DNA of 38,554 nucleotides, from positions 1-38,554 of the forward strand of contig JACDGU010000005.1 of the NCBI GenBank assembly GCA_013821475.1, read 5' to 3'. The translations under genes and the position numbers were made by a program. How positions within the stretch are numbered: the first letter of the stretch is position 1; the number at the start of each line of letters is the position of its first letter. The DNA comes from Solirubrobacterales bacterium (lineage in GTDB: Bacteria; Actinomycetota; Thermoleophilia; Solirubrobacterales; 70-9). Under the pieces are notes generated by a model. That model was not told the origin of the DNA. It worked only from the letters and a program-made list of their open reading frames with translations, and made no database searches. Shown here one piece after another: positions 1 through 38,554 of this stretch.

Positions 1-249
1 CCCGGACACCGCGCCGGCGCCCGTGGTGGCCACGGTCGCCGCACTGGCGCTGGGCGCGGGCGGTGGCGGTGGCGAATGGGCGGCGCGGGCGGCGGAGACG
101 GAGGCGGAGCCGTCGTCGCCGAGCCCGGTGAGCGGCCAGTTCTTGAAGACCTGGGCCGAAACGAGCAGGACGAAGACTGCGATGGCGATCGCGATCAGCG
201 TCGCTCCCGACATCGCACTCACCATGTAAGTGCGAGCTTGACGGACCAT
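1..249 (-). CDS. N-terminal part of a single-TM membrane-anchored protein, truncated by window edge
   Basis: Open frame from ATG at 249 to the edge: MVRQARTYMVSAMSGATLIAIAIAVFVLLVSAQVFKNWPLTGLGDDGS...; hydrophobic segment then Pro/Ala-rich linker. Not in the ORF track because it lacks a stop. Confidence 0.5.
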   Translation of the reverse strand, partial: MVRQARTYMVSAMSGATLIAIAIAVFVLLVSAQVFKNWPLTGLGDDGSASVSAARAAHSPPPPPAPSASAATVATTGAGAVSG

Positions 250-256
250 CCGATTG

Positions 257-1173
257 CTAAAGGTATCCCATTGGGTCGGTGACCTCACCATTTATACGAA
301 CCTCGAAATGAAGGTGAGGTCCGAGGCAGTAGCCGGTGCACCCGGTGTAACCGATGATCTCGCCCTGGTCGACCGACTGCCCGGGCCGAGACCGCGAAGG
401 AGCTCTGGTGGGCGTAACAGGTGGAGAGCCCGCCGCCGTGATCGATGCAGGTGTAGTTGCCGTAGCCGCCGGCGCGGGGCGAAGCCGGAGGCGAGCTGAG
501 CGGCGATCTTGCCCTGGATCGCCGCCACCGAGCCGTCTAGCTCACCTTCGCGTTCGCCGATCTCGGCCAGCGCCGCAACCCGCTGAGCACGGGCGGCCAA
601 GAGCCGGCGCTGGCGATCCTTCAACGCGGTGCGGGAATCGGCGAGCTGACGCTCTTCGGAGGCGATCGCGCCGCGAGCGCTCTCGATCGTGTTCTTGGCG
701 GCGCGCCGGCGGGCGACGATCCGGTCGGCCTCGTCCCGCGGTTCGGTGACCCGGCTCACGATCGCCTCGTCCATCCCCTGCAGCCGGTCGAGGTATTCGG
801 CGCGGGCGGAGATCTCGCCGATGTCGGCCGAGCCGACGACCACCCCGATCAGGTCCGGGCTGCCGCTCTTATACATCGCGACCAGCCGCCGGCGCAGCGC
901 CGCGACGGCCCATCCGAGGTGGGCGCGGACGCGGTCGAGCCTGCCCTTGGCGATGTCGAGGAAGGAGACCGGCCGGCCGAGCTGCCCCTGCTTGGCGACG
1001 AGCCGATCGCGGACCGCGGCCTCGCGGCTGCGGATCCCTGCGACCGCACCGGTCAGGCGTACGATCCTGTCGCCGAACTCGGTGATCAGGAGCAGCGCGC
1101 AGATCGAGGCGGCGAAGGCGCCCAGCGCGGTCGCGACGAGGCGGTTGCAGAACATCGTTCCGAGGCCTGTCAA
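257..1173 (-). pseudogene. Degraded coiled-coil / M23 (LytM-type) peptidoglycan endopeptidase
   Basis: Frame 1 gives the coiled-coil N-domain (REAAVRDRLVAKQGQL...AEYLDRLQGMDEA...). The C-terminal M23 motifs appear only after two frame changes: GGYGNYTCIDHGGGLSTCYAHQSSFAVS, then GQSVDQGEIIGYTGCTGYCLGPHLHFEVRINGEVTDPMGYL-stop at 257. Confidence 0.75.
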
Positions 1174-1225
1174 AGCCGATTTCCCGTCTGCCGGCTGCGC
1201 GCGGGGTGCAACCGCACTTGCTGGC

Positions 1226-2170
1226 TCAGGCGCCGCTGGGAACGTTCTCGACGTGCAGCAGACCCCCTTCGGCCTCCTCCTCCATCTGCAGCGTCGTGTG
1301 CTCGATCCCGAACTCCTCGCCGAGGGTCAGCTCGAGCCGGCGGCGGATCAGGTCGCGATCGACGTCCTGGGCGACGACGACGTGGGCGGCGGCGGCGGTG
1401 AGCCCGGCGGTCACCGTCCAGACGTGCAGATCGTGAACCGAGCGGACACCGGGCTCGCGGCAGATCGTCGCCCCCATCGCTTCGACGTCGAGGTTGGCCG
1501 GCGCCGACTCCATCAGCACATCGAAGGGCTCCTTGATCAGCCGCCAGGAGGAGGCGAGGACGAGGCCCGAGATCAGCAGGCCGGCGATCGGGTCGACGAT
1601 CGCCGAGCCACCGGCGAGGACGAAGCCGCCGGCGAGGACGACGCCGAGCGAGCCGAGCGCATCGGCTGCGCTGTGGCGCAGCACGCCCTCGAGGTTGAGG
1701 TCCTCGCGCTGGCCGCGGGCGAGGACCAGCGTCGCCGCCAGGTTCCCGGCGAGCCCGAGGAGGCCGAGGGCGAGGACGCCTGCGCCGTCGATCCCGGGCG
1801 GGTCGGAGAGGCGACCGACAGCGGCGATCGCGATGCCGACGCTGACCACGACCAGAAGCAGGCCGTTGACCAGCGCCGCCAGCACCTCCGAGCGCTGGTA
1901 GCCGAACGTGCGGTTGCCCGCCGCCGGCATCGAGGCGAGCCGGGTGGCGATCAGGGCGAGGACGATCGAGCCGACGTCGGAGAGCAGGTGGCCGGCGTCG
2001 GCGAGCACCGCCAGCGAGCCGGTGAGGATGCCACCGACCGCCTCGGCGACGAGCAGGCCGACGTTGATCCCCAGTGCCACCCGCATCCGCCCGCGGCTGT
2101 CCTCGCGCCGCGCTTCCAGAGCGTGGGCACCGAAGCCGTGGCTATGGCCCGCGTGGTCGTGCGAGTGCAT
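1226..2170 (-). CDS. Cation diffusion facilitator (CDF) family heavy-metal efflux transporter
   Basis: His-rich N-terminus MHSHDHAGHSHG and the CDF signature LADAGHLLSDVGSIVLALIA; start placed at the ATG at 2170. Confidence 0.9.
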   Translation of the reverse strand: MHSHDHAGHSHGFGAHALEARREDSRGRMRVALGINVGLLVAEAVGGILTGSLAVLADAGHLLSDVGSIVLALIATRLASMPAAGNRTFGYQRSEVLAALVNGLLLVVVSVGIAIAAVGRLSDPPGIDGAGVLALGLLGLAGNLAATLVLARGQREDLNLEGVLRHSAADALGSLGVVLAGGFVLAGGSAIVDPIAGLLISGLVLASSWRLIKEPFDVLMESAPANLDVEAMGATICREPGVRSVHDLHVWTVTAGLTAAAAHVVVAQDVDRDLIRRRLELTLGEEFGIEHTTLQMEEEAEGGLLHVENVPSGA

Positions 2171-2192
2171 GCCTGCGAGCTTAAGACCAGAG

Positions 2193-2300
2193 GGAGGGTC
2201 GGGTGCCCCTCCTCTTGCCTGACTGGCTGGATCGCTGGGAGTCGTCCGAGATCGCTTTTGGGCCAGCGGCACAAACGTTCGGAGGGGCACCCCGACCTCC
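2193..2300. repeat. Imperfect inverted repeat (about 19-bp arms, 68-nt interior)
   Basis: ggagggtcgggtgcccctcc (2193-2212) pairs with ggaggggcaccccgacctcc (2281-2300), one bulge per arm. Confidence 0.75.
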
Positions 2301-2336
2301 ACCCGTCCCCAAATCCGGACAGAGAGATCGGACCGA

Positions 2337-2375
2337 GGTTGAGGTTTTCTGCGCTATCCGTGGAAAAGCTCAACC
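2337..2375. repeat. Stem-loop
   Basis: ggttgaggttttc ... gaaaagctcaacc, inverted repeat with one mismatch. Confidence 0.6.
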
Positions 2376-2484
2376 GCTTGGGCTCCGATTCGGGGTCTGA
2401 GTCCGGAAAAGCTTCCGTCCCTCAAGCTCCCCGGTCCCCGGGAGCTCTCGTTCCCCCGGAACCTTCGAGCGAGACGACGAGGGA

Positions 2485-2540
2485 ATCGGGTGGGGCTCGC
2501 CAAGCCTCCCCGCTTTTCGCGCAGGTGCGTCCCACCCGAT
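2485..2540. repeat. Palindromic element with 10-bp perfect inverted ends
   Basis: atcgggtggg (2485-2494) and cccacccgat (2531-2540); its interior is part of the 53-bp repeat shared with 38502-38554. Confidence 0.75.
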
Positions 2541-2554
2541 CCCCGCTCGCCTGC

Positions 2555-3829
2555 CTAAGCCGGAACCGGCTCCTTCGCCGCCTCTGACTGGGCCATCGCT
2601 TTCGCGGCGACCTCCGCTCCGTATTCGAAGCGCTCGGCGTATTCGCGCGCCTGCATCCGCGAGATGACCATCCGCTGAATCTCCGCGGTGCCCTCGAACA
2701 GCTGGTAGATCTTGGCGTCGCGGAACCACTTCTCGAGCGGGCACTCGGTGTTCCAGGCATAGGGGCCGACCAGGTCCATCAGCGTCGTCGTCGCCCACAT
2801 CGTCACGTCGCCGGCCTTGAGCTTCGACATCGAGCCCTGGCCACCGGTCATCGGCACGCCGTTGCGGCCCATCCAGGAGGCGCGCTGGACCAGCAACCGG
2901 GCCGATTCGATCTCGGTCGCGACGTCGGCCAGCGTCTGCTGGACGCGCTGCATTTTCAGCATCGGCACGCCGCCTTCGGAGCGGCTGTCGAGGTACTCGA
3001 GGGTCCACTCGTAGGCCGCCTGGGCGATGCCCAGGGCGGAGGCGCCGACGATCGGCCGGGTGATCTCGAAGGTCGCCAGCGCGTCGGCCGAGCGCGAGCG
3101 CTTGCCGGAGCGGGCGCGCTCGAGCTTGCGCTCCAGCTTCTCCTCGCCGCCGAGCAGGTTCTCGACCGGGACCCGGCATTCGTCGAGCACGACCTCGGCC
3201 GTGTGCGAAGCGCGGATCCCGAGCTTCGACTCCTTCTTGCCCTGGCTCAGGCCTAGGGTGTCCTTGCCGACCACGAACGAGGCCTGGCCGCCGGTGCCGA
3301 GCGCGGGGTCGACGGTGGCGACGACGACGTGGACATCGGCGATGCCGCCGTTGGTGATGAAGACCTTGGTCCCGTTGAGGACGAACTCGTCGCCATCACG
3401 CCTGGCCGTCGTCTTCAGGCTCTTGACGTCGGAGCCGGCCTGGGGCTCGGTCACCGCATAGGCGCCGAGCTTGATCTCGTCGCCGACGCCGAAGCACTCC
3501 GGGACCCAGTAGCCGATCTGCTCGGGGGTGCCGCTGGCGGCGATGCCGGCCGCGGCGAGGCCCGAGCCGGCGATCGCCAGAGCGGTGCCGGCGCAGCCCC
3601 AGTGCAGCTCCTCGGCGGCGATCACTCCCATCATGCCCTCGGAGTCGCCGGCCTGGCGCTGAAGCGCCTCGATCCCCTGGAATCCCTGGCGGCGCGCCTC
3701 CGCGACGACCTCCCAGGGCATGCTCTCCTCTTCGTCGTGCTTGCGCGCGGCGGGGCGGATCACCTCGCGGGCGAACTTGCGGCACTTCGCCTGAAACTCG
3801 CGCTGCTCCTCGTTGAGTTCGAAATTCAT
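2555..3829 (-). CDS. Acyl-CoA dehydrogenase
   Basis: [28 protein letters not shown]..., [35 protein letters not shown] with catalytic EGT motif. Confidence 0.95.
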
Positions 3830-3856
3830 GGATTCCTTCCTCGACCGTGGACCGAT

Positions 3857-3877
3857 TGACTGGTCAGTCAGCCAGTC
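3857..3877. promoter_or_regulatory. Operator-like motif TGACTGGTCAGTCAGCCAGTC
   Basis: TGACTG-GT-CAGTCA inverted repeat 28 bp upstream of the acyl-CoA dehydrogenase start; near-identical site upstream of the thiolase (12625-12643). Confidence 0.6.
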
Positions 3878-3966
3878 CGCCCAACTGTACCCGACCGAAG
3901 CGGCGGAGTGTCCGACAGCCAGGGTGCGATCGCCGCCTCGACAGAGCCACGTGTAGCGTTCGGCCG

Positions 3967-5388
3967 GTGAGCCCTGAGCGACCGATCAACGCCGACGAGC
4001 GGGCACCCGAGCCCTCCGAGGCGCCCGCGGCGGCGAAGGCCCAGTCCGCCCCGCCGGCAGCGAAGTCGCCACCCGCGCCCCCGACGCCCGAACCAGCCAA
4101 AGCGAGGCTCGATGCGCCGGCGCCAAAGGCCTCGGCGCCCAGGCCGAGGAGAAATCGCGGGCGCCGGCCGATGCCGCTGACGCCGAAGCTGCTCGCCACC
4201 CTGGTCCTGATCGCGATCGCCTTCATCGTCGCCGCCGTGATCGGTGGCAGCGGCGGCTCCAAGCACGACACCGGGTCGAGCGCACCGGCACCGGCGCCGG
4301 CCCTCAGCGCCGACTCGGAAGAAGCCCCGGCCTCCCAGAGCGCCGAACAACTCGGCTACCCCTCCTTCGCGACCGACAACACGACCAGGATCGGCGGCTC
4401 CGACGCGGCGACGAACGCCGCCGCGGTGGCTCTCGCGGTCTTCCCCGGCACCGAACCGAGCCAGCGGCCGAAGGCGGTGACGCTCGTCTCGGAAGAAAAC
4501 TGGGCGGGGGCGGTCGCCGCCTCGGTGCTGATGGCCGAACCGGTCCGGGCGCCGCTGCTCGTGTCCAGTCCGGAGGGGGTGCCGGACGCGACGACCGAAG
4601 CCTTCGAAGCGCTGCAGCCCACCGGCTTCGACGGCGACCACGGCGTCGAAGCGTTCTCGCTCGGCGCGCTCGATGTCCCCGGCGAAGCGAGGACCCGCGA
4701 GCTCGGCGGCGGCGACGCGGCGGCACAGGCCGCGGAAATCGCCAAGCTGCGCGACCGCCTCTTCGACAAGCCGCCCGCACACGTCATCGTCGCCCCCAGC
4801 GCCGACCCGGGATTCGCGATCCCCGCCGCCGCCTGGGCCGCCCGCTCCGGCGACCCGGTCCTCTTCACCAACGCCGACGCCCTGCCGGCCGCGACCGTGG
4901 CAGCGCTGAAGCGCCACAACGAGCTCCCCGTTTACGTCCTCGGACCCCCCTCGGCCATCTCCGCCGGCGTCCTCGCCGAAATCGCCAAGGTCGACAAGCA
5001 CGTCAAGCGCGTCTCCGGCAAGGACCCGGTCGTCAACGCGATCGCCTTCGCCCGCTACGGCGACGGCGGCTTCGGCTGGAATATCAACGATCCCGGCCAC
5101 GGCTTCGTCCTTGCCGCCGCCGACTCGCCGATCGAGGCCGCAGTCGCCTCGCCGCTCTCGGCTTCCGGCACCTGGGGCCCGTTGCTGCTCACCGACAGCG
5201 CCACTAAGCTTCCAGCGAAGCTGGGCAACTACTTTCTCGACGTGAAGCCCGGCTACAGCACCGACCCGACCCGCGCCTTCTACAACCACGTGTGGGTGAT
5301 CGGCGACCAGGAGGCGATTGACGTGAATCAGCAGGCGGAAGTGAACGGGCTGGCGGAGCTGGCCAAGATCGGCGGGGCGCAACGGTGA
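3967..5388 (+). CDS. Membrane-anchored protein with cell wall-binding repeat 2 (CWB2)-like domains
   Basis: Pro/Ala-rich N-terminus, TM helix ([20 protein letters not shown]), repeats such as [19 protein letters not shown] and [23 protein letters not shown] start at 3967 inferred. Confidence 0.7.
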
Positions 5389-5633
5389 GCGAATCCGAGA
5401 CCCCGGCCCTGCTCGGCCACGAGCACGAGGTCACAGCCGAGGACATCCGCGCCCTCGCCGGCGCCTCCACCCCCCACTTCGCGCTGCAGGTCCGCAACCG
5501 GATCCGCCGCCTGATCGCGCCGCTGCCGGCGGAGCATCCGGCCCGGCTCGAAGGCGAACGCAAGATCGCCCGGCTCGAAGAGCTCGCCGACCACAGCGGC
5601 GATCCCCGGGGGACCTTGGGAATCAGCCATTGA
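5385..5633 (+). CDS. Small conserved-looking hypothetical protein
   Basis: GTG start overlaps upstream stop by 4 nt and its stop overlaps the next start, consistent with translational coupling; 82 aa. Confidence 0.65.
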   Translation: MSESETPALLGHEHEVTAEDIRALAGASTPHFALQVRNRIRRLIAPLPAEHPARLEGERKIARLEELADHSGDPRGTLGISH

Positions 5634-6292
5634 AGTACCTCGCCCCGGGCGTCTGGCGGCTGGATGAGTTTCCGCGGCCGCTGATCAACGTCTATCTGGC
5701 CGAGGACGTCCTGATCGACGCCGGCCGGCGCTGGGACTCAGGCCGGATCCGCAAGCAGACGGCCGGCATCGGGCTCTCGATGGTGGCTCTGACCCACGTC
5801 CACCCCGATCATCAGGGCTGCGCCGCGACCGTCTGCGAGGAACGCGAGATCCCGCTGGCATGCCACGCGGCCGATGTCGACGCGATGGAGGGCAGGCGCC
5901 CGGTCGCGGCGACGTCGCATCCACTGGCGAAAAGCTTCGGGCGGCTCTGGCAGGGACCGCCGCACCAGGTCGACCGAGTCCTCGAGGAGGGCGACGAGGT
6001 GGCCGGATTTCGGGTCGTCCACGCCCCCGGCCACGCGCCGGGAGAGGTCATCTACTTCCGCGAGTCCGACCGGGTCGCGATCTGCGGGGACGTGATCAGG
6101 AACATCAGCTTCGTCACGGCGCTGAACAAGCTCGACGCGCCGCCCGCGAACCTGACCCCCGACCCGGCCGAGAACCGGCGCTCGATCCGCAAGCTCGCCG
6201 AGCTCGAGCCCTCCCTGATCCTCCCCGGCCACGGCCCCGCCGTGTCCGACATCGGCGCCTTTGACCGCTTCGTTGCGGCTCTGCCGGGTTAA
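5630..6292 (+). CDS. MBL-fold metallo-hydrolase
   Basis: Motifs THVHPDHQG, APGHAPGEV, CGDVI, LPGHGPAV; TTG start overlapping the previous stop. Confidence 0.92.
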   Translation: MKYLAPGVWRLDEFPRPLINVYLAEDVLIDAGRRWDSGRIRKQTAGIGLSMVALTHVHPDHQGCAATVCEEREIPLACHAADVDAMEGRRPVAATSHPLAKSFGRLWQGPPHQVDRVLEEGDEVAGFRVVHAPGHAPGEVIYFRESDRVAICGDVIRNISFVTALNKLDAPPANLTPDPAENRRSIRKLAELEPSLILPGHGPAVSDIGAFDRFVAALPG

Positions 6293-6345
6293 GGGAGTGA
6301 GGTCGGGGGTATCCCCGACTCAGCCACAACCGGAAGGGAGTCCAG

Positions 6346-6870
6346 ATGCGCACACTCAAGAACCTGCGTCCGTCGCCTTCGATGGTCGTCTCGATCCTCG
6401 CCCTGGTCGTCGCCCTCGGCGGCACCGCCTACGCGGCGCAGTCGATCAACGGCGGCTCGATTCAGAAGCAGTCGATCGGTGCCGGCAAGCTCAAGCACAA
6501 GACGCTGACCGGGTACCAGATCAACACCAACAAGCTCGGCGTCATACCCACGGCGAAGCGCGCCACCGGCACCTACTGGGCGGTCGTCAACAACCCCGCC
6601 AGCCCGGGCAACGCGACCCTCGCCCGCGCCAGCGACCCGACCATCACCGCGGCCGAGGGCGGCGGCGCCGTCAACGTGATCTTCCCGGTCAACGTCACCG
6701 GCTGCGCCAACGTCGCCGCGCGCAACAACGCCAGCACGACGATCCCCAACTCGGGTTACGCGCAGACGAACATCTCGCCGGCCAACCCGAACGCGATCGA
6801 AGTCCACACCAGGGACAAAGCCGGCGCCAACGAAGACGCCGATTTCCAGCTGATCGTCGTCTGCCCGTAA
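6346..6870 (+). CDS. Secreted hypothetical protein (Thermoleophilia-style)
   Basis: Signal/TM MRTLKNLRPSPSMVVSILALVVALGGTAYAAQSINGGSIQKQSIGAGKLK...; preceded by aagggag SD. Confidence 0.75.
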   Translation: MRTLKNLRPSPSMVVSILALVVALGGTAYAAQSINGGSIQKQSIGAGKLKHKTLTGYQINTNKLGVIPTAKRATGTYWAVVNNPASPGNATLARASDPTITAAEGGGAVNVIFPVNVTGCANVAARNNASTTIPNSGYAQTNISPANPNAIEVHTRDKAGANEDADFQLIVVCP

Positions 6871-6880
6871 GATTCAAGCA

Positions 6881-7156
6881 ATGGCCGAGGAAGGAATCGA
6901 CACCACCGAGAACGCCCGCGAACTGGCGATCCAGCGCTTGAAGATGAAGCAGGACTTCAAGGGCATGGCCGCCGGTGGAGCCTTCGCGATCCTCGTCACG
7001 ATCGTGATCTGGGCGCTCTCGGGTGCCGGTTACTTCTGGCCCGTCTGGGTCATCCTCGGTGTCGCGGTGGGCGTCGTCGCCACCGGTTGGAAGGTCTACG
7101 GGCCGAGCAACCGGATCAGTGAGGGCGACGTCCAGCGCGAGATGCTCAAGCGCTGA
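6881..7156 (+). CDS. Small membrane protein with two predicted TM helices
   Basis: MAEEGIDTTENARELAIQRLKMKQDFKGMAAGGAFAILVTIVIWALSGAGYFWPVWVILGVAVGVVATGW. Confidence 0.8.
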   Translation: MAEEGIDTTENARELAIQRLKMKQDFKGMAAGGAFAILVTIVIWALSGAGYFWPVWVILGVAVGVVATGWKVYGPSNRISEGDVQREMLKR

Positions 7157-7394
7157 GCCGGTCACTGCTCATCTCCACCCGCTCGCCGCGGAACGGAACC
7201 CCCTCGGCGACCAGCAGCTGCTTCTGCCGCGCGCCCTTGGCGAGCGAGCCGTCGGCGCGGACGACGCGCCACCAGGCGAGGTCGGGCTCGTCGGCGCCGA
7301 AGAGCACACTGCCGGCGAAGCGCGGGGCGCCGGGCGAGACTTCGCCGTAGGTCGCGACCGAGCCCGCCGGGATCGCCCGCACCCGGGCCAGCAC
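7146..7394 (-). CDS. MGMT-family / alkyltransferase-like (ATL) DNA-binding protein
   Basis: VRAIPAGSVATYGEVS...AWWRVVRADGSLAKG...QKQLLVAEGVPF; Trp at the position of the catalytic Cys of the PCHRV motif. Confidence 0.85.
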   Translation of the reverse strand: MLARVRAIPAGSVATYGEVSPGAPRFAGSVLFGADEPDLAWWRVVRADGSLAKGARQKQLLVAEGVPFRGERVEMSSDRLSA

Positions 7395-7423
7395 TTCGCC
7401 TTCGCGATCTGCGGGGGTCGCGA

Positions 7424-8455
7424 TCAGTTCGCGGTGGGGCCGAAGGCGTCGATGATCCGGCCCTGGTACTCGCTCAGCTCCTCGGCCGAGATGAAGTAGG
7501 TCGGCGGGGTGAGGAAGAGGCCGTCAGCGCGCTCGGCGGTCGCCTCGACCCGGGCCCGGACCTTGTCGAGCGGCCCGGCGGCGCAGTAGGTCTCGACCAT
7601 CTCGTCGCTGATCGCCGCCGGGACCGCGGCGAGGTCGCCGCGGCGGAAGGCGTCGCCGGCGGCGACGGCGTTGTCGGTGAAGCCGTGCATCTCCCAGAGC
7701 GGCGCGTAGGTCTTGACCGTCGCGTAGAAGGAGATTGTGCGCCGGGCCATCTCGATCGCCCGACCTTCGTCGTCGTCGATCGCGCAGCAGATGGTCGGCA
7801 GGTAGTCGAAGTCCCCACGCTCGCGGCCCGAGCGACTGAGGCCGGTCTCGAAGCCGTCAACGACGACCTCGTCGATCCACCGCAGGCTCTGGATCGGGTG
7901 ACCGATCAGCCCGTCGGCGACGTCGCCCGCCATCCGCGCCATCCCCGCCTGGACCGCGGCGGTGTAGATCGGCACCGCCTCGCGCGGCGCCTCGTGGGGC
8001 CGCGCCCAGCCCTTGATGTCGATGTCGTAGTACTCGCCTTGGTAGCGGATCGGCTCGCCGGCGCTGGCCTGGCGCATGATCAGTCGGGTCGCCTCGATCG
8101 CCTCGCGCAGGTGTGGCGCCGGTTTGCCGTAGTTGGCGTTGTGCCAGGTCTCGTTCAGCCGTTTGACCCCCGCCCCCATCCCGAAGCGGAAGCGCCCGCC
8201 GGACATCTCGTCGATGTCGAGTGCAGTGATCGCGTGGATGAAGGGGCTGCGGGTGAAGGCCCAGACGATCCCGGTGGCGACGTCGATCCGCTCGGTCTTC
8301 GCCGCCAGGTAGGAGGCCTGGGTGACGGCGCTGCGGAAGAGCTCCGGTGCCCAGACGCACTCGACGCCGGCGGCCTCGGCCCGCAGCGTCTCGGCCTCGA
8401 GGTCGGCAACCGAGTTGCCGATCGCGGCGACGGAGATGCGGTCGAGGGCGCCCAT
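7424..8455 (-). CDS. LLM-class (F420-dependent-like) oxidoreductase
   Basis: SVADLEAETLRAEAAGVECVWAPELF..., ERIDVATGIVWAFTRSPFIHAITALDIDEMSGGRFRFGMGAG. Confidence 0.9.
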   Translation of the reverse strand: MGALDRISVAAIGNSVADLEAETLRAEAAGVECVWAPELFRSAVTQASYLAAKTERIDVATGIVWAFTRSPFIHAITALDIDEMSGGRFRFGMGAGVKRLNETWHNANYGKPAPHLREAIEATRLIMRQASAGEPIRYQGEYYDIDIKGWARPHEAPREAVPIYTAAVQAGMARMAGDVADGLIGHPIQSLRWIDEVVVDGFETGLSRSGRERGDFDYLPTICCAIDDDEGRAIEMARRTISFYATVKTYAPLWEMHGFTDNAVAAGDAFRRGDLAAVPAAISDEMVETYCAAGPLDKVRARVEATAERADGLFLTPPTYFISAEELSEYQGRIIDAFGPTAN

Positions 8456-8462
8456 CGCCGGC

Positions 8463-9587
8463 TCAGGCGGCCGCGGAAACAGCGGCCCGGGAAAGGACCG
8501 CGTCGGCGACCCGCTCGCGGTGCCACCTGGCGTCGCCGAACATCGCCGCGTTGGCGCGGCCGCGCTTGAGGAAGAAGTGGAGGTCGTGCTCCCAGGTGAA
8601 GCCGATCCCGCCGTGGACCTGGATCGAGGCGTCGGGGACGCGCCAGCCGGCGTCGGAGGCGTAGGCCTTGGCCATCGAAGCGGCGAGCGGCAGCCCGGCC
8701 GGCTCGGCGTCGGCGGCCCAGGCGGCGCCGTAATAGGTCGAGCGCGCGTTCTCGGTCTCCAGCAGCATCTGCGCGCAGCGGTGGGAGACCGCCTGGTAGG
8801 CGCCGATCGGACGACCGAACTGTTGGCGGTCTTTGGCGTACTCGACGGCCATCTCCATCGTCCGCTGGGCGATCCCGGTCGACTCGGCGGCGAGGGCCAC
8901 GCAGAGGCGGTTGAAGACGTCCTCGTAGTCGGCGCCGGCGGCCGGCAGGGTGTCCTCGGCGGCGACCCGGACGCCGTCGAAGCGCACGCTCGAGAGGCGG
9001 CGGGTGGTGTCGATCGACACTTCGGTGACGACCGTCAGGCCGGCGGCAGCGCTGTCGACCAGGTGGCGCTTGCCGTCGTCGGTGGCGACGACGAAGAAGT
9101 CGGCGCTGGCGGCGTCGAGGACGAGCACCTTCTCGCCGTGTAGGACGACGCCGCCGTCCTCCGCCCGAGCCTCCATCTTGAAGGCGCCTGGGGTGGCCGT
9201 CGAGCCGGCGTCCCAGAGCGCAGGGGTGCCGCGCTTCTCGCCGACGGCCAGTGGCCGCAGGTAGCGCTCCCGCTGGTCATCGGAGCCGCAGAGGCTGAGC
9301 GCCAGGCCGGAGATCGTGTTCGAGAACAGCGGCGAGGGGGCCAGTGCGTACCCCATCTCCTCGAAGAGGATCGCCAGCTCGACGATGCCGAGGCCCTGCC
9401 CGCCCCACTCCTCGGGAACGGCCAGGCCGGCCCAGCCGAGCTCTACCATCTCGCCCCAGCCGCCGGCGTCGAAGCCGTCGTCGCCGGCGGCCAGCTCGCG
9501 AATCCGCTCCGATTTGAAGCGCGAGGCGAGGAACTCGTGTGCCGTCGCCTTGATCGCCTGCTGCTCGTCGGTGAGGTCGAAGTACAT
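8463..9587 (-). CDS. Acyl-CoA dehydrogenase (non-catalytic-type partner subunit)
   Basis: MYFDLTDEQQAIKATAHEFLASRF...; C-terminus IQVHGGIGFTWEHDLHFFLKRGR lacks the EGT catalytic motif. Confidence 0.9.
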   Translation of the reverse strand: MYFDLTDEQQAIKATAHEFLASRFKSERIRELAAGDDGFDAGGWGEMVELGWAGLAVPEEWGGQGLGIVELAILFEEMGYALAPSPLFSNTISGLALSLCGSDDQRERYLRPLAVGEKRGTPALWDAGSTATPGAFKMEARAEDGGVVLHGEKVLVLDAASADFFVVATDDGKRHLVDSAAAGLTVVTEVSIDTTRRLSSVRFDGVRVAAEDTLPAAGADYEDVFNRLCVALAAESTGIAQRTMEMAVEYAKDRQQFGRPIGAYQAVSHRCAQMLLETENARSTYYGAAWAADAEPAGLPLAASMAKAYASDAGWRVPDASIQVHGGIGFTWEHDLHFFLKRGRANAAMFGDARWHRERVADAVLSRAAVSAAA

Positions 9588-9588
9588 G

Positions 9589-10767
9589 TCAGCGCAGCCT
9601 CGGCAGGCCGAGCACCCGCTCGGCGATGATGTTCTTGAGGATGTCGGTGGTGCCGCCCTCGATCGAGTTGGCCCGCGAGCGAAGGAAGCCGTACTGCCAG
9701 GCGCCGTTGGCGACCGCCTGCTCGGCGCCGCGGGAGAGCGGCGCGTAGGCCCCCTCGATCTCCAGCGCCAGCTCGTTCAGTCCCTGGCTGATGTCCGACC
9801 ACTGCCACTTGCCGAGCGAACCCTCGGGCCCGGGAATGCCCGACTGCATCGTCTTGGTCAGCCCGCGGTAGGCGGCGAGCCGCATCGCCTCGGCCTCGAT
9901 GTGGAGCTGGGCGATGCGCTGGCGGTAGTAGCTGTCGTCGGCCGCCGAGCCGCCGCCGAGGCGGATCTCGTTGGCCAGCCTGGCGAGCCGGCGGAGGCTG
10001 TTCTGGATCTGGGCGATGGCGCCGAAGGCGAGCCCGGCGCGCTCGTTCATCAGGGTCGTGATCGCCACGCCCCAGCCGTTGCCGACGCCGCCGACGACGT
10101 TCTCCTCGGGGATCCGCGCTTCGTCCATGAAGACCTCGTTGAACTCGCCCTCGCCGGTGATCTGAACCAATGGTTTGGCTTCGACCCCCTCCTGCTCCAT
10201 GTCCATCAGGAAGTAGGTCAGGCCCTGGTGCTTGGGAGCGTCGGGGTCGGTACGGGCGACGAGCATGCACCACTTCGCGTACTGGGCGAAGGTGGTCCAG
10301 ACCTTCTGGCCACTGACCACCCATTCGTCGCCGTCCTTGACCGCGCGGGTCTTCAGCGAGGCGAGGTCGGAGCCGGACTCGGGCTCGGAGAAGCCCTGGC
10401 ACCAGATCTCCTCGCCGGTCAGGATCGGCTCCAGGTAGCGTTGCTTCTGCGCATCGGTGCCGTGGGCGATGACAACCGGGCCGCCCATCGCCAGACCGAG
10501 GACGTTGGCCGGGCTTGGCGCTTCCTGAGCCGCCGCCTCGCCGACGAAGATCGCCTGCTCGATCATCGTCGCGCCGCGGCCGCCGTACTCCTTCGGCCAG
10601 GAGATCCCGGCCCACCCCGCCGCGTGCAGCTTCAGCTGCCACTCGCCGCGGAAGGTCATCACCTCGTCGAGGCCGGCCTCCGGCTCAGGGCCTGGGTTGT
10701 TCTCCTGCAACCAGGTGCGAACCTCGTCGCGGAACTCCTCCTCCGATGGCGACAGCGTCAGGTCCAT
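9589..10767 (-). CDS. Acyl-CoA dehydrogenase
   Basis: FSEPESGSDLASLKTRAVKDGDEWVVSGQKVWTTFAQYA...ANSIEGGTTDILKNIIAERVLGLPR. Confidence 0.93.
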   Translation of the reverse strand: MDLTLSPSEEEFRDEVRTWLQENNPGPEPEAGLDEVMTFRGEWQLKLHAAGWAGISWPKEYGGRGATMIEQAIFVGEAAAQEAPSPANVLGLAMGGPVVIAHGTDAQKQRYLEPILTGEEIWCQGFSEPESGSDLASLKTRAVKDGDEWVVSGQKVWTTFAQYAKWCMLVARTDPDAPKHQGLTYFLMDMEQEGVEAKPLVQITGEGEFNEVFMDEARIPEENVVGGVGNGWGVAITTLMNERAGLAFGAIAQIQNSLRRLARLANEIRLGGGSAADDSYYRQRIAQLHIEAEAMRLAAYRGLTKTMQSGIPGPEGSLGKWQWSDISQGLNELALEIEGAYAPLSRGAEQAVANGAWQYGFLRSRANSIEGGTTDILKNIIAERVLGLPRLR

Positions 10768-10772
10768 CGATC

Positions 10773-10810
10773 GGGCAGCCTATAGGACCCCTGGCCGGGC
10801 AGCCAATAGG
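10773..10810. repeat. Two direct repeats GGGCAGCC(T/A)ATAGG, 24 bp apart
   Basis: gggcagcctatagg at 10773-10786 and gggcagccaatagg at 10797-10810, immediately upstream of the acyl-CoA dehydrogenase start at 10767. Confidence 0.7.
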
Positions 10811-10822
10811 GCCTTTTAGAAA

Positions 10823-10853
10823 TGGAAAGGGCGCCACTCGGGCGCCCTTTCCA
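10823..10853. terminator. Strong hairpin terminator (13-bp stem, 5-nt loop)
   Basis: tggaaagggcgcc-actcg-ggcgccctttcca, perfect stem, just downstream of the minus-strand lipoprotein gene. Confidence 0.85.
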
Positions 10854-10870
10854 AAACCGTGCAGGGTGCG

Positions 10871-11366
10871 TTATTCGCCGCAGACTTTGAAGCCGTAAGC
10901 GTTGGCGAGTTCGTTCGCTTCCGCGAACGGGCCGCCGCCTTCAGCTTCGACCAGGGAGCTCGGTTCTTCTTCTGCTTCTTCAGCCCCGTTTTCGACAGCA
11001 TCGACGATCGCTTCGACTTCTTCCTCTTCACCGCTGGGAGCACCGAGTTCGCTGATCCCTTCCGCCTGTTCGCGGATCGCGGGCGCGACGACTTCGCTGA
11101 CGACTTCTTCCTGCTGTTCAGTCGTCGGTTTTCCGATGTCGATCCCGTTTTCTTCGGCGAATTCGTTGGCTTCACCTTCGAGGGCTTCGTTGCTTTCCAG
11201 GCAAATCGCGTCGCCGGCTTTGATGAATTCGGCTTTCGTCAACGAAGACGAACTGCTTTCTTCGCCGCCGCCCGTGCTGTCGCTGCTGCTGCTGGAACCG
11301 CACCCCGCGGCGATGACGGCGATTGCGACGACGCCTGCGAGCATCGCGATGAGTCGCTTACTCAAC
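10871..11366 (-). CDS. Glu-rich putative lipoprotein
   Basis: Lipobox LIAMLAGVVAIAVIAAGCGSSSSSD. TTG start at 11366 preceded by ggagatcag SD; the ORF track has an upstream-extended version. Confidence 0.75.
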
Positions 11367-11420
11367 TGATCTCCTCTGTCTGGATTGGGACGGAACCGCA
11401 AGCTACTGAGTCCGCCGACC

Positions 11421-12602
<1,182 letters not shown>

Positions 12603-12624
12603 CCCAGTCCCCCGTCAGTTAGCC

Positions 12625-12643
12625 GACTGGCTAGTCAGCCAGT
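12625..12643. promoter_or_regulatory. Operator-like motif GACTGGCTAGTCAGCCAGT
   Basis: 17/19 identity to the site at 3858-3876; contains ACTGGCT-N4-AGCCAGT perfect inverted repeat; lies in the divergent thiolase/HAD intergenic region. Confidence 0.6.
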
Positions 12644-12695
12644 TTTCCTATGCACGCTTCACCATTCTACGGGAGCGTGATAGGAACCCCGGCCA

Positions 12696-13517
12696 ATGAG
12701 CACTCACCAGGGGTACGAAAATCCGGGGATCGCGGGGAGCGGGGCAATCGCCACCGGTCTCGCCGCCGTCTCGACCACTACGGCGGAGACGATCCTGCTT
12801 GCCCGCAGCGAGGCCTCCGCCTGGCGCGCCGAGGAGAAAGTCGTAGCCGCCTGCGCCAAGATCGAGGGCGCCGAGCCCTCGCGCCTGCGGGTGACGACCG
12901 ACCCGGCCGACCTGGCCGAGTGCGACGTCATCGTCGAGGCCGTCGTCGAGGAGCTCGAGGCGAAGGGCGAGCTCCTGGCGAGGATCGACGCAGCCTGCCC
13001 CGACGCCGACCTGGCGACCACGACGTCCTCGCTCGGCATCGGTGAGATCGCCGCCGCCGCCGGCACTCCCCGCCTCTTCGGCCTCCACGTCTTCAACCCG
13101 GTGCCGCGGATGCAGCTGGTCGAGGTCTGCATCCCCGACGGTGCCGAGGGCGCGCGCGAGAAGGCCCTCGCCTGGTGCGCGGCGCTCGGCAAGACCGCCG
13201 TCGAGGTCCCCGACCAGGCCGGCTTCGTCGTCAACCGACTGCTCTTCCCATACCTCTTCGACGCGGTGCGGATGGTCGAGCGGACCGGCATGGAGGCCGG
13301 CGAGGTCGACGCCTGCATGAAGCTCGGCGCCGGCCACCCGATGGGCCCGCTGGCCCTGCTGGACTTCGTCGGCCTCGACGTCGCCGAGGCGATCGGCGAC
13401 GCCCTCTACGCCGACTCTTCTGAGGTAGCCCACAAGCCCCCAGGCCTGATCGTCGAGATGATCGGTGAGCAGAGACTCGGCCGCAAGTCAGGCGCCGGCT
13501 TCTACACCTACGACTGA
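12696..13517 (+). CDS. 3-hydroxyacyl-CoA dehydrogenase family protein
   Basis: GIAGSGAIATGLAAV, ATTTSSLGIGEIA, RLFGLHVFNPVPRMQLVEV, QAGFVVNRLLFPYL, KLGAGHPMGPLALLDFVGLD, GRKSGAGFYTYD. Confidence 0.95.
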   Translation: MSTHQGYENPGIAGSGAIATGLAAVSTTTAETILLARSEASAWRAEEKVVAACAKIEGAEPSRLRVTTDPADLAECDVIVEAVVEELEAKGELLARIDAACPDADLATTTSSLGIGEIAAAAGTPRLFGLHVFNPVPRMQLVEVCIPDGAEGAREKALAWCAALGKTAVEVPDQAGFVVNRLLFPYLFDAVRMVERTGMEAGEVDACMKLGAGHPMGPLALLDFVGLDVAEAIGDALYADSSEVAHKPPGLIVEMIGEQRLGRKSGAGFYTYD

Positions 13518-13551
13518 AGAAAGTCGGGGCGCGGCCACCTCCGCTTTCCGG

Positions 13552-13797
13552 TCAGTCTGCCTGGGCGGTCTTCCTCTTCCCGGAGATGTCCCAGATCACG
13601 TCGGCCTCAGAGATTCCCTGGCGCTGAGCGATCTGCTCGATCTGGTGCCAGGGGAGTTCTGCTTCAGGTAGCTCGTCCCAGCGAGCGAGGTCGAGTGCCT
13701 CGATCGAGCCTTTCAGCGCCGGGCCGAGATGCTCCTCGGAGCGCAATAGCGCTCTCAGAACCTCGAGCTGCTTGTCGGTCAGGCGTACAACCCACAT
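13552..13797 (-). CDS. Small hypothetical protein
   Basis: 81-aa ORF MWVVRLTDKQLEVLRALLRSEEHLGPALKGSIEALDLARWDELPEAELPW... with plausible soluble composition. Confidence 0.55.
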   Translation of the reverse strand: MWVVRLTDKQLEVLRALLRSEEHLGPALKGSIEALDLARWDELPEAELPWHQIEQIAQRQGISEADVIWDISGKRKTAQAD

Positions 13798-13843
13798 AGC
13801 GATACCTCCACACCTTCGGGGGACTGCAGGTTGCCCGGAGAAG

Positions 13844-15142
13844 TTAGGCCGAGGGACGGACGGAACCGCTGATCCGGACCGCCTCGATCCGGTTCTCGCG
13901 AACCGCCTCGACCCGGATCGTGTACCCGTTGGCGACGATCGAGTCGCCGCGCTTGGGCAGCCTGCCGAGCTCGCCGAAGAAGTAGCCGCCGACCGAGTTG
14001 TAGGCGTCGGTGTCGACCGGCAGCTCGATTCCGGCGTCGGCGAGGTCGCCGAGCGAGACGTGGCCGCGGACGAACCAGTCGCCGTTGGTCAGCTTGCGCA
14101 GCGCCGCGGCGCGAGGGTCGGTCTCGTCCTCGATCTCCCCCACCACCTCCTCGAGGATGTCCTCGACGGTGACGATCCCAACCGTCCGCCCGTACTCGTC
14201 GACGACCACTGAAAGCGAGGTGCGCTGGACTTGGAGATCGTGCAAGAGGTCGTCGAGCGGCCGCGTCTCGGGCACGATCAGCGCGTCGCGGATCACCGTC
14301 TCGATCGAGGAGTCGGGGCCGTCGCTCATGTAGAGGCGGGCGAGGCTGTTGTTGTGGACGATGCCCTTGACCCGGTCGGGATTCTCGTCTTCGATCACGA
14401 CCAGCCGGGTGTGACCGGAGGTGACGCAACGGCGTAGCGCCGACTCGACCGACTCCGCGGTGTCGGCGGTGATCACCGCCGGGATCGGCGTCATCACCTC
14501 GCGCGCCTCCTGCTCGTGGAGGTGGAAGACGCCGCCGAGCATCCCCGCCTCACCCGGGTCGAGGGTGCCCCCCATGCTGGAGCTGTCGATGATCTGCTTC
14601 AGATCCTCGGCGGTGTGGTGTTCCTCGAGGTCGCCGGGATTGACGCCGAAGATCCGCACCACCCGGTTGGAGAACCAGCTCAGGCCCTTGGTCACAGGCG
14701 CGGTCGCGACCCGGAACCAGTTCAGCGGCCGCGAGACCCGCCGCGCGGTCCGCTCCGGGTTGGCGATCGCCAGCATCTTCGGCACCTGCTCGCCGACGCT
14801 GATGTGGACCGCGGTGACGATGATGAAGGCGAAGGCCAGCGAGAGCACCGCCGAGGCCTCGTGCGAGAGGCTGCCGAAGATCGGTTCGATCAGCTTCGAG
14901 AGCGAGGGCTCGCCGAGGAATCCGATCCCGATCGAGGCGATCGTGACGCCGATCTGACAGGCGGAGAGCGATTCTTCGATTTTGTCGAGCTGCTCGACCA
15001 CCGCCTCGGCGCCGGATTCCCCCTCCTCCGCCAGCTGCTCGATTTTGCCACGCCGGGTGCGAACCAGGGCGAACTCGGCCGCGACGAAGAAACCGTTGAT
15101 CCCGATCAACAGCAGGAGCAGGACGAGCAGGAGGACGCTCAT
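13844..15142 (-). CDS. CNNM/CorC (hemolysin C)-family transmembrane protein with CBS domains
   Basis: LLLLLIGINGFFVAAEFALVRTRRGKIEQL..., VMTPIPAVITADTAESVESALRR, VVVDEYGRTVGIVTVEDILEEVVGEIEDE. Confidence 0.95.
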   Translation of the reverse strand: MSVLLLVLLLLLIGINGFFVAAEFALVRTRRGKIEQLAEEGESGAEAVVEQLDKIEESLSACQIGVTIASIGIGFLGEPSLSKLIEPIFGSLSHEASAVLSLAFAFIIVTAVHISVGEQVPKMLAIANPERTARRVSRPLNWFRVATAPVTKGLSWFSNRVVRIFGVNPGDLEEHHTAEDLKQIIDSSSMGGTLDPGEAGMLGGVFHLHEQEAREVMTPIPAVITADTAESVESALRRCVTSGHTRLVVIEDENPDRVKGIVHNNSLARLYMSDGPDSSIETVIRDALIVPETRPLDDLLHDLQVQRTSLSVVVDEYGRTVGIVTVEDILEEVVGEIEDETDPRAAALRKLTNGDWFVRGHVSLGDLADAGIELPVDTDAYNSVGGYFFGELGRLPKRGDSIVANGYTIRVEAVRENRIEAVRISGSVRPSA

Positions 15143-15250
15143 CGGCTATGCGGCCCGGTACTTCGGGCTGGAGCGTCGTCGGCCATTCGGCGAACGCAAT
15201 ATAGCTGTCCGTCCTCGTGGGTTTCGCGGTAGCTGCGATATTGATCGAAT

Positions 15251-15818
15251 AATGCGCGTAGCGACGCTCAGTGAGATGCTCGAAGAGGTCGTGCTCCTGG
15301 GTGAGGCCACGGGCATGGAGGAGCATGCGCACGAGCTTCGCGGCGAACTCGAGGGCAGGCTGGCGACGGCCCGCGCCGCGGTCACCGGGGCGGGCAGCCC
15401 GCGGGTGATCGCTTTGGAGAGCTTCGACCCGCCGCGGGTCGGCGGTTTCTGGATCCCGGAGATGATCTCGATCGCCGGCGGCGAGGACGTGGCCGGCGAC
15501 CCCGGCCTGAACCCCGCCGAGGTCGGCTGGGGCGAGCTCGCGAGCCTCGGCGCCGAGGTCGTGATCGTGCTGGCCGGCGGCGCGCTCGAGGACGGACAGG
15601 CCGAGGCGATGGAGCACTGGGAGTGGATCGAGTCGCTGGGCGCCCGCCGCGCCTTCGCGGTCGCCGCCGCCGCCGCGTTCGCCGAGCCTGGACCGCGCCT
15701 GGTCGACGGCGTCGAGCTGCTCTGCCACCTGCTCCACCCCGACCTGATGGACCCGCCCGGCAACACCGCCTTCATCACCCTGCGGGCACCGGTCTCGCGG
15801 CAATCTGCCGGCCGCTGA
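15251..15818 (+). pseudogene. N-terminally truncated periplasmic cobalamin/iron-binding (BtuF-like) protein
   Basis: MRVATLSEMLEEVVLLGEATGMEEHAHELRGELEGRL... resembles only the second half of BtuF-like proteins; no signal peptide or N-lobe in any frame upstream. Confidence 0.55.
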
Positions 15819-15824
15819 GCGGAC

Positions 15825-16652
15825 TCAGGCAACGGCGAGGGCGCCGAAAAAGGAGACCGCGCCGACGGCGGCGATCAGGAGGAGCTCGACCGGCAGCCTT
15901 CTTGCGCCGAACATGCCGCGCTCACCGGCGACGATCGTCAGCGCGCAGATCACGCCTCCAACGAGGCCGCCGAGATGGGCGCCGACGCTGATGTTGGCGG
16001 CCGCGAAGGTGAAGACCAGGTTGAAGACGATCAGGAAGCCGATCTCTCCCGCGATCGCGTCCATCCCCCGTCCGCGGGCGATGACGAAGGTGGCGCCGGC
16101 CAGCCCGAAGATCGCCCCCGAGGCACCGGCGGACACCACGTTGGGGTCGAGCAGCATTACCCCGAACGAGCCGGCCAACAGGGAGGCGAAGTACACCGCG
16201 ACGAAGCGGGGCGTGCCCAGCGCGGGCTCAAGCAGGCGCCCGAGGAAGTAGAGCAAGAACATGTTGAAGCCGATGTGCAGCGGGCTGACGTGAACGAATC
16301 CGCTGGTCAGCAGGCGCCACCAGTCGCCTTCGGCGACCGAGGGCCCGAAGAGGCCGCCGAGGTCGTAGAGCGTCCGCGTGCTCTGTTCGCCGATGCCACC
16401 GCCACCGTGGGCGATCTCGATCAGATAGACGACGATGTTGATCGCGATCAGAACCATCGTCGCCGGGAAGGCGCTGAACTGGCCCGGGGTTCCGGTCGGG
16501 TTGCGGATCACCTTCGTCTGCTGGCGCATGCACTCCGGGCAGCGCATCCCGACCGGGGTCGGGGTCATGCAGTCCGGGCAGATCGGCCGCCCGCAGGAGG
16601 AGCAGGAGACGGCGGTTTCGCGGTCGGGGTGGCGGTAACAAGTCTGGGTCAT
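15825..16652 (-). CDS. Rhomboid-family intramembrane serine protease with N-terminal Cys-rich zinc-binding segment
   Basis: CYRHPDRETAVSCSSCGRPICPDCMTPTPVGMRCPEC; GFVHVSPLHIGFNMFLLYFLGRLLE; VVSAGASGAIFGLAGA; NISVGAHLGGLVGG. Confidence 0.95.
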   Translation of the reverse strand: MTQTCYRHPDRETAVSCSSCGRPICPDCMTPTPVGMRCPECMRQQTKVIRNPTGTPGQFSAFPATMVLIAINIVVYLIEIAHGGGGIGEQSTRTLYDLGGLFGPSVAEGDWWRLLTSGFVHVSPLHIGFNMFLLYFLGRLLEPALGTPRFVAVYFASLLAGSFGVMLLDPNVVSAGASGAIFGLAGATFVIARGRGMDAIAGEIGFLIVFNLVFTFAAANISVGAHLGGLVGGVICALTIVAGERGMFGARRLPVELLLIAAVGAVSFFGALAVA

Positions 16653-16680
16653 GGGGACGGTCAGCCTACAATCGGCGCCG

Positions 16681-17190
16681 ATGGAGGCCGCCAGCCCAGC
16701 ACGTCTCTACGCGACCGCCCTCGGCGCCCTGCTCGTCGTCCTCGGGATCGTCGGCTTCTTCTACGGCGCCTCATTCGGCAGCCCGGGCGACGTCGAAGCC
16801 GCGCTCGGCGTGCTCCGGGTCAACGCCTGGCTGAACCTGTTGCACGTCGCCACCGGTGCCCTCGGCCTGCTGCTCGCCGGCGTCGCCTCGCGACGCTACG
16901 CGCTCCTCGTCGGCGCCCTCTACACCGCCCTGGGGATCTGGGGCTTCGCGATCGGAGCCGCCGACGCGATCGGCGGCTTCCTCCCCGCCAGCGGTGGCGA
17001 CGACACCCTGCACCTCGTCATCGGCGTGCTCGGCCTGGCGGCGGCGGCCGGAACCCCGAAGCCGCCAGGGAGGCGGAACGCCAAGCGGCCCGAGAAAGGT
17101 CGTGGTTCCTCTTCCACGCCCAAGGTGCAAAAGGAACCGCTCAAGCAGAAGTCAGAGCCGCGAGCGCAACCCGCTGGTAAGCGAGCGTAG
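16681..17190 (+). CDS. DUF4383-type small membrane protein
   Basis: ARLYATALGALLVVLGIVGFFYGASFGSPGDVEAALGVLRVNAWLNLLHVATGALGLLLAGVASRRYALLVGALYTALGIWGF. Confidence 0.85.
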   Translation: MEAASPARLYATALGALLVVLGIVGFFYGASFGSPGDVEAALGVLRVNAWLNLLHVATGALGLLLAGVASRRYALLVGALYTALGIWGFAIGAADAIGGFLPASGGDDTLHLVIGVLGLAAAAGTPKPPGRRNAKRPEKGRGSSSTPKVQKEPLKQKSEPRAQPAGKRA

Positions 17191-17505
17191 GCCGCTTTCG
17201 CCCCGCTGCTTGCTGCGCCGGCGCAGCTCGAGCAGGACCAGCGCTCCGGTGGCGACGCCGCCGGCACCGACCGCGACCACCGGGCGGACCCAGTTGCGGG
17301 GGTCGCGCAGCGCCCGCAGCTCGCTCTCTGAGAGTTCCTCGGCCCACTCGGAGAGCTCCTCGGCAGCGGCCTGGGTGACGGCCGCCAGGGTGTCCTCCAC
17401 CCGGCCGGAGAGCCGCTCGGGGGGCTCGATCGGGGCCAGCGCGTCGGCCAGCAGGCTCTCGACGTCCCAGCTCGAGCGGGTCAACCGCTCGCTTGCCTCA
17501 CTCAT
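17152..17505 (-). CDS. Hypothetical single-TM protein translationally coupled to ECF sigma factor
   Basis: Start ATGAGTGA overlaps sigma stop; TM segment WVRPVVAVGAGGVATGALVLLEL. Confidence 0.75.
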   Translation of the reverse strand: MSEASERLTRSSWDVESLLADALAPIEPPERLSGRVEDTLAAVTQAAAEELSEWAEELSESELRALRDPRNWVRPVVAVGAGGVATGALVLLELRRRSKQRGESGLRSLTSGLRSRL

Positions 17506-18058
17506 CGCTCATCTCCTCCTGGAGTTGCTTGATCGCGCGATGGATAAGGACCTTGGTGGCGCCGTCGGAGCGGCCCAGGGCACGGGCGATCTCGCGGTTG
17601 TCCATGCCGAGCGCGAAGCGCATGATCAGCGCCTCGCGCCGGTCCTCGGAGAGGTGCTCGAGATTGGCCATCACCTGGCGCAGCTCCTCGCGCCCCTCGG
17701 CGATCGCCACGGTGTCGTGCCGGGCGGCGATCGGGTCGGCGTTTTCCAGCGGCGTCTGCGGCCGTCGTGAGCGGTCGCGATAGTAGTTCGAGGCGAGGTT
17801 GTGGGCGATCCGGATCAGCCACGGGCGCAGCGGCCGTCCGTCCGACTCGCGCCGCGCGCGGTCGAAGTGCCGGTAGGCCTGCAGGAAGGCCTGCTCGGTC
17901 AGGTCCTCGGCGTCGTGGTGGTTGCCCACCCGGTAGTAGGAGTAGGAGTAGACGTCGCGCAGGTGGGCGCGGTAGAAGTCTGAGAAAGCGCGGTCCAGCT
18001 CCGCCTTCGCCGCGGGACCCAGGTCGCCGGGCTCGACGTTCTCGCTGGGGCCGCTCAC
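17498..18058 (-). CDS. ECF-type RNA polymerase sigma factor
   Basis: Sigma region 2 (FYRAHLRDVYSYSYYRVGNHHDAEDLTEQAFLQAYRHFDR...RPWLIRIAHNLASNYYRDRSRR) and region 4 (LSEDRREALIMRFALGMDNREIARALGRSDGATKVLIHRAIKQL). Confidence 0.94.
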   Translation of the reverse strand: MSGPSENVEPGDLGPAAKAELDRAFSDFYRAHLRDVYSYSYYRVGNHHDAEDLTEQAFLQAYRHFDRARRESDGRPLRPWLIRIAHNLASNYYRDRSRRPQTPLENADPIAARHDTVAIAEGREELRQVMANLEHLSEDRREALIMRFALGMDNREIARALGRSDGATKVLIHRAIKQLQEEMSDE

Positions 18059-18076
18059 CGGCCAAGCCTAGCCCGA

Positions 18077-19741
18077 TCACGCCGCCCACCTCGCCCTCTC
18101 GACCCGGCGCAAGCCGGCGACCCACTCGTCGGCGTCGATCTCGCCCCTGATCAGCTCGGCGAGCCCGGTCAGGGCATCAGCGGAGACGCCCGAGGCGGCA
18201 ACCGCTTCGGCCAGCAGCGGCGTCGTGACGAGCCCCTCCGAGGCCTGGCCGATCAGCTTCGGGATCTCCGCCGCCGGCGTGCCGGTGCCGAGCAGCTCAC
18301 CGGCGCGGCGGTTGCGCCCGGTCGGCGCCATCATCGTCGCCGTCAGGTCGCCGACCCCGGCCAGGCCGGAGAAGGTCTCGAGCTCGGCGCCGTGCTGGAT
18401 CGCGTACTCGATGCACTCGCTCCAGATCTCGGCGACGGCGATCCCGGCGGCGTTGAGTCCGTGCGGCTCGGCGGCGGCGGCGGCAAGGGCCGCAGCGTTC
18501 TTCGCCGCGCCGGCCATCTCGACCCCGGTGACGTCGCCGGAGCGCTCGCAGACGAGGCCGGCGAGGTCGAACACCTCGCCCAGCTGGGCGCGCAGGTCGG
18601 CGTCGGCGGAGCCGAGGACGAGCGCCGCCGAGCCGGAGACCGCCTCGCGGGCGTGGGCCGGCCCGCCGAGACAGGCGATCGCCCGCGCCCGCACCCGTTC
18701 GCCGACGTATTCGGCCGGCAGTTGACCCTGCGGGGCAATCAGGCCCTTGGTCAGGAGCAGGATCGAGGAGCGGCCACCGACCCGGTCGGCGATCGACCCC
18801 ACCGCCTGCGGCAGCGACCTGGACGGGATCGCGAGGCAGATCAGGTCGAGGCCGTCGAGCTCGATGTTGGAGGCGAGGCGGACGTCGATCGTCTCCGGCA
18901 GCGGCACCTCCGGCAAGTAGCGGCGGTTCTCGCCGTGGTCGATCAGCTCGGCCACCCGTTCGGGAGTGCGGGCGCCGAGCTGGACCTCGAGCCCGCCGCG
19001 GGCCAGCAGCACGGCGACGGCCGTCCCCCAGCTGCCGGCGCCGATCACCGCGGCGCGGCGCATCGCCGGCAGGCCACCGAGGTCTTCCCACTGCAGCTGG
19101 ACGTTGGGCCAGATCCGCGCCGTAACGGTCTCCGCCAGCGCCCGCGAGGGCTCCTCGGCGCGGGGAAAGGTCATCGCCCTGCCGAGCCGCACCTTGACCT
19201 TGCGCGGCCGGATCCGCCAGCCGCGGCGGACATGTTCGGTCCCGAGCACCGCCGCCGGAATCACCGGCGCACCGGTCTGCAGCGCCAGGCGGCCGACGCC
19301 GCGCCGGGGCGAGCCCAGGGTGCCGCGCCGGATCCGGGTCCCCTCGGGAAAGATCGCGACGGTGCCGCCGCGTTCGACCAGCATCCGCGCCGTCTCCATC
19401 GATTCCTCGTCGGACTCGCCGCGGCGGATCGGGAAGGCGCCGAGGCGGGAGAGGATCCAGCCTTGCCAGGGGCGGCGGAAGAGCTCGACCTTGGCGACGT
19501 AGTTCATCGGCCGCCGCCAGGGCAGCGAGCCGCCGAGAATGAAGGGATCGAGGAAGCTGCGGTGGTTGGAGGCGACGATCAGGCCGCCCTTGAGGCGGGC
19601 GTGCTCGCGACCGGTGCGGGCGTAGCGGAAGTAGAGGAGGAAGCCCGGCGTCAGGAAGACGCGGGCGAGCAGGTAAATCGGCCAGTTGACGCTGTGCTTG
19701 CGCGTGTAGGCATGGTATTTGGCGAGACGCTCGGCGTTCAC
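18077..19741 (-). CDS. Fusion protein: 1-acyl-sn-glycerol-3-phosphate acyltransferase (PlsC-like) plus NAD(P)-dependent glycerol-3-phosphate dehydrogenase (GpsA)
   Basis: PlsC motifs ASNHRSFLDPF and FPEGTRIRRG in the N-half; GpsA motifs AAVIGAGSWGTAVAVLLARGG, GGPAHAREAVSGSAA, VTGVEMAGAAKNAAALAAA, GVGDLTATMMAPTGRNRRAGELLG in the C-half; one continuous frame. Confidence 0.93.
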   Translation of the reverse strand: MNAERLAKYHAYTRKHSVNWPIYLLARVFLTPGFLLYFRYARTGREHARLKGGLIVASNHRSFLDPFILGGSLPWRRPMNYVAKVELFRRPWQGWILSRLGAFPIRRGESDEESMETARMLVERGGTVAIFPEGTRIRRGTLGSPRRGVGRLALQTGAPVIPAAVLGTEHVRRGWRIRPRKVKVRLGRAMTFPRAEEPSRALAETVTARIWPNVQLQWEDLGGLPAMRRAAVIGAGSWGTAVAVLLARGGLEVQLGARTPERVAELIDHGENRRYLPEVPLPETIDVRLASNIELDGLDLICLAIPSRSLPQAVGSIADRVGGRSSILLLTKGLIAPQGQLPAEYVGERVRARAIACLGGPAHAREAVSGSAALVLGSADADLRAQLGEVFDLAGLVCERSGDVTGVEMAGAAKNAAALAAAAAEPHGLNAAGIAVAEIWSECIEYAIQHGAELETFSGLAGVGDLTATMMAPTGRNRRAGELLGTGTPAAEIPKLIGQASEGLVTTPLLAEAVAASGVSADALTGLAELIRGEIDADEWVAGLRRVERARWAA

Positions 19742-19758
19742 GCAGAGCGCTACACGGC

Positions 19759-19782
19759 CGGGCGGGCACGGTTACCCGCCCG
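19759..19782. terminator. GC-rich hairpin after maleylacetate reductase-like gene
   Basis: cgggcggg-cacggtta-cccgcccg; no strong U-tract. Confidence 0.45.
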
Positions 19783-19784
19783 AC

Positions 19785-20792
19785 CTACCAGGAGCCTTCG
19801 ACCAACCCCGCAAGATCGGACTTGGTCAGGGGTGGCCCGGGGACCGAGGCGAGCTCGGGGCGTTCGAGCATCTGCTCCAGGGCCTGGCCGAGCTTGCTGC
19901 GGTCGGCGCCGAGAGCGCCGAGGCCCGGCGGGTCCTCGCCGAGCTCGAGGATGCGGGGTTCGAGGCCACTGGGGTCGGTGCCGAGCGCAGCTGCGAGCTG
20001 CGCGAAGATCTCGGGAGCGCGGCCGGCGAGGAAGGCCGCGGCGCGAGGCAGGACCGCGGCGTTGGTCCCCGCGTGCGGGGTCCCGCAGACCCGCACCAGC
20101 GTCTGGCAGACCGGGTGGTGGAGGCCGAACTTGGCGCTGTCGACCGCGTAGCCGCAGAGGATCGAGCCGAGCGCCAGCGCCGCCCGGTCGCGCTCGCCCG
20201 GCTCTTCGTCGAGGGCACCGGCGATCGACGCGGCCCCGCGCAGCGAGCACATCACCGAGACCGGGCTGGCCAGCGGCGTGTAGAGGCAGTCGGCGCCGTG
20301 GGCGAGGGCGTTCATCGAGCTGGCGCGGAGTTCGGCCTCGGGGGCGCTGGTCATCGCCTCCGGGTCGGCGATCACCAGCTCGGCCCGGGCGCGGCGACGG
20401 ACCCGGCCCTCGGCGCCGGCGGGAGCGCGGTGGTTGGCGCTCATCTCGGCCCCCGACAGCGTCGTCGGGATCGCGACGACGCGGGCGCCGCTGACCGAGG
20501 CGACCGACTTGGCGACATCGATCACGCGGCCGCCGCCGAGGGCGACGATCGTCGCCGCGTCGACCTGGTCGAGCAGCGGCGCGGCGAGATCGGCGACCGC
20601 GCCGGGCCCGACCTCGTGCACCGCGCTTACCGCGGCGGCCAACTCAGGTGCATCGCCGAGGGCGCGGGGCGTGCTCAGCAACGCGAACGGGTCGAAGTCG
20701 CGACCGAGCACCAGCTCGAGCGCCTGCCCGATCCCACCGCGACGGAAGACGACGGTCCGGCCGGCGTCCTCCCAGACGAAGTCCCCGTTCAC
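19785..20792 (-). CDS. Iron-containing alcohol dehydrogenase, maleylacetate reductase-like
   Basis: ALGGGRVIDVAKSVASVSGARVVAIPTTLSGAEMSANH..., SSMNALAHGADCLYTPLASP, FGLHHPVCQTLVRVCGTPHAGTNAAVLP. Confidence 0.85.
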   Translation of the reverse strand: MNGDFVWEDAGRTVVFRRGGIGQALELVLGRDFDPFALLSTPRALGDAPELAAAVSAVHEVGPGAVADLAAPLLDQVDAATIVALGGGRVIDVAKSVASVSGARVVAIPTTLSGAEMSANHRAPAGAEGRVRRRARAELVIADPEAMTSAPEAELRASSMNALAHGADCLYTPLASPVSVMCSLRGAASIAGALDEEPGERDRAALALGSILCGYAVDSAKFGLHHPVCQTLVRVCGTPHAGTNAAVLPRAAAFLAGRAPEIFAQLAAALGTDPSGLEPRILELGEDPPGLGALGADRSKLGQALEQMLERPELASVPGPPLTKSDLAGLVEGSW

Positions 20793-21706
20793 TCCCCCGG
20801 ATCCGAGCGCGGGTTGCGGACCGGCCTCAGATTGGGTTCGACCTCGGCCCGCAGGTGCTCGAAGTCGGGCGGCAGCGAGAGCTTCTCGCCGAGGTGCTCG
20901 AGCGGCTCGTCGACGGTGAAGCCGGGCCCCATCGTCGCGATCTCGAAGAGGACGCCGCTGGGCTCGCGGAAGTAGATCGAGAGGAAGTAGAAGCGGTCGA
21001 TCTCGGGAGTCGGCCGAGCGCCGGCGGAGATCGCCTTCTCGCGCCAGGCCATGTGCTCGTCGGGAGTCGAGGCCCAGGCGACGTGGTGGACGCTACCCGC
21101 GCCCTGCAGGCCGGGCTCGGCGGTCGGCTCGTCGTAGAAGTAGAGCCCTCCCCGCACCTCGCCGCGCGCCTCCCAACCGCCGTCGGCCGGCTCGAACTCG
21201 AGCGCCTCGAGCAGCCCGCTGCTGGCGTCGGGGGCGGCGCTGTAGGCGCGCACCGCGTGGAAACCCTGGAGGGCGAGCTCGGCGGGGATCTCCGGGTGCT
21301 CGGCCGTCAGCGGCTCATCAGGGACGCTGACCACGAGCAGCTCGTGCTCGAGCCCCTCGGGGTCGGAAAAGACGAGGCTGCCGCCGTCCCGCTCGGGCTC
21401 GACGCCGTTGGCGCTGAGGCGCTGCGCCCAGAAGTCGAGCGAATCCTCGGAGGCGACGCGCCAGACGATGCGGTGGACCATGCCGGCGCCGGCGCGGCCC
21501 AGGGGCGCGCCGGGATACTCGAAGAAGGTCAGATCCGAGCCGGGGTCGCCGCCCTCGTCGGCGAAGAACAGGTGGTAGACGGTCGGGCTGTCCTGGTTGA
21601 CCGTTTTCTTGACCAGCCTCAGACCCAGGACACCAGCATAGAAATCGACGTTGCGCTGGGCATTCTCGGTAATCGCCGTTATGTGGTGGATGCCCTCAAG
21701 CTTCAT
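20789..21706 (-). CDS. VOC-family ring-cleaving dioxygenase (MhqO/hydroquinone-type)
   Basis: GIHHITAITENAQRNVDFYAGVLGLRLVKKTVNQDSPTVYHLFFADEGGDPGSDLTFFEYP; SVHHVAWAS; ILFEIAT-type C-terminus (VLFEIATMGPGFTVDE). Confidence 0.92.
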   Translation of the reverse strand: MKLEGIHHITAITENAQRNVDFYAGVLGLRLVKKTVNQDSPTVYHLFFADEGGDPGSDLTFFEYPGAPLGRAGAGMVHRIVWRVASEDSLDFWAQRLSANGVEPERDGGSLVFSDPEGLEHELLVVSVPDEPLTAEHPEIPAELALQGFHAVRAYSAAPDASSGLLEALEFEPADGGWEARGEVRGGLYFYDEPTAEPGLQGAGSVHHVAWASTPDEHMAWREKAISAGARPTPEIDRFYFLSIYFREPSGVLFEIATMGPGFTVDEPLEHLGEKLSLPPDFEHLRAEVEPNLRPVRNPRSDPGE

Positions 21707-21729
21707 TGCCCACGTATAGCATCCCGGCG

Positions 21730-23139
21730 ATGAGCCGCCGACGACGACGCACCGTGAAAGCGCTGGTCGTCCTCGGCGCGGTGCTCGCCTTCTTCAGCGT
21801 CTTCGCGATCTGGATCGAGCGCCAGGCGCTCAACACGGACGACTGGGTCACGACCAGTGGCCAGCTGCTGCATAACGAAACGATCCGCAGCGCGGTCGGC
21901 GAATACCTCGTCGACCAGCTCTACGAAAACGTCGACGTCGAGCAGGAACTGAAGGAAATCCTCCCCGGCGACACCAAGGAACTGGCCGGTCCGGCCGCCG
22001 GTGGGCTGCGCCAGGTCGCCGGCAGCGGGGCGGAAAAAGTCCTGGAAACGTCCACCGCGCAGGCGCTCTGGGAGGACGCCAACCGGACCGCCCACGAACA
22101 GCTGCTGGCGGTGCTGGAAAACAAGAAGGAAGCGATCTCGACCGCAGGCGGCAACGTCAGCCTCAACCTCGGCAGCCTGCTGACCAACCTTGCCGGCCAG
22201 GTCGGCCTGGCCTCGGACCTGGCCGAAAAGCTGCCGCCGGACGCGGCCCAGATCCGGATCCTCAAGTCCGACCAGCTGAAGACGGCGCAGAGCATCGTCG
22301 TCGCGATCAAGGGCCTGGCGCTGCTGCTCTCGATCCTCACCTTTGCCGTTTTCGCGCTGGCGATATACCTCTCCCGGGAAGGCCGCTGGGTGATCGTCCT
22401 CTTCAGCGGCATCGCCCTGATCGCGGCGGGCTTCGCGGTGATCGTCTTCCGCCACATCGCCGGCGGCATCGTCGTCGACCAGTTAGTCACGGCGCAGAGC
22501 GCAAAGCCGGCGGGCGAAGCCGCCTGGTCGATCGGCACCTCGCTGATGACCAGCATCGCGACCACGGTGATCATCGTCGGCGTCCTCTTCTCCGCCTCCG
22601 GCTGGCTGGCTTCCCCCAGCAACGCCGCCCGCGCCAGCCGCCGCGTGATCGCACCGGCCCTGCGAGATTACATCGCCTACGTCTACGCCGGCCTGGCGAT
22701 CCTCGTCGGCATCTACTTCCTCGGCGCGGCCACCCAGGGGCTGCGCTCGTTCCTCACCACCCTGATCGTCGCCGGGATGGCGGCCTTCGGGATCCACGGG
22801 CTGCGCCGGCAGGCCGGCGAGGAATTTCCCGACGCCCACTTCAGCGACACCTTCGGCCCGACCCGGGACAAGTTCGTCAGCGCCGTCAAAGGCGCCAACA
22901 TCGGCGAGCGCGCATCGAAACTGCGCCTTCCCGAGGTGCGCCGGCCCGAGCGCGCGGACAGCGGCCCCGACGCTCCAGCTCGCTCCGAGGCGCCGACCCA
23001 GGCGCTCCCGGTCGACGCGGAGGACGCCCGACTGCAACGGCTCGAGCGCCTCGGCTCGCTGCGCGACAAGGGCATCCTCACCGACGAGGAGTTCGCGGCG
23101 GAGAAGTCGCGCCTGCTCGGCGGCGCCAGCTCCGACTGA
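21730..23139 (+). CDS. Multi-pass membrane protein with C-terminal SHOCT-like segment
   Basis: Several hydrophobic helices and C-terminal RLERLGSLRDKGILTDEEFAAEKSRLLGG. Confidence 0.85.
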   Translation: MSRRRRRTVKALVVLGAVLAFFSVFAIWIERQALNTDDWVTTSGQLLHNETIRSAVGEYLVDQLYENVDVEQELKEILPGDTKELAGPAAGGLRQVAGSGAEKVLETSTAQALWEDANRTAHEQLLAVLENKKEAISTAGGNVSLNLGSLLTNLAGQVGLASDLAEKLPPDAAQIRILKSDQLKTAQSIVVAIKGLALLLSILTFAVFALAIYLSREGRWVIVLFSGIALIAAGFAVIVFRHIAGGIVVDQLVTAQSAKPAGEAAWSIGTSLMTSIATTVIIVGVLFSASGWLASPSNAARASRRVIAPALRDYIAYVYAGLAILVGIYFLGAATQGLRSFLTTLIVAGMAAFGIHGLRRQAGEEFPDAHFSDTFGPTRDKFVSAVKGANIGERASKLRLPEVRRPERADSGPDAPARSEAPTQALPVDAEDARLQRLERLGSLRDKGILTDEEFAAEKSRLLGGASSD

Positions 23140-23144
23140 CCGCG

Positions 23145-23453
23145 CTAATCCTCGGGCTCGGGACGCTTGCCGGTCTTCCCCGGCAGCAGGGTGAAGGCCT
23201 TGAGCATCTCCGAGCCGATCACCAGGTCCTCGCCGTGGGAGTCGATGCTGACCTTGCCGTAGGGCCCTGGCGAGATCCCCGGGTCGAGCGAGCCGAGCAG
23301 GCCGTCCACCTGGTGGCCGGTCGTCGCCTCGAGCCTGATCGGGATCTCCCCCTCGCGCTCGGCCCGGATCTGCTCGAGCACGTCGCGAAACCAGGCGGCC
23401 GGCTCGGTCGCTGGGCACTCGTAGCGGGTGCCGATTGAGAAGTCGGTCGTCAT
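23145..23453 (-). CDS. Hypothetical protein
   Basis: MTTDFSIGTRYECPATEPAAWFRDVLEQIRAEREGEIPIRLEATTGHQVDGLLGSLDPG..., about 102 aa. Confidence 0.6.
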   Translation of the reverse strand: MTTDFSIGTRYECPATEPAAWFRDVLEQIRAEREGEIPIRLEATTGHQVDGLLGSLDPGISPGPYGKVSIDSHGEDLVIGSEMLKAFTLLPGKTGKRPEPED

Positions 23454-23652
23454 TCGAGGGGAATCTACTTCGAGAGCGATCGTCGTCGCAAGATTCAGAT
23501 CGGCACCGAGTCCTGCCCGAGCAGCTCGTGGGCCGTGGCTACCCTGCGCCGTGGCGGGGTGCACGGCATCCACGTTTTCCCCGCTTTCCAATTGGCAGGG
23601 GCTCGCGCTCGACTTCACCTACGGTCGGGCGCGGGCCCCGTCTAGTCCCGAG

Positions 23653-23726
23653 AGCCCGCCGCCGGGTTCGAACCGGCAACCTCCTGATTACAAATCAGGT
23701 GCTCTCCCAGGTTGAGCTAGGCGGGC
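23653..23726 (-). tRNA. tRNA-Thr (anticodon TGT)
   Basis: GCCCGCCTAGCTCAACCTGGGAGAGCACCTGATTTGTAATCAGGAGGTTGCCGGTTCGAACCCGGCGGCGGGCT: full cloverleaf, 7-bp acceptor, CCTGA/TCAGG anticodon stem, GGTTCGAACCC T-arm. Confidence 0.96.
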
Positions 23727-23863
23727 AAGTCACTTCTTTTGGCTTTCGCAGCCGTTTCCTGTGGGGTGGCGATGCGCGGGTGGCTCTCCAAAGCCTACCT
23801 GGGAGTCTCGGCGCCACCGGCCATTCGCTTGAGCCGGGCGGATACGGTGGCGATAACGAGCCA

Positions 23864-24862
23864 ATGGAAGTGAACTTTCGATTTCTGGGGTCCGACGAGG
23901 GGGCCGTGCTGACCGAGGCGATCGAAGCCGCCTACGGCGACAGCTACGACGTCCGCTGGGTCTATGACGCCGCCGAGGTGGCCGCGAGGCTCAGCGACGG
24001 CCGCTACGTCTCCTGCGTCGCCGAGGACGCCGAGGGCGGCCTGCTCTGCCACATGGGGATGAGCGTGGCCGCCGCCGGCGACTCCGTCGCCCACTCCGGG
24101 CAGGCGGTGACCCTCGCCGCTGCCCGCGGCCAGCACCTCTTCACCCGGACCAAGAGCTTCCTGATCGATTGGGCGCGCGAGCAGGGCTTCGCCGGGATGT
24201 ACAGCGAGGCGACCGCCGCCCATCCCTACAGCCAGCGCGCCAACATCGAGCTCGGCGCCCACGAGACCGGCTTCCTGCTCGGCTGGATTCCGGCCTCGGT
24301 CAGCAACGACGCGACCCCCGGCGCCGCGCGGCGCCGGGGGTCGGCGGCGCTCCTCTACATGAAGCTCAACGACGGCCACGAGCGCCGCGTCTACGCGCCC
24401 GAGCGCCACCACGAGATCGTCGGCCAGACGCTGGCCCTCTGCGAGCTGCGCGGGACGCTGGCGCAGCCGCTGCCGGACGCCGAGCTGGCACCCTGCAGCG
24501 AGTTCCACGTCGAGGTCGAGGCCGACCACAACCTGGCGCTGATCAGCGTCCGGGTCCCCGGCGCCGACCTCGAGACGGTGATCGCCGCCGAGCGCCACCA
24601 CCTCTTCCACCGCCTCGGCCTCGACGCCGTCTACGTCGACCTGCCGCTGGAGACCCCCTCCACCGCCCTGGTCGCCGGCGACCTCGAGCGCCTCGGTGTC
24701 TCTTACGCCGGCGTCTTCCCCAACAGCCACACCGACGGCGACGTGCTGCGAATGCAGTCGCTACACCGGGTCCGAGTCAAGGCCGACGACATCGCCGTCG
24801 CCTCGGACCACGGGCGCGAGCTGCTCGAGTACGTCCTCGCCGATCTGCCTCAGACCGCCTGA
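23864..24862 (+). CDS. GNAT-like N-acetyltransferase domain protein
   Basis: EAIEAAYGDSYDVRWVYDAAEVAARLSDGRYVSCVAED..., GQAVTLAAARGQHLFTRTKSFLIDWAREQGFAGMYSEATAAHPYSQRAN. Confidence 0.75.
   Translation: MEVNFRFLGSDEGAVLTEAIEAAYGDSYDVRWVYDAAEVAARLSDGRYVSCVAEDAEGGLLCHMGMSVAAAGDSVAHSGQAVTLAAARGQHLFTRTKSFLIDWAREQGFAGMYSEATAAHPYSQRANIELGAHETGFLLGWIPASVSNDATPGAARRRGSAALLYMKLNDGHERRVYAPERHHEIVGQTLALCELRGTLAQPLPDAELAPCSEFHVEVEADHNLALISVRVPGADLETVIAAERHHLFHRLGLDAVYVDLPLETPSTALVAGDLERLGVSYAGVFPNSHTDGDVLRMQSLHRVRVKADDIAVASDHGRELLEYVLADLPQTA
24312..24343. repeat. Perfect 32-bp palindrome inside the GNAT-like gene
   Basis: cgacccccggcgccgcgcggcgccgggggtcg equals its own reverse complement. Confidence 0.95.
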
Positions 24863-24869
24863 GGCTCCG

Positions 24870-25568
24870 TCAGGCCGCGACCTCTCGGGAAGCCAGATGG
24901 GTCCCGACCTTGCGCTTGACCCGCTGCAGGGCGTTGTCGACGGTCTTGGTGTCGCACTCGAGCTTCTCGGCGATCACCTCGTAGGAGTGGCCGTCGAGGT
25001 AAAGGGAGAGAACCCTGCTCTCGAGGTCCGAGAGGACACCCGAGACGCCGGAGAGGCAGGAGACGAGGCTCTCCAGCTCTTCGCTGGCGATCACCTGGTT
25101 GACCGGGTCGTGGACGCTGGGGCCGGGGAGGATCTCGTCGAGCGTCGTTTCCGAGTCGCCGGCGGCGGCCGGGGTCTGGCTGAACGAGACGTACTGGTTG
25201 AGCGGCGTGTGCTTGTTGCGGGTCGCGGTCTTGACCGCGGTGATGATCTGACGGGTGATGCAGAGCTCGGCGAAGTTGCGGAAGCTCGACTCGCGATCGG
25301 TGCGGTAGTCCCGGATCGCCTTGTAGAGGCCGAGCAGGCCCTCCTGGATCAGATCGTCGGACTCACCACCGAGCAGGAAGTACGAGGAGGCCTTGAGGCG
25401 GACGAAGCCGCGGTAGCGGCGGACGATCATGTCGTAGGCATCGGGCTTTCCGGTCTTGGCGAGAGCGACCAGATAGTGATCATCAAGCTCACCTTGAGGG
25501 TTAGACTGGTGCGGGCGGGCGACCGCCACGGGCGGGCGATTTTCCTGCATCGACGTAGTTAGAGCCAC
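24870..25568 (-). CDS. sigH: SigH (Spo0H)-like RNA polymerase sigma factor
   Basis: DDHYLVALAKTGKPDAYDMIVRRYRGFVRLKASSYFLLGGESDDLIQEGLLGLYKAIRDYRTDRESSFRNFAELCITRQIITAVKTATRNKHTPLN; GTG start with AAGGAG SD. Confidence 0.9.
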   Translation of the reverse strand: MALTTSMQENRPPVAVARPHQSNPQGELDDHYLVALAKTGKPDAYDMIVRRYRGFVRLKASSYFLLGGESDDLIQEGLLGLYKAIRDYRTDRESSFRNFAELCITRQIITAVKTATRNKHTPLNQYVSFSQTPAAAGDSETTLDEILPGPSVHDPVNQVIASEELESLVSCLSGVSGVLSDLESRVLSLYLDGHSYEVIAEKLECDTKTVDNALQRVKRKVGTHLASREVAA

Positions 25569-25681
25569 AGATCCTTCTCCTTGCTGAAGGGTCACGTGGC
25601 GCCGCTTACCTCCCCCGAGGCGCCTCTTTATCGACGGGCTAGCTCAGACTCAAGCTGAGGTTCACCCTTGTTGCGGTGGGA

Positions 25682-25709
25682 GTCTTACCGCTCCGCGGAG
25701 TTCTGTCAA
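25682..25709 (-). promoter_or_regulatory. Putative sigma-70-type promoter for sigH
   Basis: TTGACA (25704-25709 on complement), 16-bp spacer, TAAGAC (25682-25687). Confidence 0.5.
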
Positions 25710-25800
25710 CCCCAATTTGCGACTTTTTGCTATCGCCGTTGCATGTGCCCCGCCGCAGGGAAGGGCGAGGCAGGACAGCGATCGAGCCCTCCCCCAGCTT

Positions 25801-26454
25801 CTAGGTGCGCTGTCGAACGGCCTCGAAGAGGAGGGTGGCGGCGGCCGAGGAGACGTTGAGGGACTCGACCTTGCCACGCTGGGGCAGGGCCACCAGGCCG
25901 TCGCAGGCGGCGGCCACGCGGGGGCGGAGACCCTGGCCCTCGCCGCCGAGGACGAGGACGGTGGGGCCTTTGAGATCGACTGACCAGGGGGCGTCCCTGG
26001 CCTCGGCGTCGGCGCCCCAGATCCAGAAGCCGGCCGCTTTGGCGTCGGCAAGCCAGTCGGCGAGGTTGCGGACGTGGGCGACTTCGAGGTGCTCGACGGC
26101 GCCGGCCGAGGCCTTGCAGGTGACCGCGGTGACCGCCGCCGCCCGGCGCTCGGGCACGACGACGCCGGCGGCGCCGGCGAACTCGGCGGAACGGCAGACG
26201 GCGCCGAGGTTGCGCGGGTCCTGGACCTGGTCGAGGGCGACCAGCAGCGCATCCTCTCGCCGCAGCATGCCCCGCGCGTCGCCGTAGGGATAGTTGTCGA
26301 CCTCGGCCACCACCCCCTGGTGGTCGGGCGACCCGCAGAGCCTTTCGAGCTCCTCGCTCGAGGTCTGCGGCGCCCGCCAGACCCGGTGTACAGCTCGGCG
26401 CTGAGCCCGTTCCGCCTCCTCGACCGGCCTGCGGCCGTAGATCACGTCAGACAT
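25801..26454 (-). CDS. rlmB: 23S rRNA (guanosine-2'-O)-methyltransferase, TrmH/SpoU family
   Basis: DVIYGRRPVEEAERAQRRAVHRVW..., LVALDQVQDPRNLGAVCRSAEFAGAAGVVVPERRA, VLVLGGEGQGLRPRVAAACDGLVALPQRGKVESLNVSSAAATLLFEAVRQR. Confidence 0.93.
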   Translation of the reverse strand: MSDVIYGRRPVEEAERAQRRAVHRVWRAPQTSSEELERLCGSPDHQGVVAEVDNYPYGDARGMLRREDALLVALDQVQDPRNLGAVCRSAEFAGAAGVVVPERRAAAVTAVTCKASAGAVEHLEVAHVRNLADWLADAKAAGFWIWGADAEARDAPWSVDLKGPTVLVLGGEGQGLRPRVAAACDGLVALPQRGKVESLNVSSAAATLLFEAVRQRT

Positions 26455-26463
26455 AGAGGTCGA

Positions 26464-27855
26464 TCATCGCGGCACCAGGCTCGGCCCGTCGGCCGAGTCC
26501 CTGACCGTCCACCCTATCTCCGCCAACCGATCCCGAATCGCATCCGCCCGCTCGAAGTCCCTGGCCCCCCGAGCCTCCTCCCGCTCCATCATCAAAGCAT
26601 CAGCCTCCGAGTCGGCAGCTCCTTCCGCGGAAGCCAACGAATCCAAACCAACCAGCTCGAGCATCTCTCTGAGTGCCTCCGGAGCTCCGGGAACCCTCTC
26701 CCGGTTCGCTTCCCCCACCAGCTCAGAGACCTCGGCCATCGCGCGAGGGGTGTTGAAGTCATCGGCAAGCGCATCCCGGAAGGAGGTGAGACGGGAGTCG
26801 GGGGAGGACCCGGGGGAGCTTCCCCGCTGTTGCTCCGCCGGGTCCTCCCCCGGGTCCCCCTCACCCGCTGCCCGGAGCGGGTGCCCCCGAAAGAAGTTCC
26901 GCAGCCGCTCAACCCTCGCAGCCGCCTCTTCCATCTGCTCCGGTCCAAACGCCAACGGCTGGCGGTAATGCCCGGAGATCAGGTACGCGACGACCGCCTC
27001 ACGTCCGTACCGATCCAGTGCCTCGCCCAGCTGGAAGATGTTCCCGTCCGATTTCGACATCTTCGCCGCATCCGACTCGATCATCCCGTTGTGCATCCAG
27101 ATCTGGGCGAACGGCCGCCCGGCCGCCTCCGACTGGGCGATCTCGTTCTCATGATGGGGGAAGACGAGGTCCGAGCCGCCGCCGTGGATCGCGAAGGAAG
27201 CGCCCAGCTCCTGCTCGGCCATCACCGAGCACTCGATGTGCCAGGCGGGCCGCCCCGGGCCCCAGGGCGAGTCCCAATGGCTGTCCTCACCCTCCTTGTG
27301 CGCCTTCCAGAGGGCGAAGTCGAGGCGGTTCTCCTTCAGCGAGGCCGAGCCCGCCTCCTCGCCCTGGTCCATGTCCTCGGGACGGCGATTGGAGAGCTTG
27401 CCGTAGTCGGCGAAGCTGCGGACGCGGAAGTAGACGTCGCCGCCCGACGCGTAGGCGTGCTCGGAGCGGACCAGGTCCTCGATCAGGGCGATGATGCCGG
27501 AGATCGTCTCGGTCGCCAGCGGCTCCGCGTCGGGACGGCCGAGCCCGAGCCGGTCGGTGTCCTCAGAGTAGGCGGCGGTCATCCGCGCGGCGAAATCGGT
27601 CGAGGGCTCCCCTGCTGCCGTTGCGGCAGCGTAGATCTTGTCGTTGACGTCGGTGACGTTGACGACCAGGCGGGTGCTGTAGCCCTCCGAGCGGAGGAAG
27701 CGGGCGAAGAGCGAGAAGACGACGAAGGGCCGGGCGTTCCCGATGTGGATCCGGCTGTAGACGGTCGGCCCGCAGGCGTAGATCCCCACCACTTCCGTGG
27801 GGTCGATCGCCCGCGGCTCGCCGCTGAGCGTGTCCCTGATTCGAACCTCGCGCAT
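26464..27855 (-). CDS. cysS: Cysteinyl-tRNA synthetase
   Basis: YACGPTVYSRIHIGNARPFVVFSLFARFLR, GRPAWHIECSVMAEQELGASFAIHGGGSDLVFPHHENEIAQSEA, KMSKSDGN. Confidence 0.97.
   Translation of the reverse strand: MREVRIRDTLSGEPRAIDPTEVVGIYACGPTVYSRIHIGNARPFVVFSLFARFLRSEGYSTRLVVNVTDVNDKIYAAATAAGEPSTDFAARMTAAYSEDTDRLGLGRPDAEPLATETISGIIALIEDLVRSEHAYASGGDVYFRVRSFADYGKLSNRRPEDMDQGEEAGSASLKENRLDFALWKAHKEGEDSHWDSPWGPGRPAWHIECSVMAEQELGASFAIHGGGSDLVFPHHENEIAQSEAAGRPFAQIWMHNGMIESDAAKMSKSDGNIFQLGEALDRYGREAVVAYLISGHYRQPLAFGPEQMEEAAARVERLRNFFRGHPLRAAGEGDPGEDPAEQQRGSSPGSSPDSRLTSFRDALADDFNTPRAMAEVSELVGEANRERVPGAPEALREMLELVGLDSLASAEGAADSEADALMMEREEARGARDFERADAIRDRLAEIGWTVRDSADGPSLVPR
26799..26852. repeat. Long stem-loop inside cysS (21-bp stem with one mismatch, 12-nt loop)
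   Basis: cgggggaggacccgggggagc-ttccccgctgtt-gctccgccgggtcctcccccg. Confidence 0.9.
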
Positions 27856-27880
27856 CGCGCCGAGGTTAGAAGGTCGCGGG

Positions 27881-28750
27881 CTAGAAGGTTCGGTAGCCGG
27901 CGGTGGAGGAGGCGGGCTCGCTGCGCAGCCAGGATGGCGCCGTGTCCTCCGCCGCGGCCTGCGCCTCGCGCTTGGCCTTGCTGGCGCTGGCCATGATCTC
28001 GCTCTCGGTCGCCTCGCGGGCGCGCTCTTCGCGGCGCTGGGCCTGGATCCGGATCCGGTCGGACTCGAGTCGAAGCTGGTCCTCGGCCCGGGCGCGGGCT
28101 GCCTCCTCCGCCTCCCGCTCGACCTTCTCGACCAGATTGCGGACGCTCTCCTCGGCTTCGCGGCGCACCTCCTCGGTGCCCTCCATCACCCGGCGCTCGA
28201 TCTCGGTCTCGAGCTTGACCGCGGTCTCGTGGGCGGCGGCCGCGGCGCGCTCGGCATCGGCGGCGCGCTGCTCGGCGGTGGCGACCGTGCGATCGGCCTC
28301 GGCCTGGATCTCCGTGCGCGCCTGCGCGAAACGGCGATCGACCTCGTTGTCGATCCTGGTCATCGCCTCGGCGACAGTTTTCTCGGCCTCCTGGCGCGTC
28401 TTCGCAGCCTGGGCGAGGATCTCCTCGCGTTCGGCCTGGGCACGCTGTTGGAGCTCCTCAAAGCCCTTCTCCGCCCGGTCGCGGGCCGCTTCGGCCCCGG
28501 CCAACTTGGAGTCGGCCTCCTGGCGCGCCTTGCGCTCGGCGGCGACCCGCTCGCGGGCCTCGCTGGAGATCCCGCGCAGCGTCTCCATCGCCCGCTCCTT
28601 GAGCTCGGTCCTGACCTTCTCGGCCTGCGCCTCGGCGGCGGCGACCCGCTGCTCGCTGACCTTGACCCAGTCCAGGGCCTGCTGGGCTACGTCGTGCATG
28701 GTCGAGGCCGCCTCTCCGACCACCTTCAGCTGCCTGGCTGGATCGCTCAT
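27881..28750 (-). CDS. Coiled-coil protein (Ala/Glu/Arg-rich)
   Basis: MSDPARQLKVVGEAASTMHDVAQQALDWVKVSEQRVAAAEAQAEKVRTEL... continuous heptad-like sequence. Confidence 0.85.
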   Translation of the reverse strand: MSDPARQLKVVGEAASTMHDVAQQALDWVKVSEQRVAAAEAQAEKVRTELKERAMETLRGISSEARERVAAERKARQEADSKLAGAEAARDRAEKGFEELQQRAQAEREEILAQAAKTRQEAEKTVAEAMTRIDNEVDRRFAQARTEIQAEADRTVATAEQRAADAERAAAAAHETAVKLETEIERRVMEGTEEVRREAEESVRNLVEKVEREAEEAARARAEDQLRLESDRIRIQAQRREERAREATESEIMASASKAKREAQAAAEDTAPSWLRSEPASSTAGYRTF

Positions 28751-28830
28751 GCCACAGCAACTTACTATGGGCGCCGGAAGCGACGCCACCTGGGCGCCCC
28801 CGCTGCTTGGCGCAATTTGCGTATCGGGGC

Positions 28831-30489
28831 TCAGGCGGTTTTGTATTCGCCCCCGCGCAGCTCGCGCTTCAGCACCTTGCCGGTCGCGTTGCGGGGCAGC
28901 TCGTCGAGAAACTCGATCTCGCGCGGCATCTTGTAGCTGGCCAGGTTGACCTTGACATGGGCGTTGAGGTGGGTGGCCTCGAGCGCCGCCCCGTCCTCGA
29001 GCACGACGAAGGCCTTCAGCCGCTGCCCGAACTCGGGGTCGTCAACGCCGATCACCGCGACCTCGACCACACCGTCGAGGTCGGCGAGCAGGTCCTCGAC
29101 CTCGCGCGGGAAGACGTTCTCGCCGCCGGAGACGATCATCTCGTCGTCGCGGCCGTCGATGAAGAGCCGACCGGCGGAGTCGAAGTGGCCGACGTCGCCG
29201 CTGGAGAGCAGGCCGTCGATCGCTTCCTTGCCGCCGCCGCCGGTGTAGCCCTCGAAGGACATTTCGTTGCCGACGAAGATCCGCCCGACCTCACCCGGAG
29301 GGACCTCCTTGCCGGCATCGTCGAAGAGGCGGACGACGGTGCCGCGCGGCGGCCGGCCGGCGGTGCCCGGTGCCGCGCGCAGGTCCTCCGGCGTCGCCAC
29401 GGTCGCGTAGGCGACCTCGGTCGAGCCGTAGAGGTTGTAGACGCTGTCGCCGAAGCGGTCCATCCACTCGATCGCCAGCTCGCCCGGCAGCGCCGAGCCG
29501 GAGAGCGAGGTTATCCGCAGCGAGGAGAGGTCGTAGGAGGCGAGGACCTCGTCGGGCAGGGCGAGGATCCGCTGGATCATCACCGGCACCGCGGCCAACA
29601 CATCGGCCCGGCTGCGCTGCGTCGCGCGCAGCGTCTCCTCGGGGTCGAAGCGACGGCGCAGCACCATCGTCGAGGCGGTCGGCAGGCTCATTACGAAGTG
29701 GAAGAAGCCCCAGGAGTGGAAGAGCGGCGCCGCGATCATCATCGTCTGGCGGCTGCGGAAGGGGATCTTGTCGATCAGCGCGGCGACGGTGAAGAGCCCG
29801 TCGGGGCTGGAGCGCTGCGCCCCCTTCGGCGTCCCGGTGGTGCCCGAGGTGAGGATCACGAAGCGCGGTTTGTCCGGCGGCGGCTTCAGGTCGGAGTCCT
29901 CGCCGGCGGCGATCAGCTGCTCGAGGCTGGGGGTGCCGGCCGGACGGTCCTCGCCGTCGGTCCAGGCGACGATCCGGGCGACTGAGTCGTCGACCCCGTC
30001 GAGCAGCTCGGCGAACTCCTCGTCGAAGACCAGCGCCTTCGGCCCCTCGCGGCGGGTCACCTCGACCAGCTGCGGGCCGGCGAACATCGTGTTCAGGTAG
30101 AGCGCGCTGGCGCCGATCTTGGCCGCCGCCAGGGTCACCTCGAGGAAGCCGCGGTGGTTGCGGCACATGATCCCGATCCCGTCGCCATGACCGATCCCCA
30201 TCGCCTCGAGCGAGTGGGCGAGCGCGTTGGAGCGGCGGTGCAGGCGCTCGAAGCTGAGCGAGCCGCGCTCGTCGATGACCGCGATCTCGTGCGGGTGGTG
30301 GATCGCCGCGGTGGCGATCCCGGTCGCCGGCGAGGCGCCCCAGCGGAGAAAGGTCGAGCCGACCCTGACGGCTTTGTCGGGCCGCATCGGGGCGAGGATC
30401 CCCGCCTGACGGAGGACCTTGCCCTCGAACATCAGGTCCTCGACCGATGCCCGCAGATCCGCGACGTTGGTAACGCTCGAGTTCGTCAT
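28831..30489 (-). CDS. AMP-dependent acyl-CoA synthetase/ligase
   Basis: RFVILTSGTTGTPKGAQRS, NLYGSTEVAYATVATPEDL, DGLLSSGDVGHFDSAGRLFIDGRDDEMIVSGGENVFPREVEDLL, PRNATGKVLKRELR. Confidence 0.96.
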   Translation of the reverse strand: MTNSSVTNVADLRASVEDLMFEGKVLRQAGILAPMRPDKAVRVGSTFLRWGASPATGIATAAIHHPHEIAVIDERGSLSFERLHRRSNALAHSLEAMGIGHGDGIGIMCRNHRGFLEVTLAAAKIGASALYLNTMFAGPQLVEVTRREGPKALVFDEEFAELLDGVDDSVARIVAWTDGEDRPAGTPSLEQLIAAGEDSDLKPPPDKPRFVILTSGTTGTPKGAQRSSPDGLFTVAALIDKIPFRSRQTMMIAAPLFHSWGFFHFVMSLPTASTMVLRRRFDPEETLRATQRSRADVLAAVPVMIQRILALPDEVLASYDLSSLRITSLSGSALPGELAIEWMDRFGDSVYNLYGSTEVAYATVATPEDLRAAPGTAGRPPRGTVVRLFDDAGKEVPPGEVGRIFVGNEMSFEGYTGGGGKEAIDGLLSSGDVGHFDSAGRLFIDGRDDEMIVSGGENVFPREVEDLLADLDGVVEVAVIGVDDPEFGQRLKAFVVLEDGAALEATHLNAHVKVNLASYKMPREIEFLDELPRNATGKVLKRELRGGEYKTA

Positions 30490-30502
30490 CGAACGGTGGA
30501 GA

Positions 30503-30955
30503 CTATTCGCTCTGGACCATCGCCACGGCGATGCAGGCGATGCCCTCGCCACGGCCGATCCAGCCCATTCCCTCGTTGCTGGTCGCCTTGACCGTGACCC
30601 GGGCCGAGGTCGCGTCGGCGATTGTCCGCTCCATCTCCGCCTTGTAGGGGCCGAGGCGGGGCTGCTCGCAGATCAGCGTCGCGTCGATGTTGACGATCAT
30701 CCCGGCGACCGTCCCCACCGCGGTGCGCAGCAGGTCGATCGAGTCGGCCCCCCGCCACTGCTCTTCGTCGTCGGGGAACATCGTGCCGATGTCGCCGCCG
30801 CCTGCGGCGCCGAGCAGAGCGTCGATCACGGCGTGGGTGAGGACGTCGGCGTCGGAGTGGCCGGCGAGGCCGAGCTCATGCTCGATCTCGACGCCCCCGA
30901 GGATCAGCTTGCGCCCGGGCGCGAAACGGTGGCTGTCGTAGCCGATCCCGATCAT
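30503..30955 (-). CDS. ispF: 2-C-methyl-D-erythritol 2,4-cyclodiphosphate synthase
   Basis: MIGIGYDSHRFAPGRKLILGGVEIEHELGLAGHSDADVLTHAVIDALLGAAGGGDIGTMFPD; KATSNEGMGWIGRGEGIACIA. Confidence 0.97.
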   Translation of the reverse strand: MIGIGYDSHRFAPGRKLILGGVEIEHELGLAGHSDADVLTHAVIDALLGAAGGGDIGTMFPDDEEQWRGADSIDLLRTAVGTVAGMIVNIDATLICEQPRLGPYKAEMERTIADATSARVTVKATSNEGMGWIGRGEGIACIAVAMVQSE

Positions 30956-30964
30956 CGCCGCCGC

Positions 30965-31807
30965 CTAGCCGACCCGGCTGCCGAGCGGGGCGAAGCGGCG
31001 CCGGCGGCGCTCGAAGACGCAGATCTCGCCGACCCCGAGCGAGTCGAGGAACGCGACCGCGCGCTCGTATTCGAAGCCGACCTGCTCGGGCAGGTGGGCA
31101 TCGGAGGAGAGCGCGAACGGAGCCCCGGCCTCGACGCAGAGCTCGGCGAAGCCGCGCGCGGGGTAGAGCTCGCCCACCGGCTTGCGCAGGCCGGCAGTCG
31201 AGAGCTCGACCGCGATCCCGCTCTCGGCGATTGCCTCGACCGCGGGCTCGTAGAAGGCGCGCAGGTCGAGCTCGGGCAGCGGCCGCGAGCGCCCCCAGAC
31301 CTTGACCAGGTCGGGGTGGGCGAGGATGTCGAACAGGCCCGAGCGGGCGCACTCGGCGAGCGACTCGAAGTAGCGGCGCCAGATCTCGTCGGGGTCCTCG
31401 CTCCCCTCCCAGACGTCCCAGCCGGTGTGGTCGACGGCCGAGTCGCCCTCGCCGATGAAGTGGACCGAGCCGACCACGTAGTCGAAGTCGCGCGCCGCCA
31501 GAAGAGACTCGGTGCGCTCTTCGGCGCCGGGGATGAAGTCGCACTCGATGCCGAGCTTGAGCGGCGTGCCGCGGACGAACTCGCAGTAGGCGTCGATGTC
31601 GTCGCCGGCGTTGGTGACCCAGAGCGGGTGGCGCCAGAGGTCGAGGGCCTGGCGGAAGCGGTAGACGTGCTCGGAGACGCCGAGCTCCTCGATCCCGGCG
31701 GCGTCGGCGGCGGCCAGGTAGCGCTCGACGTTCTCGGCGTTGAAGTAACGCTCGGCTGTGGCGCCCTCGTCGTCGGGGCGCAGATGCAGGTGATAGTCGG
31801 TCAGCAT
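30965..31807 (-). CDS. PHP-domain phosphoesterase, histidinol-phosphatase-like
   Basis: MLTDYHLHLRPDDEG, ELGVSEHVYRF, YVVGSVHFIGEGDSAVDHTGWD, FDILAHPDLVKVWG, PFALSSDAHLPEQVG. Confidence 0.93.
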   Translation of the reverse strand: MLTDYHLHLRPDDEGATAERYFNAENVERYLAAADAAGIEELGVSEHVYRFRQALDLWRHPLWVTNAGDDIDAYCEFVRGTPLKLGIECDFIPGAEERTESLLAARDFDYVVGSVHFIGEGDSAVDHTGWDVWEGSEDPDEIWRRYFESLAECARSGLFDILAHPDLVKVWGRSRPLPELDLRAFYEPAVEAIAESGIAVELSTAGLRKPVGELYPARGFAELCVEAGAPFALSSDAHLPEQVGFEYERAVAFLDSLGVGEICVFERRRRRFAPLGSRVG

Positions 31808-31834
31808 CGGCCTGGAGCCTAGACTGAGACGGCA

Positions 31835-31996
31835 ATGAGCCGCCGGCTAATGCTCCTCCTGCTCGCCTTCCTCGGCGGCACCGCGCTTGCCGCGCTGCTC
31901 GGGGCGGTCAGCCTCGGCGTCGCCTTCGGGGTCGGACAGCTGACCTTCGCGGCGATGCTGGTCTGGGTCCTGATGGCGGACCGCAGCCGGTCCTGA
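31835..31996 (+). CDS. 53-aa hydrophobic small membrane protein
   Basis: ATGAGCCGCCGG...: MSRRLMLLLLAFLGGTALAALLGAVSLGVAFGVGQLTFAAMLVWVLMADRSRS; below ORF-track length cut-off. Confidence 0.55.
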   Translation: MSRRLMLLLLAFLGGTALAALLGAVSLGVAFGVGQLTFAAMLVWVLMADRSRS

Positions 31997-32716
31997 TCAG
32001 CGCCGGGAGCGCTCTGCGAGCAGCATCTCGGCGACACGGAGGTCGAGCGGCGTCGTCACCTTGAGGTTCTCCGGCCCGGCCGCGTGCAGCAGCACCGTCC
32101 CCCCCACCGCCTCGACCGGCATCGCCTCGTCGGTCGCGGCGCCGATCTCGGAGCCGGCAAGGGCGTCGCGCAGCGCCGCGGCGCGGAAGACCTGAGGCGT
32201 CTGCGCCGCCCAGAGCGACGCCCGGTCCAGGGTCCTTTCCACAACCTGTGGTTCGTTTTGCACGTCCTGCGCATCTATGGAACCGCCCGATGGGGAAGAC
32301 TGGTGAGCGGCCTGCTTGACGGTATCGGTGATCGGGGTGGCGGCGATCACACCGGCGGCCTCGGGGGCGGCTTCGAGGGTCGCGACCAGCGCTTCGACCA
32401 GCTCCGGCGTCAGCAGCGGCCTGGCGGCGTCGTGGATCGCGACCAGCTCGGTGCCGACCGCCGCCAACGCGTTGGCGACCGACCGGGCGCGGGTGGCGCC
32501 GCCGGCGACGACGCTGAGGTCGGGATGGCCGGCGAGCTCGTCCAGTTGTCCCGGGGGGGCGGCGACGACGATCGAGGCGACCGACGCGCAGGCCCTGAAG
32601 GCGTCGATCGACCACTCGATCATCGGCCTCCCCGCCAGTGGCACGAAGGCCTTCGGGCCGCCGGCTCCGAGACGCTCCCCGGAGCCGGCGGCCGCGATGA
32701 CTGCGGTTACTGCCAA
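31997..32716 (-). CDS. ispD: 2-C-methyl-D-erythritol 4-phosphate cytidylyltransferase
   Basis: LAVTAVIAAAGSGERLGAGGPKAFVPLAGRPMIEWSIDAF, AIHDAARPLLTPELVEAL, ATDEAMPVEAVGG, TTPLDLRVAEMLL; TTG start at 32716. Confidence 0.95.
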   Translation of the reverse strand: MAVTAVIAAAGSGERLGAGGPKAFVPLAGRPMIEWSIDAFRACASVASIVVAAPPGQLDELAGHPDLSVVAGGATRARSVANALAAVGTELVAIHDAARPLLTPELVEALVATLEAAPEAAGVIAATPITDTVKQAAHQSSPSGGSIDAQDVQNEPQVVERTLDRASLWAAQTPQVFRAAALRDALAGSEIGAATDEAMPVEAVGGTVLLHAAGPENLKVTTPLDLRVAEMLLAERSRR

Positions 32717-32723
32717 AGGGGGC

Positions 32724-33281
32724 CTACGCCGTGGTGGCGAAGCGCTCCTCCAGCAGCCCGTCGAGGTACTCCTCCGCGCCCTCCTCGTCCTTGTCGAGCG
32801 CGTACATGAACTCGGACGCCAGGATCTTCTTCGCCCGGGTGTACATCTGCTTCTCGCCGGTGGAGAGTCCCTTCTCCATCTCGCGGATGGCGAGGTTGCG
32901 GACGACCTCGGCCAGCTCGAATACGTCGCCGGTCTTGATCTTCTCGCGGTTGTACTTGAAACGCCGGTTCCAGTTCTTCGGCATCTCCGAGACTTCATCG
33001 GTGAGGACGTTTGTGACCTTCTTGATTTCCTCCTCGTCGATCACGCGCCGCAGACCGGCCTTGCCCGCGTTTTCGCAGGGGACCATGACCGTCAGCTCGT
33101 TGTGGAGAATTTTGATCGTGAGGTATTCACGCTCGCTCCCCATCAGCTCACGGGTCTCTTTGGTCAGCACCAGACCAGCCCCGTGATGCGGATAGACGAC
33201 CTTGTCGCCCTCCTCGAAGTCACAGACGTAAACCACGTCTTCCTCGAAGACTGCCTCGATCGCCTCTTCTAGCTCGGGAAT
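32724..33281 (-). CDS. carD: CarD/CdnL/TRCF-family transcriptional regulator
   Basis: CDFEEGDKVVYPHHGAGLVLTKETRELMGSEREYLTIKILHNELTVMVPCENAGKAGLRRVID...; start uncertain (ATT at 33281 with AAAGGAG SD, or internal GTG). Confidence 0.93.
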   Translation of the reverse strand: MPELEEAIEAVFEEDVVYVCDFEEGDKVVYPHHGAGLVLTKETRELMGSEREYLTIKILHNELTVMVPCENAGKAGLRRVIDEEEIKKVTNVLTDEVSEMPKNWNRRFKYNREKIKTGDVFELAEVVRNLAIREMEKGLSTGEKQMYTRAKKILASEFMYALDKDEEGAEEYLDGLLEERFATTA

Positions 33282-33318
33282 CGGTTGCTCCTTTCGTCTT
33301 CGACGGCGCCCATCGCCG

Positions 33319-34431
33319 TCAACTCTGTAAGTACCGGTCGACCAGATCGACCTCTTGCAGCCGGCGCAGTCCCTCGCGGATGTCCTTGGCCCGTGAGGGT
33401 CCGACTCCGTCGACGGCTGCGAGGTCGGCGTCGGAGGTCGCCAGGACCTCCTCCAACCCGCCCAGCTCGTGGGTGATCTTCTGGACGACAAGTTTGGGGA
33501 TCCGCGGGACCCGGCCCAGCACGCGGTAACCGCGCGGGGCGACGGGGAAGTCCAGCGTGTTGAGCTTGCGGTCGTAGCCGAGCAGCTCGGCGAGGCGGCC
33601 GAAGTCGAGGACGTCCTGGTGGGGCATCCGGCCCAGCGCCTGCAGCATCGCGGAGAGGTTCTGCTCGGAGTCTTCGACGCAGTAGTCGCGGATCAGCGCG
33701 GTCTTGTCGGCGGCGACGCCGACCATCGTCTCCTCCAGCTGCATCTCGATCAGCCGGCCCTCGGTACCGAGCTCGACGATGTAGCGCTCGACCTCGACTG
33801 CCATCCGCGTCACCAGCTCGGCCCTCTGCAGGACGGCAAGGGCGTCGTGGAGAACGCCGCCGCCCTCGAACTCGAGCACGGTCAGGCGCGCCGAGACCTG
33901 GTCGAGCCGCTCGCGGTACTTCTCCAGCGTCGCCAAGCCCTGGTTGGCCTTGGCGAGGACGGCGGGGATGTCCTGCAGGATGTACTTGGCGCCCTCGACG
34001 TAGAGCGAGACGACCTCGCGACGCTGGGAGATCGCGATCACCAGCGCGGTGGTCTGTTTGGAGACGCGCTCGGCGGTGCGGTGGCGGGTGCCGGTCTCCG
34101 AGGAGAGGATGGTTGGATCCGGCATCAGCTGGACGTTGGCCCAGGCGATCGTCGTCGCCTCGCCGTTGAGCACGATTGCCCCGTCCATCTTCGCCACCTG
34201 GTAGAGCATCGCCGGGGTGTAGTCGATGTCGAGCTTGATCCCGCCGGAGAGCAGATGGGAGATGTCGTCGAGCTCGCCGACGACCAACAGGCCACCGGTC
34301 CGAGCGTGGACGATGTTGTCGATCCCCTCGCGCAGCGCACCGCCGGGGGCAACAACGTCGAGGGCTCTCAGTAGCCGAGGATCCTGACGTTCAGAAAGCT
34401 CATGGAGCTCATCCCCGGGGGTAGGTGGCAT
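33319..34431 (-). CDS. disA: DNA integrity scanning protein / diadenylate cyclase
   Basis: ALREGIDNIVHARTGGLLVVGELDDISHLLSGGIKLDIDYTPAMLYQVAKMDGAIVLN, ETGTRHRTAERVSKQT; C-terminal HhH GVGPSRAKDIREGL. Confidence 0.97.
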   Translation of the reverse strand: MPPTPGDELHELSERQDPRLLRALDVVAPGGALREGIDNIVHARTGGLLVVGELDDISHLLSGGIKLDIDYTPAMLYQVAKMDGAIVLNGEATTIAWANVQLMPDPTILSSETGTRHRTAERVSKQTTALVIAISQRREVVSLYVEGAKYILQDIPAVLAKANQGLATLEKYRERLDQVSARLTVLEFEGGGVLHDALAVLQRAELVTRMAVEVERYIVELGTEGRLIEMQLEETMVGVAADKTALIRDYCVEDSEQNLSAMLQALGRMPHQDVLDFGRLAELLGYDRKLNTLDFPVAPRGYRVLGRVPRIPKLVVQKITHELGGLEEVLATSDADLAAVDGVGPSRAKDIREGLRRLQEVDLVDRYLQS

Positions 34432-34474
34432 CTCGTCTAGGATGGCAAAAAGCGCTCTAGAATGCGGTACGCCA

Positions 34475-34499
34475 ATTCCCGAGTGGATAGCTCGGGAAT
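34475..34499. other. 9-bp perfect stem-loop in the AKR-disA intergenic region
   Basis: attcccgag-tggatag-ctcgggaat. Confidence 0.6.
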
Positions 34500-34506
34500 C
34501 GTTTTG

Positions 34507-35640
34507 TCAAGCCGAGGCCAGAAGATCGCGCTGGGGGTCGATTCCCCAGCGATCCCCGACCTCTGCCAGGTCCTCGTCCAGAGCCCAGCGGTCGGGCTGC
34601 TCCTCGCCCTCGAAGGCGGGGTTGGCGCCCTTCAGGACCATGCTGCCGGTGTTGTCGCCGATTGCCCGGATCGCTTCGCGATCGGACTCGGAGAGCCGCT
34701 GCTCGGCCGGCAGCGCCGCCAGGTCGGCGCGCTTGTCCTCGATCGAGCGGGCCCGGGGACCGACCTCCTGGATCAGGGTCGGGGCGACCGACTCGACCGC
34801 CGGGTGAGCGAGGTTCCACTGACAGGCGAGCTGGATCGGGGTCAGGTCGAGACGCTCGGCGAAGGGCATCAGCAGCTCCAGCTTCTCCAGGCCGGCCTCG
34901 ATCCAGCCGGCGGGACGGAAGCCGCGGTGGTCGCCCTTGGCCAGCTCCATGCCGGGACGCAGGTCGCCCCAGAAGAGGCCGCCGTAGTCGACGACGCGGG
35001 TCAGGACCTTGACCTCGTGGCGGGCGGCGGCGTCGAGGCAGAGCTCGCCCGGCCAGGGCTCGAGCGGGTTGAGGATGATCATCGCCCAATCGATCCGCTC
35101 GCCGAAGCGCTCGAGGCAGGAGATCAGGTCGAGGGTGAAGCCGTTGGCGGGCCCCGGGGCGACGCCGATCCGCGTCGCCAGACCGGCCTCGCGCAGCGCC
35201 GCCATCCCATCCCAGACGACCTCGCTCGAGTAGCCGAAGCGGTCGGGATTGTGGAGCAGCAGCAGGTCGAAGCGCTCGGCGCCGATCCGCTCGAGGCTGG
35301 CCTCGGTCGCCATCCGCAGGTAGCCGGCGTACTGGTCGGGACCGCGCAGCGCGGGGTCGGTGAAGCGCGGGAACCCTTTCGGGCCGTTGCGCTCGCCCTC
35401 GTAGAAGTCGTGGCCGACGGCGCCGCAGAGGCTGTAACTCTCGCGCGGGACGCCCTCCAGGGCACGGCCGAGGACGGTGTCGGCCTCGCCCTGCCCGTAG
35501 GCGTCGGCGCTGAGGACGGTCTTGATGCCGCCGCCGGGGCGCAGCAGCGAGACCAGCCGCTCCTCGTCGATCGACTCGCCGAAGTGGAGGAACCTGCCGC
35601 CGCTCCAGGTGCCGATCGCGCTGCGGCCGGGCTCGCTCAC
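34507..35640 (-). CDS. Aldo/keto reductase family oxidoreductase
   Basis: TVLSADAYGQGEADTVLGRALEGVPRESYSLCGAVG..., RFDLLLLHNPDRFGYSSEVVWDGMAALREAG, LTPIQLACQWNLAHPAVESVAPTLIQE. Confidence 0.9.
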   Translation of the reverse strand: MSEPGRSAIGTWSGGRFLHFGESIDEERLVSLLRPGGGIKTVLSADAYGQGEADTVLGRALEGVPRESYSLCGAVGHDFYEGERNGPKGFPRFTDPALRGPDQYAGYLRMATEASLERIGAERFDLLLLHNPDRFGYSSEVVWDGMAALREAGLATRIGVAPGPANGFTLDLISCLERFGERIDWAMIILNPLEPWPGELCLDAAARHEVKVLTRVVDYGGLFWGDLRPGMELAKGDHRGFRPAGWIEAGLEKLELLMPFAERLDLTPIQLACQWNLAHPAVESVAPTLIQEVGPRARSIEDKRADLAALPAEQRLSESDREAIRAIGDNTGSMVLKGANPAFEGEEQPDRWALDEDLAEVGDRWGIDPQRDLLASA

Positions 35641-35653
35641 AGCCGGGTCCGGA

Positions 35654-38248
<2,595 letters not shown>

Positions 38249-38272
38249 ATGAATCCTCTTCTTGCTCGAACC

Positions 38273-38320
38273 CGGTAGGCCCGAGTTAGTACCGGCAGAC
38301 GCCCTTCGTTATCGGTAGGC
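38273..38320. promoter_or_regulatory. Three CGGYAGRC repeats at exact 20-bp spacing upstream of clpC
   Basis: cggtaggc at 38273, cggcagac at 38293, cggtaggc at 38313. Confidence 0.6.
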
Positions 38321-38501
38321 GCCCATGTGTTCATTAACGATACCGGGACCGGCCGGCCGGCTTGTCGTGCGGGTCGTCCGGTAACGCGGGCTTTCCGCGC
38401 GAAGCAGGCAGATTTCGCGGTGAGGCTGGGCGAGGGGGGCTTGGGTGTCCCTTCCGCTTGCTGGGATTTTCGTCGGGAGGCCGCCTGCTGGGGAAGGCCA
38501 A

Positions 38502-38554
38502 GCGGGCGGGGATCGGGTGGGACTCGCCTTCGCGAACTGCGGGGAGGCTTGGCG
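38502..38554. repeat. Dispersed repeat copy (inverted relative to 2498-2550), truncated by window end
   Basis: gcgggcggggatcgggtgggactcgccttcgcgaactgcggggaggcttggcg matches the reverse complement of 2498-2550 at 47/53 positions, ungapped. Confidence 0.9.

What the first reader, a model, noticed from the sequence alone, without database searches (positions are those of the whole stretch)
2498..2550. 53-bp dispersed intergenic palindromic repeat, second inverted copy at 38502-38554
The reverse complement of 2498-2550 (gcgagcggggatcgggtgggacgcacctgcgcgaaaagcggggaggcttggcg) aligns without gaps to 38502-38554 with 6 mismatches. Both copies are non-coding. Copy 1 has inverted ends ATCGGGTGGG...CCCACCCGAT. 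Substitutions cluster in the middle while both flanks are conserved, as expected of a structured or mobile REP/MITE-like element. Two copies in 38 kb suggests a genome-wide family.
Basis: seen in the sequence. Interest (0 to 1): 0.6.

Follow-up and report, generated by a model that had tools for sequence, protein, structure and literature searches.

The report
Self-complementary DNA hairpin repeat family
The repeat is one copy of a roughly 70-base DNA hairpin that has spread to many places in the genomes of one group of actinobacteria, just after genes and also in frame inside them, with a conserved loop and stem sequences that keep changing yet stay almost perfectly complementary.

Summary
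The 53-bp repeat is part of a ~70-bp near-perfect palindrome (hairpin). Its loop core (AACWGCGGGGAGGYK) occurs 44 times in the 2.7-Mb host genome, against 0 for the reversed-pattern control. The window holds a third copy, in frame inside cysS (26791-26860); the 38502 copy is cut by the contig end. A covariance model finds the family in all 12 genomes of the genus (305 places) and one sister-genus genome, but in none of the other 110 order genomes sampled. The loop is conserved. The 20-25-bp arms differ between copies yet pair 96.8%, every pair with compensatory changes, with no excess of G.U over A.C mismatches and with loop inversions at orthologous sites. That points to upkeep of the palindrome as DNA, probably by template switching, more than to selection for an RNA fold. 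Copies sit a median 14 nt after stop codons, or in frame inside genes, in both orientations. Window copy 1 is absent from all 11 congeners, menD copies are lineage-restricted, and two copies in one relative share identical arms, so the element moves. REP/RAYT and integron attC are not supported. Best reading: a new, RPE-like family of non-autonomous mobile palindromes; mobiliser unknown.

The parts
2478..2550 (-). Copy 1: complete hairpin; arms 2481-2494 and 2531-2544, loop core AAAAGCGGGGAGGCT at 2503-2517; about 10 nt after the stop codon of the acyl-CoA dehydrogenase gene, same strand
   Evidence: fold z -2.9
38502..38554 (+). Copy 2: 5' arm and loop only (core 38535-38549); the 3' arm is cut off by the contig end
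   Evidence: match flagged as cut at 3'
26791..26860 (-).
26467..27855 (-). cysS (cysteinyl-tRNA synthetase), host of copy 3
2555..3829 (-). Acyl-CoA dehydrogenase gene whose stop codon precedes copy 1; orthologues in all 11 congeners lack the element at this site
   Evidence: name inferred from the translation, not scanned against Pfam
2192..2310 (-). Separate dispersed repeat B (about 117 bp, ~20-bp inverted-repeat ends), 140-266 nt 3' of the hairpin in 8 of the 9 places it was seen

Best explanation
A lineage-specific family of short, non-autonomous mobile palindromes. Each copy is a ~70-bp hairpin: two ~20-25-bp arms around a conserved asymmetric loop (for example TCTCTCACGAACWGCGGGGAGGTTCGTTC, or AACAGCGGGGAGGCT directly on the stem). 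Copies spread by an unidentified mobilising activity that leaves no target-site duplication I could detect (shown: spread; inferred: mobilisation in trans). They are found mainly where they do little harm: directly after stop codons, or in frame inside genes, in several reading frames and both orientations (shown). After insertion the arms mutate but are repeatedly recopied from each other by DNA-polymerase template switching, so they stay complementary, lack RNA-style G.U intermediates, and occasionally invert the loop (pattern shown; mechanism inferred). The loop cannot be repaired this way and is conserved, so it is probably the recognition sequence of the mobiliser or of a bound factor (inferred).
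For: Copy number and control. Clade restriction: 12/12 genus genomes; of 121 order genomes only genus members and G250; an exact 20-mer in only six Solirubrobacterales/Actinomycetota MAGs of the 84,980-species collection. Mobility: menD filled in 4 and empty in 7 congeners, net +60 nt in frame; window copy 1 absent from 11/11 congeners; L102 and L116 at unrelated loci of one genome share identical 20-bp arms. In-frame copies. Covariation: 96.8% paired, 21/21 pairs compensatory, score 0.918 against 0.232 shuffled and at most 0.19 slid. DNA-level: outer arms 1138 Watson-Crick, 20 A.C, 8 G.U; 66 double changes against 28 one-sided between orthologous copies. Loop inversions: cysS in G196 and a methyltransferase-like gene, own genome against G305/G286. 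Arm homogenisation and spacer inversion by template switching are described in PMC8604942 and PMC8794818.
Against: No transposase or autonomous partner found; no target-site duplication. The tight position after stop codons and the sense bias between genes (34 against 12 among co-directional pairs) suggest targeting or a function. Selection for a DNA cruciform would also give symmetric, G.U-poor arms, so template switching is not uniquely shown. Inverted loops could be independent insertions at one site.
Confidence: 0.68

Rival explanations
1. A structured RNA element: a 3'-UTR hairpin (terminator, mRNA stabiliser or ribosome-interacting element) whose Shine-Dalgarno-like GGGGAGG loop is recognised in the transcript.
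For: Median 14 nt after the stop codon of a sense gene, 33 of 34 co-directional copies nearer the upstream stop, sense bias between genes; loop conserved with strong covariation of the arms.
Against: G.U pairs are not in excess over A.C on the conserved-loop strand (8 against 20); copies inside genes lie on both strands (23 sense, 25 antisense in relatives); inverted loops at orthologous sites; lineage-specific absence; no Rfam match.
Confidence: 0.15
2. REP elements mobilised by a RAYT (Y1) transposase.
For: Palindromic, dispersed, placed after genes; intragenic REPs are known.
Against: No Y1_Tnp in 12/12 genomes while the search rang in control genomes; no GTAG foot (3.5%), CGTC at the 3' foot in only 22%; stems 20-25 bp.
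Confidence: 0.04
3. Integron attC-like recombination sites: structure-conserved hairpins placed after stop codons.
For: Hairpins with variable arms that abut stop codons in sense orientation.
Against: No integron integrase above the curated cut-off in 12 genomes; copies are dispersed, not in cassette arrays; many lie inside housekeeping genes.
Confidence: 0.03
4. Chance palindromes or an assembly artefact; many contigs end in the element.
For: Contig ends fall in the repeat, so some own-genome copies may be counted twice.
Against: Interior copies in better-assembled relatives with orthologous positions; 44 against 0 control; the chance core matches in viral contigs and in G226 have no palindrome.
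Confidence: 0.01

Closest known systems
Rickettsia palindromic elements (RPE)
   Same: Short dispersed palindromes in a single lineage, between genes and in frame inside unrelated protein genes, several families per genome (PMC10969869, PMC3733652)
   Different: About 70 bp against ~150 bp for RPEs; conserved loop with hypervariable, almost perfectly pairing arms; different phylum; no sequence relation tested
REP elements / RAYT (TnpA-REP) system
   Same: Hairpin repeats close to the 3' ends of genes, in tens of copies
   Different: No GTAG foot, stems 20-25 bp instead of 5-13, no G.U excess, no Y1 transposase found in the genus
MITEs
   Same: Non-autonomous inverted-repeat elements with no gene of their own
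   Different: No target-site duplication and no partner transposon found; arms not conserved in sequence
Integron attC sites
   Same: Variable sequence with conserved hairpin form, next to stop codons
   Different: No integron integrase, not in arrays, found inside genes
Template-switch (quasipalindrome) evolution of hairpins
   Same: Double-sided stem changes and loop inversion are the patterns described in PMC8794818 and PMC8604942
   Different: Here in a repeat family of about 300 places, which would make the process visible many times

Membership tests
REP / RAYT | GTAG (or CGTC) tetranucleotide at one foot of the hairpin | tested here: not met
   GTAG in 3.5% of 5' feet, CGTC in 22.5% of 3' feet against 11% background, n=142
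REP / RAYT | Stem of 5-13 bp | tested here: not met
   Mean stems 20.5-22.7 bp; REP range from PMC3733652
REP / RAYT | Y1 tyrosine transposase (PF01797) in the genome | tested here: not met
   0 of 12 genus genomes
Rickettsia palindromic elements (as a kind) | Palindromic repeat inserted in frame in unrelated protein genes | tested here: met
   cysS, menD, Lhr-like helicase, radical-SAM cofactor-synthesis, MMPL and other genes; empty sites in relatives
Rickettsia palindromic elements (as a sequence family) | Sequence homology to the described RPE families | not tested
   RPE sequences were not compared; a 20-base core string was found only in Solirubrobacterales/Actinomycetota MAGs
MITE | Target-site duplication | tested here: not met
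   Flank direct repeats hardly better than shuffled flank pairs
MITE | Autonomous partner with the same ends | tested here: inconclusive
   None noticed in the fetched loci; no systematic search was made
Integron attC | Integron integrase (TIGR02249) in the genome | tested here: not met
   Only generic tyrosine recombinases, 0 of 12 over the cut-off
Structured RNA family | Match to a described Rfam family | tested here: not met
   Window: only a tRNA; eight loci: none
Structured RNA family | G.U pairs tolerated in the stem on the functional strand | tested here: not met
   8 G.U against 20 A.C among 1174 outer pairs

The most novel reading that the evidence does not exclude
A mobile element whose form is kept by self-copying: only the loop is conserved as sequence, while the arms are continually rewritten by template switching and stay complementary, so the hairpin itself, not its sequence, is what persists at hundreds of sites, including inside housekeeping genes.
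Probability: 0.45. Interest if true: 0.7.

Novelty: new variant of a known kind. Interest (0 to 1): 0.56.

Why it matters
Strong compensatory covariation is usually read as proof of a functional RNA. Here is a family with near-perfect covariation whose mismatch pattern, use of both strands inside genes and loop inversions argue for a DNA process instead, so it is a natural test bed for template switching and a warning for RNA discovery pipelines. It also extends RPE-like in-frame palindrome insertion to Actinomycetota and to housekeeping genes such as cysS and menD, and it probably explains why this draft genome is broken at so many similar places.

Tried and rejected
REP/RAYT (no Y1 transposase; no GTAG). 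Integron attC. Rfam families. Phage carriage: five IMG/VR core matches have no palindrome, so chance. Target-site duplications: none detected. Arms as inverted copies of the target, suggested by the 60-nt net menD insertion against a ~67-nt hairpin: rejected as a general rule because L102/L116 carry identical arms at unrelated loci. Programmed translational bypassing, suggested by the SD-like loop: no support, since insertions keep the frame and read through without stops. A paper search on stop-codon-proximal REPs found nothing.

Full report
Observation. The window is one whole contig of a draft genome (G000:C153; 2.72 Mb in 252 contigs). A search of the own genome with a 70-nt version gave 36 matches, and a search with the core AACWGCGGGGAGGYK gave 44 exact matches against 0 for the reversed pattern. 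Many contigs start or end inside the element, so the own count is an upper bound: one broken copy may be seen from both sides. A third window copy lies inside cysS at 26791-26860.

Anatomy. Aligned copies show a hairpin of median 68 nt: two arms of 20-25 bp and an asymmetric loop. The conserved part is the loop, AAC(A/T)GCGGGGAGG followed by a pyrimidine, with subfamilies that differ just outside it (own genome: CACCTGCGCGAAC...GGCTTGGCG; SZAS/RYN/70-9 MAGs: TCTCTCACGAAC...GGTTCGTTCA; a third type GGAGCAACAGCGGGGAGGCTCC). In G192 and G305 the 5' part of the loop varies more and GGGGAGG is the most stable piece. The arms differ between most copies but pair almost perfectly.

Distribution. A covariance model from 49 copies finds 6-65 places in each of the 12 genomes of the genus, 305 in all. 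In 121 genomes of the order only the ten genus members in that sample and one sister-genus genome (G250) match. The exact string CACGAACWGCGGGGAGGTTC occurs in only six MAGs of the GTDB species collection, all titled Solirubrobacterales or Actinomycetota (SZAS-9, -10, -14, -15, 70-9, RYN_247). Several of these MAGs are the G handles, as shown by identical loci (for example L101 and L163, L116 and L124).

Where copies sit. With a small codon-usage gene finder, 66 intergenic copies with a sense gene upstream start a median 14 nt after its stop codon, and 33 of 34 copies between co-directional sense genes are nearer the upstream stop. Between co-directional genes 34 copies are sense and 12 antisense. 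In relatives 48 of 119 copies are inside predicted genes, 23 sense and 25 antisense. These keep the frame and encode short peptides such as SPSQQRGGSVESSP, SLTNSGEVRSG, SRTAGRFAQG or DPRTNLPAVRERGG, according to frame and strand. Hosts include cysS, menD, an Lhr-like helicase, a radical-SAM cofactor-synthesis gene and an MMPL transporter. These names rest on recognisable motifs in the translations, not on a Pfam scan.

Mobility. In menD the element is present in G272, G286, G307 and G311 and absent in G000, G192, G196, G222, G305, G306 and G309, a net gain of about 60 nt in frame. In cysS it is older: present in ten genus genomes examined and in G250, absent in G306. Window copy 1 is absent behind the orthologous gene in all 11 congeners, including G196 and G222 at 88-89% DNA identity. 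Two copies at unrelated loci of one genome (L102, L116) share identical 20-bp arms, so the arms move with the loop. No target-site duplication was detected.

Why DNA rather than RNA. On the ungapped alignment of 49 copies, 96.8% of cells pair, all 21 pairs show compensatory changes, and the covariation score is 0.918 against 0.232 for shuffles and at most 0.19 for slid partners. If an RNA helix on the loop-bearing strand were being selected, G.U intermediates should outnumber A.C mismatches. In the outer arms there are 1138 Watson-Crick pairs, 20 A.C, 8 G.U and 8 others. Between orthologous copies, 66 stem differences are double and 28 one-sided, some of the latter in the unpaired inner part. 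At orthologous sites the loop is sometimes inverted relative to the gene: cysS in G196 and a methyltransferase-like gene in the own genome against G305 and G286, with a third probable case in an MMPL gene. Arm homogenisation and spacer inversion are two described signatures of polymerase template switching between inverted-repeat arms (PMC8604942, PMC8794818). A model of selection on a DNA cruciform would predict the same symmetric mismatch pattern, so the template-switch step is inferred.

Known families. REP: foot motif, stem length and transposase were all tested and not met. Integron attC: no integrase over the cut-off. Rfam: nothing. MITE: no duplication, no partner found. The closest kind is the Rickettsia palindromic elements, which also insert in frame into unrelated genes (PMC10969869). 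This family works like them, but no sequence kinship is claimed.

Limits. The mobilising enzyme is unknown; the G genomes are drafts; the gene finder is home-made; the sense bias and the stop-codon proximity are not explained by the mobile-palindrome model alone and leave room for a function of the hairpin in the 3' region of transcripts. CysS and other host proteins were not tested for activity.

Noticed in passing
window 2192-2310; also L003, L005, L007, L008/L026, L009, L015, L019, L022: A second dispersed repeat (~117 bp, ~20-bp inverted ends GGAGGGTCGGGTGCCCCTCC, conserved interior) lies 140-266 nt 3' of the hairpin in the same relative orientation in 8 of 9 places, forming a composite intergenic unit; among the loci held it was seen only in the own genome.
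   Followed up: partly
L356-L373 (G272), L317, L320, L323: A second hairpin family with loop CYGGCAGGCTGTGRNC: 268 matches in G272, 101 in G307, 56 in G309, 48 in G286, none in the own genome. In G272 it bounds, as inverted pairs 450-750 bp apart, a gene-free mosaic repeat with more internal palindromes.
   Followed up: partly
L312, L319, L321, L132, L136, L151, L156, L323: A third palindrome family with conserved outer ends GTTGAYGGGCCGAAAA...TTTTCGGCCCRTCAAC and a variable but paired interior.
   Followed up: no
window 38424-38486; L010, L019, L020: Another short repeat, GGCGAGGAGGGGTTGGGTGTCCCTTCCGCTTGCTGGGATTTTCG, near hairpin copy 2.
   Followed up: no
L187 (G309 menD): menD of G309 is 94% identical to that of G272 before the element's site but 79% after it, with one in-frame TAG: possible recombination or assembly join near the insertion site.
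   Followed up: no
L117 (G286 Lhr-like helicase): The same gene appears to hold a second, decayed antisense copy (peptide SFGEDSPEPPGSCSAESSP) absent from the G222 orthologue.
   Followed up: no
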